In this document: positions 1-64,000 of the stretch, in pieces
How the letters are laid out: every line of letters begins with the position of its first letter
Numbering within the stretch: position 1 is the first letter of the stretch
Source of the DNA: Blastococcus sp.
GTDB taxonomy: Bacteria; Actinomycetota; Actinomycetes; Mycobacteriales; Geodermatophilaceae
Direction: 5' to 3'
Assembly: GCA_025465355.1 (NCBI GenBank)
Contig: JAODNN010000173.1
Span: 1 to 64,000 of the forward strand
Length of the DNA: 64,000 bases
Translations under genes and position numbers: made by a program
Notes under the pieces: model-generated
Databases searched by the model: none
What the model saw: only the letters and a program-made list of their open reading frames with translations
What the model was told of the DNA's origin: nothing

Positions 1-806
1 TGGCGCTTGTAGTCGACCGGGCCGCGCTGGTCCTCGATCGGTGCGCTGGCGGCGCGGGCGAGGTCGGCCGCCTCGGCGAAGAGGTCCTCGCTGGGCCGCT
101 CGCCGACGAGCACGGCCGCCGCATCGGTCGCCAGACCCTGCAGCCCAAGAGCGGTGAGGCCGATCGTGGCGTCGGCGATCGTGCCGTCCTGGGCCATCCA
201 GAGGGCGGCGCCGGCGGCGCCGACCGCCCAGTCACCGACTCGTCGCTCGACCTTCTCGTAGGCGCTGCCCTGCCGGACGCCGATGGGAAACCGGATCTCG
301 GTGAGCAGTTCGTGCTGCTCGCAGGCGGTCTCGTAGGGCCCGCGGTGGAACGCGCGGATGTCGACGGTGCGCTCGCCCCCGCGCGCGGTGATGAACACCT
401 GGGCCCGCAGGACGTCGCACACGGTGGTGAGGTCCTCGGCTGGGTCGGCCTGCCCCAAGGAGCCGCCGATCGTGCCGCGGTTGCGTACGACGGGGTCGGC
501 GATGACCTTCTCCGCGTCGTGGATGATCGGGAACAGCTGCGCGACGACGTCGGAGGCGAGCAGGTCTGCGTGCCGGGTGAGGGCGCCGACCCGCAGCCAG
601 TCGCCGTCAACGGTGATGTGTCGCAGCTCGGCGATGTCGTTGATGTCGATCAGCCACTCGGGCCGGGCCAGTCGCAGTTTCATCATCGGCAGCAGGCTGT
701 GCCCGCCGGCGATGACGCGGGAGTCCGGCCCGTGTCGTTCGAGGAGTTCCAGAACGTTGTCGACGCTGGTCGCGCGCACGTAGTCGAACGGGGCCGGTAC
801 CTGCAC
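1..806 (-). CDS. FAD-binding subunit of a xanthine dehydrogenase/CO dehydrogenase-family molybdenum hydroxylase (3' end outside window)
   Basis: Translating the minus strand from a GTG at 806 gives at least 268 residues with no stop before the window edge. It carries the family FAD-binding signatures AGGHSLLPMMKLRLARP (about residues 34-50) and RGTIGGSLGQADPAED (about 120-135). These match the medium (CoxM/XdhB) subunit, which passes electrons between the [2Fe-2S] subunit and FAD. A purine-rich Shine-Dalgarno sequence (GGGAAGGGGG) lies just upstream of the GTG, and the protein begins MQVPAPFDYVRA, typical for the family. The partner molybdopterin and [2Fe-2S] subunits presumably lie beyond position 1. 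The gene is divergent from the LysR gene at 920, a common arrangement for inducible hydroxylases. The substrate cannot be told from this subunit. Confidence 0.93.
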   Translation of the reverse strand, partial: MQVPAPFDYVRATSVDNVLELLERHGPDSRVIAGGHSLLPMMKLRLARPEWLIDINDIAELRHITVDGDWLRVGALTRHADLLASDVVAQLFPIIHDAEKVIADPVVRNRGTIGGSLGQADPAEDLTTVCDVLRAQVFITARGGERTVDIRAFHRGPYETACEQHELLTEIRFPIGVRQGSAYEKVERRVGDWAVGAAGAALWMAQDGTIADATIGLTALGLQGLATDAAAVLVGERPSEDLFAEAADLARAASAPIEDQRGPVDYKR

Positions 807-886
807 GGGGAACCCCCTTCCCGAGGGCCCCGCTGCTGGAGCCCTGGTCGCGGAGCTTGTCCGTGACCCAGATCACTGTCAACCTG

Positions 887-908
887 CTCATAACCGATCC
901 CTTATGAG
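887..908. promoter_or_regulatory. Perfect inverted repeat, candidate LysR operator
   Basis: CTCATAA, an 8-nt spacer, then TTATGAG, placed 11 bp upstream of the LysR start and about 80 bp upstream of the divergent FAD-subunit gene. The AT-rich arms stand out in GC-rich surroundings. Its size and position fit a LysR-type site that both activates the hydroxylase operon and autoregulates the regulator. Binding itself is inferred. Confidence 0.6.
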
Positions 909-919
909 GGTGGTCGAGC

Positions 920-1873
920 ATGACGTTCGCGCAGCTCCGGACGTTCGCGTTGGTGGCCGAACTCGGCTCACTGCGCGCGGCGGCCACCGCACTCGGCGTC
1001 AGCGAGCCGGCGGTCTCGTCGGCGGTCGCGGCGTTGCGCGCCGACCTGGGTGACCCCCTCTTCCGCCGGACCGGCAGCGGCATCTCGCTCACCCCTGGTG
1101 GCCGGGCACTGGCCACCCGGGCCCGCGAACTCGTCCGGCTGGCCGACCGGACCCGCCGGGAGGTGGGCCAGGCGTCGACGGTCGGCCGTCTGCGCGTGCT
1201 GGCGACGGCGGCCTGCGCCGAGCACGTGGCCGGCGCGGTGGTGGCGGCGTTCACCCGGCGGGTCCCGCGGGCCGCCGTCGACCTCACCGTGGGATCGACC
1301 GACTGCGCGGCGACCGCGCTGGTCGAGGACGTCGCCGACATCGTGCTGGGCGTCCGGCCCGCTCCGACCGCCGGTCACCTCCTCGAGTCGGTGCCCTTCC
1401 TGCGCTACGAGCGGATCGTCGTCGCCGCACCGGACCACCCGCTTGCCCGCCGCGGCCGGCTCCGGCTGTCGGAGGTGACCGGATACCGCTGGCTGGCGGG
1501 CCCGGCAGGCATCGAGGCGGGCACCGAGGAGGAGCACTGGGCGGCGGGAACCGGGACTCCCCCGGACGTGGCGCGGCACGAGAGCGAGGCCGCCGCTCTC
1601 GGGGCAGCGAGAGCGGGGTGCGGGCTGCTGCTGGCGCTCGGTCATGCCGTTCGCGAGAACCTCCGCGGGGGCGCGCTCGTCCGGCTCCCGGTCGACGGGA
1701 CGCCGGTGACCGGTCTGTGGTGGGCCACCGTCGCGGCGGACGGGCGTGCTCCCAGCGCGGCGCGGGCGCTGCAGCGGTTCCTCACCACGCCCGACGCCAC
1801 CACCGCCCTGTTGTCCCGCCCCACCCGGCAGGACCGCGTCAAGCCGACCGTGCGGGTCGAGCTCTGGAGTTGA
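920..1873 (+). CDS. LysR-family transcriptional regulator
   Basis: 317 residues. The N-terminal winged helix-turn-helix is clear (FAQLRTFALVAELGSLRAAA, then ALGVSEPAVSSAVAALRADLGDPLFRR, residues about 3-52), followed by a linker helix and a LysR substrate-binding domain to about residue 300. The ATG at 920 follows GAGGGTGG and places the HTH at the very N-terminus as in the family. It is transcribed divergently from the molybdenum-hydroxylase FAD subunit, with a perfect dyad between them, so it most likely controls that operon in response to the hydroxylase substrate or a metabolite. The effector is unknown. Confidence 0.93.
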   Translation: MTFAQLRTFALVAELGSLRAAATALGVSEPAVSSAVAALRADLGDPLFRRTGSGISLTPGGRALATRARELVRLADRTRREVGQASTVGRLRVLATAACAEHVAGAVVAAFTRRVPRAAVDLTVGSTDCAATALVEDVADIVLGVRPAPTAGHLLESVPFLRYERIVVAAPDHPLARRGRLRLSEVTGYRWLAGPAGIEAGTEEEHWAAGTGTPPDVARHESEAAALGAARAGCGLLLALGHAVRENLRGGALVRLPVDGTPVTGLWWATVAADGRAPSAARALQRFLTTPDATTALLSRPTRQDRVKPTVRVELWS

Positions 1874-1880
1874 TCGCGGC

Positions 1881-2231
1881 CTAGCTCGACGGGTCCGGCG
1901 GCGGCGTCTCGCCGGCGGCCGCGCGGTCGGAGACGCGAGCCCCGGTCTGCGACTGCGCCGCCCCCGAGCTGCCCGCTTCGGGGTCCGGCCCGATCGCGCG
2001 GCGGCGTCCCGGATCGCCCTCGCCGAGCACGACCTGCCCCTCGGTCATCTCCGGGTCACCGGCGGTCTGCTCGACTGGCGCCTCCCCCGGCTTGTTCTCC
2101 GTGCCGTGGTCGTGCACCTCCCGCACCGAGCTGCCTCGTTCGGCAACCTCGATCGCCTTCGCGATGTCCTCGCCGCTGCGCGAGTGGTCCGCCGCCGTGT
2201 CGCCGGTGGCCGGCTCTGCAGGATCGGGCAT
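1881..2231 (-). CDS. Small acidic hydrophilic protein of unknown function
   Basis: 116 residues from the ATG at 2231, which is preceded by an exact GGAGG at 5-nt spacing; this decides the start although the frame stays open upstream. The product begins MPDPAEPATGDTAADHSRSG, is rich in Asp, Glu, Gly and Pro, and has no hydrophobic segment, so it is probably a cytoplasmic and largely disordered protein. I do not recognise a family. It lies tail-to-tail with the LysR gene, 7 bp away. The strong ribosome-binding site and balanced composition in this frame are the arguments that it is real. Confidence 0.5.
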   Translation of the reverse strand: MPDPAEPATGDTAADHSRSGEDIAKAIEVAERGSSVREVHDHGTENKPGEAPVEQTAGDPEMTEGQVVLGEGDPGRRRAIGPDPEAGSSGAAQSQTGARVSDRAAAGETPPPDPSS

Positions 2232-2354
2232 GGGGACCTCCGCGCGGCGTCGGGCAGTGTTGGGGGGAGTGTCGCGGCACCACGAGCCACCGGCAAGAGG
2301 CAGGGCACCTCCTCCGCCGACACCCGGGGCGGTGTCAGGCGTCGCACCGCAGGC

Positions 2355-2387
2355 GTGTGCGGACGTACCGTGTCGCCCCTCAGACAC
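2355..2387 (+). repeat. 33-bp dispersed box, copy 1
   Basis: Diverged copy of the box seen best at 10921 and 16584. It keeps the leading GTGTGCG, the run GTGTCGCCCCT and the final GACAC, with internal changes. A second partial CCCCTCGGACAC follows at once (ends 2399), so the right half is duplicated in tandem. No hairpin terminator follows this copy. Confidence 0.55.
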
Positions 2388-2654
2388 CCCCTCGGACACT
2401 TCGAACTGGGATTCGTCCCACCTGCTCGGGCCAGAGCCCGACTCTGCCTCCACGACCATCACGGTCCCCGCCGATCCCGCTTCGGCAACCATTCCCCCAC
2501 CGCGTCTTCGGCCGCCTCCGACGAGGCGGCGCTGCGGCACGTGCTGGGGGCGACTGCCGATGCGGCCGGGGCACGAACGTTCCGGGCAATGCCGAACGCT
2601 GCTCCCCCGAAGTCTGCGGGCGCGCGCCGCCGGGCCGCGGCGTCGCCGCACCCC

Positions 2655-2873
2655 ATCCCGACTGCGTCCGCGCCCGCGCCGTATCCGCACTCGGTGACGT
2701 CGAGAACCTCATCGAGGCCTACTTCCCCGAGGCGGACCGGGAACTGCGCGGCGAGTGGTTTGAGCAAGACGCGCGGTTGATGCACAGCCCGCCTGTCCCC
2801 CGACTGCGGCATCTGCCGCAGCATCACCGCGCGTGCCCGGATCAACATGGAGCAGCCCGGCCAGGCCAACTGA
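2655..2873 (+). pseudogene. Possible frameshifted gene fragment, family unknown
   Basis: One frame reads a protein-like stretch (DVENLIEAYFPEADRELRGE, then WFEQDARLM) without the arginine/proline bias of its surroundings. A second frame picks up DCGICRSITARARINMEQPG and ends at TGA 2871. Two consecutive natural-looking segments in different frames suggest one small gene broken by an indel near 2780. I do not recognise the family; the CGIC pair could be a metal- or thiol-site fragment. Confidence 0.3.
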
Positions 2874-3283
2874 CCGGCGGCTGCCGGTCGCCGGCGGCCC
2901 TCCGGACCCGGAGCCGGACCCAGGCGCCCGCCGGCACCGCACCCGCCGTCGGGCCACCGCGGTCACCTGGCAGTGTCACCCGGGGTGGGAAGCCTGCCGG
3001 CGGGGCTCAACTCGGGTCCGCCGGCGGCCGATGCGCTTCCTGTCACCGCCGGTGGGGCGGCGGTCACGGGCAGCGGGTTCCTGCCCGGCACCGACCCCGC
3101 CCGGTAGGCGGCTGGGGCGTGCGGCGTCGTCCAGCACCGCGTCGGGCAATGCCGAGTCGGCCTCCGCGGCGACCACCTCGTCGGCCAACCCCACGACCGC
3201 CGCCGCGGCGTCGACGGCCGGCTCGGTGAGCACGTCCGGTCCGTGACGCTGCGCGCCCGGGGCGCCGTCGTTAGGTTGCCGTC

Positions 3284-4543
3284 ATGAGATCTCCCTCCCG
3301 GGCGACGGACGTGAAGCGCCGCGCCGGCTGGCTGCCCGCCGATCAGGACGCGCTGGAGGCGTGGCTCACCGGCCATCGCGAGCGCGTCGAGGCCAAGGGC
3401 GACCGAGAGCTGCACCCGGTCGTCCGGGAGTTCCAGGAGCTGCTCGAACGCGAGCCGGTGCTGCGCATGTACGCCGAGCGGATGGTCGCCGAGGTGCCGA
3501 GGAACAAGCCCTACACCAAGCGGCACCTGGAGAGCGTGGAGCAGCTGCTCCGGCTGATCGACGAGGTGCTGACCATGGCGCCCGAGTTCGGCGACCAGAA
3601 CGTGACCACCCCGCTGGGCGCGATCCTGGACTGGACGACGGGGACCGACGCCGGGTTCGCCTTCTACCGCGACCCACGGGTCAACACGATGCTCAAGAAG
3701 ATCCTCACCGTCTGGTGCGACTTCCTCAGCAGCCCCGCCTCGCTGTACGTGCTCAACGACTCCGAGTCCGGGTGGACGTCGGAGGCAGCGCGGCGCGCGA
3801 TCGGCATCGAGCAGTACCGGCATGACCCCACGGACCCGCACTGGGGCTTCACCTCGTGGAACGACTTCTTCACCCGGCGGTTCCAGGAGGGCTTTCGCCC
3901 GGTCGCGTCGCCCGACGACGACTCGGTCATCGTCAGCGCCTGCGAGTCGACGCCGTACAGCATCAAGACCGACGTCCAGCGCCACGACCAGTTCTGGCTG
4001 AAGTCCCAGCCGTACTCGCTCGCGGACATGCTGGCCAACGACGAGTCAGCCGGTCAGTTCGTCGGCGGAACGGTCTTCCAGGCCTTCCTCAGCGCGACGA
4101 ACTACCACCGCTGGCACAGCCCCGTGGCCGGCACGATCGTGCGCGCGTTCGTGCAGGAGGGCACCTACTACTCGGAGGCGGACTCCGAGGGCCCGGACGC
4201 CGTCGAGCCCACCAACTCGCAGGGCTACCTCGCGCACGTCGCGACGCGGGCGGTCATCATCATCGAGGCAGACAACCCCGCCATCGGCCTGGTGGCCTTC
4301 GTGCCGGTCGGCATGGTGGAGGTCTCCTCCTGCCTGATCGCCCCGGAGATCACGCCCGGGCACCACGTGGCGAAAGGCGACGAGCTCGGGCACTTCCAGT
4401 TCGGCGGTTCGACGCACTGCCTCGTGTTCCGGCCGGGCGTGATCGCCGACTTCAGCCTCGGGGCGCTACCTCAGCCGGAGAACCCGGACGCGCCGCTCGT
4501 GCTCGTGCGCTCGAAGCTCGCGACCGCCACCACGGCGACCTGA
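3284..4543 (+). CDS. Phosphatidylserine-decarboxylase-family pyruvoyl enzyme
   Basis: 419 residues. The C-terminal two thirds match the phosphatidylserine decarboxylase fold: SWNDFFTRRFQEGFRPV (about 189-205), the histidine-bearing ATNYHRWHSPVAG, and a GGST motif (FQFGGSTHCLVF, about 368-379). There self-cleavage before the serine would create the pyruvoyl cofactor. About 170 extra N-terminal residues resemble the extension of the PSD-like branch that includes soluble amino-acid decarboxylases such as fungal tryptophan decarboxylase, rather than the short membrane-linked bacterial Psd. No membrane segment or signal peptide is visible and there is no phosphatidylserine synthase next to it. The substrate may therefore be a free amino acid or other small carboxylate. 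It appears monocistronic. Confidence 0.87.
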   Translation: MRSPSRATDVKRRAGWLPADQDALEAWLTGHRERVEAKGDRELHPVVREFQELLEREPVLRMYAERMVAEVPRNKPYTKRHLESVEQLLRLIDEVLTMAPEFGDQNVTTPLGAILDWTTGTDAGFAFYRDPRVNTMLKKILTVWCDFLSSPASLYVLNDSESGWTSEAARRAIGIEQYRHDPTDPHWGFTSWNDFFTRRFQEGFRPVASPDDDSVIVSACESTPYSIKTDVQRHDQFWLKSQPYSLADMLANDESAGQFVGGTVFQAFLSATNYHRWHSPVAGTIVRAFVQEGTYYSEADSEGPDAVEPTNSQGYLAHVATRAVIIIEADNPAIGLVAFVPVGMVEVSSCLIAPEITPGHHVAKGDELGHFQFGGSTHCLVFRPGVIADFSLGALPQPENPDAPLVLVRSKLATATTAT

Positions 4544-4588
4544 GCTCGCGGCCACCGTTCCGTAGGTCCCCGGGAGCAGACTGGCGGC

Positions 4589-5311
4589 GTGGCCCACCGC
4601 TTCCCCCGGAGGACTCTGCCCGCCGGCGCCGTGCTCGTCGCCGTCGTCGCGCTGCTCGTCGTGCTCCGGCTGCAGTCGCACGCCTCGGGGTCGGCGGCGC
4701 CGGACGCCCCCGCCTCGGCCCCGGCGTCCGCCGGTCCGTACGCCGTCACCGCGAACACCGAGCCGGCCGGCGTCCTCCCGCTACCGGTCACCCGGCCAGT
4801 GCTCAACCCGGCGGTCAGCGACAGGAACCTGAGCCGGACGGTGTGCACCGGCACGAAGAAGTACCGGCCGTCGGTGGAGTACACCGACAAGGTCAAGCAG
4901 ATGGAGCTCTCGACACCGGCGGGGTCGTTCGGGCAGATCACCGACCCACGTAACGGGCACGTCTACCAGGTACCCGGCTACGGCGGCTTCGCCGGCCTCG
5001 GGCCGGGTGACGCCACGCGCGTCGAGCTCGACCACTTCCTACCGCTCTCCGACGGCGGCGACGGCTACGACCCCGCCAACCTTTGGCCGGAGATCGGCGG
5101 CACCGCCGATGCGCCGCTGGCCGGGTCGGACGGGCAGCCGGCCAACAGCCGGGTAAAGGACCGCCTGGAGGACTACGTCTACCGCCAGCTGTGCCCGCAC
5201 GGCAGCGCGAAGCGGCACATGACGCTCGAGCAGGCACAGGCACTGTACGAGCCGGACTGGTACGCCAGCTACGTCCGCCTCGGCCGACCGGGTGGGTCGA
5301 ACGGCGACTGA
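4589..5311 (+). CDS. Secreted or membrane-anchored HNH-like nuclease domain protein
   Basis: 240 residues from a GTG at 4589. An N-terminal hydrophobic segment after RR (about residues 11-26, AGAVLVAVVALLVVL) acts as signal or anchor, followed by an Ala/Pro/Ser linker. The conserved part has ELDHFLPLSDGGDGYDPANL (about 146-165), then WPE, and an Asn/Lys/Asp/Arg stretch (NSRVKDRLED). This is the D-H-x-x-P-L arrangement of a small HNH-type nuclease family found as extracytoplasmic proteins. The cysteines near 81 and 207 could form a disulfide outside the cell. Nuclease activity is inferred from the motif; DNA uptake, nutrient scavenging or defence are all possible. It lies 45 bp after the decarboxylase gene. 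Confidence 0.8.
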   Translation: MAHRFPRRTLPAGAVLVAVVALLVVLRLQSHASGSAAPDAPASAPASAGPYAVTANTEPAGVLPLPVTRPVLNPAVSDRNLSRTVCTGTKKYRPSVEYTDKVKQMELSTPAGSFGQITDPRNGHVYQVPGYGGFAGLGPGDATRVELDHFLPLSDGGDGYDPANLWPEIGGTADAPLAGSDGQPANSRVKDRLEDYVYRQLCPHGSAKRHMTLEQAQALYEPDWYASYVRLGRPGGSNGD

Positions 5312-5316
5312 GCGAC

Positions 5317-5340
5317 TGGCGCCAGGACGCGGGGGCGCCA
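5317..5340 (+). terminator. Hairpin after the HNH-like gene
   Basis: TGGCGCC, a 10-nt loop, then GGCGCCA, six bases after the stop codon. There is no T-run, as is common for terminators in high-GC actinobacteria. Confidence 0.45.
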
Positions 5341-5514
5341 GGCCCGCCGGGTCAGGCCGTGCCCACGAGCGAGGCGAGCGCCGCCGCGGGCAGCGGCCAG
5401 CCCGGCTTCGACCAGCAGGGCAGCGGCTACGGCAGTCGCGGGACGAGTCGGAGGATTTTCGGCGGGAGGACCACCGCTGGGTATCCGGCGGGTCTGCCCG
5501 GCCCCTGACGCGTT

Positions 5515-5684
5515 GACCCGCTCGATGTGCGTGAAGACCAGCACGCGAACGCCGGGCTCCCTCGGGAACTGCTGGACCAGCAGCATGCCAACAACGAGCG
5601 CGAGCGGGTCGCGACCGAGCAGCTCATCGGCCGCGCCGTCCTGGGCGAAGCGGGGCGTGAGGGGAGCGGTCCAGTCAGCGCCGC
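5515..5684 (-). pseudogene. N-terminal remnant resembling a HhH-GPD base-excision repair protein
   Basis: The minus strand reads LTPRFAQDGAADELLGRDPL followed by ALVVGMLLVQQFPRE. This resembles the start of the small HhH-GPD-type DNA glycosylase family (acidic pre-helix, then DPLAL-IGMLL-QQ). The similarity stops after about 45 residues and no helix-hairpin-helix or catalytic region follows. It overlaps the end of the MFS gene by about 10 bp. The identification is from memory of the family pattern and is tentative. Confidence 0.35.
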
Positions 5685-6925
5685 AGCGGATCGAGTGAGG
5701 GCATGCGCCGCAGGCCGGCGGCAAGCAGTCCTGTGACGGCCACGAGCGCGAGCGAAAGCGCGGTGACGGCGGGCCAGGCGGCGACGGTCCACGCGCGGCC
5801 GGCCAGGCTGCCGAACACCGACGACCCCAGGTAGTAGGCGAACAGGTACAGCGACGCGGCCTGCCCGCCGGCGACCCCGCCCGCGTGCGCCCGCCCGGGC
5901 ACCCATCCACTGGCCACACCGTGGACGACGAAGAAGCCGGCGGTCATGACGGCGAGGCCGAGAACGACGACCGGGAGGGACGGCGGCAGCGTGAGCCCGA
6001 TGCCGGCCGCGGTGATCAGGCAGCCGACCGGCACGACGCTGCGGCGACCGAAGCGATCCGCCCACCGGCCCGCGACTGTCGAGCTGATCGTGCCGATCGG
6101 GTAGACGAGGAACACCAACCCGGCCGCACCGGGTCCGAGGTCGAACGGCGCCGAAGCGAGCCGGAAGCCCAGGGCGTTGTACACGGCCACGAAGGCGCCC
6201 ATCGAGCAGGCACCGATGGCGTAGAGCGCCAGCAGCGCACGGTCGGTGAGGGCGTGCCGCGTCATGGCCAGCAGGTGAGCTGGGCTGGCGGCGGCGGGCC
6301 GGAAGTTGCGCGAGGCCGGGAGGAGCAGGCGGACGACGACGGCGCAGGCGAGCCCGACGACGGCGATCGCGGCCAGCGCCCACCGCCAGCCGAGTGCCTC
6401 GGCGACACCGCCGGCGACCAGCCGGCCGGTCATCCCGCCCAGCGCCGTCCCGCCGATGTAGAGCCCGGCCGCGCGGGCGTGCGTGGCGGAGTGCAGCTCC
6501 TCACGCAGATAGGCGGTGGCGACCGCGGGCAATCCGGCGAGCGTCACACCCAGAAGCAGGCGCAGCCCGAGCAGCACATGCCAACCGGGAGCCACCGCGC
6601 ACCCCAGCGCGACGACGGCCGAGACGCTGACCGACAGATGGATGAGCCGGGTGCGCCCGATCACTTCCGAGAGCGGGCCGGCCAGCAGCAGCGCGACGGC
6701 CAGGCCCACCGTGGTGACCGACAGCGACAGCGTGCTCTGCGTGGCCGAGACGCCGAACGCGCGTGCGAGGTCGGGCAGCAGCGCCTGGGTGCTGTAGAGC
6801 AGGGCGAAAGTGGTGACGCCGGCCGCGAACAGCGCGATCGAGATGCGGCGGTAGCCCGCCTCACCGACCCGGTACCCCTCGTGAGCGCCGGTGATGTCCG
6901 CCGGGGCGTGTCGCGTGCTCGTCAC
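5675..6925 (-). CDS. MFS efflux transporter (YnfM/arabinose-efflux-like)
   Basis: About 416 residues from the GTG at 6925 (protein starts MTSTRHAPADI), with twelve hydrophobic segments. The MFS loop motif appears after TM2 (GPLSEVIGRTRLIHLS) and again in the second half (GRWADRFGRRSVVPVG). The N-terminal ALLYSTQALLPDLARAFGVS is typical of the YnfM-type drug or sugar efflux group. An upstream in-frame ATG at 6985 exists, but it would run into the operator and the divergent regulator's promoter, so the GTG is preferred. The gene is divergent from a LysR gene 83 bp away, which probably controls it. Confidence 0.9.
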   Translation of the reverse strand: MTSTRHAPADITGAHEGYRVGEAGYRRISIALFAAGVTTFALLYSTQALLPDLARAFGVSATQSTLSLSVTTVGLAVALLLAGPLSEVIGRTRLIHLSVSVSAVVALGCAVAPGWHVLLGLRLLLGVTLAGLPAVATAYLREELHSATHARAAGLYIGGTALGGMTGRLVAGGVAEALGWRWALAAIAVVGLACAVVVRLLLPASRNFRPAAASPAHLLAMTRHALTDRALLALYAIGACSMGAFVAVYNALGFRLASAPFDLGPGAAGLVFLVYPIGTISSTVAGRWADRFGRRSVVPVGCLITAAGIGLTLPPSLPVVVLGLAVMTAGFFVVHGVASGWVPGRAHAGGVAGGQAASLYLFAYYLGSSVFGSLAGRAWTVAAWPAVTALSLALVAVTGLLAAGLRRMPSLDPLRR

Positions 6926-6982
6926 TGGACCACCGTGCGCCCGCGGCCTTTCATACGTCAAATACATGGTTCTACCGTTTCT

Positions 6983-6999
6983 CATACGCGGTCCGTATG
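6983..6999. promoter_or_regulatory. CATACG-N5-CGTATG dyad, candidate LysR operator
   Basis: A perfect six-base inverted repeat lies between the divergent MFS and LysR genes, with a further CATACG at 6952-6957. The dyad ends 9 bp before the LysR ATG at 7009. That argues for 7009, not the ATG inside the dyad at 6997, as the true start. Confidence 0.55.
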
Positions 7000-7008
7000 G
7001 TCCAGGTC

Positions 7009-7884
7009 ATGCAGATCGAGGACCTGCGCCGCGTGCTCGTACTGGCCGAACACCAGCGGCTCACCGACGCCGCAACCGCGCTGCAGATGAACCAGCCGAC
7101 CCTGTCGCGCCTGCTGGCTCGCGTGGAAGAACAGCTCGGCGCCCGGCTGTTCGAGCGCGACGCCCGCGGCGTGCACCCCAATCCGCTCGGCGACGTCGTC
7201 CTCGCGGCGGCACGCGACATCACCGCGCGCTACGACCAGCTCCGGCACGACCTGGCGAGCCTGCTCGACCCCGACTCGGGCACGGTGCGGCTGGCCTTCC
7301 TCGACTCGATGGCCACCTCGATCGTGCCGCGGGTCCTGCACGACTTCCGCCGGGTCGCCCCGCATGTGCGCGTGGCCCTGCGCCAGGAGCCGGGCCACGA
7401 GATCATCCGCGACCTCGCCTCCGGCCTCGCGGAGCTGGCGCTGATCTCGCCCCGTCCGCCCGGGGCGCACGGGTGGCTGCCCCTGCAGCGGCAACGGCTG
7501 GTGCTGGTCGTGCCGTCGGGCCACCGGCTCGCCGGCCGGCGGCGGGTGCGGCTGGAGGAGGTGGCCGTCGAGGACTTCGTCACGGTGCCGAGCGGCTTCG
7601 GGTTCCGGTCACTGGTCGACGACCTGTTCGCCGCCGCCGGAGTTGCCCCGCGAGTGGCGTTCGAGAGCGGCGACCTGGCAACGATCGAGGGCCTCGTCGG
7701 GTCCGGCCTCGGGGTTGCTCTTGTGCCCGAGCAGTTCGCGGGCGCATCCGGCACGGTCGGCATCCCACTCTCGGCAGCCGGCGCGGAACGCGTCGTCGGG
7801 CTTACCTGGCGCACCGATCGCCCCCTCGCCCCGGCCGCGGCGAGGCTGCGCCACTTCCTGGTCTCCGCAGGCCGCTTCGACTGA
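7009..7884 (+). CDS. LysR-family transcriptional regulator
   Basis: 291 residues from the ATG at 7009. The HTH is at the extreme N-terminus (MQIEDLRRVLVLAEHQRLTD, then AATALQMNQPTLSRLLARVEEQLGARLFER), followed by a LysR substrate-binding domain. An alternative in-frame ATG at 6997 would add only MVQV and lies inside a palindrome. It is divergent from the MFS exporter, so it probably senses the exported compound or a related metabolite and controls the exporter. The coding region ends at 7884 with about 150 bp before the next remnant. Confidence 0.93.
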   Translation: MQIEDLRRVLVLAEHQRLTDAATALQMNQPTLSRLLARVEEQLGARLFERDARGVHPNPLGDVVLAAARDITARYDQLRHDLASLLDPDSGTVRLAFLDSMATSIVPRVLHDFRRVAPHVRVALRQEPGHEIIRDLASGLAELALISPRPPGAHGWLPLQRQRLVLVVPSGHRLAGRRRVRLEEVAVEDFVTVPSGFGFRSLVDDLFAAAGVAPRVAFESGDLATIEGLVGSGLGVALVPEQFAGASGTVGIPLSAAGAERVVGLTWRTDRPLAPAAARLRHFLVSAGRFD

Positions 7885-8041
7885 CCAGCACGATGGGGGC
7901 CGTGCAGCGACGCGGCCCGGCTGCGACGCCGTCCCGCCGATCCGGACGGTCTCGGCCGGCGAGGCCTGCGCGGCGGTCCGACCCGACCGACCGGTGCCCT
8001 GCGTCGTCAAGGCCCCCGCCGCCGGCACCTCACGGACAGGT

Positions 8042-8317
8042 TCACCGCGGCTCGTGGCCGGCCAGCCGCTGCTCCAGCACGACCATGCCGACGATGGCGG
8101 TCAGCACCGGGTGGACGCTCATGAACACCCCGAAGAAGCACCGCGGAATGAAGCGCAGGGCGATCAGGTCGGCCGCGTACGGAACCACCGAGGAGAGCAC
8201 ACCGGCCGCCACGGCCTGGCTCAGCACAGCGCCGCCGAGCCGCCCGGCCCCGCCGAGCAGGACGAGTGGGCCGGGATCGCGGTAGTCGTGCTGGCCAACG
8301 CCGCCGCGGTCACCACC
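8042..8317 (-). pseudogene. C-terminal fragment of an EamA/RhtA-type transporter
   Basis: The minus strand is open from just below a TGA at 8320 to a stop at 8042. It reads VLSQAVAAGVLSSVVPYAAD, LIALRFIPRCFFGVFMSVHP and VLTAIVGMVVLEQRL. This is the pattern of transmembrane helices 7-9 of RhtA-like amino-acid exporters of the EamA family. The first six helices and the last one are missing, so it cannot be functional. A GTG at 8227 could start a 61-residue peptide but has no reason to be real. It sits about 100 bp from a copy of the 33-bp box. Confidence 0.65.
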
Positions 8318-8422
8318 TCACAGCCCCCTAGAGAGCCGACGGGGCTTACGTCGCGTCCTCGATCGCGTCGGTGCGAGGGCCGCCTACATCGTCACCTGCC
8401 CATAGCGGTGGGCGATCGCTCA

Positions 8423-8453
8423 CGTCCGAGTGCCGGAGTCCCCCCTCGGACAC
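8423..8453 (+). repeat. 33-bp dispersed box, copy 2 (degenerate left half)
   Basis: The right half (CCCCTCGGACAC plus CGA) is identical to the copy at 16584; the left half is only loosely similar. As in copies 3 and 4 it is followed within 7 nt by a strong hairpin. Confidence 0.5.
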
Positions 8454-8459
8454 CGAACG

Positions 8460-8490
8460 GAAGCCCCACGGTGGTCCGACGTGGGGCTTC
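8460..8490. terminator. Rho-independent terminator hairpin
   Basis: An 11-bp perfect stem (GAAGCCCCACG with CGTGGGGCTTC) around a 9-nt loop, followed on the plus strand by a short pyrimidine tract. It is placed to stop transcription of the minus-strand flavin oxidoreductase ending at 8535, and works in either direction. Confidence 0.75.
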
Positions 8491-8534
8491 GTCGTCCTTC
8501 GGCCAGCACCACCGAGCCGAGGCCGCTCGCCCGA

Positions 8535-9503
8535 TCAGATCAGGAGTGCCGCGAGCGAGGCGTCGGAGGCGGCGAGCGCCGCGCGATCGTAGGTCGCGCC
8601 GCTGGCGAGCAGTTCGTCCGCGCCGGTGCGATCGACGAGCTGCTCGAGCCGGCGACGCACCGTCGTCGGCCCACCGGCCGTGACGGCGTCGACGCCGCGC
8701 GCCACCCGGTCGGCGTCCTGGTCGTCCCAGCGCCGGTCACGGATGGCCGCCACCGGCTCAAGGGAGTCGAAGACGCCGGTGCGCCGCGAGCGGACCATCG
8801 CCCACACCTCCGGCAGAGCCAGTTCACGAGCCTCCGTATCGGTGTCGGCGACCAGCACGTCAATCGAGACGATGACGTGGGGACGGCTGTCCCGGTGAGG
8901 GCGGAAGTCGCGGCGGTAGGCAGCAAGCAGGTCACCGAGCTCAGGCCGTGAGAGCACCGGACCGCCCAGCACGACCGGAAGCCCGAGCCGCGCGGCGACC
9001 TGGATTCCGCGTCCGGTGGCGAGCACGAAGAGCGGGAGAGGCTCGTCCACCAGCGGGCGCGCGGTGACCGGCGCGGTCCGCTCGAGGTAGCTCCGGACCT
9101 CGGCGATGTCGTCGGCGAACGAATCCGGCTCGTCGTCAGGACGGCGCAGCGCACGGCGAACAGGTGCGGTGAAGCCGAGCGAGCGGCCCAGTCCGAGGTC
9201 GACCCTGCCCGGGTAGAGAGCCGCCAGCATGAGGAACTGCTCCGCCACGACGAGTGGCTGGTGGTTGGGCAGCATCACTCCCCCCGATCCGAGCCGGATC
9301 GCCGCCGTGCGCGCCCCGATCGCCGCAAGCAGCACCGCCGGCGCCCCGGATGCGATGCCCGGGACGCCGTGGTGCTCGGCCACCCAGAACCCGGAGTAGC
9401 CCAGCCGCTCTGCCGCGACCGCCCGCTCCACGGTGTGCGTCAGCGCAGCCCCCTCCGGCTGGCCGGCGCGGGTGCGGGAACGATCGAGCAGCGAGAGCCT
9501 CAC
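8535..9503 (-). CDS. Luciferase-like (LLM class) flavin-dependent oxidoreductase
   Basis: 322 residues from the GTG at 9503 (reading VRLSLLDRSRTR). A TTG at 9515 is also possible. The TIM-barrel of bacterial-luciferase-like FMN-dependent enzymes is clear: YSGFWVAEHHGVPGIASGAP near residue 40, LGSGGVMLPNHQPLVVAEQF near 75-95, PGRVDLGLGR near 105, and LPVVLGGP near 180. The family uses reduced flavin to oxidise small substrates; which one is not visible. It has no operon partner; a terminator lies downstream and there is no ribosome-binding site of note. Confidence 0.9.
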   Translation of the reverse strand: MRLSLLDRSRTRAGQPEGAALTHTVERAVAAERLGYSGFWVAEHHGVPGIASGAPAVLLAAIGARTAAIRLGSGGVMLPNHQPLVVAEQFLMLAALYPGRVDLGLGRSLGFTAPVRRALRRPDDEPDSFADDIAEVRSYLERTAPVTARPLVDEPLPLFVLATGRGIQVAARLGLPVVLGGPVLSRPELGDLLAAYRRDFRPHRDSRPHVIVSIDVLVADTDTEARELALPEVWAMVRSRRTGVFDSLEPVAAIRDRRWDDQDADRVARGVDAVTAGGPTTVRRRLEQLVDRTGADELLASGATYDRAALAASDASLAALLI

Positions 9504-9597
9504 AGCACCGGCCAACCGGTGATGCCCCGGTGGGCTTCCGATCCATCCCTGGACGGGGACTACCTCGACGGCACCACCCTGGCCGGCCTACGGAGCG

Positions 9598-9879
9598 TCA
9601 GCCGATCAGGCGCCGCACCGTCGTGATCGGCTGCACGCACCACCGGGCGACTCGCAGGCCCAGGTGCCAGAGGTCGGCCCACTCAGGGGGCCGGGCGGCC
9701 CCGGGACGCGGCGACGGAGGTACCGGCTGGACGGCTGCGGGCCGCGGGCCGCGGGCTGCGGGCTGCCGAGACACCAGGAGGTCAGCCGGGGACCGCCGTC
9801 CTCCGCCCCGGAGCGAGGCGAACGACGGGATCGGCGGGGCGAGCGCGGACTCCTCGTCGTCCGTAGTCCCGTGTCCCAT
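9598..9879 (-). CDS. Small protein of unknown function
   Basis: 93 residues from the ATG at 9879. It starts MGHGTTDDEESALAPPIPSF, has a proline/arginine-rich middle and ends in a predicted amphipathic helix (ADLWHLGLRVARWCVQPITT). The balanced composition of the two ends argues for a real gene; the middle could be linker. There is no family I recognise and no signal peptide. The C-terminal Trp/Arg-rich helix could associate with membrane or nucleic acid, which is only a guess. Confidence 0.45.
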   Translation of the reverse strand: MGHGTTDDEESALAPPIPSFASLRGGGRRSPADLLVSRQPAARGPRPAAVQPVPPSPRPGAARPPEWADLWHLGLRVARWCVQPITTVRRLIG

Positions 9880-10182
9880 GTCACCCGACGCTAGTCGCTC
9901 GGACCAGTCCGGCCTCCCCGGTGGGGTCATCCGATACTGACCATCGTCTGCCTCGGCCTGGCCGCCCTCACCGCGGTCTGAGTCGCTGTGGGAATGCTGC
10001 GGCGCAATCTCCCGGAGCGCCGGAGCGGCCGGCGCTAGGTCGTTGTCGCGACTCCAGCCGGGCGTATGCGTGACCGCACGACTTCTCCGCACTCAGCGTC
10101 GAGCCGTCGATGAAGTGCGCGGCCTCCCCAGATGGAGTGTCGCGGAACGCGGCATACAACTCTGGCGTTATAGGATCCGGCC
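9880..10182. other. Intergenic stretch before the toxin-antitoxin pair
   Basis: No gene is supported. A plus-strand frame ending at 9981 codes a hydrophobic tail (PILTIVCLGLAALTAV) but has no start codon after the preceding stop, so it is a remnant at most. The last 20 bases hold a TATAGGAT sequence just before the toxin start. Confidence 0.35.
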
Positions 10183-10542
10183 GTGTGGGAGGTGGTGCTG
10201 CTCGACGAGGTCAGCGAGTGGTTTCTGGGTCTCGACGGCACGACCGCCGAACTCGTCACCGCAGCAATCGACCTGCTCGCAGCGGAGGGGCCGACGCTCG
10301 GGCGGCCGGTGGTCGACAGGGTCAAGGGCAGCGCCCGGCACAACATGAAGGAACTGCGACCCGGATCGACCGGACGCACAGAGGTAAGGATCTTGTTCGT
10401 CTTCGACCCAGAGCGGAAAGCAGTCCTGCTGGTCGCCGGGGACAAGTCGGACCGCTGGAAGGACTGGTACCGCACCAACATCCCGGTCGCCGAGGCACGC
10501 TACGAGCAGTGGCTGGCCGGCGACCGAGCAGAGGAGGTCTGA
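10183..10542 (+). CDS. RelE/HigB-type toxin of a type II toxin-antitoxin system
   Basis: 119 residues. It reads EVVLLDEVSEWFLGLD at the start, a central VKGSARHNMKELRPG and then RILFVFDPERKAVLLVAGDK, SDRWKDWY. This is the core of the RelE/ParE fold as found in HigB-like mRNA interferases (basic residues after the first helices, then the RILFVFDP strand). The GTG start lies about 7 bp after a TATAGGAT sequence that could be a -10 box, so the transcript may be leaderless. The toxin gene precedes the antitoxin and is separated by one base, the order typical of higBA. Confidence 0.9.
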   Translation: MWEVVLLDEVSEWFLGLDGTTAELVTAAIDLLAAEGPTLGRPVVDRVKGSARHNMKELRPGSTGRTEVRILFVFDPERKAVLLVAGDKSDRWKDWYRTNIPVAEARYEQWLAGDRAEEV

Positions 10543-10543
10543 C

Positions 10544-10861
10544 ATGGCCAGGAACTGGACGGACGTTCGAGCGGACGCCGTCAGCGGTGGCTTGGTGAAC
10601 GAGGAGCGCGTCACGCATGCGACGAGGGCCCTCGCCGATGCGGTGCAGGCTCAGCGATTGGCCGACATCCGCAAGGCGCAGGCACTCAATCAGCAGACGT
10701 TGGCGAAGCGGATGAAGGTCAGCCAAGCGCGGATCAGCAAGATCGAGCACGGCACGCTCACCCACACCGAAGTGGGAACACTCGAGTCCTACGTCGAAGC
10801 GCTCGGCGGCAGGCTGCGTGTCGTGGCGGAGTTCGACGACGAGAGCATCGCTCTGCACTGA
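10544..10861 (+). CDS. XRE-family antitoxin (HigA-like)
   Basis: 105 residues starting one base after the toxin stop; GAGGAGGT inside the toxin end is its ribosome-binding site. A Cro/C1-type helix-turn-helix occupies about residues 42-80 (RKAQALNQQTLAKRMKVSQ, ARISKIEHG), followed by a short tail ending in LRVVAEFDDESIALH. It should bind and neutralise the toxin and repress the operon promoter. About 40 residues precede the HTH, as in many actinobacterial HigA proteins. Confidence 0.9.
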   Translation: MARNWTDVRADAVSGGLVNEERVTHATRALADAVQAQRLADIRKAQALNQQTLAKRMKVSQARISKIEHGTLTHTEVGTLESYVEALGGRLRVVAEFDDESIALH

Positions 10862-10920
10862 GGGACCCCGTGCGCACCAGACGCGCTCGCCCCGAAGTCA
10901 TCGCGGACCGGGGTGAAGGC

Positions 10921-10953
10921 GTGTGCGTATGTAGCGTGTCGCCCCTCGGACAC
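10921..10953 (+). repeat. 33-bp dispersed box, copy 3 (reference copy)
   Basis: Begins GTGTGCGTATGTAGC and ends GTGTCGCCCCTCGGACAC; the second part forms a 5-bp stem (GTGTC/GACAC) with an 8-nt loop. It lies 59 bp after the antitoxin stop and 8 bp before a terminator hairpin. Confidence 0.75.
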
Positions 10954-10961
10954 AGACAAGA

Positions 10962-10991
10962 GCCCACGGCCCCACCGACCCGACCGTGGGC
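10962..10991 (+). terminator. Terminator hairpin of the toxin-antitoxin operon
   Basis: GCCCACGG pairs with CCGTGGGC around a 14-nt loop, followed by CCTGTCGTTCT. It follows the 33-bp box directly. Confidence 0.65.
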
Positions 10992-11132
10992 CCTGTCGTT
11001 CTGCGCGGGGGCACGGTGCGGGGGCCGCTCCCTTCAACCAGCGGCTCGTCCTCCGGCTACGCCTCCCACCCCCGCGAACATCGAGCCCACCGGGCTCCTG
11101 CCAAACGGGAGCCCTCGAACAACCCGCGACAT

Positions 11133-11160
11133 AGCCCCACGGTCATCCAGCCGCGGGGCT
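11133..11160. terminator. Hairpin between convergent genes
   Basis: AGCCCCACGG and CCGCGGGGCT form a 10-bp stem with one mismatch and an 8-nt loop, between the antitoxin (plus) and the GntR gene (minus). It could terminate either transcript. Confidence 0.5.
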
Positions 11161-11273
11161 CTGCCACGCACCGCTGTCCACCGATGTGCCGCCGCGGCCG
11201 GTGTGCTCGTCGTACGCCACGACCTCTGGTCGTTCCCCGTGCCCGGGAACGCGGAATCGGCGACCGTCGGTTG

Positions 11274-11963
11274 CTACGGCGACATCGGGCCGCCGAGTTG
11301 TGCCCGAATCGTCGCCTCGACGAGGCGCAAGTGTGTGGAGGTCTCCTCCTCGGCGCGGTCCCCGTCGCCGGCGAGGTAGGCGTCCATGAGATGGCGGTGG
11401 TCATGGCGTGCCGGCTGGTCCACATGGAAGGCCGAGACCCCGAGCCGGACGTACCGTTCCGCAACGACCCACAACTGGTCGAGGACCCGTCGCCCCAAAG
11501 GACCCGTAGCAGCACGGATCAGTACCCAGTGGAAGTCGTGGTGTGCCGCCAGGAAGCCCTCCATGTCTGCGGGATCGGTCGCCTCCAGGCGTTCGAGCGC
11601 CGCCGCAGCCGCTCGAACGTCCTCTGCGGTGTGAACCTGAGTTGCCGCCTGGCGCATGAGGGGCGGTTCGAGCAGCCGCCTCAGGCTGTACACGTCGGTC
11701 AGTTCATCCATCGACACCGCGGCCGCGGTCGACCCACGGCGCGGGACGGTGACGACGAGCCCCTCGACCTCCAACGCCCTCAGCGCCTCGCGGACCGGGA
11801 TGTGTGACACCCCGAAGCGCGCCTGCAGGACCCTTGGGAGGATCTTCTCCCCTGGGGGGATGTCCCCCGTGAGGATCATCGACCGGATCAGGCCCACCAG
11901 ATCCCGCCCCATCCCCTCGGACATCCCCGCACCCACACGCCCAGGTCCGCCCATGCTGTCCAT
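11274..11963 (-). CDS. GntR-family (FadR subgroup) transcriptional regulator
   Basis: 229 residues. The N-terminal winged helix reads PPGEKILPRVLQARFGVSHI, PVREALRALEVEGLV (about 36-71). It is followed by the all-helical FCD ligand-binding domain with its conserved metal-site residues spread through FLAAHHDFHWVLIRAA and HDHRHLMDAYLAGD. The gene is divergent from the lactonase/FAH/Rid/amidase operon and an imperfect palindrome lies between them. It is therefore the likely local repressor, responding to a carboxylate intermediate as FadR-type regulators usually do. The start could be the second methionine (MSEGMGRD) instead. Confidence 0.93.
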   Translation of the reverse strand: MDSMGGPGRVGAGMSEGMGRDLVGLIRSMILTGDIPPGEKILPRVLQARFGVSHIPVREALRALEVEGLVVTVPRRGSTAAAVSMDELTDVYSLRRLLEPPLMRQAATQVHTAEDVRAAAAALERLEATDPADMEGFLAAHHDFHWVLIRAATGPLGRRVLDQLWVVAERYVRLGVSAFHVDQPARHDHRHLMDAYLAGDGDRAEEETSTHLRLVEATIRAQLGGPMSP

Positions 11964-12043
11964 CCTTTCTGCCTCCCCGGCCGTACTCCCGGCGGTCCGG
12001 ACGGCTCCTGCGGCCTGGCCGTGAGGACGTCGCAGACAAGGGG

Positions 12044-12075
12044 TTGCCGGCTTACACGGTTATAGTTTATACAAC
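12044..12075 (+). promoter_or_regulatory. Promoter and imperfect palindrome upstream of the lactonase operon
   Basis: TTGCCG at 12044, a 17-bp spacer and TTATAC at 12067 make a plausible sigma-70-type promoter for the plus-strand operon. The AT-rich GTTATAGTTTATACAAC (12059-12075) matches its own reverse complement at about 12 of 17 positions and overlaps the -10 box. That is where a GntR repressor would act. Confidence 0.55.
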
Positions 12076-12180
12076 TCGAGTCAGATGCTCCTTGTCCGAC
12101 GTTCCCGCGGCCCTCGCACGACGACTTCCCTGTGTCTGTGCTTGCTGCCGCATCTCGAACCACTTCGAAGGGACGCTCGC

Positions 12181-12993
12181 ATGGCCGGCACGAAGATGTC
12201 CTTCCTCGATCTCGGACGTATCGATGCGGACGAGGGCTACTTCATCCGGGGCTGCGGCGCCGGGACGTACTCGAATCCAAACCCGGAAGCCACGGTGCGT
12301 CGTGTGGCCGTCATAGCCACCGTCATCGAGCACCCCAAGGCCGGCCCGCTGCTGTTCGAGACGGGATGTGCCACCAACGCCAGGGAGGAATGGCCGACGG
12401 AGGCATGGGAAGCATTCCCGGTCACCGTCTACGAGGAGGAGCACCACCTCGACAAGGCGCTCGAGGCTGCCGGCTACGGCGTCGACGACATCCGCGGCGT
12501 GATCATGGGGCACCTGCACCTCGACCATGCTGGCGGCCTTGAACTGTTCCGCGGCACCGACGTGCCCATCTACGTCCACGAGAAGGAACTCAAAGAGGCC
12601 TGGTACGCCGTCGCCACGAAGGAGGACATCGGCGCCTACGTTCCCGGGGACCTCGACTGGCGGTTGAACTGGCAGGCGATCTCCCGTGAGGAGACCGAAC
12701 TGTTCGATGGGCTCATCCTGCGGAACATGCCTGGACACACTCCGGGCCTGATGACCGCGCAGGTCGATCTGCAGAACTCGGGGACGTTCTTCCTCACCAG
12801 CGACCTCTTCCACGTGCGGGACCTGTTCGAACAGGGCCTGCCGCAGGGCTGGCTCGCGCGCAACGCCCACGACTGGTGGCGCAGTTACAAATGGATCAAG
12901 CAACTCCAGCAGAAGACCGACGCCACCATGGTCTACGGCCATGACGCCGAGGTCCTCGAGGAACTCCAGGCGCAGGCCAAGTTCTTCGATTGA
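12181..12993 (+). CDS. Metallo-beta-lactamase-fold hydrolase, N-acyl-homoserine-lactonase-like
   Basis: 270 residues from the ATG at 12181, preceded by GAAGGGA; an in-frame ATG at 12085 gives an arginine/cysteine-rich extension and is rejected. The zinc-binding HLHLDHAGG motif is at about residue 104, followed by the later ligands in MPGHTPGLM (about 184) and YGHDAE near the C-terminus. This pattern matches the AttM/AiiA-like branch that opens lactone rings. In this operon the substrate is more likely a sugar- or ring-derived lactone intermediate than a quorum signal. It is the first gene of a four-gene operon. Confidence 0.9.
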   Translation: MAGTKMSFLDLGRIDADEGYFIRGCGAGTYSNPNPEATVRRVAVIATVIEHPKAGPLLFETGCATNAREEWPTEAWEAFPVTVYEEEHHLDKALEAAGYGVDDIRGVIMGHLHLDHAGGLELFRGTDVPIYVHEKELKEAWYAVATKEDIGAYVPGDLDWRLNWQAISREETELFDGLILRNMPGHTPGLMTAQVDLQNSGTFFLTSDLFHVRDLFEQGLPQGWLARNAHDWWRSYKWIKQLQQKTDATMVYGHDAEVLEELQAQAKFFD

Positions 12994-13087
12994 TCCGCGC
13001 CGGCAGTCGTCGCGCCGGCCGCGGCCCCGGCCGGTGTGGCGACTGCTTTGCGAGCCCGCCTCAGTCGCTCCCGTCAGGAGGTTCCCT

Positions 13088-14029
13088 GTGCGCCTTATTC
13101 GACTCGGAGTATCCGGGTGCGAGCGTCCCGCCGTCATGGCTGCGGACAACGCCCACGATGCCTTCGATCTCGCCGACGAGGTGTCGGACTTCGATGCTGA
13201 GTTCTTCGCGGCCGACGGGCTGGAGCGGGTTGCGGCCGCGGTCGCAAGCGGCCGGCTACCGCGCATCAGCGTCGAGAACGAGCGCATCGGACCACCCATT
13301 GCCCGCCCCCATGCCATCTACGGCATCGGGTTGAACTACCTAGACCATGCGCGGGAACTCGGCGCTGCTGCACCGGCGGAACCCATCGTGTTCAACAAGG
13401 CGCCCAACTCCCTGGTCGGGTCCGAGGACGACATCGTCCTCCCGCCAGGTTCCACGCACACGGACTGGGAGGCCGAACTCGGTGTCGTCGTGCGCGGCCG
13501 CCCCCGCTATCTCTCCTCCCCCGACGAAGCCGCCGCACACATCGCGGGCTACGTGGCGGTCAACGACGTGTCCGAGCGGGACATGCAGCTGAACCGTGGC
13601 GGGCAATGGGTCAAGGGAAAGTCGTTCGAGACCTTCAATCCCTCGGGCCCGGTACTCGTCACGCCCGATGAGATGCCCAACGTCTCCGACCTCCGCCTGG
13701 TCCTGCGGGTCAATGGGGAGATCGTGCAGGACGGGAACACGGCGGACATGATCTTCGGTCCGAGCTACCTCATCTGGTACTTGAGCCAGTTCCTCGTCCT
13801 CGAACCCGGGGACCTCATCAACACCGGCACCCCTGCCGGCGTGGGGATGAGCGCCGATCCGCCGCGATACCTCCAGCCGCAGGACGTGGTGCAGCTCGAC
13901 ATCACCGGCCTTGGCACTCTGCGCAACGTCGTCCGGGACCCGAGTGCCCATCGGTCCGTCGGGAGCCCGACCTCTGACGCGAGATCGCGGCGCGCGGCAG
14001 TCTCCCCCTCACCAACGGCCCTTGACTAG
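13088..14029 (+). CDS. Fumarylacetoacetate-hydrolase-family enzyme
   Basis: 313 residues from a GTG at 13088 with GGAGG seven bases upstream. The C-terminal catalytic domain shows YGIGLNYLDHARELG, the metal-binding acidic residues in DWEAELGVVVRGRPR (about 131-145), GKSFETFNPSGP and LINTGTPAGVGM. The family cleaves or hydrates acyl-pyruvates and related 2-oxo acids, or decarboxylates them. It follows the lactonase and probably acts on the opened-ring product. The exact reaction cannot be fixed from the sequence. Confidence 0.92.
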   Translation: MRLIRLGVSGCERPAVMAADNAHDAFDLADEVSDFDAEFFAADGLERVAAAVASGRLPRISVENERIGPPIARPHAIYGIGLNYLDHARELGAAAPAEPIVFNKAPNSLVGSEDDIVLPPGSTHTDWEAELGVVVRGRPRYLSSPDEAAAHIAGYVAVNDVSERDMQLNRGGQWVKGKSFETFNPSGPVLVTPDEMPNVSDLRLVLRVNGEIVQDGNTADMIFGPSYLIWYLSQFLVLEPGDLINTGTPAGVGMSADPPRYLQPQDVVQLDITGLGTLRNVVRDPSAHRSVGSPTSDARSRRAAVSPSPTALD

Positions 14030-14036
14030 GAGTCCC

Positions 14037-14786
14037 ATGTCACGCAGCGCCACGCTTCACAGCAGTGGGAAGTACCGGTTCCTTGCCGACATCTCGGCCT
14101 ACTCAGCCGGTGTTGCCACCGAACCGGGCCATGAGCTCATCGGTGTGCACTTCGACGAACCCCTCGCCGTGGCCGCGGCCTTCTCCCGGCTCGACGAGGA
14201 GTGCGCCGAGCGAGGTGTCCCGATCCAGGCATTGGTCGCCGTCGCACTGAGATCTCCTCTGCCGTTCGAGTTCGGCACGTTCGACGACTTCAACCGCGAG
14301 TACCGGAAGCTGCTGGCCGACCGAGGGCTCCTCGAAGATGACACCAACCCGATCGCGCGGACCAATGTCGTCCCGGTACTGGGAGCCCCTCGCGAGCCGG
14401 TGCTGCTGTCCGCCTTCCTCGTGCGCGAGGCCACCGGCGATGGAGGGACGGATTTCGTGGTCTCCGGCGGGGCTGAATTGGACGACCTGCGCGCCGACGC
14501 GATCGTCGCTCGTGGCGACATCTCCAGCCACGGACTGGAGCGCAAAGCCGCGCACGTGATCGAGGAGATGCGGTCCCGATCGGCCGCCCTGGGACACGAC
14601 CCGCAGGCAGCCACGGAGGTGAACGTCTACACCGCGCACGAAGTCCCAGGGCTCACAGACGTGCTGGTCGCCCGGCTCCCGGGGGTCGCAGGCCATGGCT
14701 TCCGGCGATGGATCGCCCGGCCGCCTGTCACCGAACTTGAGTTCGAGATGGACATTCGCCGGGTTACCGCGTGGCAGGTCCTGTGA
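14037..14786 (+). CDS. Rid/YjgF-like protein
   Basis: 249 residues from the ATG at 14037; the AGGAG overlaps the stop region of the preceding gene. The second half (about 140-249) resembles a YjgF/Rid subunit: FVVSGGAELDD, IVARGDISSHGLERKAAHVI, a stretch with VNVYTAHEVPGL, and a closing VTELEFEMD. The N-terminal half may be a degenerate second copy. Rid proteins deaminate enamine/imine intermediates. Between an FAH-family enzyme and an amidase, such a step (for example on a 2-aminomuconate-like compound) would make sense but is inferred. Confidence 0.7.
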   Translation: MSRSATLHSSGKYRFLADISAYSAGVATEPGHELIGVHFDEPLAVAAAFSRLDEECAERGVPIQALVAVALRSPLPFEFGTFDDFNREYRKLLADRGLLEDDTNPIARTNVVPVLGAPREPVLLSAFLVREATGDGGTDFVVSGGAELDDLRADAIVARGDISSHGLERKAAHVIEEMRSRSAALGHDPQAATEVNVYTAHEVPGLTDVLVARLPGVAGHGFRRWIARPPVTELEFEMDIRRVTAWQVL

Positions 14787-14874
14787 CCCCCCACCGCGTG
14801 TCCCGGTCACATGCGTCGCCGAAGTCGCTCTCGGGCAGACCGCCAGTTCACCATCACGACCATCGAGAGGATCA

Positions 14875-16386
14875 ATGATGTCCCCGTCCGACGATCTTGC
14901 CTACGCCACTGCCACGGACCTCGCCGCTCGCATACGCCAAGGCGATCTGTCCCCCGTTGAGCTCATGGATGCGGTGATCGCGCGGATCGAGGAACGCAAT
15001 CCCAGCCTCAACGCATTCGTGTTCACCGCCTTCGACGAGGCCCGGGAGCAGGCGCAGCGGGCGGAGGCGGCGGTGACCTCCGGGGAGCCGTTGGGCCCGC
15101 TGCACGGGGTACCGACCGCCCTCAAGGACCTGTTCGACTTCAAGCCCGGCTGGCCGGCCACGTTCGGCGGCATCCGGGCCCTGAAGGACTTCAGCGTCCC
15201 CGCCCACTGCACCTACGCCGAGCGAATGCAGGCCGCCGGCGCCATTTTGGTCGGCAAGACGAACAGCCCGGTGATGGGCTTCCGCGGCACCTGCGACAAC
15301 TATCTCTTCGGCCCGACCCGCAATCCGTTCGACCTCACCAAGAACACCGGTGGTTCCTCCGGGGGCAGTGCCGCCGCGGTCGCCGACGGGCTGCTCCCGC
15401 TCTCGGAGGGCACCGACGGCGGTGGATCGATCCGCATCCCCGCCGCCTGGTGCAACCTGTACGGCTTCCAGGCTTCCTACGGCCGGGTCCCGTCCATCGC
15501 TCGCCCCAGTGCGTTCGGCTCGATCAACCCCTTCCTGTACGAGGGCGCCCTGACACGCAACGTGCAGGACGCCGCACTCGCCCTGGACGTCCTGTCCGGG
15601 TACGACGACCGCGACCCCTTCGCTCAGGAGGGCACGACCGACTTTGCGGCCGCCACCGGTCGGTCCATCGAAGGCTGGCGGATCGCCTACAGCCCCGATT
15701 TCGGCGTGTACCCGGTGGACCGGCGAGTCGCCGAGGTCGTGGAGAAGGCGGTGCTGGCCTTCGAGGAGGCCGGGGCGACGGTGGAACAGGTCGACATCGA
15801 CATCCCCTACGACCAGCGTGAACTCAGCGACCTGTGGGCGCGCCTGATTCTGCCGCTCAACATCGAGGGTATCGAGGGGCTCAAGGCGGGAGGCATCGAC
15901 CTGCTCGGGGAGCACCGCGGCGACCTCCCGCCCGAGTACCTCCACTGGATCGACAAGGGTTACCGGCTCACTGCGCTGGACGTGATGCGGGACCAGCAGA
16001 TGCGCACCGCCGTGTACGACCAGATCCAGCAGGTCATGCGCTCCCATCAGTTGCTGGTCACGCCCACACTGGCCACGTTGCCGGTCGACAACGCTGGCGA
16101 TGGGAACACCCTCGGGCCCAGCAGCGTCGAGGGCGTGGAGGTCGACCCCCTCCTCGGATGGTGCATGACGTACTTCACGAACTTCACCGGACACCCCGCC
16201 GCCTCCATCCCGGCCGGGGACGTCGGCGGGCTGCCCGTGGGCATGCAGGTGATCGGACGGCGGTTCGGCGACGCCGACGTCCTCGCCGCCAGCGCGGCCT
16301 ACGAGCGGATCCGTCCGTGGCAGGACGCCTATGCCCGGTGTGCCCAGCGCCCACTCGGTGAAGCGCTGCCGCGCCCCGTGCGTTGA
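14875..16386 (+). CDS. Amidase-signature family hydrolase
   Basis: 503 residues from the ATG at 14875 after GAGAGG; an adjacent ATG at 14878 is equally in frame. The Ser-cisSer-Lys triad is complete: Lys84 (TALKDLFDF), cis-Ser161 in [11 protein letters not shown] and nucleophile Ser185 in [10 protein letters not shown], with the expected 24-residue spacing. It hydrolyses an amide to a carboxylate and ammonia. As the last gene of the lactonase/FAH/Rid operon it may start or finish breakdown of a nitrogen-containing compound. A box and a strong terminator follow. Confidence 0.94.
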
Positions 16387-16583
16387 TCGCGGTGGGGACG
16401 CATGACGGCTGCTCCTCTGGCGTTCTGTCGTGCGTCCCCTTCCAGCTGACGGCGTCTCGAGCGCGCTCTACTGGATCCGGCCATCCTGTCGCCATCCCGA
16501 GGACGGCGATGAGGTCCGTACCCCGGGTAGCCGGTGTCGCCCTACTGGGTGAGGGAAGACCAGTCACTCAGCCGCCATTAGCC

Positions 16584-16616
16584 GTGTGCGTATGTAGCGC
16601 TTCGCCCCTCGGACAC
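16584..16616 (+). repeat. 33-bp dispersed box, copy 4
   Basis: Differs from the copy at 10921 at only two positions. It lies about 200 bp after the amidase stop and 7 bp before a terminator hairpin. Confidence 0.75.
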
Positions 16617-16622
16617 CGAGTT

Positions 16623-16652
16623 GAACCCCCCGGCCTTTCGGCCGGGGGGTTC
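16623..16652. terminator. Strong terminator hairpin
   Basis: A 13-bp perfect stem (16623-16635 with 16640-16652, core CCCCCCGGCC/GGCCGGGGGG) around a TTTC loop, followed by TCCTGTTCC. It ends the amidase operon. Confidence 0.85.
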
Positions 16653-16896
16653 TCCTGTTCCAAGGTCGTCGGCACGCTTCTCACCTGGCTGGAGTGAACC
16701 GATCGACGAATCTCACGGCACAGCCCTCCTGGGCTGGCAAGCCCGATGCGTCGATGCCCCTCCTGCTGTGGCACCGTCCTCACCTGTAGCACTGCACCCT
16801 CATCGCGATGAAGCTGCTCACCGATGGCGGTTCCGCAACTGCCGCCGCGCACGCCGTGGGGTTCGCGAACGCGGCCGATCCGACCCTCGACGCGAC

Positions 16897-17414
16897 GGTT
16901 GGGGTTTCGCCGGCCACTTCAAGGGCCTGGAGACCTCCGCGACCGTCGTGAGCCTCAGCGTCCTGATCGCCGCCGTCGTCGGGGTGGTCATGTTCCCGTT
17001 CATCGGCGCGGCCGGCCAGCGGCACGGACGGCGGCAGGTCTTCGTGGCCCTCGGCGCGTTGAACACGGTCGCCGCACCGGTCTTCCTGTGGCTCGCCATT
17101 GCGGGGCCCCGGAGCCGGTTCCTGTCCTCGTGTTCGGAACGCTGTCCCTGATCTCCTCCCTGACCGTCTGGGCGATGATCTCCGCGTTCCTGATGGAGCT
17201 GTTCCCGACCGAGATCCGGTCCTCCGGATACGGCATCGCGTACAGCCTGCCCAGCGTCATCCCGGCGTTCTACTCGTATTACATGCTCGGGATGTCCGAC
17301 TTCATGCCGTACGCGTACACACCGGTGGTCCTCCTGTTCGTGGGCGGCCTGTTCCTCACCGCAGGTGCATGGTTCAGCAGCGATCGACGGCACGTCGAAC
17401 TCGACGCGGTCTGA
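16897..17414 (+). pseudogene. 5'-truncated, frameshifted MFS transporter
   Basis: One frame reads GFAGHFKGLETSATVVSLSV and further helices up to LWLAIAG near 17100. After the GGGGCCCC run the reading continues in another frame (FGTLSLISSLTVWAMISAFL, MELFPTEIRSSGYGIAYSLP) to TGA 17414. Together they give the C-terminal half of a metabolite:proton-symporter-type MFS protein. A base appears lost near 17100 and the first six helices are absent. It sits just after the amidase operon terminator and may once have been its transporter. Confidence 0.75.
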
Positions 17415-17496
17415 CGATCCGACGCGCCCGCCCCTGACGGCGGTTGGTTCGGTCTTCCTGCGCCGGGACCGGATCGAACCCGTCCTGGTCTGCTCG

Positions 17497-17532
17497 CTGC
17501 GGCACCCGATCTCACGAAGTCGGGTGCCGCAG
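17497..17532. terminator. 13-bp inverted repeat, probable terminator
   Basis: CTGCGGCACCCGA pairs perfectly with TCGGGTGCCGCAG around a 10-nt loop, 82 bp after the end of the MFS remnant. No T-run follows. Confidence 0.6.
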
Positions 17533-17850
17533 TCGGTCATCGGCCGCGCGGCCGTCACAGGACATCAGCGCGACACATGCCCCTGAGACGGGTGACTCGG
17601 ACATCGGAGCTCCTGCCGCTCCCACCTCCCGAGAGTCAGGACGCGGGAGTCCGATGGAGCTGCTGGGGCCAGGGGCAGCACCACAGCGTTCACCGGAGCG
17701 GTCACCGACGCCTTCAGTTGCGCCGGTACGCCCGGGGGCGGAGGTCAGTACCCAGCCCAGCGATGCGTAGCCCTGGATTCGGTTCCCCTCAGACCCCTGC
17801 CGCTAGTGGATCGTGCTCAGCTTGCGACCTCGTGGCCAAAGGCAAGGAGT

Positions 17851-17941
17851 CAACTTGTCAACGACGACGCAAAACTGACCCGCTGGCCCTGGAACTCGCC
17901 CGTCACCGCGGGGTCAACTTTCGGCCGTCGTTGACACAACT
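17851..17941. mobile_element. 81-bp IS21-like remnant with both ends and a 5-bp target duplication
   Basis: The left end at 17856-17881 begins TGTCAACGACG and ends TGACCC. The right end (17911-17936), read on the other strand, begins TGTCAACGACG and ends TGACCC, with about 22 of 26 positions identical. Only 29 bp lie between the ends, so no transposase genes remain. CAACT flanks the element directly on both sides (17851-17855 and 17937-17941). End sequences of this type belong to IS21-family elements as I know them; the repeat and duplication are seen directly. Confidence 0.7.
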
Positions 17942-18099
17942 CATCTGGAGCGGCCGGATCTGGTGGCGCTTCTCGCTGCAGGCAGCTCAGGGACAGCTGA
18001 GGTCTACGGCGTGCGTCCGAAGCCCGGGCTCGCATGAGGGCCGTGGCCGACAGCAGCCCTCGAGACTCGACCGAATCCATTCCTCGCGGCGTAGTCCGC

Positions 18100-18810
18100 T
18101 CAGCCCCAGGACTGTTCGGTCATCGAACGAAACGCGACCTCCAGCACCCTATAGTGGCGCGGCCGGGTGAGAGCGAAGACGACCATCTCGGCCACGTCCT
18201 CCGGGCGCATCATCGATGCGAATTCCGGCATGTCGGGCGTGCGCAGACCCCGCCCGATCCCGAAGTTGGTAGCGACGCCGCCGGGGCAGATGTTGGTGCA
18301 GCGGATCCCGCTGCCGCGAAGCTCGTGGTCGAGCGACCGCGTGAACCCCACGGAAGCGAACTTGGTCGCCACGTAGGCGGCCTCGTCCGGAAGTCCGCGC
18401 CTACCCGCTTCGGAAGCCACCGTGATGATGTCGCCCGAGCCGCGCGTCTTCAGATGCGGCAGCGTCGCCCGGACGGTGTGGAACAGGCCGCGGACGTTGA
18501 CGTCCACCATCTCGTCCAGGTCCTCGACGGGCGTGCTGTCGAAGGGTCCCCAGGAGCCGACCCCCGCGTTCGCCACGACGATGTCCAGACCGCCGAAGCG
18601 GTCCACCGTCGTCGCGACCGCGGCCTCCACCTGCCCCAGGTCCCGCACGTCGCACGCCGTCCCCACGCAGTTGGGCAGGTCGAGGTCGGTCGGTGTACGC
18701 GACGCCAGCCCCAGCTTGACGCCTTCCGCGGCCAAGGCGGAAGCGAGCGCGGCACCTATACCGCTGCTTGCCCCGGTCAGGAAGGCAACCTTCCCCTCAA
18801 GCGATGTCAT
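18100..18810 (-). CDS. Short-chain dehydrogenase/reductase
   Basis: 236 residues from the ATG at 18810, which forms an ATGA overlap with the stop of the preceding dehydrogenase; a GTG at 18822 is less likely. It has the NAD(P)-binding TGASSGIG, the NAG motif (VVANAGVGSWG), Ser in VASEAGRRG, and the catalytic YVATK. The family interconverts alcohols and ketones. Coupled translation with the Gfo/Idh enzyme suggests both act on the same sugar-derived substrate. Last gene of the nitrilase/ADH/Gfo/SDR series. Confidence 0.93.
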   Translation of the reverse strand: MTSLEGKVAFLTGASSGIGAALASALAAEGVKLGLASRTPTDLDLPNCVGTACDVRDLGQVEAAVATTVDRFGGLDIVVANAGVGSWGPFDSTPVEDLDEMVDVNVRGLFHTVRATLPHLKTRGSGDIITVASEAGRRGLPDEAAYVATKFASVGFTRSLDHELRGSGIRCTNICPGGVATNFGIGRGLRTPDMPEFASMMRPEDVAEMVVFALTRPRHYRVLEVAFRSMTEQSWG

Positions 18811-19979
18811 CGGCACGCCCACTTTCCGGTCGAAGGGTGACTCTGGATCTGCGGCAGCCGGACTGCGTCAGCCCACGGTTCGACGCCCGTCATCACCGGC
18901 TCGCCCCGTTCGGCGGCCGCATGGACAGTGAGCGCCAGCAGATGGTCCTGACAGGCGTCGGCGAGTGGGTACGGCGCCGGCCCTTCCTCACGCCGCCAGA
19001 GCGCCGTCCGCTCCAGGCAGGTAGCGATCGCGATCTCCTCGTCGGACATCCGGGCTCCCGGGTACGGATTGCGGTAGAGCGTCCGGCCGGCCCAGGTCAA
19101 TGTGTCCAGGCCGGCCCCTTCGAGGTTGCCGTCGAATCCGATCTGGCGCCGTGAGATCGGCGCGCTCAGCGGCGCGCCGTCCTCGCCCGCCCAGGTCACC
19201 TGGTCGCCGACCACCTCGCCGTGGCTGCCGCGCACGATCAGGTGCCGCCGCCGCAACGGGTTGAACCACTGACCTTCGGTGAAGTCGTAGACACCCGTCC
19301 GGCCGGCGAAGTCGAGGAGGGCCAGGGTGTGGACGGCAGCCTCGACCCGCTGGACGCCCGGCCAGCCCGAACGATCGGGTCCCTCGAGCACCGGCGCCGG
19401 GGTGCGGACCGCGCTCACCCGCACGGACTCACCACCTACCCCCAGCAGGGTCCGTAGCAGCGCCATGGCGTGGTAGTCGTGCGACCACGACACCTGGGCC
19501 GATGTCACGTCGCCCAGCACACCCTGGTCGACGAGCGCGCGCACCGCGGCGATCACCGGAAGGTACGGGTGCTGCTCGGCCACCTGTACCAGTTCGCTCG
19601 CGCCCACGTCCGCCCACAGCCGGCGCATGCCGTCGACGTCCTCAGCGGGTGGCGTCTCCGACAGGACCGCTACGCCAAGGCTGACCAGGGCCCTCAGCAC
19701 GTCAGGATTCGCGGTGCGCGGCACAGACGTGACGACCACCTCGGGCGCCCCGGCCTTGACCAGCTCCTCGGGGCTCCGGTACGTCGGGAAACCCCACTCC
19801 TGCTCCAGTCGCGCGCCGACGTCTGCACGTCGCGTCACCGCGCCGACGCATTCGAATCGGTCCGGGGCCTGGCGGGCCAGGCGGAGGAAGAAGTCCGCCC
19901 GCCAACCGTGGCCTACGACACCGAAGCGCACGGGCTGGCGCCCCGGTGCGGCCGCCGATGAGGTCTCGCTGTTCGACAC
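18807..19979 (-). CDS. Gfo/Idh/MocA-family oxidoreductase
   Basis: 390 residues. An N-terminal Rossmann fold (VRFGVVGHGWRADFFLRLA, about 17-35) is followed by PEVVVTSVP and SLGVAVLSETPPAED. The latter replaces the usual EKP with ETP, so the lysine that normally contacts the nicotinamide is missing or substituted. The C-terminal half is the alpha/beta substrate domain, with SWSHDYHAMALLRTLLGVGG in it. These enzymes oxidise or reduce sugar and inositol hydroxyls with NAD(P). It is translationally coupled to the SDR. Confidence 0.9.
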   Translation of the reverse strand: MSNSETSSAAAPGRQPVRFGVVGHGWRADFFLRLARQAPDRFECVGAVTRRADVGARLEQEWGFPTYRSPEELVKAGAPEVVVTSVPRTANPDVLRALVSLGVAVLSETPPAEDVDGMRRLWADVGASELVQVAEQHPYLPVIAAVRALVDQGVLGDVTSAQVSWSHDYHAMALLRTLLGVGGESVRVSAVRTPAPVLEGPDRSGWPGVQRVEAAVHTLALLDFAGRTGVYDFTEGQWFNPLRRRHLIVRGSHGEVVGDQVTWAGEDGAPLSAPISRRQIGFDGNLEGAGLDTLTWAGRTLYRNPYPGARMSDEEIAIATCLERTALWRREEGPAPYPLADACQDHLLALTVHAAAERGEPVMTGVEPWADAVRLPQIQSHPSTGKWACR

Positions 19980-20014
19980 GCTCGAATTCCTCGCTGCTGG
20001 CGGAGCGACGGCGT

Positions 20015-21019
20015 TCAGGGAACGAGGACCGCTCGGGCCCGGATCTCGCCGGCCTTGAGCATCCCCAGCACCTCATTGGCCTCGGCGAGCGGATAGTCGG
20101 CGTGCACCGACCGCAGCTTCCCGGCTGCGGCGAGGTCGAGGACATCGCGCATCTGCTGGCGGTTGCCCAGCACCGAGCCGACGACCGTGCGCTCATCGCC
20201 GATGTCGAGCAGGCCGACGTTCTGGGCGACGCCCAGGACGATCCGCCCGCCGGGCTTGACGATCCGCATCGCCTCCGCCACCGAGGCGTCGGACGGCGCG
20301 AAGACGATGGCGGCATCCAGCGCAGCGTCGGCCACGAAGCTGCCGCCTTCACCCTTGGGGCTGTATGACTGCACCGCCCCGAGCTCCTCCGCGACCGCCC
20401 GGTGCACGGAGCTGCGAGTCACGGCGTAGACGTCGGCGCCGGTGAGGGCTGCCATCTGGATGACCATGTGTCCCACCCCGCCGACGCCCAGGACGGCGAC
20501 CTTCTTGCCCGGCGACAGGGCCGCCTTCGACACCGACCCGTACGCGGTGATGCCCGGGCAGAACAACGGCGCAGCCTCGGTGTCGGACAGGCCGTCCGGA
20601 ATCGGGTAGGCGTACGCCGACTCGGCCAGCATGTATTCGGCATAGCCGCCGTCACGGGTCTCCCCCGTGATCTGCCGCTTGCGACACAGCTGCTCGCGCC
20701 CGGAGACGCAGTATTCGCAGACCCCGCACGTCGCCCAGATCGGCTGCACCCCGACCCGGTCACCCACGGACAGGTGACTCACGGACGGGCCGACCGCCGA
20801 CACCGTCCCCACTACCTCGTGGCCAGGGATTATCGGGAACGAGGCCGGCGTTGCGGGAAGCCAGTCACCCTCGACCATGTGCAGGTTGGAGCGGCAGACA
20901 CCGCAGGCCCCGACCTTGATGAGGATCTCGGTCCCCACGGGCGTGGGCTCCGGGACGTCGCGCAGCCGCAGTGGCTTGTCCTCGATCCGGCCGGCGTGTT
21001 CGAGCAGGGCTGCCTTCAT
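20015..21019 (-). CDS. Zinc-dependent alcohol dehydrogenase (MDR family)
   Basis: 334 residues from the ATG at 21019 with GGAG upstream; an in-frame upstream start is rejected. Catalytic-zinc residues lie in CGVCRSNLH and PGHEVVGTV. The structural-zinc cysteines are in ATCGVCEYCVSGREQLC, and the coenzyme fold is VLGVGGVGHMVIQMAA. Probable NAD(P)-dependent oxidation of a sugar alcohol or related alcohol. It lies between the nitrilase gene, from which it is separated by a long hairpin, and the Gfo/Idh gene. Confidence 0.95.
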   Translation of the reverse strand: MKAALLEHAGRIEDKPLRLRDVPEPTPVGTEILIKVGACGVCRSNLHMVEGDWLPATPASFPIIPGHEVVGTVSAVGPSVSHLSVGDRVGVQPIWATCGVCEYCVSGREQLCRKRQITGETRDGGYAEYMLAESAYAYPIPDGLSDTEAAPLFCPGITAYGSVSKAALSPGKKVAVLGVGGVGHMVIQMAALTGADVYAVTRSSVHRAVAEELGAVQSYSPKGEGGSFVADAALDAAIVFAPSDASVAEAMRIVKPGGRIVLGVAQNVGLLDIGDERTVVGSVLGNRQQMRDVLDLAAAGKLRSVHADYPLAEANEVLGMLKAGEIRARAVLVP

Positions 21020-21064
21020 CTGCGTGCACTCCTGAAAAGCGAAAGATGACGAGTGGTCCAAGAC

Positions 21065-21127
21065 GCGGCTCGTCCCTCGAGCGATGCGTCATCGCTCGAG
21101 GGACGAGCCGCACCGCGCATCGCGCGG
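21065..21127. terminator. Two tandem hairpins, the first with a 22-bp perfect stem
   Basis: Positions 21065-21086 pair base for base with 21090-21111 around a CGT loop (arm starts GCGGCTCGTCC). A second hairpin, CCGCGC-ATC-GCGCGG, occupies 21113-21127. They lie between the nitrilase stop (21154) and the alcohol dehydrogenase start (21019) on the same strand. They could therefore reduce read-through or protect the upstream mRNA. A DNA-level role is not excluded. Confidence 0.75.
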
Positions 21128-21153
21128 CAGTGGTGCCCCTGTAGCTGACGAGG

Positions 21154-22239
21154 TCAGGCAGAGGGAGGCGTGAGGATGCCGCGCTCCACGAGTGCCTTGA
21201 TGTTGTCGCTACGGCGAACCTCCTCGCGGGCGAGCCAGCCCTCCTGCGGCAGCTCCTCGACGTACTGGTTCTTCCCGTAGATCGGCTGCTCGTAGATCGC
21301 CGCGTACTGCTCGGTGCGCAGGTCCTTGAACCAGTTCATGACACCGTTCGCCGAGCGGGCGCGACGCAGCGCCTCGATGTCGATGACGTAGCTCACGAAC
21401 GAGTCGCCCGGGGTGAGGCCCTCCTGGCGGGCGACGACGTGGCCCTTGCTGTCCACGATCATCGACCGGCCGCCGAAGAGGTCGAACATGGTGCCGTCGT
21501 CGTAGCACTGCGGGCCGAGGTTCGGCGAGACGACGTAGGCCTGGTTGAACATGGCGTGGGCGCGGTTCTGCAGCTCCCACATGCCCTGGCTGGTCTGCGG
21601 GTCGATCAGGGTGGCGCGGATGATGATCTCGGCACCGTTCATCGCCAGCCCGCGGGAGGTCTCCGGGTAGGCGCCCTCGTGGCAGATGATGTAGCCGATG
21701 TTGCCGATCTCGGTCTTGGCGACCGGGAAGATGGCGTCGAGGACGTTGCCGTTGCCCTTCTTGGCCACCCACTCGTCGTAGATGTCGTGCGGGTTCGTCG
21801 TGCCGAGCGCGCCGCCCTCGTAGGCGTCGCTGGTGGACTTGGCCCGCTTGTAGACGACCTCGCCCTCGGGGTCGATGAGGAACGCCACGTTGAACAGGTG
21901 CCCCGGGAAGTCCTCGTCGGTCACGAACAGCAGCTCGGCGGCGATGTAGGTCTTCAGCTCGCGAGCCTTCGCCGCCAGGACGTCGGTCTCGGGGCCGGGG
22001 ACGGTCGTGGCGAATGACGCGTGGGCCTCCGCGTTACCCGCCCGGAAGTCCTCCGGCATGCCCTGGATCGCCATCTCGGGGAGCACGACCAGCTTGACCG
22101 GCGCACCCTCCGTGGCCGCCGTCCGGACCGCCATGTCCATGAAGGTGCAGATGCGCTTGGCACTCTCGACGGCGTCCTCGCGCTTCTTCATCGTCACGAT
22201 CCGCGGCGAGATCGCCACCACTGCGTACGGTTCAATCAC
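21154..22239 (-). CDS. Nitrilase-superfamily amidase (aliphatic amidase/formamidase-like)
   Basis: 361 residues. The nitrilase Glu-Lys-Cys triad is present: Glu55 in VVLPEMAIQG, Lys in VVYKRAKSTS (about 133) and Cys in IGYIICHEGAYPETSR (about 190). The long form with a C-terminal tail resembles the AmiE/AmiF group that hydrolyses short aliphatic amides or formamide. A promoter and LacI-type operator lie about 180-230 bp upstream. Presence in a sugar cluster suggests release of ammonia or formate from an N-substituted sugar derivative, which is inferred. Confidence 0.92.
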   Translation of the reverse strand: MIEPYAVVAISPRIVTMKKREDAVESAKRICTFMDMAVRTAATEGAPVKLVVLPEMAIQGMPEDFRAGNAEAHASFATTVPGPETDVLAAKARELKTYIAAELLFVTDEDFPGHLFNVAFLIDPEGEVVYKRAKSTSDAYEGGALGTTNPHDIYDEWVAKKGNGNVLDAIFPVAKTEIGNIGYIICHEGAYPETSRGLAMNGAEIIIRATLIDPQTSQGMWELQNRAHAMFNQAYVVSPNLGPQCYDDGTMFDLFGGRSMIVDSKGHVVARQEGLTPGDSFVSYVIDIEALRRARSANGVMNWFKDLRTEQYAAIYEQPIYGKNQYVEELPQEGWLAREEVRRSDNIKALVERGILTPPSA

Positions 22240-22392
22240 CGTGAGATTCCTCCTGACTCATGTGCCTCGGCGGGATGCCGCTCGGCACTGTTCTTGCAAG
22301 GCGCGTCATGGCTCGGTTGGGTGCGGTCCACGCCGACGGAGCACGACAGGGATGGGCTGCCCAACCTGATCAGGGTCGTAAGAGACAGCGTC

Positions 22393-22471
22393 GCCGGGCC
22401 TCGAAGCCCGGCTAGGTAATCGATGTCACAGATCTGTGGCTGACGGTAAACACCTCCATCTGACGTGTCAA
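22393..22471 (-). promoter_or_regulatory. Nitrilase-operon promoter, LacI-type operator and leader hairpin
   Basis: On the minus strand: TTGACA (22466-22471), a 17-bp spacer, TACCGT (22443-22448), then an operator whose plus-strand form is GGTAATCGATGTCA (22415-22428). It fits the LacI/CcpA pattern TGWNANCGNTNWCA at all fixed positions but the first. The same arrangement recurs at 31695-31752. Just downstream a 7-bp hairpin (GCCGGGC/GCCCGGC, 22393-22412) lies in the leader. Confidence 0.75.
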
Positions 22472-22602
22472 GCCGGCCGCGGCCTGACCCGCGGTCGGGA
22501 CGGCGGGTCCTCGTCGTCGGCCGTCACAGCCGGCGCTGTGACCAGGCACGTTGCTGTCCCGAGTCATCCACGAACGACTTTCCATGGGCACGGTCAGCCG
22601 GC

Positions 22603-23661
22603 CTACGACTGGCCATTGAGACCTGATTTGTCATGCGCGTCCACACCGGTGCCGTCCGGGCTCCCGACGAGGACGACCTCGCCGGATCCGCGAGCGACGA
22701 GGCGCACCGGAATGACCGTATTGACCGGCTCACCACGGTCGCCATCGAGCCGGGCGAACAGACGCTGGGCCGCGAGGCGCCCCAGAAGCTCCGGGGACTG
22801 CTCGAGCACCGTGATCGCCGGCGACAGGACATCAGCGAGCGCGAAGTCGCCGAACGACACCATGGCGACGTCAGTACGTCTCCGGTCGTGCAGGACCTTC
22901 ACCACGCCTAGCGAAGTCTCCGAACGGGCGCTGAAGATCGCCGTCGGCGGCTCGTCGAGGTCGAGGAACTCGGCTGTGCGGGCCCGGGCGTTGGCCGCAT
23001 CGGTGCAGTCGGTCGTGACGAGCTCTGGCACCACGGACAAGCCGGCTTCCTGGAGGGCGTCGACATATCCCGCATACCGGTTGCGCGACGTCTCGATCTC
23101 GAGGTCGTCGCTGACGAAGGCGACCCTCCGGTGACCGTGGCGAAGCAGGTGCCGCACGGCTGTCCGTGCGCCACCGCGGTCGTCGAACGTCACGACATCC
23201 GCAGGAAAGCTCCTGGGATGACGGTCGACGAAGACCACGGGTGTCTCGGTCGACCCCAGGTAGGCCAGGTCTGAGTTGTGCGGCGTGATGATGAGTCCGG
23301 CGACCCGGCGCTGTTGGAGGCTGTCGACGATCGCGGCCTCGCGGTTGGGAAGCCGCCGGTTGCTCGTGACGATGACATTGAGCCCGCGACGAAGCGCGGC
23401 GAGTTCGATCTCACTGATGACGGCCGCGAAGAACGGGTCGGCGATCGACTCCACGATGACGCCGATCGTGTCGTCCACACCGCGACGCAACGATCTGGCC
23501 AGCAGGTCCACGCGGTAGCCCAAGCTGACAACCGCCTCCTCGACCCGCTGGCGGGTCTCCGCCGAGACCCGCGGATCGCCGTTGATCACGCGCGACGCGG
23601 TTTTGGCGCTCGTCTCAGCGGCCAACGCGACGTCACTGAGCCGTACCGGTCTTCTGGTCAT
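22603..23661 (-). CDS. LacI-family transcriptional repressor
   Basis: 352 residues from the ATG at 23661 (MTRRPVRLSDVALAAETSAK). The HTH-hinge is complete (VRLSDVALAAETSAKTASRV, then INGDPRVSAETRQRVEEAV). It is followed by the periplasmic-binding-protein-like effector domain (IGVIVESIADPFFAAVISEI). A longer arginine-rich reading from an upstream start is rejected because the HTH should be N-terminal. It lies between the nitrilase operon and the importer/GMC operon. Both have the same LacI-type operator, so it is the natural candidate for their common repressor, with a sugar as inducer. Confidence 0.95.
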   Translation of the reverse strand: MTRRPVRLSDVALAAETSAKTASRVINGDPRVSAETRQRVEEAVVSLGYRVDLLARSLRRGVDDTIGVIVESIADPFFAAVISEIELAALRRGLNVIVTSNRRLPNREAAIVDSLQQRRVAGLIITPHNSDLAYLGSTETPVVFVDRHPRSFPADVVTFDDRGGARTAVRHLLRHGHRRVAFVSDDLEIETSRNRYAGYVDALQEAGLSVVPELVTTDCTDAANARARTAEFLDLDEPPTAIFSARSETSLGVVKVLHDRRRTDVAMVSFGDFALADVLSPAITVLEQSPELLGRLAAQRLFARLDGDRGEPVNTVIPVRLVARGSGEVVLVGSPDGTGVDAHDKSGLNGQS

Positions 23662-24042
23662 GAGACGTGGCCATGCGCGTCGAGCCGAGGCAGCGCGACG
23701 ACAGTCACGGGCATGGTGCAACCGGCGACGCCCCTGTCCGGAGCCGTGGACACCCCGGCATCGGAGGTGGAGCATCGTTCGGTGGCCGAGCGGGGCACGC
23801 TGGGGATCTCCGCTGGTGCATGGCTGTATGGATAGTTGTTCATCAACCGGCTCATGGTCCTCTCGGCCAATGGGAACAAGATCATCGTCGTCACGCGAAA
23901 TCGCCGCCCGATATGGCTATCTGCACCGGCGAGAACCTTTCAATGCCGAGTCAGATGGTGCCGCTCGTCGTCTTCGCCGGCCATCGCCCTCAGCAGGCCC
24001 CCGCACCCCGGCGGCTTTCAGGGGGCGATGACAAGGGCTGGG
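23662..24042. other. Intergenic region upstream of lacI-type gene
   Basis: Holds the promoter region of the LacI gene (minus strand) and the end of the importer/GMC transcript. No convincing gene, hairpin or operator copy was seen. Confidence 0.35.
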
Positions 24043-24735
24043 TCACGACCCGGCCTCCCCTCTCAGGTGCGGGATGAGGTCGCGCCAGTCGAATTCCTGC
24101 ACGTAGTACTCGCGCACGCTGTACGTGCCGTCGATCGTGGCTTTGAGTGACTCCGGCCCCGGGAAGCCGATTACTTCCCAGCCGACCCGGTCGTGGTTAC
24201 CGCCGTATATGGGGTCGCCATAGAAGCCCTGTCGAGTGTGCGACACCAGAAGCTCGAAGAAATCGAGCCCGTCGTCGAACGCGTACACCTGGATCGTCGG
24301 GTTTCCGTCGCTGTCCACCCGAGTGACCGGGCCCGGCTTCGGCGCGCCGGACAGGCGCTCGAGGACGACGTCCTGTTCGTCTTCGCCCAGAGCCACGAAG
24401 TCCGCGCCGAACTGCCCGAGCGCGATGGCGTCGAGGTCGCGGACCCCCTGACGGTAGATCGCCCCCAGATCCGCGATCCGGGCGCGCCAGGCGTCCGCCA
24501 GCTTGCCGTCCATCTGGAGGAAGCCACTGCCATCAGCGGCGGCGTAGACGTACTCGACCCCCGACAGGTATCGGTCGATGAACCGCACCACGTGCGCTTC
24601 CCTCGCCCCGGGCTCGTGGTCCGTGGGAAGGATTCGTGCAGTGGCCGCGTCGATCGTGTCCCACTCGTGGTCGGTGAAGAAGAGCCGTGCGTCGGCGAGA
24701 CCCGCGGGTGGGAGCACGACGGGCCAGTCAGCCAT
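24043..24735 (-). CDS. Gluconate 2-dehydrogenase subunit 3-like protein
   Basis: 230 residues from the ATG at 24735, which overlaps the end of the upstream GMC gene by 8 nt. The family core is visible as FFTDHEWDTIDAATARILPT near the start, REAHVVRFIDRYLSG, and a C-terminal FFELLVSHTRQGFYGDPIYG, GGNHDRVGWEVIGFPGP. These small subunits pair with GMC-type FAD dehydrogenases and are needed for their maturation, export or activity. No signal peptide or twin-arginine motif is visible here, unlike many proteobacterial relatives. Confidence 0.9.
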   Translation of the reverse strand: MADWPVVLPPAGLADARLFFTDHEWDTIDAATARILPTDHEPGAREAHVVRFIDRYLSGVEYVYAAADGSGFLQMDGKLADAWRARIADLGAIYRQGVRDLDAIALGQFGADFVALGEDEQDVVLERLSGAPKPGPVTRVDSDGNPTIQVYAFDDGLDFFELLVSHTRQGFYGDPIYGGNHDRVGWEVIGFPGPESLKATIDGTYSVREYYVQEFDWRDLIPHLRGEAGS

Positions 24736-26452
24736 CGATGTCAACGCGCTGCCCTCCACTGGTCCGGGTCAGAGTCTGTACCGGCCGCCCGGAGGTCGAC
24801 CGCGCCTCCCGGCCCTTGGCGTGGGTGTTCACGATGTAATCCGCGCACCGCCAGGCGTTTGCCATGATGGTCAGGGTCGGGTTGACACCGGTAGCCGTCG
24901 GAAAGCTCGACCCGTCCAATACGTACAGATTGCCGACGTCGTGCGCCTGACACCACTTGTTGAGGACCGTGGTGGCGGGATCGGTGCCCATGCGCACCGT
25001 CCCGTGCTGGTGACAGGTGTTCCCGCTGGCGCGGCCGCGCTCGAGGTAGACGGGGATCGTCTTCCAGGCTCCCGCCGCCTCCAGGATCTCGACGTTCTTG
25101 TCGACCTGCCACTTGGCGAGGCGGACGTCATTCGGGTGCGCCTTGTGGGTGATCCGGGCCGCAGGAAGGCCCCAGGCGTCTTTGACTTCAGGGTCAAGAT
25201 CCACCCTGTTGGACTCGACCGGCATGTCGTGCAGCGTGTGCCCGACCTTCATCGCGTGGTTGTAGAAGTCGCGGTCAGCGTCCTTGGACGCGCTCCCCCA
25301 CTGCGGCCGGCCCGGGAAGTTCCAGTTGACCGGCTGGCCGACGTGCGACGCGCCGATGAGCGCTCCGCCGATGTGTCCCCGGTCGTAGTCCGTCTCGTAG
25401 AACTGGAAGGAGCCACCACTGATGTAGTTGCCGGGAAACCCATAGAGCGGCTGCTCGTCGTCGAACAGCCCGACGGCGAACAGATACTCGTGGAAGGTCG
25501 CGTTGCGCCCCACCTGCCCGCTGCTGTTCGCCAGGCCGTCGGGGAAGTACCGGGACGTCGACAACAGCATCAGCCGCGCCGACTCGACGGCGCCCAGGCC
25601 CAGTACGACGAGGTTCGCCTCCTGTTCGACCTCGCGGCCGAGCGCATCGATGTAGACGACTCCGGTGGCGCGGCCGTCCGGCCCGACGGTCACCTCCCGT
25701 ACGTAGCATTCGGCCCGGAGATCGAGATTCCCGGTCGCCAGGGCCTCCGGCACGAACGTGGTCAGGGTCGACGAGCGCATTCCGGTCGGATCGCCGTAGC
25801 CATTCCAGAAGCTGGTCCAGTTCGACGGCGTGCGCCCCCGGTAAGGCTGCGTGACCAGAGCCTGCGGGATCGGCATCGCGTTGATGCCCAACTTCTCGCA
25901 GGCCTCGTAGAAGCGCTTGCCGGCCCGGGTGGGCGGAAGCGGCGGGCACGGGTACGGCGTGCTGCGGTACGGCTCGTACTTGTCCGCGCCGTCCAGACCC
26001 GCGCAACCGAAGGCCCACTCCACCTTGGACAGGTACGGCTCGAGGTCGTCGTAGCTCACCGGCCAGTCGGCCAGGCTCGCTCCATCGATGTCACCGTGCA
26101 GGGTGCGCATCATGAAGTCGGAGGGACGAGGGCGCGGGAGCCAGCCCGCCCAGTGCACCGTCCCGCCACCGACCATCTGCGGAGTCATGGAGAACGGCGT
26201 CGGTACTGCGGTCTCCCCCTCGTCCATCCGCACCGTCCGCGGGTTCACCCGCGGGTCCGACCACAGGTACGTGCGATTCAGGAACTTGATCTCGTCACCG
26301 GAGAAGTGCTCTTTCGGCCGTAACCACGGCCCACGGTCCAGTCCGACCACTTTCAGACCGGCCTCGCAGAGGACCTTCGCGGCCGTGCCCCCGGAGGCGC
26401 CCATTCCGACGATGACGACATCAACGGGATCGGGCTTCCGTGCCTGCTGCAT
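24728..26452 (-). CDS. GMC-family FAD-dependent sugar oxidoreductase
   Basis: 574 residues from the ATG at 26452, preceded by GAGAAGGG. The FAD-binding VDVVIVGMGASGGTAAKVL is at residues about 9-27, ending in the acidic DRGPW. The C-terminal GMC signature has HQHGTVRMG and GSSFPTATGVNPTLTIMANA, with the catalytic His/Asn pair. It resembles the flavoprotein subunit of gluconate, 2-ketogluconate and related sugar dehydrogenases. No cytochrome c gene is nearby, so the electron acceptor is unknown; oxygen or quinone are possible. It is cotranscribed with the subunit-3 partner and the ABC importer. Confidence 0.94.
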   Translation of the reverse strand: MQQARKPDPVDVVIVGMGASGGTAAKVLCEAGLKVVGLDRGPWLRPKEHFSGDEIKFLNRTYLWSDPRVNPRTVRMDEGETAVPTPFSMTPQMVGGGTVHWAGWLPRPRPSDFMMRTLHGDIDGASLADWPVSYDDLEPYLSKVEWAFGCAGLDGADKYEPYRSTPYPCPPLPPTRAGKRFYEACEKLGINAMPIPQALVTQPYRGRTPSNWTSFWNGYGDPTGMRSSTLTTFVPEALATGNLDLRAECYVREVTVGPDGRATGVVYIDALGREVEQEANLVVLGLGAVESARLMLLSTSRYFPDGLANSSGQVGRNATFHEYLFAVGLFDDEQPLYGFPGNYISGGSFQFYETDYDRGHIGGALIGASHVGQPVNWNFPGRPQWGSASKDADRDFYNHAMKVGHTLHDMPVESNRVDLDPEVKDAWGLPAARITHKAHPNDVRLAKWQVDKNVEILEAAGAWKTIPVYLERGRASGNTCHQHGTVRMGTDPATTVLNKWCQAHDVGNLYVLDGSSFPTATGVNPTLTIMANAWRCADYIVNTHAKGREARSTSGRPVQTLTRTSGGQRVDIDG

Positions 26453-26496
26453 GTTGTTGCCCTTCTCCAGCGACGGACGGGTCACTACGCGGTTAC

Positions 26497-27570
26497 TCAC
26501 GCGGTCCGCACCAGGTTTCGGTTGGTCCTGGCCTGATAGACCTTGTCCATCACGACGGCCACAACGAGGATCGTGCCCTTGACCAGGTACTGGTCGAACG
26601 ACGGCACATTCAAGAGGTCCAGACCGGTGTCGATCTCGCTGATGAGCACCGCGCCCAGCACGGTGCCCAGGATCGAGCCCCGGCCACCCGACAGGCTGTT
26701 CCCCCCGATCACCGCGACCATGATGACGTCGAGCTCGTAGCCGGTCGCGGCCAATGGTGAGGCCGACGACAGCCGGCCGGTCAGGATGAGGCCGCCGAGG
26801 CCCGCGAGCAGTCCGCTAATGGCGAAAACGATGACAATCGTCCGGCGAACGTTGATACCCGCGAGGCGGGCGTTCTCGGCATTGCCTCCGAGCACGAAAA
26901 GGCTGCGGCCGAAAGGTGTCGACCTGAGGACGAACGCGAGCAGAACAGCAAGGACGACGAAAACGACCGCAACGGTGGGGATCGGCCCGAACGCGCCGAG
27001 CCCCAACCAGTCGAAGACCGGGTTGGAGAACGTGACCCCCGCGGTCGCCGACTGGCCGACCGCGAAGGCCACCACCAGGTAGGTCAGACCACGTGCCACG
27101 CTCAACATGCCGAGGGTGACCGCGAACGGTGCCAGCTTCAGCCACGACACCAGCAAGCCGTTGCAAGCGCCCAGTGCTCCGGTGACAGCGAGAGCGACGG
27201 CCAAGGCGAGGAAGACCGGAAGCTTGACAGGGTTGGCGGCGGTGAAGGCGGTCCCGAGAAGGCCCGCACCGATCGCACCACCGAGCGCCATCATCGAACC
27301 GACCGACAGGTCGATGCCGCCCAGCGATCCGCATCCGATGATCACGATGGTCATGCCGAGACCGACGATCCCGAACATGGACGCGCTGCGCAGCACGTTC
27401 TCCAGAGAGTCCGGGGACAGGAACCCCGGAGCCTGAGTGGAGAACCCGACGGCCAGGACGACGATCAGGACGACGAGCGCCAGCTGCTGTCCCTGCACGG
27501 GTATGCGTCTGGTCTTCGGCGCGGCCGCTTCCCGCTCGCGCTTCGGAGTCTGTGCTAGCAACGACGGCAT
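26497..27570 (-). CDS. Sugar ABC transporter permease (RbsC-like)
   Basis: 357 residues with about ten hydrophobic segments. The ribose/xylose-type permease signatures are GGIDLSVGSMMALGGAIGAG, a stretch ending GNAENARLAGINVRRT, and VIGGNSLSGGRGSILGTVLG near the C-terminus. The ATG at 27570 follows GGAG. It is the second permease of the importer, 41 bp after the first; two different permeases imply a heterodimeric channel. Confidence 0.95.
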   Translation of the reverse strand: MPSLLAQTPKREREAAAPKTRRIPVQGQQLALVVLIVVLAVGFSTQAPGFLSPDSLENVLRSASMFGIVGLGMTIVIIGCGSLGGIDLSVGSMMALGGAIGAGLLGTAFTAANPVKLPVFLALAVALAVTGALGACNGLLVSWLKLAPFAVTLGMLSVARGLTYLVVAFAVGQSATAGVTFSNPVFDWLGLGAFGPIPTVAVVFVVLAVLLAFVLRSTPFGRSLFVLGGNAENARLAGINVRRTIVIVFAISGLLAGLGGLILTGRLSSASPLAATGYELDVIMVAVIGGNSLSGGRGSILGTVLGAVLISEIDTGLDLLNVPSFDQYLVKGTILVVAVVMDKVYQARTNRNLVRTA

Positions 27571-27611
27571 CTACCTGCTCCTGCTCTCTGTACGCCCGAA
27601 CTCGAGTGGCC

Positions 27612-28646
27612 TCACGTCCGCCTCCGCCGCCGGACGATCCCGTCGATGCTGATCGCGAGAAGCAGCACCAGGCCTGTGACGACGTACTGAATCTCTGTCG
27701 ACGCACCAAGGAGGTTGAGCGCGTTCTGGATGATCCCGACGATGAAGACGCCGATGAGGCTGCCGATGACCGAACCGCGACCACCCACGAGGCTGGTCCC
27801 ACCGATCACGACCCCGGAGATCGCGATCAGCTCGTACCCCTGACCGTTGATCGTGTCGGCGCTGCCCAGGCGGGAGGCCAGGATGATTCCGCTGAGACCG
27901 GCCAGGAACCCGAGGAGCGTGTACACGAAGATCTTCGTCCGGACGACTTTCAGACCGCTGAGCCAGGCGGCTTCCGGGTTGCCACCGATCGCATAGATCA
28001 CGCGGCCGACCGCCATCCGCCGAGAGGCCCACCAGAGAGCCGCAACGACGATCGCGAACAACACGACCGGCGTGGGAATCCCGAGAATCGCGCCTTGCCC
28101 GATGAAGGCGAAGTCGTCCGGCATCGGGTGGAAGAGAATCGGATACCCGCCCGTGAACAGGTACACGAGCCCGCGCACGAAGATCATGGTTCCGAGAGTC
28201 GCCATGAACGGCTCGATCCGTGTCTTCGTGATGATGTAGCCGTTCACGAACCCGACGGCGCTGCCGACGGCGAGTCCCACCAGTACGGCGAGCGGCATCG
28301 GGAGCTTGAAATCCGTGACGAACGCCGAGTTGCTCGCGGAACCGGCCACCAGAGCCGACGTCACGGCGCCCGTCAGACCGACCGTGGAGCCGACCGACAG
28401 GTCGATGCCCCCGGTGATGATGACCAGCGTCATACCCGCGGCGATGACGCCGGTGATGGCCACGACGCGGGCGATGTCCAGGAAATTGCTGATCGACAGG
28501 AACGCCGGCGACACCACGCTGAGCGCGATGACGAGCCCCAGCAGCACGACGCTGCTCGCCACGTTCTCGGCGCGAATGTGGATGCGTTCCCGTGCGCCCT
28601 TCGGCGCCTGATCCGTGGAGCGCTCCGTCCGCTCGGTGATGCTCAC
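27612..28646 (-). CDS. Sugar ABC transporter permease (RbsC-like)
   Basis: 344 residues with multiple hydrophobic helices and the family motifs ITGGIDLSVGSTVGLTGAVT, ALWWASRRMAVGRVIYAIGG with NPEAAWLSGLKV, and VIGGTSLVGGRGSVIGSLIG. The start is a GTG that forms a GTGA overlap with the stop of the ATPase gene, so the two are translationally coupled. Membrane channel subunit of the carbohydrate importer. Confidence 0.95.
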   Translation of the reverse strand: MSITERTERSTDQAPKGARERIHIRAENVASSVVLLGLVIALSVVSPAFLSISNFLDIARVVAITGVIAAGMTLVIITGGIDLSVGSTVGLTGAVTSALVAGSASNSAFVTDFKLPMPLAVLVGLAVGSAVGFVNGYIITKTRIEPFMATLGTMIFVRGLVYLFTGGYPILFHPMPDDFAFIGQGAILGIPTPVVLFAIVVAALWWASRRMAVGRVIYAIGGNPEAAWLSGLKVVRTKIFVYTLLGFLAGLSGIILASRLGSADTINGQGYELIAISGVVIGGTSLVGGRGSVIGSLIGVFIVGIIQNALNLLGASTEIQYVVTGLVLLLAISIDGIVRRRRRT

Positions 28647-30166
28647 GCTTTCGACCCTTCCTTGGTGGGCTCGAGCCCCGACGCGTACATCACGATCGCT
28701 TCCTCGCTGAACTCCGCACGGGCGAGCTCACCGGCGATCCGGCCTTCGTGCATGACGACGATGCGGTCGCTCATTCCGATCACCTCAGGAAGATCGGAAG
28801 AGATCATGATGATCGTCGTTCCCTGGCCGGCCAGATCGTCGAGCAGGCCGTGGATCGCGGCCCGGGCGCCGACGTCGACACCGCGGGTCGGCTCGTCCAC
28901 GATGAGGATCTTCGACTGGGAGAACAGCCACTTCGCCAGCACGACCTTCTGCTGGTTGCCTCCACTCAGGCGACCGGTCTCCTGCTCGATGTTGGCCGGG
29001 CTGACCTGCAGGTCCTTGACCAGGCGCTTGGCCGCCTGCCGCTCGCCGCCTCGGTTGAGCTGCCCCCACCTGCTCACCTTGGACAGGCTGGCGAGGGTGA
29101 CGTTGTGGGCGTTGCTCATCGACAGAACCGCTCCTTGGAGCTTCCTGTCCTCGGGCACGAGTCCGATGCCGTGTCGGATGGCGCTGCCCGGCGAGTCCAG
29201 GGTGACCTGCTCCCCATCGACGAGCACCTCACCGGCGGTGATGGGGTCAGCTCCGAAGATGGCGCGGGCCAACTCGGTCCGTCCCGAGCCCACGAGGCCG
29301 GCGATGCCAAGGATCTCGCCGCGATGGGCGGTCAGGCTGACGTCCTTGACCTTGGCGGTCGACAAGTTGGACACGCGGAGGGTCTCAGGCCCGCGCTCCC
29401 GCTGCGTCTTCGGGAAGATCTCCGAGAGCTCCCGGCCGACCATCATGGTGGCCAGCGTGTGGGAGTTCGTCGTCTTCGCGTCGACGGTGTCGACGATCTT
29501 CCCGTCACGCAGAATGGTGGCCCGATCGCAGATCTCCGCGACCTCGTGCAGCCGGTGCGACACATAGATGATCGAGACACCGTCAGCCTTGAGCGAGCCC
29601 ATGAGGGCGAACAGCCGCTCGATCTCGGCCTCGGTCAGCGACGCGGTCGGCTCGTCCATGGCGAGGATGCGCGCGTTCATCGAGAGGGCCTTCGCGATCT
29701 CGATGAGCTCCTGCTCCGCGGTGCCGAGCCGACCGACGAGCGTGCGTGGGTCGATCTTGACCGCGAGCCGTTCGAGGATGTCTGCCGCCTGCCGGTTGCA
29801 GGTCGCCCAGTCGACCAACCAGGGGTTCTTGCGCGGCAGCCGGTTGAGGAAGATGTTCTCCGCGACGCTGAGGTACGGGAGAAGGCTCAGTTCCTGATGG
29901 ATGAACGCGAGACCCGCGTTCTGGGCCTCTTTCGGGGTGTCGAAGGTGACCGGCTCCCCGTCGATGACGATCTCACCGTCATCGCGTGGAAGTACCCCGT
30001 TCAGAATGTTCAGCAGCGTCGACTTGCCGGCTCCATTTTCGCCGAGCAGTCCGAGGACCTCCCCGCGGGCGACCGAGAGGTCAACGCCGTGCAGTACCTG
30101 AATGTGGCCGAAGGATTTTGTGATGCCCTGCATGTGCAGGAGAGGCTGCGGTGTCGGCAGAGCCAC
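28643..30166 (-). CDS. Sugar ABC transporter ATP-binding protein (RbsA/MglA-like, two nucleotide-binding domains)
   Basis: 507 residues. First domain: Walker A GLLGENGAGKSTLLN (about 35-49), signature-region LGTAEQELIEIAKALS, Walker B ILAMDEPTAS. Second domain: degenerate P-loop GLVGSGRTELARAI, signature LSGGNQQKVVLAKWL, Walker B ILIVDEPTRGVDVGA. This is the arrangement of ribose, galactose and xylose importers. The start is a GTG with AAAGGG eight bases upstream. It powers import together with the two permeases. Confidence 0.97.
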   Translation of the reverse strand: MALPTPQPLLHMQGITKSFGHIQVLHGVDLSVARGEVLGLLGENGAGKSTLLNILNGVLPRDDGEIVIDGEPVTFDTPKEAQNAGLAFIHQELSLLPYLSVAENIFLNRLPRKNPWLVDWATCNRQAADILERLAVKIDPRTLVGRLGTAEQELIEIAKALSMNARILAMDEPTASLTEAEIERLFALMGSLKADGVSIIYVSHRLHEVAEICDRATILRDGKIVDTVDAKTTNSHTLATMMVGRELSEIFPKTQRERGPETLRVSNLSTAKVKDVSLTAHRGEILGIAGLVGSGRTELARAIFGADPITAGEVLVDGEQVTLDSPGSAIRHGIGLVPEDRKLQGAVLSMSNAHNVTLASLSKVSRWGQLNRGGERQAAKRLVKDLQVSPANIEQETGRLSGGNQQKVVLAKWLFSQSKILIVDEPTRGVDVGARAAIHGLLDDLAGQGTTIIMISSDLPEVIGMSDRIVVMHEGRIAGELARAEFSEEAIVMYASGLEPTKEGSKA

Positions 30167-30230
30167 CAGGCACGCCCTTTCTGATACTACCGGCGAGATG
30201 TGTGAGAACTGCGCTTGTGATCGGGTGGCC

Positions 30231-30263
30231 TTCCGGCTCGCCGCCTCTGGCGGCGAGCCGGAA
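30231..30263 (-). promoter_or_regulatory. 15-bp perfect hairpin between binding-protein and ATPase genes
   Basis: TTCCGGCTCGCCGCC pairs exactly with its complement around a TCT loop, in the 147-bp gap after the substrate-binding protein gene. In this position it probably stabilises the upstream mRNA or attenuates transcription, so the binding protein is made in excess over the membrane parts. This mechanism is known for other binding-protein operons and inferred here. Confidence 0.65.
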
Positions 30264-30313
30264 GAACCTGTCCGTGCGGACTCTGGGCGGCCGGTTGGGC
30301 CGACTCAGTCGAT

Positions 30314-31357
30314 CTACCAGCCGGCGAACTGCGGGTCCTTCATGTTGGTGGAGTCGACGCGGTAGAAGTCCTGCTTGACCCACGGCATGCCCTCGAATTT
30401 GACGAGGGTGGACTTGCGGCCCTCAGTCTCCTGGTTGGCCATGTCGGGCTTCTCCCCCTTGAGGATCTGCGCCATCAGGCTCGCGCCGATGGCTCCCTCG
30501 TCCTGCGGGAAGAAGACGCCGTCGTACTGGATGACGCCCTGCCGAAGCAGGTCAAGGGCAGCCTTTTCACCGTCGCAGCTGATGATCTTGAAGTCACCCA
30601 GACGGTTGGCGTTCTTGATCGCCTGAAGGCCGCCGAACATCATCTCGTCGTTCATGTAGTAGATGGCGCCGAGTTTGCCCTTGGGGAACCGCTGGAGGAT
30701 GGCCTCGGTCACCTGCTGACCGCCGGTACGGGTGAAGTTACCGTCCGCCTTGTAGACGACGTCGATGCCCGGGTTCTTGTCCATCACCTTGTAGAACGCG
30801 CCACCACGGTCGATCGTGGAGCCCGCTCCCGCGGTCCCCTCGACGACGGCCACCGATCCCTTGCCGCCAAGCGCGTCGACGACCTCCTCGCCGCCGACCT
30901 GGCCCGACTTGACCATGTCGAAGCCGGCGAGGAACTCCCACTTGATGCCCGAGCCCTTGGTCTCCATGCGCCGGTCGACGATCGCGATCGGCACCTTCGC
31001 AGCATTGACCTTCTTGACCGCGGGGATCATCGGGTCAGCCACGGTCGGCGTCAGGATGATGCCGTCGACCTTCTGCGCCAGGAAGTTGTCGAGCTGCCTG
31101 GACTGGACAGCCGGGTCGTTCTTGCCGTCCGCGAAGATGATTTTCACACCATCCTTGGCCGCCTGCTTCTTCGCCCCCTCCATCATCAATTGGTAGACGG
31201 GGTGGTCGAAGTAGGCCACCGACCAGCCGATCGTGATCTGCTTGTTGGAGCCGGCTGCCGATCCTGACGACGAGCCACAGGCCGCGGCCGCGAGTAGAGT
31301 GAGTGCCGCGACCAAGGCCAGAGAAATGCGTCGCGTCTTTGCGGCGAACATTTGCAT
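30314..31357 (-). CDS. Sugar ABC transporter substrate-binding lipoprotein
   Basis: 347 residues from the ATG at 31357 with AAAGGG upstream; a GTG at 31375 has no ribosome-binding site. A signal peptide ends in a lipobox-like LLAAAAC, followed by a Ser/Gly/Ala linker. The mature part is a type I periplasmic sugar-binding fold (ITIGWSVAYFDHPVYQLMME, VDGIILTPTVADPMIPAVKK, YYMNDEMMFGGLQAI), like RbsB relatives. It is the first gene of the importer/GMC operon, downstream of the LacI-regulated promoter at 31724-31752. The ligand is unknown. Confidence 0.95.
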   Translation of the reverse strand: MQMFAAKTRRISLALVAALTLLAAAACGSSSGSAAGSNKQITIGWSVAYFDHPVYQLMMEGAKKQAAKDGVKIIFADGKNDPAVQSRQLDNFLAQKVDGIILTPTVADPMIPAVKKVNAAKVPIAIVDRRMETKGSGIKWEFLAGFDMVKSGQVGGEEVVDALGGKGSVAVVEGTAGAGSTIDRGGAFYKVMDKNPGIDVVYKADGNFTRTGGQQVTEAILQRFPKGKLGAIYYMNDEMMFGGLQAIKNANRLGDFKIISCDGEKAALDLLRQGVIQYDGVFFPQDEGAIGASLMAQILKGEKPDMANQETEGRKSTLVKFEGMPWVKQDFYRVDSTNMKDPQFAGW

Positions 31358-31551
31358 GCGCTGAAACCCTTTCACTTTCGGGTGTTTCGCCTGTATGGGG
31401 AGTGCGTTCGACCACGGATCAGCGCCATCCGCGACCTTCGCGCTGCGACGGCGGGTTTCCTTGCCGTCGTGCGGTTCAGTGGGCCCGCGGTGTGCGATGA
31501 ACAGTGATCAGCGCGGTGCCGTTCGGATGCCCGGAGGCTCACGATCGACTC

Positions 31552-31565
31552 AGTAATCGATGTCA
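31552..31565. promoter_or_regulatory. Second LacI-type operator in the importer leader
   Basis: AGTAATCGATGTCA, differing from the other two sites only at the first base. It is 143 bp (about 13.6 helical turns) downstream of the promoter-proximal operator at 31695, so looping or a roadblock role is possible. Confidence 0.65.
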
Positions 31566-31694
31566 TCACGCAGCGTTTGCGAAGGCCTACCCATAGCGAA
31601 ACGGAAGCGCCTGCGCAGCAGTGCAGCTGCTCTCCTGAAAAGCCGACACGACGTTTCCCGAATTCACCGCCCTTCGAGGCACCGTTGCCAGTTG

Positions 31695-31752
31695 GGTAAT
31701 CGATGTCACACGTGAGTGGCTAGAAACTAGACAGGCCGGGTCAGCGTGTCAA
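31695..31752 (-). promoter_or_regulatory. Importer-operon promoter and LacI-type operator
   Basis: On the minus strand: TTGACA (31747-31752), 17 bp, TAGTTT (31724-31729), then, after an AGCCAC shared with the nitrilase promoter, the operator at 31695-31708. The match with the nitrilase promoter covers -35, spacer length, initiation region and operator. The leader to the binding-protein start is about 360 nt. Confidence 0.8.
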
Positions 31753-31784
31753 GGGTTGTCCCAGGGGCCATCTGAACGTCCAGG

Positions 31785-32642
31785 TCAGGACGCCTGCACG
31801 CCGGTTTCGGCCCCGCTCAGGACCGTGAGCAGATGCCGCACCACCGTCGTCATCTCGGCACGCGCCGGAGCGAGGTACTTGCGGGGATCGACCACCGCCG
31901 GGTCCCGCAGCGTCTGCCGCACCGCCCCCGTGAAGGCGACGTTCAGGATCGTGCCGATGTTCACCTTGACGATGCCGGCCGAGACGGCGGCGCGCAGTTC
32001 GTCATCAGCGACACCGGACGAGCCGTGCAGCACCAGCGGCACGGGTACTGCCGCGCGCAGCTCGGCGATCAGTCCGCGGTCGAGCCTGGCCGTACGGGCC
32101 GTCATGGCATGGGAACTCCCGACGGCGACAGCAAGCGCGTCGACCCCGGTGGCTGCCACGTAATCGGCCGCTTCCACCGGGTCGGTGCGTACACCCGGCG
32201 CGTGGGCACCATCCTTGCCGCCGACCTCACCCAGTTCCGCCTCGAGGTAGAGGCCGCGCTCGTGGGCCCACTCCGCGGCGGCGCGCGTGGCGGCGACGTT
32301 CGCGTCGTACTCGAGTTTCGAGGCGTCGAACATGACCGAACTCATCCCCGCGTCGGCCGCCTGGTACAGCAACTGCGCGTCCTCGACGTGGTCCAGGTGC
32401 AGGGACACCGGCACGGCGGCGAGCTGGGCGACCGCTCCGACCGCGGCCGCGATCGGAGCGAGGCGGCCGTCGTGGAACTTCACCGCGTTCTCACTGATCT
32501 GGAGAATCACCGGGACGCCCGCCTGTTCGGCGCCGGCGACAATCGCCTCGGCATGCTCGAGAGTGATGACGTTGAACGCACCGAGTCCGGCACCCCGGGC
32601 GCTCACGGACTCCACGATCTGTCGGGTACTGACGAGCGGCAT
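31785..32642 (-). CDS. Class II fructose/tagatose-bisphosphate aldolase family protein
   Basis: 285 residues from the ATG at 32642 after GGAGG. Zinc-binding LHLDHVED (about 82) and the later histidines in VGSSHAMT (about 177) and VLHGSSG (about 207) are in place, with GAFNVITLEHAEAIV at the N-terminus. These are the signatures of GatY/KbaY/FbaA-type enzymes, which split ketose-1,6-bisphosphates (or related 1-phosphates) into DHAP and an aldehyde. It is divergent from the FGGY kinase/DeoR/1-phosphofructokinase operon, which would supply its phosphorylated substrate. Confidence 0.94.
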   Translation of the reverse strand: MPLVSTRQIVESVSARGAGLGAFNVITLEHAEAIVAGAEQAGVPVILQISENAVKFHDGRLAPIAAAVGAVAQLAAVPVSLHLDHVEDAQLLYQAADAGMSSVMFDASKLEYDANVAATRAAAEWAHERGLYLEAELGEVGGKDGAHAPGVRTDPVEAADYVAATGVDALAVAVGSSHAMTARTARLDRGLIAELRAAVPVPLVLHGSSGVADDELRAAVSAGIVKVNIGTILNVAFTGAVRQTLRDPAVVDPRKYLAPARAEMTTVVRHLLTVLSGAETGVQAS

Positions 32643-32719
32643 GCATGCCTCCGGAGGAATGGGTTCGACGCTTCATCGCGATCGCATCGGGGCGCTGACG
32701 TCTCGCGGTTCAGGGCCAC

Positions 32720-32748
32720 TTGACAGCACCACAACGATCCGCAACGAT
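32720..32748 (+). promoter_or_regulatory. Kinase-operon promoter with two CAACGAT direct repeats
   Basis: TTGACA at 32720, a 17-bp spacer and AACGAT at 32743. CAACGAT occurs at 32732-32738 and 32742-32748, exactly 10 bp apart on the same face of the helix and overlapping the -10 region. Such direct repeats suit a DeoR-family repressor, whose gene is in the operon. Confidence 0.55.
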
Positions 32749-32797
32749 ATCCATCGAATCCCAACTAGGCAACGCCGTGAAAAAAGGGTGGGGCTGC

Positions 32798-34135
32798 ATG
32801 GAGCCGGTTCTCGTCGGCTTGGACGTCGGCACCACCACGAGCAAGGCCGTTGTGTTCACCGCCGATGGGCGGGCCCTGGGCGAGGGCAAGGCGGTCACCC
32901 CGTGGATCAAGACTCCCCACGGCGCGCAGATGGACGCCAACGAACTCCTGTTGTCGGCCCGGGAGGCGTTGCGGCGGGCCCTCGCCGAAGTCCCCGGCCA
33001 TCGGGTGCTGGCCGTGGGCGTGACCAGCATGGGCGAGTCGGGCGTGTTGCTGAACGCGCACGGCGAACCGGTGGCGCCGATCATCGCCTGGCATGACACC
33101 CGGGACGGGGACGAGGTCCGCGACCTGGCCACGTCCCTGGGCGAGGACTACTTCGCCGGCCGGACCGGCCTGCCGCTTCGCGGTCAGTGGTCCCTGACCA
33201 AACATCGCTGGCTGGTCGCGCATCATCGCGAGACGCGGGGGGCGGTGCGCCGACTCAACATCGCAGAATGGGTCGTCCGGGGCCTCGGCGGCGAGGAGTC
33301 CGCCGAGCAGTCGCTGGCCTCGAGGACCGGCTGGTTCGAGCTCACCACGCGGCGCTGGTGGTCCGAGGCCCTCGAGTGGTCGGGCGCCGATACATCACTG
33401 ATGCCCGACGTCGTCACGGCCGGTACACCGCTGGGCAGGGTCAGCGACGAGGTGGGCCTCTCCGGCCTGACCGGCGCGGTCCTGACCGTCGCCGGTCATG
33501 ACCACCAGGCGGCGACCGTCGGTGCTGAGGCGTCCGGTCCCGGAGACGAGCTGGACTCCTGCGGCACCGCCGAGGCGCTGGTGCGCACGGTTCCGGCCGG
33601 GCTCGTCGACACCGCGGCCGTCGCGGCCCTCGCAAAGGGCGGGGTCACGACCGGTTGGCACGTGCTGGCCGACCACTGGTGCCTGCTCGGTGGTACGCAG
33701 GGCGGCCTTGCACTGCAACGTGTTCTCGGGCTACTCGGACGCACGTCCGAGGATCTCGCCGCACTCGACCGGGATGCCCTCGCCGAGGCCAGGCACGGCA
33801 TCACGATCACCGGGGTCGACAGTGAAGACCTGCGCATCTCCGGCATGACCGACGGCGTCGGGCCGGCCGATCTCTGGCGCGCCGCGCTGGAGGCGGTCAC
33901 CGAACAGGCCGAGCAGGTCCACTCCGCGATGTCCACGGTCGTCGGCAACCACCGGGCGCTCGTGGTCACTGGAGGTTGGTCGCGCAGTGAGGCCCTGCTC
34001 GCGGTGAAACGTCGGGTGCTCGGTCCACTGCGGAATCCCGCCGTATCCGAGGCGGGCGCCCGCGGCGCAGCGCTGCTCGCGGGCATGGCGGCGGGCCTGT
34101 ACGCCGGACCGGCGCAGTTCCCGGCCATCGACTGA
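32798..34135 (+). CDS. FGGY-family carbohydrate kinase
   Basis: 445 residues from the ATG at 32798 with GGGTGGGG upstream. N-terminal phosphate-1 motif VLVGLDVGTTTSKAVVFTAD; the substrate-side WHDTRDGDEV; then AGHDHQAATVGAEASGPGD and DSCGTAEALVRT; and the C-terminal VTGGWSRSEALLAV with the adenosine motif SEAGARGAALLAGMA. It phosphorylates a sugar or polyol; the sequence resembles xylulokinase/gluconokinase relatives, but the substrate is not fixed. First gene of an operon with DeoR and a 1-phosphofructokinase-type kinase. Confidence 0.94.
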   Translation: MEPVLVGLDVGTTTSKAVVFTADGRALGEGKAVTPWIKTPHGAQMDANELLLSAREALRRALAEVPGHRVLAVGVTSMGESGVLLNAHGEPVAPIIAWHDTRDGDEVRDLATSLGEDYFAGRTGLPLRGQWSLTKHRWLVAHHRETRGAVRRLNIAEWVVRGLGGEESAEQSLASRTGWFELTTRRWWSEALEWSGADTSLMPDVVTAGTPLGRVSDEVGLSGLTGAVLTVAGHDHQAATVGAEASGPGDELDSCGTAEALVRTVPAGLVDTAAVAALAKGGVTTGWHVLADHWCLLGGTQGGLALQRVLGLLGRTSEDLAALDRDALAEARHGITITGVDSEDLRISGMTDGVGPADLWRAALEAVTEQAEQVHSAMSTVVGNHRALVVTGGWSRSEALLAVKRRVLGPLRNPAVSEAGARGAALLAGMAAGLYAGPAQFPAID

Positions 34136-34163
34136 GCGGTGGCCCGGTGAAGGAGCATCTCGC

Positions 34164-34238
34164 ATGAGCACCGTCTGCACGGCTCACAGCATTGCGACGC
34201 GGTCAGAGAGCGCCTCTGAAGCAGGGAGGATGCCTTGA
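34164..34238 (+). CDS. Possible 24-residue leader peptide coupled to DeoR
   Basis: An ATG at 34164 is preceded by AAGGAG at 8-nt spacing and opens a 24-codon frame (MSTVCTAHSIATRSESASEA, then GRMP). Its TGA (34236-34238) overlaps the TTG start of the DeoR gene as TTGA. The placement suggests translational coupling or attenuation of DeoR. The peptide has no recognisable motif and may have no function of its own. Confidence 0.4.
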   Translation: MSTVCTAHSIATRSESASEAGRMP

Positions 34239-35023
34239 ACAGCCCCACGCGGCCGGAGCGAACTCCCTATGCCGCCCAGCGCAAGCAGGCCATCCTCACC
34301 CAGCTGCGCACCCACGGGCGGGTCGACGCCGCCGACATCGCCGCGGAGCTCGGCGTCACGAACGAGACCGTTCGAAAGGACCTCATCAGCCTGGAACGGC
34401 AGGGCCTGCTGCGCCGGGTACACGGCGGAGCCGTATCGGTCGAACAGCTCTCCTTCGAGCCTGCCGTGTCGACCCGCACGTACTACTTCGAGGAGAAGAC
34501 CCGGATTGCCACGGCGGCGCTGGCGCATCTGCCGACCCGTGGGTCCGTCCTCATCGACGCGGGCTCCACAACCGGGCGGCTCGCCGAACTGTTCCCCGCC
34601 GACAGGGAGCTGACCGTCTACACCAACACCCTGTCGATCGCACTGACGCTCGTCACCCGTCCCCGGCTCACCGTCATCACCCTCGGCGGTCGTGTTCGCC
34701 CACTGACCCTCGCCGAGGTCGACGAGTGGGCGGCGCGAGCCCTGGACGAGATCAACGTCGACGTGGCCTTCCTCGGTGCCAATGCGATTTCCATGGAGCG
34801 CGGGCTGACCACCCCGGACCCCGCCGAGGCGGCGATCAAGCGCCTCATGCTCGCCAGCGCCCGCACACGGATCCTCCTCGCCGACCACAGCAAGGTCGGC
34901 GCCGTCAGCCTTTGCAAGCACGCGGACCTGTCGGACATCGACGTGTTCATCACCGACGCCGACCTGCCCGAAGCCGACTTCGCAGCCCTCACGGCCGCCG
35001 GCGTCACAGTGGAGCGAACATGA
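34235..35023 (+). CDS. DeoR-family transcriptional regulator
   Basis: 262 residues from a TTG at 34235 with GGGAGG six bases upstream. The N-terminal HTH reads RKQAILTQLRTHGRVDAADI, AAELGVTNETVRKDLISLER, followed by the HGGAV motif that ends the DNA-binding part. The C-terminal sugar-phosphate-sensing domain has IDAGSTTGRLAELF, YTNTLSIALTL and ADHSKVG. It should repress the kinase operon and perhaps the divergent aldolase gene until a sugar phosphate binds. Confidence 0.95.
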   Translation: MNSPTRPERTPYAAQRKQAILTQLRTHGRVDAADIAAELGVTNETVRKDLISLERQGLLRRVHGGAVSVEQLSFEPAVSTRTYYFEEKTRIATAALAHLPTRGSVLIDAGSTTGRLAELFPADRELTVYTNTLSIALTLVTRPRLTVITLGGRVRPLTLAEVDEWAARALDEINVDVAFLGANAISMERGLTTPDPAEAAIKRLMLASARTRILLADHSKVGAVSLCKHADLSDIDVFITDADLPEADFAALTAAGVTVERT

Positions 35024-35973
35024 TCATCACCGTTACGCCCAACCCGAGCGTCGATCGCACCATGTTCATCGACGCGTTGCCGCGCGGGGCGGTCGTCCGC
35101 AGTGGACGTGGCAGGAGTGAGCCGAGCGGCAAGGGGGTCAACGTCGCGCTGGCGCTGCGCGCGCACGGCCACGAGGTCATCGCCGTGCTCCCGGTCGGAG
35201 GCGCCGTGGGTGCGCAGATCATGGCGATGCTCGACGTCGCCGGGCTTCCCCTCATCACGGTGCCGATCGCCGGCGACATCCGCAGCAACGTGAGCCTGGT
35301 CGAACCCGACGGCACCACCACCAAGATCAACGAAGCCGGGCCGGTCCTGGACGAGGCGGAGGCCGAGGCGTTGGCCGTTGCGGCGCTGGCCAAGACCGAT
35401 GGCGCCAGTTGGCTTGCCGGGTGTGGCAGCGTACCCGCCGGCCTGCCCGAGAACTTCTACGCAGCCCTGGTCACCGACGGCCGTCGCCGTGGCGTCAAGG
35501 TGGCCATCGACAGTTCGGGCCCGGCGCTGCGCGCAGCACTTCCGGCCGGCCCCGATCTCGTCAAGCCGAACGTGCACGAACTGGCCGAGGTCGTCGAACG
35601 TCCACTCACGACCCTGGGAGACGTCGCCGACGCGGCCGTCGCCCTACGGCAGCGGGGCGCCCGATCCGTCCTCGCGAGCCTCGGCGCCGACGGGGCACTC
35701 CTCGTCGACGACACCGGTGTGCTCCACGGGCGCGCGGTGGTCCCCCGCGTGGTCAGCGCCGTGGGGGCCGGGGACGCTCTCCTCGCCGGCTTCCTGGTAG
35801 CAGGAGGCGGTGGCCGCGACGCCCTGCGCAGTGCGCTCACGTGGGCGGGAGCCGCGGTGCAGCACGAGGGCACGCTGTTCTCCGGCGCCGACTCGGCCAT
35901 GGCGGTCACCGTCGACGATGTCATCGACCGGGAGCTTCACCTCGCCGAGCCCGCGCTCCCGCCAGCAGGGTGA
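35020..35973 (+). CDS. 1-phosphofructokinase/tagatose-6-phosphate kinase family (PfkB)
   Basis: 317 residues; its ATG overlaps the DeoR stop as ATGA. ITVTPNPSVDRTMFID, PSGKGVNVALALRAHGHEV and the catalytic SAVGAGDALLAGFL (Asp about 245) identify the FruK/LacC branch of PfkB kinases, which make ketose-1,6-bisphosphates. That product is what the divergent class II aldolase would cleave. Together with the FGGY kinase it gives a two-kinase-plus-aldolase route from an imported ketose or polyol to triose phosphates. Confidence 0.94.
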   Translation: MIITVTPNPSVDRTMFIDALPRGAVVRSGRGRSEPSGKGVNVALALRAHGHEVIAVLPVGGAVGAQIMAMLDVAGLPLITVPIAGDIRSNVSLVEPDGTTTKINEAGPVLDEAEAEALAVAALAKTDGASWLAGCGSVPAGLPENFYAALVTDGRRRGVKVAIDSSGPALRAALPAGPDLVKPNVHELAEVVERPLTTLGDVADAAVALRQRGARSVLASLGADGALLVDDTGVLHGRAVVPRVVSAVGAGDALLAGFLVAGGGGRDALRSALTWAGAAVQHEGTLFSGADSAMAVTVDDVIDRELHLAEPALPPAG

Positions 35974-36028
35974 CGGGCCTCGACGTGGTTCTGGCGACGT
36001 GTGTCCTCACGCCGGTCGCCGCATCGGT

Positions 36029-36043
36029 GACGGCTGTGCCGTC
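36029..36043. terminator. Small hairpin between convergent operons
   Basis: GACGGC-TGT-GCCGTC, 56 bp after the PfkB stop and before the convergent subunit-3 gene. The stem is short, so the call is weak. The rest of 35974-36203 shows nothing else. Confidence 0.3.
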
Positions 36044-36203
36044 GGCCGCGTAGCCGCTCGATCTGCTGCACCGACCGCGCCACGACGAACGGTGGATCCG
36101 GGATCAGGCCGGCTCGCCTCCGGCACCGTTCGCCACTTCCGCTGGTTGGCGCGCGCAGCGCACCTAGGTCGGTAGCGCAGCGACGGCAGGGATCAGGTGT
36201 CGG

Positions 36204-36641
36204 TCACGCCGGCACGTGACGGTACACAGGACCCCGAGAAATGACCGGGCTGAGGATGTCGTCCTCCAGGTAGTACTCGGCCTCGCCCTCAGCGGCGGGC
36301 AGCCGGCGCGGGGCGGTGCCCGGGTATCCCAGGGCTCGGCGTACGGGCGTATTCATGAAGTAGGCGCCGCCGACAGCGAACGCGAATCTGTCGAATACGT
36401 CCCGATGGTGCAGTCGGAGATCGGCGATCACATCTTCTGGAGCACCGGCGATCGTGAGCACGTGTACCACCGTGTCGACGAGGTCCGGGTTGGCGCCGAG
36501 CGCGCGGTCGATCCACTGGCCCGCCACGTCGGCGTCGCCGGCGGACGGAAGACCGTCCCCGCCGGGGATCAGGACGTCGGCCAGAGCGGCGAGTCGTGCT
36601 CTGGATTCGTCCCCCAGTTGCGACGCGCCGACGGCACTCAC
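36204..36641 (-). CDS. Gluconate 2-dehydrogenase subunit 3-like protein
   Basis: 145 residues, the short form of the family: RARLAALADVLIPGGDGLPS near the N-terminus, DVAGQWIDRALGANPDLVDT, and a C-terminal YFMNTPVRRALGYPGTAP. Its ATG (36641) overlaps the stop of the upstream GMC gene as ATGA, so the two products are probably made one to one and form a complex. No export signal is visible. Confidence 0.88.
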   Translation of the reverse strand: MSAVGASQLGDESRARLAALADVLIPGGDGLPSAGDADVAGQWIDRALGANPDLVDTVVHVLTIAGAPEDVIADLRLHHRDVFDRFAFAVGGAYFMNTPVRRALGYPGTAPRRLPAAEGEAEYYLEDDILSPVISRGPVYRHVPA

Positions 36642-38275
36642 GAGCTGATCTCCTGTTCGCGGGCATTCGACGCGATGTGCGAGGCGGTACGTTTGGCCAA
36701 GGCGCAGATCGTGGCCGTCGGGTTCACCCCGGTCGAGGTGGTGAAGACGCTTGCGTCGATGACGTAGAGGTTCGGTACGTCATGGGTGCGACCGAAGCGG
36801 TCAACCACCGACGTTGCCGGATCGTCGCCCATCCTGGCGGTGCCTGTGTTGTGTCCGGTCATGAAGTTGCGTCCGGCAATCCAGGTGTCCCCCGCACCAG
36901 CGGCCGCGTGGGCCTCGAGCGACCTCTCCAGATTGAAGTCCACGATCTTGCGCGTGTTGTCCGACACCCGATAGTGGACCTTCGCGGCCGGCAGGCCGTC
37001 GGAATCGGTGAGCGACGGGTGCAGCGAGACGAAGTTCGTCTCTTCCGGAAGGTCTTCGGGAACCACATGCCACTGGAGCATCCGAACGAATGACTTCATC
37101 CTGGCAGCCGAGCCTTCTCCCCAGAAGTCCTCGCCGCGCATGCTCCCCTTGTCGGTCCACTTCTCGACCGCTTCGAGGGGGCCGGCGATGGGCAGCAGCG
37201 ACCACTTGGCACCGCGGACGAAACCGCGCGCCGTGTCGGTCTCGTAGAACTGCATCGACCCGATGTGTTCGCCGGCAGGCCCGAGCCAGTTCTCCAGGTC
37301 GTCGTCGTAGACCCCGACGGACGCCCCATACGGGTGCAGCATGAGACGCTTTCCGACCTGTCCCGAGGAGTTCGCCAGGCCGTCCGGGAAACGGTCGGAC
37401 GCCGACATCAGCAGCAGTCGGGGAGTTCCGATGCCGCCGGCCGCCATGAGCACCACCGAAGCGGCCTGGAAATGCTCCACGCCGTCCCGTAGGTAGACAG
37501 CACCGTTGGCGCGGCCACGTTCGTCCAGGGTCACCCGGGCGACACGGGCCCGAGTGATGACCTCGGCTCCCAGCGCCACCGCGTCCCGCCAGTGGGTGAC
37601 GTCAGTGGAGGACTTGGCCCCTTCCGGGCAGCCCATCCGGCAGATGCCGTAGCGGACGCATTTGCCTTCGTGGCCGCGATTGACCGTCGGGATGGCGTTG
37701 GTACCGGGCCACCAGTGCCAACCCAACCGGTTCATGCCCTCGGCCATCCGACGGCCGGTGCGGTGGATCGGCGCGGCCGGGAGGGGCGGCTCGTACCCCG
37801 GTGGGTACGCGGGGTTCCCGGCGACGCCGGAGACGGCCATCTCGCGCTCGACGGCCTGGTAGTAAGGGAGGAGTTCGTCGTAGGTGAGAGGCCAGTCATC
37901 GGCGACACCGTCGAGAGTTCGCACCCGGAAGTCCGAAGGCAGGGCCCTGGCCCAGATAGCCCCGTACAACACGCTCGAACCGCCCACGCCGTTGTACATC
38001 CATACCGGCAGGTCGGCCTCGGTGGTGTCGACCGGATAGTCCTCCCGGCGGCCGCGCAGGTTCGGGCTCGGATGCCAGTTCTTGGAGCCCAGCAATTCGT
38101 ACTCGGGCTTGTTTCCCGGCAGGTCTCCAGGGTCCACCCACGTGCCCTGCTCGAGGCAGACGACCTTGAATCCCGCCTCGGCGAGGTGCCGGGCCGCAAC
38201 TCCGCCCGACGTCCCCCCGCCCACGATCAGGACATCTGCAGGATGCTGCCTGGAACCCAAACGAACCACTCCCAT
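36638..38275 (-). CDS. GMC-family FAD-dependent oxidoreductase
   Basis: About 545 residues from the ATG at 38275 (AAGGG just upstream; ATG 38287 and GTG 38323 are alternatives). FAD motif ADVLIVGGGTSGGVAARHLA ending in an acidic LEQG; a CRMGCPEGAKSS cysteine segment typical of this GMC branch (about 215); and the C-terminal HNTGTARMGDDPATS and VFTTSTGVNPTATICALA. It is diverged from the first GMC enzyme at 24728, so it probably oxidises a different sugar, glycoside or position. It has its own promoter. Confidence 0.93.
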   Translation of the reverse strand: MGVVRLGSRQHPADVLIVGGGTSGGVAARHLAEAGFKVVCLEQGTWVDPGDLPGNKPEYELLGSKNWHPSPNLRGRREDYPVDTTEADLPVWMYNGVGGSSVLYGAIWARALPSDFRVRTLDGVADDWPLTYDELLPYYQAVEREMAVSGVAGNPAYPPGYEPPLPAAPIHRTGRRMAEGMNRLGWHWWPGTNAIPTVNRGHEGKCVRYGICRMGCPEGAKSSTDVTHWRDAVALGAEVITRARVARVTLDERGRANGAVYLRDGVEHFQAASVVLMAAGGIGTPRLLLMSASDRFPDGLANSSGQVGKRLMLHPYGASVGVYDDDLENWLGPAGEHIGSMQFYETDTARGFVRGAKWSLLPIAGPLEAVEKWTDKGSMRGEDFWGEGSAARMKSFVRMLQWHVVPEDLPEETNFVSLHPSLTDSDGLPAAKVHYRVSDNTRKIVDFNLERSLEAHAAAGAGDTWIAGRNFMTGHNTGTARMGDDPATSVVDRFGRTHDVPNLYVIDASVFTTSTGVNPTATICALAKRTASHIASNAREQEISS

Positions 38276-38351
38276 GCGCCCTTGCATCTTCACGAGTGGA
38301 AGACCATGAAGAGACCTGATCACAAGCGCTCAGCCGGCCACAGACGACGGA

Positions 38352-38397
38352 CTTGCGATCAGTTGGAAACTGTTGCAAGTCGTTGGAGCCATGTCAA
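38352..38397 (-). promoter_or_regulatory. Promoter with long dyad upstream of the second GMC operon
   Basis: On the minus strand TTGACA (38392-38397) is followed after 17 bp by AACAGT. An interrupted inverted repeat (outer arms CTTGC/GCAAG, inner arms CAGTT/AACTG, 38352-38379) covers the -10 region. It differs from the LacI-type sites, so another regulator is likely. Confidence 0.5.
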
Positions 38398-39030
38398 GCC
38401 AGTTCGCTGAACGACGCGCGACGCACGAGGCGGCCTGCACCCGGAGGCACTGTCGAGCACGGGACAGTCCCCCTGATCGGGCCCTCCGACGTCTGCCTGG
38501 CCTGCGGGCTCGGTCAACGCTGATCGTCGACAGCCCAGACATCTCGTCGGCGCCCACGGTCACAGCTGGTTCGAGTGGACCGTGACGATGGGGACGGCCG
38601 AGTCACGAGATCGAAGCTGGGCGGTGTCGAAGGGTGCCCGGGGGCGGACAAGCCCCACCGGTCACTACGACCGCGGGAGTGCAGCGCTGTCAACGGTCGG
38701 TGAAACCCCTTGCCGTGCAGCCAACCGGCGATGGTCTGCTGCCCTACTACGCCAACAACGGCTCGGCGTCTTCCTGGGTGTCGGGTACGGAGTAGGGGAC
38801 CTCGCGCCTGATCATGAGGAGCGTGCTGCGCTCGAGCGCTGCTGGAGCCCCGGCGGGACATCGCACAGCCCCAGCCACGACCCGTGGCCGAGCGACGTCC
38901 GCCGGGGCGATCGCCGCTGACGCGCGCCGGTAGGTCGCTCGCTGGCGGACGGCCGCGTGCTGGACGGGACCAGCGGCGTAGTCTCGCCTAACCGGGGGCT
39001 CACCCCCCATTTTCTTGAGAGGACATCGAC
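38398..39030. other. Intergenic region without a supported gene
   Basis: A short minus-strand frame ending at 38747 gives LLMIRREVPYSVPDTQEDAE but has no good start or recognisable family. The last 60 bases contain the SDR promoter region and a small GGGG/CCCC hairpin before the ribosome-binding site. Confidence 0.35.
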
Positions 39031-39807
39031 ATGGCCCTTCCCACCGACACTTCCCGGCTGGACGGCCGACGCGTGATCATCACCGGCGGCGCCAGCGGCA
39101 TGGGGGAAGGACTCGTCAAGGCGTTCCCGCAGCTCGGCGCGCGCGTCGTCTCCCTCGACCTGACCGAGGGGACCGGCCGGCAGATCGCTGAGGCGTCCGG
39201 CGCCGGCTTCGTCGCCGCAGACGTCTCCGACCCGGACTCGGTCGACGCCGCGATGGACGCGGCGGTCCAGCAGCTGGGCGGCCTGGACGTGCTGGTCCAC
39301 GCCGCGGGGATCGCGCCGTCCTCGCCGGCGGAGTCGACCAGCATCGCGCTGTGGACGCGCGTCATGACCATCAACGCCCTCGGGACGCTGCTGACCAACC
39401 AGGCCGCGTTCCGGCACATGCGGTCGACCGGGGGTCAGATCATCAACTTCGCGTCCGCCGCCGGTGTCGTGGGCCTGCCGAACAAGTCCGCGTACGCCGC
39501 GAGCAAGGGGGCCGTGGTGGCGTTCACCCGCACCGCTGCGGCCGAGTGGGCCCGGTACGGGATCACGGTCAACGCGATCGCGCCGGCCATCTGGACGCCG
39601 ATGTACGACAAGACCCGGTCCGAGATGAGCCCTGAGCAGCTCGCTGCGCACGACGCGATGATGTCGGCGGCCGTGCCGATCGGTGGCAAGCTCGGCGACA
39701 TCGAGACCGACTTCGTGCCGGTGCTGGCGTTCTACGCGTCGACGGGGGCCAAGTTCATGACAGGGCAGACTGTCTCCGTCGACGGTGGCACCCTGATGGT
39801 GCGCTGA
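39031..39807 (+). CDS. Short-chain dehydrogenase/reductase
   Basis: 258 residues from an ATG with GAGAGGA upstream. NAD(P)-binding ITGGASGMGEGLV, the HAAGIAPSS variant of the NAG motif, Ser in NFASAAGVVGLPN and catalytic YAASK, then the C-terminal FMTGQTVSVDGGTLMV typical of classical SDRs. It probably oxidises or reduces a ketone/alcohol pair. It is followed after 11 bp by a TetR gene, so it may be controlled by that regulator. Confidence 0.94.
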   Translation: MALPTDTSRLDGRRVIITGGASGMGEGLVKAFPQLGARVVSLDLTEGTGRQIAEASGAGFVAADVSDPDSVDAAMDAAVQQLGGLDVLVHAAGIAPSSPAESTSIALWTRVMTINALGTLLTNQAAFRHMRSTGGQIINFASAAGVVGLPNKSAYAASKGAVVAFTRTAAAEWARYGITVNAIAPAIWTPMYDKTRSEMSPEQLAAHDAMMSAAVPIGGKLGDIETDFVPVLAFYASTGAKFMTGQTVSVDGGTLMVR

Positions 39808-39818
39808 TCGGCGCGCCC

Positions 39819-40400
39819 GTGTCAGGACAGCGCAAGCGGCGTGCCGACGCTGAGCTCAACCGTGCCCGCATCATCGCCAGCGCCCGGCGGATCTACCGGG
39901 AACAGGGCCCCGGGGCGTCGTTGGAGGCGATCGCAGCGGACGCCCGCGTCGGCAGCGCCACGCTCTACCGGCACTTCCCGACCCGGTCAGACCTGCGTAC
40001 TGCTGTGCTCACCGCCCGGATGGCGGAGGTCGAGGAGGTGCTGTCCGCCGTGGAGTTGGAGCCCGACCCCTGGGTGGCGGTGGCCAGCTACCTGCGGCAC
40101 CTCGCCGCCGAACCCGACCACACGTTCCTGGACGCGCTGGTGACGCCGCCGGCCACCACGACCGAGGTCACCGGGTACCGCGAGCGGATACGCGCCCGGG
40201 TCGACGCCCTGCTGGCCCGGGCCGACGCGGCGGGCCTGCTCCGCGCGGCGTACACCGTCGACGACATGAACGTGTTCCTCTTCGCGCACGCGAAGGCGGT
40301 GTCCTCGCCGTACGTCGACACCGCGGCCGGCGACCGGCTGCTGGCGGACTACCTCGCCGGCATCCACGGCCCGGGGACCCCCGCTGACCGAGTCGGATGA
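39819..40400 (+). CDS. TetR-family transcriptional regulator
   Basis: 193 residues from a GTG just after the SDR stop. HTH: NRARIIASARRIYREQGPGA, SLEAIAADARVGSATLYRHF with PTRSDLRTAVL (about 14-63). The C-terminal helical ligand domain is less conserved. It is cotranscribed with the SDR, an arrangement typical of autoregulated oxidoreductase/TetR pairs. Confidence 0.93.
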   Translation: MSGQRKRRADAELNRARIIASARRIYREQGPGASLEAIAADARVGSATLYRHFPTRSDLRTAVLTARMAEVEEVLSAVELEPDPWVAVASYLRHLAAEPDHTFLDALVTPPATTTEVTGYRERIRARVDALLARADAAGLLRAAYTVDDMNVFLFAHAKAVSSPYVDTAAGDRLLADYLAGIHGPGTPADRVG

Positions 40401-40407
40401 CGGACAC

Positions 40408-40566
40408 GTGTCGAACTCCGACCCGGGGTCGACGCCTCCGCAGCGTCCATCGCCGCAGGCCGACGTCGACCCTGCCCGCGCGATGACCCCGCTCCCTCCC
40501 GCGCCGATCGAGCCGACACCGGACGATCCGGGGGCGACCCCGGTGGAGTGCGCGAGCCCTGCCTGA
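40408..40566 (+). CDS. Possible small proline-rich protein
   Basis: 52 codons from a GTG at 40408, 7 bp after the TetR stop, reading MSNSDPGSTPPQRPSPQADV and ending GATPVECASPA. The Pro/Asp/Ala-rich composition without arginine bias is the only support. There is no good ribosome-binding site and no known family. Confidence 0.3.
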   Translation: MSNSDPGSTPPQRPSPQADVDPARAMTPLPPAPIEPTPDDPGATPVECASPA

Positions 40567-40629
40567 TCCGCGCAGCGCGGTGACGCTCGAACACGCCGAG
40601 GGATCAGGCTGCGGCTCGTCGTGCCGCTC

Positions 40630-41811
40630 TCACGACCGCAGCGGGCCCCGGGCGCGGTCGGTCAGCAGCAATACCGCGACCGCCGCAGCCATCAACGGCG
40701 CCGCCGCCAGGCTCAGCAGGGCCGGCGTCTGCTCGGAGAGCCCGATGAGTCGCCCTCCGGCCAGCGGCGCGAGCAGGCCGGCGCAGCCCCATCCGGTGAA
40801 GACCACGCCGTACGCGGTCGGGAAGAAGGCGGCACCGACCCGGTCCGCCGTGGCGGCCGGCACGAGCGCGGACACGGCACCGTAGGCAAGCCCGGTGCCC
40901 AGGAACCCGGCCAGGACCACCTGGGGCGACGTCGGGGCCGCCACCGCGCCGATCGACAGTGCACCGGTCGCCAACGCCAGGGCCAGCGCCGGCAGTCGGC
41001 CGATCCGGTCGGACCAGGCGCCGACGCTCAGGCGTCCGATCAGGTTGCCGGCTGCCAGAGAAGAGACAGCCAGTCCGGCCGCCTGGGCACTCAGGTGCCG
41101 ATCACCGGCCACGGTGACCGCGTGGGCGAAGAGCATGAGACCAGGGGCGGTGCCACCGGCGAAGACGATCCAGAGCAGCACCACGTCCCGCCTCGGGATG
41201 GAGTGGGGACGACTCGGCCGCCGCCCCGCAGGGACGTCTCCGGGGGCCAGTTCGGCCGCGATGGTGAGCAGCCCGGCCACCGCCACGGCTAGGCATGCAA
41301 GCGACGGCCGCCAGCCGAAGGCGGCCAGAGCCTGCGGTGCCACGAGGCCGAGCAGGACGGGTCCGGCAGCGTAGGCGGCCACGACGAGACCGGTGGCGGT
41401 CCCCCGCAGCGACGTCGGTGCACGGGCGGCGAGCCCTAGGGAGACGCCGTAGGCCAGCCCGTTGGCACCTCCGAAGAGCACAGCGACTCCGAGCAGCAGA
41501 ACCGCCGGTTGCTGCGTCGTAGCCGCCAGCAACAGCCCACCCCCGCCGGCGGCTGCCGCAACCCGCAACAGGCGGCGCGGCCCGCTCCGTCGCTGAACGG
41601 GCCCAAGCACGAGCAGGACCGCCGCGAACACCACGATTGCCGCGGCGAAGACGGCGGCCGCGGTCCCGCGCGACATCGTGAGGGCGTCGGACACGGACTG
41701 CGCCACCAGGCTCCAGCCGAACAGGGTGCCCGCGGCGAGATTGGCCACGGCGCCGGCCAGCACCGGCCGGTGCCAGGGGCCGCCCCGGCCCCCGGCGTCG
41801 GCACTGGTCAC
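40630..41811 (-). CDS. MFS transporter (oxalate/formate-antiporter-like group)
   Basis: 393 residues with twelve hydrophobic segments. The start is a GTG at 41811 that forms a GTGA overlap with the stop of the monooxygenase gene; a longer frame open upstream is antisense-like. Family hallmarks are the opening AGAVANLAAGTLFGWSLVAQ, the inter-helix LGPVQRRSGPRRLLR and GRLSVGAWSDRIGRLPALA after helix 8. It is coupled to the monooxygenase, so it probably imports that enzyme's substrate (a ketone or carboxylate) or exports its product. Confidence 0.92.
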   Translation of the reverse strand: MTSADAGGRGGPWHRPVLAGAVANLAAGTLFGWSLVAQSVSDALTMSRGTAAAVFAAAIVVFAAVLLVLGPVQRRSGPRRLLRVAAAAGGGGLLLAATTQQPAVLLLGVAVLFGGANGLAYGVSLGLAARAPTSLRGTATGLVVAAYAAGPVLLGLVAPQALAAFGWRPSLACLAVAVAGLLTIAAELAPGDVPAGRRPSRPHSIPRRDVVLLWIVFAGGTAPGLMLFAHAVTVAGDRHLSAQAAGLAVSSLAAGNLIGRLSVGAWSDRIGRLPALALALATGALSIGAVAAPTSPQVVLAGFLGTGLAYGAVSALVPAATADRVGAAFFPTAYGVVFTGWGCAGLLAPLAGGRLIGLSEQTPALLSLAAAPLMAAAVAVLLLTDRARGPLRS

Positions 41812-43631
41812 CTGAGGTGGTGTACCTCCTGCAGTCCGTAGACGGGGGTCGGGATCCCTTCGTACCGGGCCTTGAGCTGAAGGCCGAGGTAGAGCGAATA
41901 GTGCCGCGACTGGTGCAGGTTGCCACCGTGGAACCACAGCGCATCCTGCTGGGTGGGCTTCCACATGTTGCGCTGCTCGCCCTCCCACGGCCCCGGGTCC
42001 TTGGTCGTCTCCGAGCCGAGGCCCCACACCTTGCCCACCTTGTCGGCCACCTCCTGGCTGATCAGGTCGGCCGCCCAGCCGTTCATCGAGCCGTAGCCGG
42101 TGGCGTACACGACTAGATCGGCCGGCAGTTCGGTCCCGTCCCCGAGGACGACGGCGTCCTCGGTCAGGTGGTCGACCTGACCGTGGACCAGCTTCACCGA
42201 GCCATCGGCCACGAGGTCCGCGGCACCGACGTCGATGTAGTAGCCCGAGCCTCGGCGGAGGTACTTCATGAACAACCCGGAGCCGTCCTCACCCCAGTCG
42301 TGCCAGAACCCGGCCTTCTCCAACCGGTGGTAGAAATCGGCGTCCCGCTCCTTCATCTGCTCGTACAGCGGGATCTGGAACTCGTGCATGATCCGATAGG
42401 GCAACGAGGCGAAGATCAGGTCCGCCTTCTCCGTGGTCACCCCGGCGGCCACCGCCTCCTCCGAATACAGCGCCCCGAGGCCGATGTCCATGAGGGTGGC
42501 GCTCTTGACGATGTGCGTCGACGAGCGCTGCACCATCGTCACGTCGGCGTCGTGCTCCCACAGCGCGCCGCAGATGTCGAAGGCGGAGTTGTTGCTGCCG
42601 ATGACGACGACCTTCTTGCCGGCGTAGGCGTCCGGGCCCGGGTGCGCCGAGGAGTGCTGCTGGTCGCCGCGGAACACGTCCTGCCCGGGGATGACCGGGA
42701 CGTTCGGCTTGCCCGACATCCCCGTGGCCAGCACCACCTGCTTCGGCCGCAGTGTGAGCGGCTTGCCGTGCCGCTCCACCTCGACGGTCCACTCCCCCTT
42801 CTCGGGCGAGTACGTCGCCTTCGTGGCCACGGTGCTGCCCCAGTACGGGATCTCCATGACCTTGACGTAGGACTCCAGCCAGTCGCCGACCTTGTCCTTG
42901 GGCGAGAAGACCGGCCAGTTCTCCGGGAACTTCAGGTACGGCAGGTGGTCGTACCACACCGGGTCGTGCAGACAGAGCGACTTGTAGCGACCCCGCCACT
43001 GGTCTCCCGGCCGGTCATGCTTGTCCACGACCAGCGCCGGCACGCCGAGCTGGCGCAGCCGGGCGCCGAGCGCGACGCCGCCCTGGCCGCCCCCGATGAC
43101 CAGTACGTCGGGCTGGACGCTGATGCCGAGCTCCGACTCTTCCTTCTCCCGCCGCTCGAGCCACGTCAGGCGGTCCTTGTTCGCACCGTGCTCGGCACCC
43201 ATCGGCCGGGCCGACCCGCGGGGCTCCTCGAACCCCTTGAGCTCGTACAGCGTGGTCAGGAACGTCCACGCCTTCGCCTCGCCGTCTTCCTCGACCAGCC
43301 GGAGCAACCCTCGGCCACGACCGACAGCGGTCTCGAAGGTGAACCAGGCGGTGGTGACACCGTCGGCCTCGTCCGGCGGCTCGTCGACGGCGAAGCCGGT
43401 CGGATCGGTCCGGTCGAGTGTCGCGGTGAGCAGGTCGGCGACGCCGTCGGGGTTCTCGACGGTCGCGATGTTCCAGGTGAAAGCTACGAGGTCCCGCCAG
43501 AAACTCGTCACGGCGAACATGCCCGCCGCGCGCGCCACATCACGGGCACGCAACGCCTGCTCGAAGTCGACGAACCAGCGTTCCGCCCGCTGCGCCGGGG
43601 TCTGCGTGGGCGTGTCCAGGGTCTGGGTCAT
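41808..43631 (-). CDS. Flavin-containing monooxygenase with N-terminal NTF2/SnoaL-like domain
   Basis: 607 residues. Residues about 15-140 form a SnoaL/NTF2-like domain (WFVDFEQALRARDVARAAGM). The FMO part follows with the FAD motif VLVIGGGQGGVALGARLRQL (about 176-195), the NADPH motif KVVVIGSNNSAFDICGALWE (about 345), and ADLVVYATGYGS. The FMO fingerprint is FRGDQQHSSAH, where the last position is His instead of the usual aromatic residue. It is divergent from a GAF regulator and coupled to an MFS gene. Probable oxygenation (Baeyer-Villiger or hydroxylation) of a small substrate. Confidence 0.94.
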   Translation of the reverse strand: MTQTLDTPTQTPAQRAERWFVDFEQALRARDVARAAGMFAVTSFWRDLVAFTWNIATVENPDGVADLLTATLDRTDPTGFAVDEPPDEADGVTTAWFTFETAVGRGRGLLRLVEEDGEAKAWTFLTTLYELKGFEEPRGSARPMGAEHGANKDRLTWLERREKEESELGISVQPDVLVIGGGQGGVALGARLRQLGVPALVVDKHDRPGDQWRGRYKSLCLHDPVWYDHLPYLKFPENWPVFSPKDKVGDWLESYVKVMEIPYWGSTVATKATYSPEKGEWTVEVERHGKPLTLRPKQVVLATGMSGKPNVPVIPGQDVFRGDQQHSSAHPGPDAYAGKKVVVIGSNNSAFDICGALWEHDADVTMVQRSSTHIVKSATLMDIGLGALYSEEAVAAGVTTEKADLIFASLPYRIMHEFQIPLYEQMKERDADFYHRLEKAGFWHDWGEDGSGLFMKYLRRGSGYYIDVGAADLVADGSVKLVHGQVDHLTEDAVVLGDGTELPADLVVYATGYGSMNGWAADLISQEVADKVGKVWGLGSETTKDPGPWEGEQRNMWKPTQQDALWFHGGNLHQSRHYSLYLGLQLKARYEGIPTPVYGLQEVHHLR

Positions 43632-43720
43632 GCGCTGTTCCTCCTGCGTCCGCAGATCGGCCTTTCACCGAGTGGCCGTGGTGTGATGAGCAGCACACCC
43701 TCCTGCGACCGGTAGGGAAA

Positions 43721-43740
43721 GTGTTGCAGCGTGTTGCACA
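43721..43740. promoter_or_regulatory. Two GTGTTGCA direct repeats, candidate GAF-regulator site
   Basis: GTGTTGCA occurs at 43721-43728 and 43731-43738, exactly 10 bp apart, in the 145-bp gap between the divergent monooxygenase and GAF-regulator genes. TGCA ends give each copy partial dyad character. Helical phasing suggests cooperative binding. Confidence 0.5.
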
Positions 43741-43776
43741 CCTCCGGCCGCATCGACGCTCCCGTGGGAGGTGGAC

Positions 43777-45066
43777 GTGGTGGGCTACTCGGCGATCGCC
43801 CCCGGCACCGACCTGTCCCAGCACGCCCGCGTCCTGGCCCGCGTGCACGACGCGGTCATCGCCGGCGGACGGCCGCCGGTACGTCCGCGCGGCGTCGTCG
43901 CCCGCTCGTGGTCGAGGGTCCTGGATCTGGGCCTCGACGCCTCTCGCACCAACGCCCGCGAGCCGCTGCCCTTCGACGAGGTCGAGCGACGTCGCCGAAG
44001 TTCCCCCCTTGTGCTCGTGGTCGACGAGCTGCGCCAGGTGCTGGTCAGCGTCGCCGACGCCTCGTCGTTCCTCATGGTGGTCACCGACGCCGACGGCGTG
44101 ATCCTCTGGCGCGAGGGCTCCGCGCGGGTCCGGTTGCGCGCCGACGCGCTCGGCTTCACCGAGGGCGCCCGCTGGACGGAGGCCACGGTCGGCACCAACG
44201 CCATCGGGACGGCGCTGACCGAGGCGGCGCCGGTGCAGCTGTTCTCCGCGGAGCACTTCGAGCAGGCTCAGCACCCCTGGTACTGCACGGCCGCGCCGAT
44301 CCACCATCCGGTCAGCGGCGAACTGCTCGGCATCGCCGACGTCAGCGGGCCGGCGCTGACTCTGCACCCGGTCATCGGCGCTCTCGTCGAGACCGCCGTC
44401 AAGCTTGCCGAGGCGCAGCTGTGGCGCCATCACGAGAAGCGGCTGGAGCGCTTGCGGCAGTCGGCCCGCGGCGTACTTGCCACCGTTCACGGCCCGCTCC
44501 TGCTGGTCGACGACCACGGCTGGGTGGCGCATCAGTCCGGCATCACGGTGCGCGACCGGATCGAGGTGCCGCGGGCCGACAAGCTGATCGCCGTCCCAGG
44601 CCTCGGTCTGTGTGCGCCCGAGCGGATCGGCGAGGGCTGGCTGGTGCGCCCACGCGAGTCTGGGGACATCGTGGCGGAGCTGGACCTGACCGAGTCGCCG
44701 GTGCTCCGGCTGAGGTCGGACGCCGAGCCGTGGCGGACGCCATTGACCCGGCGGAATGCCGACGTCCTGGTCCTGCTGCAGCGAGCCGGTCGTTCGGGGA
44801 TGACTGCCGCGCAGCTGAGTACGGCGCTGTTCGGGGACGAGGAGCACTGCGTGACGGTCCGGGCGGAGGTCTCCAGACTCCGCCGGGCTATCGGTGGCCT
44901 GGTGACCACCAACCCCTACCGGCTCGCGGACGGCGTCACACTTTCCGTCGTCTGGCCCGACGGGGCGTCTCTGCGGTTGGAGGACGGGCAGCGAGAGATC
45001 CCGCCTGGCTCGCATGTCCCGCCCCCGCCGGGTCAGCCCGTCGCCAGCAGTCGTGTCCGTATGTGA
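43777..45066 (+). CDS. GAF-domain transcriptional regulator without AAA+ domain
   Basis: About 429 residues from the GTG at 43777 (GGGAGG five bases upstream; GTG 43771 overlaps that site). A GAF domain covers about 85-215 (SSFLMVVTDADGVILWREGS, EATVGTNAIGTALTEAAPVQ). This is the sensor type found in AcoR-like activators, but the sigma-54-contacting ATPase is absent. A C-terminal winged helix instead follows (TRRNADVLVLLQRAGRSGMT, VRAEVSRLRRAIGGLV, about 325-390). Probably activates the divergent monooxygenase operon. The stop codon lies inside a 33-bp box. Confidence 0.9.
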   Translation: MVGYSAIAPGTDLSQHARVLARVHDAVIAGGRPPVRPRGVVARSWSRVLDLGLDASRTNAREPLPFDEVERRRRSSPLVLVVDELRQVLVSVADASSFLMVVTDADGVILWREGSARVRLRADALGFTEGARWTEATVGTNAIGTALTEAAPVQLFSAEHFEQAQHPWYCTAAPIHHPVSGELLGIADVSGPALTLHPVIGALVETAVKLAEAQLWRHHEKRLERLRQSARGVLATVHGPLLLVDDHGWVAHQSGITVRDRIEVPRADKLIAVPGLGLCAPERIGEGWLVRPRESGDIVAELDLTESPVLRLRSDAEPWRTPLTRRNADVLVLLQRAGRSGMTAAQLSTALFGDEEHCVTVRAEVSRLRRAIGGLVTTNPYRLADGVTLSVVWPDGASLRLEDGQREIPPGSHVPPPPGQPVASSRVRM

Positions 45067-45085
45067 CGTGTCGCCCCCCGGACAC
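45053..45085 (+). repeat. 33-bp dispersed box, copy 5
   Basis: Begins GTGTCCGTATGTGACGTG and ends CCCCCCGGACAC; it differs from the reference copy at about five positions. It overlaps the last codons and stop (ATG TGA) of the GAF-regulator gene and is followed by a methyltransferase remnant rather than an intact hairpin. Confidence 0.65.
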
Positions 45086-45104
45086 CAACGGCGTAGAGCC
45101 CCAC

Positions 45105-45277
45105 ATCGCCACGACCCTCGACGTGCACATGCTGGCGATCACCGGTGGCCGGGAGCGGACGGTCAGCGAGTACCGAACGCTGTTCGATGCCGTCGGCTGG
45201 ACCTCGCCACTGGCTTTCCCAGCGCCACCGCCGTCTCGGTCATCGCCGCTGACGGGGGCGGGGCGGCGCCGGGCTGA
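45105..45277 (+). pseudogene. C-terminal fragment of a SAM-dependent O-methyltransferase
   Basis: The plus strand reads TLDVHMLAITGGRERTVSEY, RTLFDAVGW, matching the D-x-H-M-x-x-x-x-G-G-x-E-R-T segment of plant-type O-methyltransferases. The typical closing strand (FPSATAVSVIAAD) continues in another frame after an indel near 45205. The cofactor-binding part is missing. It lies directly behind a 33-bp box and tail-to-tail with the CoxS-CoxG fusion gene. Confidence 0.6.
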
Positions 45278-45295
45278 CCTCCGACGGCCCGACGG

Positions 45296-46578
<1,283 letters not shown>

Positions 46579-46582
<4 letters not shown>

Positions 46583-47460
46583 GATCGGCCTTCCGTGGAG
46601 CGGCGGTACGCGCCGGCCAGCTCGCGAGCGGCCAGGACGGCGAACAGGCGGCGGCGGTACCCCTGGGACCCGTGCTGGTCACCGGAGGTGTTGACGACGT
46701 CGTGAGCGAGCTCCTCCGTCCCCGGGCGCAGCGCCGCCTCCAGGTCGTCTCGTCCGGCCACTGAGCGGAGCAGGTCCGTGACGTCGCGGGTCACGGCGCG
46801 GTCGGAGACGCCGAACCCGCTGATGACCGCCTCGGCAACGGCGCCGTCGGCCGAGCGGACCCGCGTGACGACCCCGGCCAGGGCGAAGTCGCCGTGGCGG
46901 CGGGCCAGTTCGGCGAACCCGAAGCCCTCCCCCGGGCCGGCCACGGGGAACTCGACGGCGGTGAGGATCTCATCGGGGCCGATGGCGGTGGTCATGGCGC
47001 CTTGGAAGAAGTCCGCGGCGGGAACTGTCCGCGTGCCGGACGGACCCCGGACCTCGAGCGCCGCCCCCAGGCAGGAGGCGACGGCCGGGAGCTCCGCACC
47101 GGGGTCGGCGTGGGCGAGGCTGCCGCACACCGTGCCGCGACTGCGGAGCTCCCGGTGCCCGACGAAGGGCAGCGCGCGTCCGACCAGCGGCACGGCGGCG
47201 GCCTTCGGGCTGCGTTCCAGCGAGCGCTGCCGGGCGGTGGCGCCGACCCGCAGGACGGGTCCCCGCCGCTCGATCGTGTCCAGCCCTGCCACCCCGTTGA
47301 TGTCGACCAGCGTTCCGGGACGGCCCAGGCGCATGGCCAGCACCGGGACCAGGGACTGCCCGCCGGCGAGGACCTTGCCGTCTCCGGCGGTGGCGGCGAG
47401 TTCACCGATGGCATCGGCCAGGGTGGCCGGACGCACGTAGGCGAAGGGGGCTGGCTTCAT
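46579..47460 (-). CDS. FAD-binding subunit of molybdenum hydroxylase (CoxM-like)
   Basis: 293 residues beginning MKPAPFAYVRPATLADAI. FAD signatures are VLAGGQSLVPVLAMRLGRP (about 30-48) and SRGTVCGSLAHADPGAELPA (about 107-126), where the usual TIGGS is TVCGS. It transfers electrons from the [2Fe-2S] subunit to an acceptor. It starts 6 bp after the enoyl-CoA hydratase stop and is coupled to the [2Fe-2S] fusion gene. It is not closely similar to the FAD subunit at position 1, so the window holds two separate hydroxylases. Confidence 0.95.
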
Positions 47461-47466
47461 CGCGGA

Positions 47467-48249
47467 TCAGCGCCCCGTGAAGGTCGGCTTGCGCTTCTCG
47501 CCGAAGGCCTTGACGCCCTCGGCGAAGTCCTGGGTGGCCCGCAGCATGGAGTAGGCCTTCCGCTCCAGCTCGATGCCGGTGTAGAGCGGCCCGTCGACCC
47601 CGCGGTCCAGGACCTCCTTGCCGGTGCGCAGCGCGGCCGGGGAGAACGCGATGAGCTTGCTGACCAGCGCCTCCACGCCCTCGTAGAGCGCATCGCGGTC
47701 GGCGTACAGCTGGTCGGAGACCAGACCCCAGTCGAACGCCTGCTGGGCCTTGATCCGGGTGGCGGTGAGGATGTGGAACTTGGCCCGGGACAGCCCGATC
47801 AGCCGGGCCAATCGCTGGGTGCCGCCGCTGCCGGGGATCATGCCGAGGTTCATCTCCGGCAGCGCGAACTGGCTGCGTTCGGTGGCCAGCCGGATGTCGC
47901 AGGACAGGACCAGTTCCAGGCCCACCCCGAAGCAGTACCCGTCGATCGCCGCCACGACCGGCTTGGTGCTGCGCGCCGGGGCGGTGATGTCGTGGCCGAG
48001 GTCGGTGAGATCGATCGGGTCGACCTCCATGAAGCCGGCGATGTCCCCGCCGGAGGTGAAGTGCTTGCCGTCGGAGCGGATGACCACGGCCCGGACGTTC
48101 GGGTCCCGGTCGATCTCGGCGAAGCGCTCGGCCATCTTGGCGCGCATCTCCAGGGTCACGATGGTGTAGCCGCCGTGCGTGAGGGTCAGGTAGGCGACCT
48201 GGCCGTCGTGGCCGTGGTCGAGAAGGACGTCGCCACCGGTGGTGGGCAT
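47467..48249 (-). CDS. Enoyl-CoA hydratase/isomerase family protein
   Basis: 260 residues from the ATG at 48249 with AGGAG upstream. Crotonase-fold oxyanion hole in GKHFTSGGDIAGF (about 61-73) and GYCFGVGLELVLSCDIRLAT; the catalytic-region PEMNLGMIPGSGGTQRLARL contains the Glu of the first catalytic position and Gly where the second Glu usually sits. That pattern is often seen in hydrolases or ring-opening members such as BadI-type enzymes. Embedded between two molybdenum-hydroxylase subunit genes, it probably acts on the hydroxylated CoA thioester. Confidence 0.94.
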   Translation of the reverse strand: MPTTGGDVLLDHGHDGQVAYLTLTHGGYTIVTLEMRAKMAERFAEIDRDPNVRAVVIRSDGKHFTSGGDIAGFMEVDPIDLTDLGHDITAPARSTKPVVAAIDGYCFGVGLELVLSCDIRLATERSQFALPEMNLGMIPGSGGTQRLARLIGLSRAKFHILTATRIKAQQAFDWGLVSDQLYADRDALYEGVEALVSKLIAFSPAALRTGKEVLDRGVDGPLYTGIELERKAYSMLRATQDFAEGVKAFGEKRKPTFTGR

Positions 48250-48286
48250 GGGCCAGCTCCTGATCTGTCGGGGTCTCGGGTGGGGC

Positions 48287-50794
48287 TCAGGCGGGACGGC
48301 GGACGCCGTCGAGCAGCTCGTGAAGGACGTTGCCGTGCACGGGCAACTTGTCGATCTTCAGGCCGTACGGCGAGAGGGCGTCGGTGACGGCGTTGGCGAT
48401 CGCGACCGGGAAGCTCATCGAGCTCCCCTCGCCCGAGCCCTTGGCGCCCAGCGGCGTCAGCGGTGAGGGTGAGACGACGTGGTCGGTGATCAGCGGGAAA
48501 CCCGCCTCGGCGGTCGTGGGGCACAGGTAGTCCAGAAACGTCGCTGCGGTGGGCTGCCCACCCTCGGTGTAGGTGAACTCCTCGTACATCGCCCCGCCCA
48601 GCGCCTGGGTCAGCGCGCCGTACACCTGGCCGTCGAGGAGGGTCTGGTTGAGCACCGTGCCGGCGTCGTGGACGCTCGACACCCGGTCGATGCCGATCTC
48701 CAGCGTGTCGGGATCGATCCGGACGGCGACCAGTTCCACCACCAGGCCGTAGCAGAGGCTGGAGTTGATCCGCTCATCGCGGGTGGCGGCGCGGGCGGCC
48801 GGAGTGAACGCGGCCTCCTCGTAGAGCCGGGCCGACGTGCCCTCGGGCAGGGAACCCGGGTCCCAGTGCACGACTCCCGCGGCATGCCGGAACTCGGCGG
48901 ACCGGCTGGGGTCGCTCTTCACCCTCACCCGGCCCTCAGCCAGTTCCAGCTCGTCCGGGTCGGCCCCGAGGAGCACGCCGCCCGCAGCCCGGATGGTCCG
49001 GGCGATGCGGTCGCAGCCCTCGATCACCGCGCTGGTGACGAGCGGGGCGAAGCGGGAGGAGTAGCTGCCGGTGGTCACCGTCCACGGTGTCGTCGCCGTG
49101 TCCATGTCGATGACGGCGCGCACCGACTCCTCTGGCAGGCCGAGCCGGGCGGCCGCGATCTGCCGGGCGATCGTGGCATGCCCCTGCCCCTGAGGCACGC
49201 TGCCCAGCATCACCGTCACGACGCCCTGCACGTCCACGCTGACCCGGACGTGCTCGGTGGAGCCGGACTTGTCCCGGCCGGCCTTGCGCGCCTCGGGAGG
49301 CGTCGCCAGACCCACGTATCCGATGTTGGTGCCCGAGGGGTCCACCACCACGGCGATGCCGATCCCGTACAGCTCACCGCGCGCGCGGGCCTCCGCCTGC
49401 CGCTGGCGCAGCTCCGCCAAGTCGGCGTTCTCCACCGCGAGGCGGACCGCCTTCTCATAGTTGCCGGAGTCGTAGACACCGCCGGTGGGGGTCTCGTAGG
49501 GGAACGCGTCCGGCGGCACGAGGTTCCGGCAACGGAGGTCCACCACGTCCAGCCCCGTGCGCGCCGAGATGTCGTCCATCAGCCGCTCGAGGCCGAAGTA
49601 CAGCTGCTGGCCGCCGAACCCGCGGATAAGACCGGTGGGCATGGTGTTGGTGACGACCGCCCGGGCCCGGATCTGCACGGCCGGGATCCGGTAGGCCCCG
49701 GTGATGTTGCCGTAGCAGCGGTAGAGGGTGCTGGGCTCAGGCGGGCGCATGTAGGCCCCGACGTTGTCGACGAGGTCCGTCCGCAGGGCCGTGATCACAC
49801 CGTCGGCGTCCACAGCGGCCTCGAACCGCATCATCCGGTCCGCGCCCGAGGAGCTGGCCACCAGGTGCTCGGCGCGGTCCTCAGACCAACGGACCGCTGT
49901 CCGGGCGTGCTTGGAGGCCAGCGCCAGCAGCACGACGTAGGGGTAGATGCCCGCCTTGATGCCGAAGCTGCCGCCGATGTCGGCCGGCACGTGCAGGCGC
50001 ACCCGCGACGTCGGGATGCCGAGCGCGGAGGCCATCACCGGGACCATCGTGAACGGCCCATGGAAGTTCGCCCACGCCTCGATGGCCGGGCCGGCGGAGT
50101 CCTCGGTCCAGTTGGCGATGACCGAGTAGCACTCCATGGGTGCGCCGGAGTACCGCGGGAAGTCGTACTCGCCGCTGACCACGTGGGTGGCCTCGGCGAA
50201 GGCCTGGTCCACCTCCCCGAACGTGAACGTCCGGTCGGTGGCGACGTTCGACCCCTGGCCCTCGTGCAGGAGCGGCGCGTCCTCGGCCAGGGCGGTGCGG
50301 ATGCCGACGACGGGGTCGAACAGCTCGTAGTCGACGGCCACCAGCTCGGCGGCGTCCTCGGCCACGTACCGGTCCGTGGCGACGACGACGGCCACCGGCT
50401 CCCCCACGTAGCGCACCTTGTCGGTACCCGTGGGGAAGTACGGCATCTGTGTGCTGACGGACAGCGGAAAGGGTCGCAGCGCGGCCAGCACCTCCTCAGG
50501 GCCGATGACTGCGGCGACGCCGGGGTGCCTGCGAGCACGGCTGAGGTCGACGCTGCGGATCCGGGCATGCGGGTGGGGGCTCCGGACGATCGCCGCGGTC
50601 AGCGTCCCCGGCAGCGGGTCCATGTCGTCGAGGAACCGCCCTTCCCCGGTCACCAGCGGCGCGTCCTCGACCCGGCTCGGGGTCCAGCGCGGCGCGTCGG
50701 TCCCACCGGTGTGCTCGCTGGGGGTCGCGGCAGCGGTCGGCGCGGCCTCCTCGGGGACGACGGGCGCGTCGGCAACGGTGGACTGGTCAGGCAC
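48287..50794 (-). CDS. Molybdopterin-binding large subunit of a xanthine dehydrogenase-family hydroxylase
   Basis: 835 residues from the GTG at 50794 with GGAGG five bases upstream; the upstream TTG is rejected. After an Ala/Pro-rich N-terminus of about 35 residues comes the a/b hammerhead domain (LVTGEGRFLDDMDPLPGTLT). The molybdopterin domains follow (DIGGSFGIKAGIYPYVVLLA, LIRGFGGQQLYFGLERLMDD). Near the end, LGAKGSGEGSSMS carries the catalytic glutamate. It hydroxylates its substrate with water-derived oxygen. Its start overlaps the CoA-ligase stop by 8 nt, so ligase and hydroxylase are translationally coupled, pointing to an acyl-CoA substrate. Confidence 0.96.
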   Translation of the reverse strand: MPDQSTVADAPVVPEEAAPTAAATPSEHTGGTDAPRWTPSRVEDAPLVTGEGRFLDDMDPLPGTLTAAIVRSPHPHARIRSVDLSRARRHPGVAAVIGPEEVLAALRPFPLSVSTQMPYFPTGTDKVRYVGEPVAVVVATDRYVAEDAAELVAVDYELFDPVVGIRTALAEDAPLLHEGQGSNVATDRTFTFGEVDQAFAEATHVVSGEYDFPRYSGAPMECYSVIANWTEDSAGPAIEAWANFHGPFTMVPVMASALGIPTSRVRLHVPADIGGSFGIKAGIYPYVVLLALASKHARTAVRWSEDRAEHLVASSSGADRMMRFEAAVDADGVITALRTDLVDNVGAYMRPPEPSTLYRCYGNITGAYRIPAVQIRARAVVTNTMPTGLIRGFGGQQLYFGLERLMDDISARTGLDVVDLRCRNLVPPDAFPYETPTGGVYDSGNYEKAVRLAVENADLAELRQRQAEARARGELYGIGIAVVVDPSGTNIGYVGLATPPEARKAGRDKSGSTEHVRVSVDVQGVVTVMLGSVPQGQGHATIARQIAAARLGLPEESVRAVIDMDTATTPWTVTTGSYSSRFAPLVTSAVIEGCDRIARTIRAAGGVLLGADPDELELAEGRVRVKSDPSRSAEFRHAAGVVHWDPGSLPEGTSARLYEEAAFTPAARAATRDERINSSLCYGLVVELVAVRIDPDTLEIGIDRVSSVHDAGTVLNQTLLDGQVYGALTQALGGAMYEEFTYTEGGQPTAATFLDYLCPTTAEAGFPLITDHVVSPSPLTPLGAKGSGEGSSMSFPVAIANAVTDALSPYGLKIDKLPVHGNVLHELLDGVRRPA

Positions 50795-52310
50795 GGGGAC
50801 CTCCGAGGTCAAGCTCGGCGAGAGGTTGGTAGTCCCCCGCAGTCAGGGTGCGCCGCAGGGTCTTGCCGACGGCTGAGCGCGGGATCGCCGAGACGGCGAC
50901 GACCCGCTTCGGCCACTTGAGGGAGGGCAGACCGATCGGCCCGGGGATGTAGCGCTCCAACTCGCGGAGCGCGTGCTCCGGCGCGAGGCCATCGGCAGGA
51001 ACGACGAAGGCGGTGACCGCGCTCCCCCACCGCTCGTGCGGCAGCCCGACGACGCAGACGTCGGCGACCGCTGGGCACCGCACGAGGACGGCCTCGATCT
51101 CGTCCGGGTAGAGGTTCTCGCCGCCGGAGTTGATCATGTCGTCGACGCGGCCGGCGACCCACAGGTCGCCGTCCTCGTCCTCGGTGGCCAGGTCGCCGGT
51201 GTAGTACCAGCCGTCGCGGATGGACTTCTCGTTCGCGTCGGGACGCTTCCAGTAGCCGGCGAAGGCCTCGGGGCTGGCCATGGAGGCGATGACCTGCCCC
51301 TGCTCGCCGGGCCGTACGAGCGCGTCCGGCGGTGCGCCGACCTCGGGCGCCACCAGCCGGACGCGGGAGAAGACCCCGGCGCGGCCGGCGCAGCCGGGCT
51401 TGCGCATCCCGTCGGGGCCGATGGTGAAGGTGTAGATCTCGGTGCTGCCGTAGTGGTTGACCAGCACCTGCGGCCGCAGAGCCTCGGCCAGCTGCTCGGC
51501 CAGGGCCGGCGTCATCGCGGCACCGGCGTAGGCCAGGCGCTGCGCGCCGGTGTCGACGAAGCCCTCCTGGCGGAGCAACGACCAGTAGATGGTGGGGACC
51601 AGGTACAACGCCGTGACCCCCTCCTCGTGCATCAGCCGGACCGATTCCGCGGCGTCGAACCGCGCCTGGGGTACCCACGTGCCACCGCACACCACGCTCG
51701 CGACGAGCGAGCGCAGACCCATGGTGTGGAACATCGGCATCACGCCGAGCACGACCTCGCCCTGGTGCAGTTGCGACTGCACCAGGTGCGCCACCGCCGC
51801 GCTGTGCTCCGCACGGTGCGAACGGGGGACGCCCTTGGGTCGGCCCGTCGTGCCGGACGTGTAGAGCATGACGCTGGTGGCGTCCTCGGAGGGCGTGGAG
51901 CCGAGGGCCCCGTCGGGTTGGCCGTCGGGCGTCAGCTCGCCCACGTCGCGGTGGGTTGCCGCGCTGCCGGCCTTCTCCGCGATGGACGCCGTCGTCTCGT
52001 CGGTGACGAGCAGCGCGGGGTCGGCGTCGCCGAGGCAGTAGGCCAGTTCCTCCGGGCTCAGCCGGGACGAGAGGGGCACCGAGACGGCGCCGAGCTTCTG
52101 AGCCGCGAGGTGGAGGGTGGCCAGGGGCTCGCCGCCGGCGAGGAAGAGGGCCAGCCGATCGCCGGGCCGGACGCCTTGCTCCGCCAGCACGCGGGCGAGC
52201 TGATTGGTCCGTGCGTCCCACTCCCGGTACGTCATGGGCCTGGCACCACCGACGGCGCGGCGGTCCGGGTGTCGATCCGCTGTCCACGCCAACGCCGTGG
52301 CCAGATCCAT
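50787..52310 (-). CDS. AMP-dependent acyl-CoA ligase
   Basis: 507 residues; ATG with GGAGGG upstream. Adenylate-forming motifs are VMLYTSGTTGRPKGVPRSH (about 149-167), LVNHYGSTEIYTF, WYYTGDLATEDEDGDLWVAG with RVDDMINSGGENLYPDEIE, and the catalytic lysine in SAVGKTLRRTL near the C-terminus. It activates a carboxylic acid to its CoA thioester. The substrate is not predictable, but the family resembles 4-hydroxybenzoate/cyclohexanecarboxylate-type ligases more than fatty-acid ligases. First gene of the five-gene operon and divergent from PadR. Confidence 0.95.
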   Translation of the reverse strand: MDLATALAWTADRHPDRRAVGGARPMTYREWDARTNQLARVLAEQGVRPGDRLALFLAGGEPLATLHLAAQKLGAVSVPLSSRLSPEELAYCLGDADPALLVTDETTASIAEKAGSAATHRDVGELTPDGQPDGALGSTPSEDATSVMLYTSGTTGRPKGVPRSHRAEHSAAVAHLVQSQLHQGEVVLGVMPMFHTMGLRSLVASVVCGGTWVPQARFDAAESVRLMHEEGVTALYLVPTIYWSLLRQEGFVDTGAQRLAYAGAAMTPALAEQLAEALRPQVLVNHYGSTEIYTFTIGPDGMRKPGCAGRAGVFSRVRLVAPEVGAPPDALVRPGEQGQVIASMASPEAFAGYWKRPDANEKSIRDGWYYTGDLATEDEDGDLWVAGRVDDMINSGGENLYPDEIEAVLVRCPAVADVCVVGLPHERWGSAVTAFVVPADGLAPEHALRELERYIPGPIGLPSLKWPKRVVAVSAIPRSAVGKTLRRTLTAGDYQPLAELDLGGPRA

Positions 52311-52344
52311 TGAGCCCTCCGTCGGGTGGCCTGGATGATCCGAA

Positions 52345-52353
52345 ATGGACCAT
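52345..52353. promoter_or_regulatory. ATGGACCAT palindrome, candidate PadR operator
   Basis: A perfect short palindrome with AT-rich flanks (GAA before, ATAG after) in the 70-bp gap between the CoA-ligase operon and PadR. Its ATG is in frame with PadR, but the ribosome-binding site fits the later GTG, so the palindrome is more likely an operator. Confidence 0.45.
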
Positions 52354-52380
52354 ATAGAGCCGACGATTAGGGTGGCAAGC

Positions 52381-52947
52381 GTGGCGTCAGAGCGGTTGTC
52401 CCCGACCTCCTACGTGGTGCTCGGGATGGTGGGCCTTCGCGGCCCCTCGACGTCCTACGACCTCAAGCGCGCGATCAGCCGGTCGATCGGCTACTTCTGG
52501 GTCTTTCCGCACGCCGGTCTGTACTCCGAGCCGCAGCGGCTGGTGACGATGGGCCTGCTCGCCGCGTCCAGAGAGCAGAACGGCCGCCGCCGGCGCACCT
52601 ACTCGATCACCGAGGACGGACTGCGGGAGCTGCGGGCCTGGCTCGCCGCGCCGACCAACGAACACTTCCAACTGCGCGACGTCGCCGAGCTGAAGCTCTT
52701 CTTCAACGAGCTCGGCGAGCCGGGCAACGTCCAGCGGCTGGCCCGCGAGCAGATCGCCCAGCACGAGGAGCGGATCCAGATCTACCAGAGCATGCAGCAG
52801 CGCTACTCCACCGTGGAGGGCGTGGCCCCGCGGCTGGTGACGCTGCGCCTGGGCCTGGAGATGGAGTACGCGGCGCTGCGGTTCTGGACCAAGCTGGCAC
52901 AGGAGGAGGCCCCCGCCGCGGCGGACGACGAGGACGCGACCGCCTGA
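52381..52947 (+). CDS. PadR-family transcriptional regulator
   Basis: 188 residues from the GTG at 52381 (TAGGGTGG upstream). The N-terminal winged helix reads LSPTSYVVLGMVGLRGPSTS, YDLKRAISRSIGYFWVF, LYSEPQRLVTMGLL, RRRTYSITEDGLRELRAWL. A helical C-terminal dimerisation domain follows (FNELGEPGNVQRLAREQIAQ). PadR proteins repress phenolic-acid and related catabolic genes until the acid or its CoA ester is present. The divergent CoA-ligase/hydroxylase operon is the obvious target. Confidence 0.94.
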   Translation: MASERLSPTSYVVLGMVGLRGPSTSYDLKRAISRSIGYFWVFPHAGLYSEPQRLVTMGLLAASREQNGRRRRTYSITEDGLRELRAWLAAPTNEHFQLRDVAELKLFFNELGEPGNVQRLAREQIAQHEERIQIYQSMQQRYSTVEGVAPRLVTLRLGLEMEYAALRFWTKLAQEEAPAAADDEDATA

Positions 52948-53070
52948 CCCGCCGCGCGCGGCCGGAGCAACGGGGCCAACGTGAGCGGTCGTCTACGGGC
53001 GGTACGGATCGCCCATGACGGCTGGACGCTCCGGAGACCCGGACGACGTGGCCGAGTCATCCCTCACCGG

Positions 53071-54255
53071 TCAGGCGACGCGGACCTGCAGCGGCAGACT
53101 GGTGACGGCCACCATCGTCCACGGGCTGCGGTGTCGGACCTCGTCGTCGACCACCTCCACGTCCCGGTAGCGCTCCAGCATCAGGCGCAGCGCGACTCTG
53201 GCCTCCAGCCGGGCAAGCGGCGCGCCGAGACAGAAGTGGATGCCGTGCCCGAACGTCAGGTGCGGGTTGGGCCTGCGATGGATGTCGAACCGGTGCGGCT
53301 CGGTGAACACCCGCTCGTCCCGGTTGGCCGCGGCCAGCCAGGGCATCACGAACTGCCCGGCCGGGATGCGCACGCCACCCACCTCGGCGTCGGCCCGGGC
53401 GACCCGGCCCAGCCGCGGGAACGGCGTCCGCACTCGCAGCACCTCCTCGATCCCCGCCGGGAGCAGCGTCGGGTCGGCCCGGACCTCGGCGACGACGTCC
53501 TGGTGCTCCTGGAAGCTGAGCACGCTGTTGCCCAGTGTCGCGGTGGTCGTGATGTGGCCCGCGATGAGCAGCAGCCCGACGAAGCCGATGATCTCCTCCT
53601 CGGCCAGCCGCTCCCCGTCCACCTCGGCCTGGACGAGCCTGCTCGTCAGGTCGTCGCCCGGGCTGGCCCGCCGGGACCTGATGTGTTCCAGGAAGTAGGC
53701 GTTCATCTCGCGCATGGTCGGCGCGACGGCGGTCAGCGCCTGCTCACTGGCCTCCCGCAGATCCTGCTCCGGATCGGTCTCCTGGCCGAGCAGCACGTCG
53801 GCCCATGTGCGGAACAGCCCCCGGTCCGAGGCGGGGATGCCGAGCAGCTCAGCGATCACGATCACCGGCAGCGGGTAGGCGAGCGCGTCGATCAGGTCGA
53901 ACCGCTCACCGGCCTCGTCCAGCAGCTGGGTGGTCAGCTCGGCGATGCGGGGCTCCAGGTCGGCCACGACCCTCGGCGTGAACGCCTGGCTGACCAGGGT
54001 CCGTAGCTTGGCGTGCTGGGGCGGGTCCATGGTGACGAAGTTGCCGCGCTGGAAGAGCGCCAGATCGTCCTCGACGGGCTGCAGGGCGCTGAGGTCGGAG
54101 GAGAATGCGGCCGGGTCGTTCAACACCGTGCTGGCCTCCGGATGACCCAGCACGTGCCAACACTGTTGCTTGTCGTCGAAGTGGACCTGCCCCTGTGCGC
54201 GGCTCGCCTCCAGCCAGGCGAGGAAGTCCTCGAACGTCGATCGAGTGGTCGTCAT
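53071..54255 (-). CDS. Cytochrome P450
   Basis: 394 residues. The I-helix oxygen-binding motif is LLLIAGHITTTATLGNSVL (about 228-246, AGHxTT instead of AGxD/ETT), the K-helix is IEEVLRVRTPFPRLGRVARA with ExxR, and the heme-binding loop is FGHGIHFCLGAPLARLEAR with the cysteine ligand. It is a soluble bacterial class I P450 of CYP107-like general type. No ferredoxin or ferredoxin reductase gene is adjacent, so partners come from elsewhere. The substrate is unknown. Confidence 0.96.
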   Translation of the reverse strand: MTTTRSTFEDFLAWLEASRAQGQVHFDDKQQCWHVLGHPEASTVLNDPAAFSSDLSALQPVEDDLALFQRGNFVTMDPPQHAKLRTLVSQAFTPRVVADLEPRIAELTTQLLDEAGERFDLIDALAYPLPVIVIAELLGIPASDRGLFRTWADVLLGQETDPEQDLREASEQALTAVAPTMREMNAYFLEHIRSRRASPGDDLTSRLVQAEVDGERLAEEEIIGFVGLLLIAGHITTTATLGNSVLSFQEHQDVVAEVRADPTLLPAGIEEVLRVRTPFPRLGRVARADAEVGGVRIPAGQFVMPWLAAANRDERVFTEPHRFDIHRRPNPHLTFGHGIHFCLGAPLARLEARVALRLMLERYRDVEVVDDEVRHRSPWTMVAVTSLPLQVRVA

Positions 54256-54446
54256 GCACGCTCACTCCCCGAGGGTGGAGTGCCCGCTCCCCCAGGCACG
54301 GTCGGCCTCCGCGCGGTGCTCCCGGAGGGTCACCCGGGCTACAGGTCCTGCGCGCGAGGTGCAGAAGCGGGCATCGAGATGCGACCTGGGCATCGGGTTC
54401 CGCTCCACCGCCACCGTAGGGACCCCGGCCACCTCGGGGAACCCTC

Positions 54447-54614
54447 CTAGTCGTGGGTCGCCAGCGGCCTGCGGGCGAACTCCCATCCCGCCCGCTCCAA
54501 GAGGGCGATGCACTGGTCGACCACGACCTCGATGTCGTACTCCTGCGGCTCCTCCGGCGGCATGGCCAGAGCCAGAGCGTTTGTCAGCGCCACATGAAAG
54601 GTGCTGCTTGCCAT
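54447..54614 (-). CDS. Possible 55-residue protein of unknown function
   Basis: From an ATG at 54614 with GGGAGA upstream, reading MASSTFHVALTNALALAMPP, EEPQEYDIEVVVDQCIALLE and ending RRPLATHD. The composition is natural (acidic helix after a hydrophobic one), unlike its surroundings. It could be a small gene or the C-terminal end of a lost regulator. No family was recognised. Confidence 0.35.
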   Translation of the reverse strand: MASSTFHVALTNALALAMPPEEPQEYDIEVVVDQCIALLERAGWEFARRPLATHD

Positions 54615-54810
54615 CCCCGGGTCTCCCGTACTCGGTCTCGGGGCGAACGCCCCCCAGCCACGCCGGCTACTGCTCGCTGGCGGCACGTCGATGATGTCCC
54701 CGCTCGCGCCGGCCGGCTGCACGAGGCCGGGACGGCATGACCTTCGGAACAAGGGTCAGCGGCGGCACGGGGTGCCTGCAGTCCGCCGGGCACCGGACGA
54801 CAATTCAGGA

Positions 54811-55269
54811 GTGCCCTTCACGGTGGCCGGCATCCCGGCCCACCCGCTCCTCGTGCACGTGGTGGTCGTCCTCGTCCCGCTGGCGGCATTCGGCGCCGTC
54901 GCGCTCGCCGCACGCCCCTCCTGGAGCCGGCCGTACGGACCCCTCGTCGCGGCGGTGGCCCTGGGCGGGGCCGTCGCCGCGACGCTGGCCAGGTTCGCCG
55001 GTGAGCAGCTGGCGGCCGCGATCGAGATCACCCCGCAGTTCCGGCCCGTGATCGACCAGCACGCGCGGTACGGGACGTACGTCGTCCTGACGGCCTGGCC
55101 GTTCGCGCTGCTCGCGCTCGCCGCAGCTGTGCTCGGGCGACGCTCCGGCGGTCCGGCAACGCGGATCGTCGGGGTGCTGTCGGCTCTCGCGGGCGTCGCG
55201 GCGGTCGTCCCCACAGTGCTGGCCGGCCACTCGGGCTCGCACGCGGTGTGGGCCCACCTCATCAAGTAG
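54811..55269 (+). CDS. DUF2231-like four-helix membrane protein
   Basis: About 152 residues from the GTG at 54811 (start uncertain; GTG 54823 is also possible). Reads VAGIPAHPLLVHVVVVLVPL, AAFGAVALAARPSW, followed by three more hydrophobic segments and HSGSHAVWAHLIK. The N-terminal G-x-P-x-H-P-x-x-V-H pattern and the closing HSG are typical of the DUF2231 family, whose conserved histidines may bind heme or metal in the membrane. Upstream reading in this frame is not protein-like. Confidence 0.8.
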   Translation: MPFTVAGIPAHPLLVHVVVVLVPLAAFGAVALAARPSWSRPYGPLVAAVALGGAVAATLARFAGEQLAAAIEITPQFRPVIDQHARYGTYVVLTAWPFALLALAAAVLGRRSGGPATRIVGVLSALAGVAAVVPTVLAGHSGSHAVWAHLIK

Positions 55270-55308
55270 CGGGCACTCACCGGGCCCGGATCCCGCTAGG
55301 GTCGGCGG

Positions 55309-56097
55309 ATGCTCGGCCGTGCCTGGGGCCTCGGGCGCTCCCTGGTCATGTACCACGGCCAACCGGGCAGGCACCGGCGGATGGTGCGGTTCTACCGGGA
55401 GTTCCTCGGACCGGGGGACGTCGGCTTCGACCTCGGCGCCCACGTCGGCAGCCGGGTGCGCGCCTGGCGGCGGCTCGGGGTGCGGGTGATCGCGGTCGAG
55501 CCGCAGCCCGACTGCCTGCGCGTCCTGCGCCTGTTCTTCGGCCGCGACCCCGACGTCGTCATCGTGCCGGGAGCAGCCGGCGCCCGGGCCGGGCGGGCGC
55601 GACTGGACATCTCCACCGCGACCCCGACGGTGTCCTCGATGGCATCCGAGTGGATCACGTCGGTGGCGGCCGACCGCCGCTTCGCCCGGGTGCGCTGGGA
55701 CCGCTCCGTCGAGGTGGCGGTGTCGACCCTCGACGACCTCATCGACGTCCACGGCCTGCCGGCCTTCTGCAAGATCGATGTCGAGGGCTTCGAGGTGGAC
55801 GTGCTGAGAGGGCTCACCCACCCCCTGCGCGCGCTGTCCTTCGAGTACCTGCCGCCCGCGCACGACGCGGCCCTCACCGCGCTCGGCCTCGTGGAGCGGC
55901 TCGGGGCACCGGTGGGCGGATACCTGTACAACTACTCACCCATCGAGACGATGCGCCTGGCCAGCGACCGCTGGCTCGACGCGGGCGACCTCGTAGAACT
56001 GCTCGACCGTTTCCGCCCGTCGGGCCGGTCCGGCGACGTCTACGCCCGGTTGGCTCGACCGGACCGCGTCGCGACATCTGGAGCGAAGTCCGGGTGA
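55309..56097 (+). CDS. FkbM-family methyltransferase
   Basis: 262 residues. SAM-binding core DVGFDLGAHVGSRVRAWRRL (about 37-56) and VIAVEPQPDCLRVL, then CKIDVEGFEVDVLRGL (about 158-173), where FkbM enzymes have K-x-D-x-E-G-x-E. O-methylation of a sugar, glycan or lipid headgroup is the usual role. Its last 162 bp are also the antisense end of the YbhN-like gene on the other strand, an unusually deep convergent overlap. Confidence 0.93.
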   Translation: MLGRAWGLGRSLVMYHGQPGRHRRMVRFYREFLGPGDVGFDLGAHVGSRVRAWRRLGVRVIAVEPQPDCLRVLRLFFGRDPDVVIVPGAAGARAGRARLDISTATPTVSSMASEWITSVAADRRFARVRWDRSVEVAVSTLDDLIDVHGLPAFCKIDVEGFEVDVLRGLTHPLRALSFEYLPPAHDAALTALGLVERLGAPVGGYLYNYSPIETMRLASDRWLDAGDLVELLDRFRPSGRSGDVYARLARPDRVATSGAKSG

Positions 56098-57048
56098 GCC
56101 GCCAGGGTGACGACGTCGCCGGTGCGGCATCTCCTGACCGGGACGCAGCAGCAGGAGCACGCCGCCGGGCAGGCAGGCGATCAGGCTCAGCACCCCGTAC
56201 ACCAGGGCGGCGGTGAGCCCCTGCGCCGGGCCGAGGCCCCCCGCCCCGAAGACGAGCGTCGCGACGGCCTCCCGAGGCCCCCAGCCCCCGACGTTGACCG
56301 GCAGGGCCATCGCCAGCAGCGCCGGCACCAGCACCGAGAGCAGTTGGCCGAGCGGGGCCCGGCAGCCCGCCGCCCGCGCGGCGACGACGAACAGCGCGAG
56401 GTATCCGGTCAGCGTGGCGACCGACAGCAGGACCACCCCCGGCCCGATGCTGCGGGAGAACACGCCGGCGCGGGCGTCGGCGAGGCCGGTCCGGAGCGCG
56501 CTGCGCAACCGGGAGGCGTGCGGTGCGCGCCGCGTCCAGACGGCCGTCACGGCGACGGCGGCGAGGACGACGACCAGCGCGACCAGCACCCCACGGCCGG
56601 GACGGCCCGTCGCGGCCGCGAGCACCTCGGGCCGGGTGAGCAGCACCGCGACCCCGCCGACCACCGAGACCACGAGGCCGGCGCACCGTTCGAGCGCGAC
56701 CGCACGGACGCCCCGCCCGACGTCACCGGCCCGCCGGCCGGAGCTCACCGCCCGATGGACGTCGCCGAGCACCCCCACCGGTAGCACGGAGTTGAGGAAC
56801 AGTGCCCGGTAGCAGTCCGCGACCGCCGCCCGCAACGGCAGGCTCAGGCCCAGACCGCGTGCCACCAGACACCACCGACACGCGCTGAGCACTGTGGTCA
56901 GCAGGCCGATGGCCAGCGCGGCGAGCGCCGAGCCGGCATCGAGCGCCCGCAGCCCCGCCACGACGGGGGCGCTGCCGAGGTGCGCCACCAGCGCGACCAG
57001 GATGCCGACGCCGACGCCGATCCGGAGCCAGGGCCCGAGCCTGCGCAT
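55936..57048 (-). CDS. YbhN/lysylphosphatidylglycerol-synthase-TM-region-like membrane protein
   Basis: 370 residues from the ATG at 57048 (a GTG at 57051 is possible). It has 7-8 hydrophobic helices, with motifs of the flippase-like domain: ACRWCLVARGLGL near 55, FLNSVLPVGVLGDVHRAV (about 88-105), ALERCAGLVVSVVGGVAVLL, and LPVNVGGWGPREAVATLVFG. After the last helix (LPGGVLLLLRPGQ) a hydrophilic tail of about 60 residues follows, encoded opposite the FkbM gene. That tail may be non-functional. Probable role in moving a lipid or glycolipid across the membrane; operon with the methyltransferase and glycosyltransferase. Confidence 0.88.
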   Translation of the reverse strand: MRRLGPWLRIGVGVGILVALVAHLGSAPVVAGLRALDAGSALAALAIGLLTTVLSACRWCLVARGLGLSLPLRAAVADCYRALFLNSVLPVGVLGDVHRAVSSGRRAGDVGRGVRAVALERCAGLVVSVVGGVAVLLTRPEVLAAATGRPGRGVLVALVVVLAAVAVTAVWTRRAPHASRLRSALRTGLADARAGVFSRSIGPGVVLLSVATLTGYLALFVVAARAAGCRAPLGQLLSVLVPALLAMALPVNVGGWGPREAVATLVFGAGGLGPAQGLTAALVYGVLSLIACLPGGVLLLLRPGQEMPHRRRRHPGGSPGLRSRCRDAVRSSQPGVDVAGPARRAETVEQFYEVARVEPAVAGQAHRLDG

Positions 57049-57938
57049 CACGACGCCCCTGCCGGGAGGGCGAGCACGTCGACGTGGCCGACGACGATCC
57101 GCAGCTGCCCGGCGGCGCACGGGCGGAGCCTGCGGCGCAGGTAGGCGTCCGCGTAGCGCTCGAGGCCCGGCTGCTGGGCGCACGCGGCGCCGATCCACCC
57201 CCGCAGCCACTCCTCCGCCAGCCCGGCCTGGTCGGCACCGAGGCGCCACGGGCTGGGCCGGCTCTCCACCGTCGCGCCCCGCCGGGCGAACGCGTCGGCG
57301 GCGGCGGCGCCGGCGTCGGGCCCCAGCAGCCGCCGGCCGTGCGCGTAGCGGCGCTGGTGGGCGTCGAAGGCGGCCGCGAACGTGGCATCGAGCGGGTCAG
57401 AGGGAGCCAGCTCGACGCACCCGGTGACCGACAGTGCCAGCAGCGCGGCCGCTCCGGCCTCGGCGCACGCGGCGGCGAGCCCGTCCACCTCCTCTGCGGT
57501 CAGCAGGTCGAGCAGCGCGGACGCGGTCACCAGCGCCGTCCCGGCGAGGTCGGCGGCGCGCAGGCCGGTGAGGTCCCCGTCCTGCGTCCGTGCGGTGACC
57601 GGTGCGCCGTCGGCGGCCCGCCCGGGCATGCGCGCCGCGGCGGAGCCGAGCAGCCCGGGATCACGGTCGTGCAGGATCCAGACCTGCGGGCCGGGCAGCC
57701 GTCCGGCCAGCCAGCGTCCCATCGAGCCGGTGCCGCAGCCCAGGTCGCGGATCACCACAGCGCCGCCGGGACGGGCATCGGCGGCCAGACGGACGCGGAC
57801 GAGGTCTACCAGCGCGGGCGCCCGGGCAGCGGCGTCGGCGTTCTCCCGCAGCGCCAGCCAGCCCGGCGCGCACACGGGTGAGCCCGGGCTGCTCAGCCGG
57901 GCGTTCCAGGCAGCCGGTCCAGCACGCCGGTCAGGCAT
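57048..57938 (-). CDS. Class I SAM-dependent methyltransferase
   Basis: 296 residues from the ATG at 57938 with GGGAGG upstream. Motif I VIRDLGCGTGSMGRWLAGRL (about 62-81), followed by VWILHDRDPGLL and a post-I acidic stretch, then TALVTASALLDLLTAEEVDG. Its start overlaps the glycosyltransferase end by 46 bp and its stop shares a base with the YbhN-like start, so the three genes form a tight operon. The acceptor is unknown. Confidence 0.9.
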   Translation of the reverse strand: MPDRRAGPAAWNARLSSPGSPVCAPGWLALRENADAAARAPALVDLVRVRLAADARPGGAVVIRDLGCGTGSMGRWLAGRLPGPQVWILHDRDPGLLGSAAARMPGRAADGAPVTARTQDGDLTGLRAADLAGTALVTASALLDLLTAEEVDGLAAACAEAGAAALLALSVTGCVELAPSDPLDATFAAAFDAHQRRYAHGRRLLGPDAGAAAADAFARRGATVESRPSPWRLGADQAGLAEEWLRGWIGAACAQQPGLERYADAYLRRRLRPCAAGQLRIVVGHVDVLALPAGAS

Positions 57939-58990
57939 CGAAACGTCGCCTCCCACCCGTCCAGCCGGTCGCGCTGCTCCTGCGCGACCGAACGCAGTTG
58001 CTCGCGCAGAGCCGGCGAGCCCAACCAGCGGCGCAGGGCCGCTGCGAGGGCTGGAACGTCCGCCGGCGGCGCCACGATCCCCGGCACGCGGCCGTCCGGG
58101 TCCCGGCCGAGGGTCTCCGGCACCCCGCCGACGGCCGCCGCGAGCACCGGGATCCCCCGTGCCAGGGCCTCGGTCACGACCATGCCGTAGGACTCGGCGC
58201 GGGACGGCAACACCAGCAGGTCGGCGGCGGCGTATGCCGCGGCCAGCCGTGCGCCGGTCCGCGGGCCGGTCAGCCGCAGCCGCCCGGCGAGCCCGTGGCG
58301 CTCGATCCCGCGGCGGACGGCGGCCACCTGCGCGGGATCGCGGCGCAGCGGGCCGACGAGGTCACAGCGCCAGGGCAGGTCGGCGGCGGTGGCGAGGGCC
58401 TCGACGAGCAGGTCCTGGCCCTTGGTCGCGGTGACCGCCCCGACGCACAACAGCCGGGTGGCGCCGTCCGTGCCGGGGGCCAGCGGCGCGCGATCGACGC
58501 CCGGCGCGGCGACATGGACCCGGTCAGCGCCGAGCCCGTGGTGCTGGACGAGCCGCCGTGCCGCCCAGCGGCTGGTGGCCACCACCGCGCTCGCGGCCTG
58601 CAGCGTGCTGCGCTCGAGGGCGGCCAGCTCCGCCGCGGCCGCAGGGGCCGGCCCTACCTCGTCGCCCAGGGGCAGGTGCACGAGGACGACGAGCTGCAGC
58701 CGGCGCGCCTGCGGAACGACGACGTCCGGGACGCCGCAGGCCACCAGCCCGTCGACGAGGACGACCGCGCCGTCGGGCACGGTGGCCAGGGTGCGGGCCA
58801 GCGACGCGCGCGCGGCGCCGTCGGGTCGGGGCCAGCCCCCGGCGACGGCGAACTCGCGCACCGGCCGGCCGGTGGCGGGCAGGCCGCGGCAGATGCGGCG
58901 GTCGTACAGGTTGCCACCGCTCGGTACGGCGTCGTCATCGACGTCACCCGGCACGACGACGTGCACCGAGCGCAGGCTGCCATCGGACAC
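57893..58990 (-). CDS. Glycosyltransferase family 4
   Basis: 365 residues from the GTG at 58990 (reading MSDGSLRSVHVVVPG). GT-B fold with the acceptor-side PSGGNLYDRRICRGL, the nucleotide-sugar domain entry LLCVGAVTATKGQDLLVEAL (about 210) and the GT4 E-x7-E motif in PSRAESYGMVVTEALARGIP (about 275-295), then VGGVPETL. Retaining sugar transfer from an NDP-sugar. With the methyltransferase and YbhN-like protein it may build and move a methylated glycolipid. Confidence 0.94.
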   Translation of the reverse strand: MSDGSLRSVHVVVPGDVDDDAVPSGGNLYDRRICRGLPATGRPVREFAVAGGWPRPDGAARASLARTLATVPDGAVVLVDGLVACGVPDVVVPQARRLQLVVLVHLPLGDEVGPAPAAAAELAALERSTLQAASAVVATSRWAARRLVQHHGLGADRVHVAAPGVDRAPLAPGTDGATRLLCVGAVTATKGQDLLVEALATAADLPWRCDLVGPLRRDPAQVAAVRRGIERHGLAGRLRLTGPRTGARLAAAYAAADLLVLPSRAESYGMVVTEALARGIPVLAAAVGGVPETLGRDPDGRVPGIVAPPADVPALAAALRRWLGSPALREQLRSVAQEQRDRLDGWEATFRCLTGVLDRLPGTPG

Positions 58991-59150
58991 GATCCGCCTT
59001 TCCGACCTGTTCACCTGCTCCTGTGGTGCCCCGCACGCCACGCGCCCAAAGGTCAGCGCCGGGCGCGACGCACCGAGACGCGCCTCGACCGCGTCGGATC
59101 CGTCCCGGGAACGGGTGTCCGTGGAGGGACGGGGTGGGTAGAACCCTTCG

Positions 59151-61544
59151 ATGACCGTGGCCCGGTTGCGGACCGGGCAGGGACTGGCCGCCGCGGCAGG
59201 CGCCCAGATCCTCCTGCTCACCGCCCTGTCGGGGCTGGCCGGCCTCGGACCGGCGGGTTGGTTGGCCGGTACCGCGTATCTCGTGGGTCTCGGGGTTCTG
59301 CTGACCGCCGCCACGAAGCACGCCCGGATCGACTCGCTGGGTCCGGCCGACCTCGTCACGTCGGCGCGAGCGGTGCTGGTCGGGGGCGTGACCGCGCTTG
59401 TCGTCGACCGGCTCTGGAGCGGCGGCGGTCCCCCCGCCCCCCTCGTCGTCCTCGCGGCGACGGCGCTGGCCCTGGACGCGGTCGACGGCCGGGTCGCCCG
59501 GCGCACCGGGACGGCGTCCGCACAGGGCGCCCGCTTCGACATGGAGGTCGACAGCTTCCTCCTGCTCGTGCTCAGCGTGCACGTTGCCGTGCTCCTGGGG
59601 CCGTGGGTGCTGGCCATCGGTGCCCTCCGCTACGTCTTCGTCGCGGCGGGGCGGATGGCGCCGTGGCTGCGGTCGCCCCTGCCCACCAGCTACCCGGCCA
59701 AGGTCGTGGCCGCGCTGCAGGGGGTCGTCCTCGTGGTGGCCGCCGCCGACGTCCTGCCGCGCGCGCTCGCGGCCGCCCTGGCGGGGACAGCACTGGCGAT
59801 GCTGGTGTGGTCCTTCGGCCGATCGGTCGTGTGGCTGCGGCGCAGCGCTCGTTCTCGCCCGACGGTCGCCGGTGCGGAGCGCACACCGGCCGCGGGGGCC
59901 GCGGTCGGTTCCGGCCGCCGCGGTGGCCTCACGGCCGGGCGCCGCGTCGCGGCGTGGGTGCCCAGCGCCGTGGCGGGCGGGCTGGTGCTCGCCGCCCTCG
60001 TCGCCCCGGACCGGTTGACCGAGGTCACCCCCGGCGCGTTCGTGCGCATCCCGGTGGAAGGACTCGTCGGTGCCGCCGTCCTCCTCGTCCTGCCCCGCAG
60101 GGCACGCCGGGTGGTCGCTGTGTCCGCCGGAGTCGCCCTCGGTCTGCTGACCCTCCTGAAGATCCTCGACATGGGGTTCGTCGCGGTGCTCGGCCGACCG
60201 TTCGACCCGCTGACCGACTGGACGATGTTCCCCCCCGCTCTGGAGTTCGTCGACGGGTCGAGCGGCCGGCGTACCGCGATCGGCGCCGTGGTCGCCGCCG
60301 TGGCCCTTGCCACCACCGTGCTGGTACTCATGACCTGGGCGCTGCTGGAGCTGTCCCGGCTCGTCCACCGGCGGAGGACCGCCGCCGGCAGATCGCTCCT
60401 GGTACTGGGATCCGCCTGGGTTCTCTGCACTCTGTTCGGCGCGCAGCTCGTGCCCGACGTGCCGGTCGCCGCCTCCAGCGCGTCGGCCCTGGTCCACGAT
60501 CGGGTGGTCCAGGTGCGCGCGGACCTGCGGGACCAGCGGGCCTTCGCCGCAGCGGTCGGAACAGACGCTTTCGGCAACAGGCCTGGCGATCAGTTGCTGA
60601 GAGCGCTCCGCGGCAAGGACGTCGTCGTCGCCTTCGTGGAGAGTTACGGGCGCGACGCGATCGAGGAGCGGGCGTTCGCATCCGGGATCGGCGCGGTCCT
60701 CGACGCCGGGACTCGCCGGTTGGCTGCGGCCGGGTTCTCCTCACGTAGCGCTTTCCTCACGTCCTCGACGACCGGCGGCCTCAGCTGGCTGGCGCACTCC
60801 ACGTTTCTCTCCGGCCTGTGGATCGACAGCCCGCAGCGTTACCGCAGCCTTCTCTCCCGGGACCGGCTGACCCTGACCAGCGCCTTCCGCCGCGCCGGCT
60901 GGCGAACCGTCGCGGTCGTACCGGGCACCACCCGGGACTGGCCGGAGGCGGCGTTCTACGGCTACGACCGGGTCTACGCCTTGGACAACCTCGGGTACCG
61001 CGGCCCGGACCACGGCTGGCCCACCGTGCCGGATCAGTACACCCTGGCGGCCTTCGAACGCCTCGAACACGCCAGGCCGGACCGTCCGCCGCTGATGGCG
61101 GAGATCGTCCTCGACAGCAGCCACGCGCCCTGGCAGTTCATCCCCGAGATCGTCAGCTGGGCCGACGTCGGGGACGGCTCGGTGTTCGACACCATGCCCG
61201 CTGCTGCCGCTCCGCCGAACACCCTCTGGGCGGAGGGCCCGACCCGCTTGCGCCCCGAGTACCGGCGTGCCATCGGGTACTCGCTGAACTGCCTCGTCTC
61301 CTACGTCGAGACCTACGGCAATGACGATCTCGTGCTGATCCTGCTGGGCGACCACCAGCCCCCGGTGATCACCAGGCGCGGTGCCAGCCACGACGTGCCG
61401 ATCGCCGTCGTGACCCGTGACCGGGCCGTTCTCGACCGGATCCGGCAGTGGCGGTGGGAGGAGGGCCTCAAGCCGGGGCCGCAGGCTCCGGTCTGGCCGA
61501 TGGATGCGTTCCGCGACCGGTTCCTGACCGCGTTCGGTCCCTAG
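59151..61544 (+). CDS. CDP-alcohol phosphatidyltransferase fused to a sulfatase/LTA-synthase-like domain
   Basis: 797 residues. The N-terminal ~230 residues are a membrane-bound CDP-alcohol phosphotransferase with a complete catalytic motif: Asp109, Asp112-Gly113, Ala116-Arg117, Gly126, Asp130, Asp134. More membrane helices follow (about 260-430). The last ~320 residues are an alkaline-phosphatase-superfamily domain: VVVAFVESYGRDAIE (metal Glu), TSSTTGGLSWLAHST (possible nucleophile Thr/Ser) and LILLGDHQPPV (metal Asp-His), the pattern of phosphoglycerol or phosphoethanolamine transferases. The fusion suggests lipid headgroup synthesis and its extracytoplasmic transfer by one protein. It is divergent from the GT4 operon. 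Confidence 0.92.
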   Translation: MTVARLRTGQGLAAAAGAQILLLTALSGLAGLGPAGWLAGTAYLVGLGVLLTAATKHARIDSLGPADLVTSARAVLVGGVTALVVDRLWSGGGPPAPLVVLAATALALDAVDGRVARRTGTASAQGARFDMEVDSFLLLVLSVHVAVLLGPWVLAIGALRYVFVAAGRMAPWLRSPLPTSYPAKVVAALQGVVLVVAAADVLPRALAAALAGTALAMLVWSFGRSVVWLRRSARSRPTVAGAERTPAAGAAVGSGRRGGLTAGRRVAAWVPSAVAGGLVLAALVAPDRLTEVTPGAFVRIPVEGLVGAAVLLVLPRRARRVVAVSAGVALGLLTLLKILDMGFVAVLGRPFDPLTDWTMFPPALEFVDGSSGRRTAIGAVVAAVALATTVLVLMTWALLELSRLVHRRRTAAGRSLLVLGSAWVLCTLFGAQLVPDVPVAASSASALVHDRVVQVRADLRDQRAFAAAVGTDAFGNRPGDQLLRALRGKDVVVAFVESYGRDAIEERAFASGIGAVLDAGTRRLAAAGFSSRSAFLTSSTTGGLSWLAHSTFLSGLWIDSPQRYRSLLSRDRLTLTSAFRRAGWRTVAVVPGTTRDWPEAAFYGYDRVYALDNLGYRGPDHGWPTVPDQYTLAAFERLEHARPDRPPLMAEIVLDSSHAPWQFIPEIVSWADVGDGSVFDTMPAAAAPPNTLWAEGPTRLRPEYRRAIGYSLNCLVSYVETYGNDDLVLILLGDHQPPVITRRGASHDVPIAVVTRDRAVLDRIRQWRWEEGLKPGPQAPVWPMDAFRDRFLTAFGP

Positions 61545-61985
61545 CCGGCCAGATCACCCACCCGGGCGAGACGTCCGGAAGAGACGTGCCGGTTGTGGCC
61601 TACGGGCCTGATCGCGAACGTGACCAGCCGCCGTGCCGCGGGCTTCTGCTGGAGCAGTGGCTCGTACGCGCCGCGGGTGGCCCGCACCTCGGATCCATGT
61701 GACACCGATCATGGCGATCCGCCGGGCGTCCGCCGCTGCCGATCTGGACGGCGCGCCCGAGAGAGAGCACTGGCGGGAGCCCGGCGGGCTCCTCACCTGC
61801 CCGCTTGGTCGTTCGAGCCTGGGCGGGGCGGGCACGCGTCGTGGCGCGTCCGTCGGACGATCCCGGACGGGCGGCGCCCCGCGCGTGGGAACCAGTCCGT
61901 CACATGCCCTTCCGATCACGCTGCGCTCATGCCTAACCTCTGTCAGTCACACCCGTTCCCCCGATCGAGGGATGTACGCCGCCCC
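61545..61985. other. Intergenic region upstream of the DUF4142 gene
   Basis: No gene is supported; open frames are arginine-rich. Several GC-rich inverted repeats are present but none is clearly a terminator or riboswitch. Confidence 0.35.
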
Positions 61986-62945
61986 ATGCACCACCGCCTC
62001 TCCAGGCCCCGACTCATCCCCTTCCTTCGGCACTGGTTGTCCCGACTGGTCATCCGCCGGCCGGTCCTGCTGGTCTCCGCGCTCGTCCTGCTCGTGGCAG
62101 CAGCCGTCCCGCTGATCGTCCCCGCGCGGACCGGGGCCGCCGAGGCCGTCTCGCCGCCCGCCGCCGTGGATGCGTCCCCGCAGAGCCGGCTCGCCCATGG
62201 GGGCGACAGCACGGGCCCTCAGATCGGCGCACCGGAACGGCGCGACGAGCAGGCCGCGCCGGAGGCAGACCGGTCGCCGGCCGCCGACGGAGAGCCCCTC
62301 GCGGTGACGGACCGTGAGGTGCTGCACAAGGTGAAGCAGGCCGGCCTGTGGGAGATGCCGGTCGGCATGTGGGCGAGCAAGCGCGCCGCCGACCCGCGAG
62401 TCCGCGAGGTCGGCAGCAAGATCGCCGCCGAGCACCAGGAGCTGGACGGGATCGTGACCAAGGCCGCGTCCGTCCTCGGCGTCGAGCTACCGACCGAGCC
62501 GACCGCCGAGCAGCAGGGCTGGATGCGCGAGATCGACGCGCAGCGCGGCGCCGCGTTCGACGAGCGGGCCGTGTTCCTGTTGCGGCAGGCGCACGGCAAG
62601 GTGCTGCCGGTTCTCACGCAGGTCCGGGTCGCGACGCGCAATTCGGTGATCCGCGAGTTCACGACCGAGGCCATGGCATTCGTCCAGCGGCACATCGCGT
62701 ACCTCGAGTCGACCGGGCTCGTGCACTACGAGCAGCTGCCCGACACCTCCGAGCTGACCAACCCCGACTGGCGGTCGAACGCACTCACCTTCGTGCTGTT
62801 CGCGCTGGTCACCGCCGTCTTCACCATCCTGCTCGTCCTCGTCGGCCGCGCGCTGGCCGGCGTCATCCGGCGGCTGCCCGGATCGGGGAAGAGCCGAACC
62901 ACCACACCGCGGGCACCGGCCGGCGCACGTCACACAAGGAGCTGA
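61986..62945 (+). CDS. DUF4142-domain membrane-anchored protein
   Basis: 319 residues from the ATG at 61986 (ribosome-binding site weak). One hydrophobic segment near residues 25-48 (RRPVLLVSALVLLVAAAVPL) exports the middle of the protein. The DUF4142 domain (about 100-245) is helical: TDREVLHKVKQAGLWEMPVG, IAAEHQELDGIVTKAASVLG, FVQRHIAYLESTGLVHYEQL. A second membrane helix follows near 262-287 and a basic tail. The fold is ferritin-like in relatives. It is followed after 2 bp by a secreted protein, so the two may act together at the cell surface. Confidence 0.9.
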   Translation: MHHRLSRPRLIPFLRHWLSRLVIRRPVLLVSALVLLVAAAVPLIVPARTGAAEAVSPPAAVDASPQSRLAHGGDSTGPQIGAPERRDEQAAPEADRSPAADGEPLAVTDREVLHKVKQAGLWEMPVGMWASKRAADPRVREVGSKIAAEHQELDGIVTKAASVLGVELPTEPTAEQQGWMREIDAQRGAAFDERAVFLLRQAHGKVLPVLTQVRVATRNSVIREFTTEAMAFVQRHIAYLESTGLVHYEQLPDTSELTNPDWRSNALTFVLFALVTAVFTILLVLVGRALAGVIRRLPGSGKSRTTTPRAPAGARHTRS

Positions 62946-62947
62946 TC

Positions 62948-63901
62948 ATGAAGTTGACCACCAAGCGCACGCTCCCGATTGCCGCGGCGGCGGCCGTGGG
63001 AGCACTGCTCACCGGGGCCGTGGCCGTGGGGACCGGAGACAGGGGGGCGGCAGACGCGCAGCCCTCTGCGAGTGCCGCGGAGCTCCTCGCGGCGGCTGCT
63101 ACGGGATCCGCCCCGGCGGCCTCGGGGCACGACGCGGCCGGGCACGACCACGGTGCGGCGGCGCCCGGCGCGGCTCCGGTCGTGCCGCTGTCCCGGACGT
63201 GCGCGGACTCCGATCTGCCACCGCACGACGGCAACCAGATCGGGCCCGCGTGCGTCTCGACCCAGTTCGGCGAGGTTCCCGCGGCCGAGAACGTCCCGCA
63301 GTTGCTGATCACCGACGCCCCTGAGCAGGTGGCGGTCGGCCAGCCGTTCACGATCAAGGTCTCGACGCGCAACCTCGTGCGCGACCGCTTCCTGGCGGCC
63401 GCGCAGGGCGGCTACTACCTCGAGCGCTCCATCCTGAACGACAACGGCCTCGTCCGCGGGCACTTCCACACGGCCTGCCGCGTGCTCGACAACGCCGGTC
63501 AGGCGCCCAAGCCGGAGCGTCAGGCGGTGTTCGTCGCGACCGAGGACGGCGGCGGCGGAGCCGCGCCGGACACCGTCACGGTCAAGATCCCGGGGCTGGC
63601 CGCCGCCGGCGAAGCCCAGTGCACGACCTGGGCCGGCGACGGATCGCACCGGATCCCGATGCAGGTGTTCGCGAACCAGGTCCCGGCCGTCGACTCGGTC
63701 CGCATCCAGGTCGGGGGCGACGATGAGGTCGACAGTCCCGCGAATGCCGGCACCGGCCAGCGCACCGAAGCGACCCCGCGCACCAAAGCAACCCCGCGCA
63801 CCGAGGGGGGTCGGCGCCCGGACGCCAACCAGCGCAACACCGACCCGCGCAACGACGACCGCCAGCACACCGACCGCCAGCGCACCCACGACGGCCAGTA
63901 G
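62948..63901 (+). CDS. Secreted protein of unknown function with low-complexity tail
   Basis: 317 residues from the ATG at 62948 with GGAG upstream. A signal peptide (KRTLPIAAAAAVGALLTGAV) is followed by a His/Ala/Gly-rich linker. The globular part (about 80-258) has VPQLLITDAPEQVAVGQPFT and LVRDRFLAAAQGGYYLERSI with GHFHTACRVL; three cysteines at about 84, 97 and 177 plus one at 220 could form disulfides. The last 60 residues repeat short TPRT and DRQ/NDDR units rich in Thr, Arg, Asp and Gln, probably disordered. I do not recognise the family; it is conserved-looking and cotranscribed with DUF4142. Confidence 0.85.
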   Translation: MKLTTKRTLPIAAAAAVGALLTGAVAVGTGDRGAADAQPSASAAELLAAAATGSAPAASGHDAAGHDHGAAAPGAAPVVPLSRTCADSDLPPHDGNQIGPACVSTQFGEVPAAENVPQLLITDAPEQVAVGQPFTIKVSTRNLVRDRFLAAAQGGYYLERSILNDNGLVRGHFHTACRVLDNAGQAPKPERQAVFVATEDGGGGAAPDTVTVKIPGLAAAGEAQCTTWAGDGSHRIPMQVFANQVPAVDSVRIQVGGDDEVDSPANAGTGQRTEATPRTKATPRTEGGRRPDANQRNTDPRNDDRQHTDRQRTHDGQ

Positions 63902-64000
63902 TCGGTCGTCGTCCAGCCTCCCGGGCGTTCCTGCGCGGAATTGCTCGGGAGGCTGCGGTCCGCCCCGACGCGACAGTGCACCGCCGACCCCATGCCGCAC

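Follow-up and report, generated by a model that had tools for sequence, protein, structure and literature searches.

The window analyzed here, a stretch of 64,000 nucleotides of Blastococcus DNA, contains a single gene whose 797-residue product joins a CDP-alcohol phosphatidyltransferase (the N half) to a membrane phosphotransferase resembling LtaS (the C half). We propose, tentatively and as a reading that falls a little short of probable, that two enzymes acting one after the other in a single envelope-lipid pathway have been naturally fused in this gene, with phosphatidyl-X made inside the cell and phospho-X transferred outside. Both active-site motifs were intact, the protein has 13 predicted helices with the two sites on opposite faces of the membrane, the halves co-occurred strongly, and the gene belongs to a cluster; the reactions, their direction, X, and the acceptor are what we infer. 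Coordinates of the features are given in Table 1.

Table 1. Positions in the window of the fusion gene, its parts, and the neighboring genes
Feature	Position	Strand	Basis or remark
Fusion gene, CDP-alcohol phosphatidyltransferase plus LtaS-like membrane phosphotransferase	59151..61544	+	797 aa, stop-free ORF
N half, residues 1-236	59151..59858	+	Two extra helices, then six-helix CDP-alcohol phosphatidyltransferase core; PF01066, pLDDT 92.9
CDP-alcohol phosphotransferase motif, residues 109-134 (DAVDGRVARRTGTASAQGARFDMEVD)	59475..59552	+	Conservation in 70 relatives
Linker, residues 237-267	59859..59951	+	Basic, disordered, predicted cytoplasmic
C-half membrane helices (five), residues 268-430	59952..60440	+	Helices 269-284, 302-313, 316-347, 373-407, 409-429 (model)
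Predicted extracellular alkaline-phosphatase-superfamily domain, residues 480-797	60588..61541	+	Fold and profile matches
E497, predicted metal ligand (= Glu-263 of Listeria LtaS)	60639..60641	+	74/74 relatives; aligned with ES motif of LtaP
Candidate nucleophiles T540 (60768-60770) and S545 (60783-60785)	60768..60785	+	LtaP alignment, conservation, model
H658 of SSHAPW, predicted substrate histidine	61122..61124	+	74/74 relatives
D734-H735 of GDHQP, predicted metal ligands	61350..61355	+	74/74 relatives
GT4 glycosyltransferase, divergent neighbor	57893..58990	-	Pfam Glycos_transf_1; 38 loci
Class I SAM methyltransferase	57048..57875	-	Weak Methyltransf_25, under cut-off; homologues in 28 loci
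LPG_synthase_TM / flippase-like membrane protein	55936..57048	-	PF03706, E 2e-29; homologues in 35 loci
FkbM-type methyltransferase	55309..56097	+	PF05050

The reading frame is a real gene, neither a chance frame nor an assembly artifact specific to this contig. Its GC3 was about 0.9 in each half and 0.87 in the linker, and the halves were found fused in the identical order in independent genomes, including two that are single contigs (G039 and G052). Fusion by assembly error was ruled out by these single-contig genomes and by the 17 other loci with the same fusion, and a contaminant contig was ruled out by flanking DNA 88% identical to that of a same-genus genome. The model of the whole protein had a mean pLDDT of 90.8; in the linker, where 9 Lys or Arg lie within residues 225–268, the value was approximately 41–43 at residues 240–260. 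Pfam CDP-OH_P_transf matched residues 66–219 above its cut-off (E 2.3e-10), and Pfam Sulfatase matched residues 564–741 (E 6e-4), which is under the gathering score for the 797-residue protein. The Sulfatase match was present in 18 of 29 relatives, with the best value (E 4.5e-10) in split relatives. The preliminary description had held that one protein combines a complete synthase motif with an alkaline-phosphatase-superfamily domain that keeps its metal ligands, and both features proved invariant among relatives.

As judged from its residues, the N half is a CDP-alcohol phosphatidyltransferase with a complete motif and a predicted transfer reaction. The pattern D-x2-D-G-x2-A-R-x8-G-x3-D-x3-D (D109, D112, G113, A116, R117, G126, D130, D134) was complete in all 70 relatives, and E132 within it was kept in 69. 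The model contained the six-helix core fold of the class I CDP-alcohol phosphatidyltransferases. A fold search with the N half placed PgsA, the PGP synthase, at the top (Z 15.0, rmsd 3.2, 167 residues), followed by PIP synthase (Z up to 12.1), with the first unrelated protein at Z 7.6. The N half thus shares core and motif with these enzymes and differs from them by its two additional N-terminal helices and by the result with equivalog and NCBIfam models, none of which it matched over the model's cut-off. For an Agrobacterium relative the top-scoring model was PgsA (E 5e-11), under the cut-off.

Membrane topology was predicted by counting loops from the motif loop (residues 120–123), assumed to be cytoplasmic as in known CDP-alcohol enzymes, together with the pattern of basic residues. 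The model has eight membrane helices in the N half and five in the C half. The loops predicted to be inside from model and charge pattern were 59–64, 175–180, 236–268, 314–316, and 402–414; among the inside loops, the long linker, 314–322, and 402–414 were clearly basic. Because the basic loops lie on one side, the CDP motif is predicted to be inside and the C domain outside, so that a lipid passed between the two active sites would have to cross the membrane. The layout of LtaS and LtaP, five helices followed by an outside catalytic domain, fits the C half. Topology prediction and structure modeling, which the preliminary description had proposed as a check, thus gave a confident model with 13 helices and sites on opposite faces.

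Comparison of the C-domain fold by VIA-align gave LtaP (4uop, Z 21.5), LtaS (2w5q, Z 21.4), and GacH (5u9z, Z 20.6) as the closest structures, with EptC and MCR ranking after them (Z 19–20). Full-length EptA (5fgn) and MCR-1 (9nww) also aligned across the membrane region of the C half, EptA covering residues 265–797. A profile built from the C half of 29 relatives had a sole match in the PDB, LtaP (E 1.6e-4); when hhalign was used to compare the profile with the single E. coli proteins OpgB and BcsG, neither could be aligned usefully. In the profile alignment to LtaP, the metal ligands and substrate His of LtaP and LtaS coincided with E497, D734, H735, and H658. Opposite the LtaP Thr lies T540, which was Thr in 66 of the 74 relatives and Val, Ile, Met, or Ala in the other 8; S545, the first residue of a helix (545–554) in the model, was present in all 74. 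Because E497, H658, D734, and H735 are invariant in these relatives, the C domain is probably not dead, and we rejected a catalytically dead second domain, which the preliminary description had named as grounds for abandoning its reading. A sulfatase was also ruled out, there being no C/S-x-P-x-R formylglycine motif and SSTTGGLSWLAH at that site.

In Listeria LtaS, Arg-362 helps to hold the donor phosphate, and the LtaS polymerases have a second GroP site, Ser-486/Asn-488/His-489, which the primases are without (PMC4192460). At position 599, opposite Arg-362 in a weak loop alignment, the 74 relatives had Glu (63), Gln (6), Val (3), Ala (1), or Gly (1). The second GroP site was without a counterpart after GDH in the protein, which has GDHQP-P-V-I-T-R there. 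Without this site the C domain is more like the primases, which make a single transfer, than like the polymerases, and an LTA polymerase is disfavored. Because the donor-phosphate Arg is replaced by Glu or Gln, the donor is probably handled otherwise than phosphatidylglycerol. The two differences together lead us to favor a single transfer, perhaps of a headgroup other than glycerol, a preference that depends on the weak loop alignment. Surface transfer of phosphoglycerol, one of the outcomes suggested earlier, is on these grounds not favored.

The distribution of the halves was examined at several scales. Among 61 relatives, 14 had both halves and 47 had neither, so that all 14 positives held both. 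Among 297 genomes of the class, both halves were present in 32 and the N half alone in 13; no genome had the C half alone, and three further matches were weak. The N-only count may be overstated, because this search scores few candidates per genome. The association had a Fisher p of 8e-33 across the 297 genomes, uncorrected for shared ancestry and with about 20 genomes from one genus. When 18 genomes with a seemingly lone C half were checked, 17 carried the N half, and one of the 18 (L070) was actually fused. By this count the C half depends on the N half, but the N half does not depend on the C half.

At 67 loci, including that in the window, the halves were fused in 18, adjacent in 31 (25 on the same strand and 6 divergent), close by in 1, and apart in the remaining 17. 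Since the halves are encoded by adjacent genes in most relatives and fusion has happened several times, both very probably act on the same envelope lipid. Tight physical coupling is dispensable, given that the two halves are often megabases apart in Streptomyces. On a C-half tree the fused label changed seven times, at least five of the changes being forced by well-supported branches; in this count two loci (L014 and L065) were entered as adjacent, and both are fused. The copy in the window clustered with Pseudonocardia. Because its nearest Pseudonocardia copy (L023, C half 69% identical) is two separate genes and the fused copies of the same genus (L002 and L004) branch at other places in the tree, the fusion in the window probably arose independently, and the block probably was gained laterally into native flanks. 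A second kind of fusion in the pathway was found at another locus (L055:4128-5603), where a 491-residue protein combines the CDP-alcohol half with a methyltransferase. The preliminary description had counted separate genes of unrelated function in relatives against itself: the genes are indeed separate in many relatives, but the halves share one conserved cluster. Its statement that the lipid is made and used by the same polypeptide does not extend to most relatives, which use two proteins.

The surrounding pathway, which had been missed, is the strongest clue. Clustering of the neighboring genes at 60 loci identified as conserved a GT4 glycosyltransferase (38 loci), a zinc-type dehydrogenase (37), LPG_synthase_TM (35), a PTPS-like protein (34), a RibD-type reductase together with GTP cyclohydrolase II (33), and a methyltransferase (28). 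Extra neighbors grouped with the CDP family through L055 were methyltransferases at four loci (L025, L027, L029, and L067), and those at L036, L065, and L077 very probably are also methyltransferases. The FkbM family was present in the clusters of Pseudonocardia, Haloechinothrix, Actinophytocola, and Peteryoungia as well; in the window, the FkbM and LPG_synthase_TM frames overlap tail to tail by approximately 160 bases (55936-56097). The cyclohydrolase II, RibD, dehydrogenase, and PTPS genes of the window's genome lie together elsewhere, on contig C71 of G000 (L092:7460-12282), and the pathway in this genome is divided between a resident part and one that was probably acquired. On either side of the lipid genes the window has other content. 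Adjoining them at 45296-54255 is a catabolic-looking cluster of molybdenum hydroxylase subunits (with a CoxG domain), an enoyl-CoA hydratase, an AMP-ligase, a PadR regulator, and a P450. Directly downstream of the fusion, at 61986-63901, are a DUF4142 protein and a gene without a Pfam match, neither among the families conserved around the fusion in relatives.

The cluster was found in Actinomycetota and Alphaproteobacteria. Alphaproteobacterial plasmids of Peteryoungia and Agrobacterium carried the whole set as separate annotated genes; on two Rhizobiaceae plasmids (L127:965-10539 and L128:1728-10521) the complete cluster comprised RibA, RibD, PTPS, dehydrogenase, GT4, methyltransferase, CDP-alcohol enzyme, flippase, and sulfatase, all separate. 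A short version in Rhodobacterales (L125:7760-15301, L126:7969-16424, and L130:7391-14764) consisted of a cytochrome b561, the CDP-alcohol enzyme, the sulfatase-like enzyme, an NMT1/THI5-like ABC importer, and GT4; the GTP-derived genes were absent. Since NMT1 proteins have a wide range of ligands, the presence of the importer is a weak hint that uptake stands in for making a pyrimidine-like precursor. A broader proposal, which we regard as rather unlikely, is that the cluster makes a widespread, undescribed class of phospholipid with a GTP-built headgroup or glycosyl partner (from cyclohydrolase II, the RibD-type reductase, the PTPS-like protein, and the dehydrogenase), made inside and used outside for an unprecedented phospho-group of the envelope, the Rhodobacterales importer replacing the GTP-derived branch.

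Both domain families are already known, and another CDP-alcohol phosphotransferase fusion is already solved. In that enzyme, IPCT-DIPPS, the partner domain makes the CDP-alcohol inside, whereas the C half described here is predicted to act outside; in both (Archaeoglobus, 4mnd, for the former) a CDP-alcohol phosphotransferase is joined to an enzyme for a different step of the pathway it serves. The C half has in common with LtaP, LtaS, and GacH the catalytic fold, the metal ligands, the substrate His, and helices preceding the outer domain; it differs in its approximately 10–15% identity, in the replaced Arg and absent second GroP site, in having both T540 and S545 as nucleophile candidates, in having a lipid synthase as a fused or separate partner, and in its gene context. 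The phosphoethanolamine transferases EptA, MCR-1, and BcsG belong to the same superfamily and also combine a membrane part with an outer domain, but they are not fused to lipid synthesis and transfer a different headgroup. In Streptomyces coelicolor, the cluster that includes SCO6650 and SCO6655 contains homologues of PTPS and of GTP cyclohydrolase II and probably belongs to the same pathway; to our knowledge it has no known product and its lipid enzymes no known role. RefSeq names the split genes "CDP-alcohol phosphatidyltransferase family protein" and "sulfatase" or "LTA synthase family protein." A literature search, with little reach into subscription papers, did not turn up any account of either the fusion or the cluster.

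In the mechanism we propose, the N half would use CDP-diacylglycerol to attach a phosphatidyl group to a product of the pathway, either an alcohol or an alcohol phosphate, giving phosphatidyl-X on the inside. This lipid would cross the membrane, possibly by way of the neighboring flippase-like LPG_synthase_TM protein, whose gene sits in the same cluster. Outside, the Ser or Thr nucleophile of the C half, with its bound metal ion, would attack phosphatidyl-X, releasing diacylglycerol and keeping phospho-X as a covalent intermediate, which would then be handed to a surface acceptor in one transfer, as LtaP does with phosphatidylglycerol. A role of the N half as maker of the donor is favored by its being nearest to PgsA, the enzyme that supplies the precursor of the donor lipid used by LtaS, and by the C half being nearest to the phosphoglycerol transferases LtaP, LtaS, and GacH. 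Against it stand the replacement of the LtaS donor-phosphate Arg, the Sulfatase match under the Pfam cut-off, and the separation of the halves in Streptomyces.

The same observations can be arranged otherwise. The N half and the cluster (GT4, methyltransferases, and flippase) could make and export a glyco-phospholipid that the C half decorates outside from PE or PG, as EptA and MCR-1 do on lipid A. This reading, less likely than the donor reading and the most serious of its rivals, accounts equally well for the one-way dependence; an optional decoration would suit the occurrence of N half and GT4 without the C half (in the 13 N-only genomes and in the L075 genome, where no C half was found), the EptA and MCR folds are nearly as close as LtaS (Z 19–20 versus 21), and the donor pocket is unlike that of LtaS. 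The pairing of a PgsA-like N half with an LtaP/GacH-like C half suits a donor made by one half for the other, however, and repeated fusion is more simply explained if the maker of a donor is being joined to its user. The earlier proposal that a lipid is made and then used is well grounded in the conserved sites, repeated fusion, adjacency, and lack of a lone C half among the class genomes; its assignment of that lipid as donor is the part that sequence does not separate from the role of acceptor.

An improbable third reading makes the C half a hydrolase, a phosphatase or phospholipase C-like enzyme that trims or recycles the lipid of the N half with no acceptor (compare the phosphatase activity reported for YejM). 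Isolated LtaS and EptA domains do hydrolyze their substrates (PMC7576196), and the polymerase site is absent from the C domain; yet the complete five-helix membrane part typical of transferases is retained, and there is no obvious reason for a hydrolase to be strictly coupled to synthesis on the other face. That the halves are fused without direct biochemical coupling, each with its own substrate, is very improbable. The methyltransferase fusion at L055 shows that fusion in the cluster is not unique to this pair, but no C half was found without an N half in the 297 genomes, even when the two are far apart in the genome, and the fused state has changed at least five times on the tree.

Repeated fusion of an inner-face lipid synthase to an outer-face phosphotransferase would physically and directly tie the making of a lipid on one side of the membrane to its spending on the other. 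The orphan pathway spans two phyla, and the fusion pair provides a handle with which to find its product.
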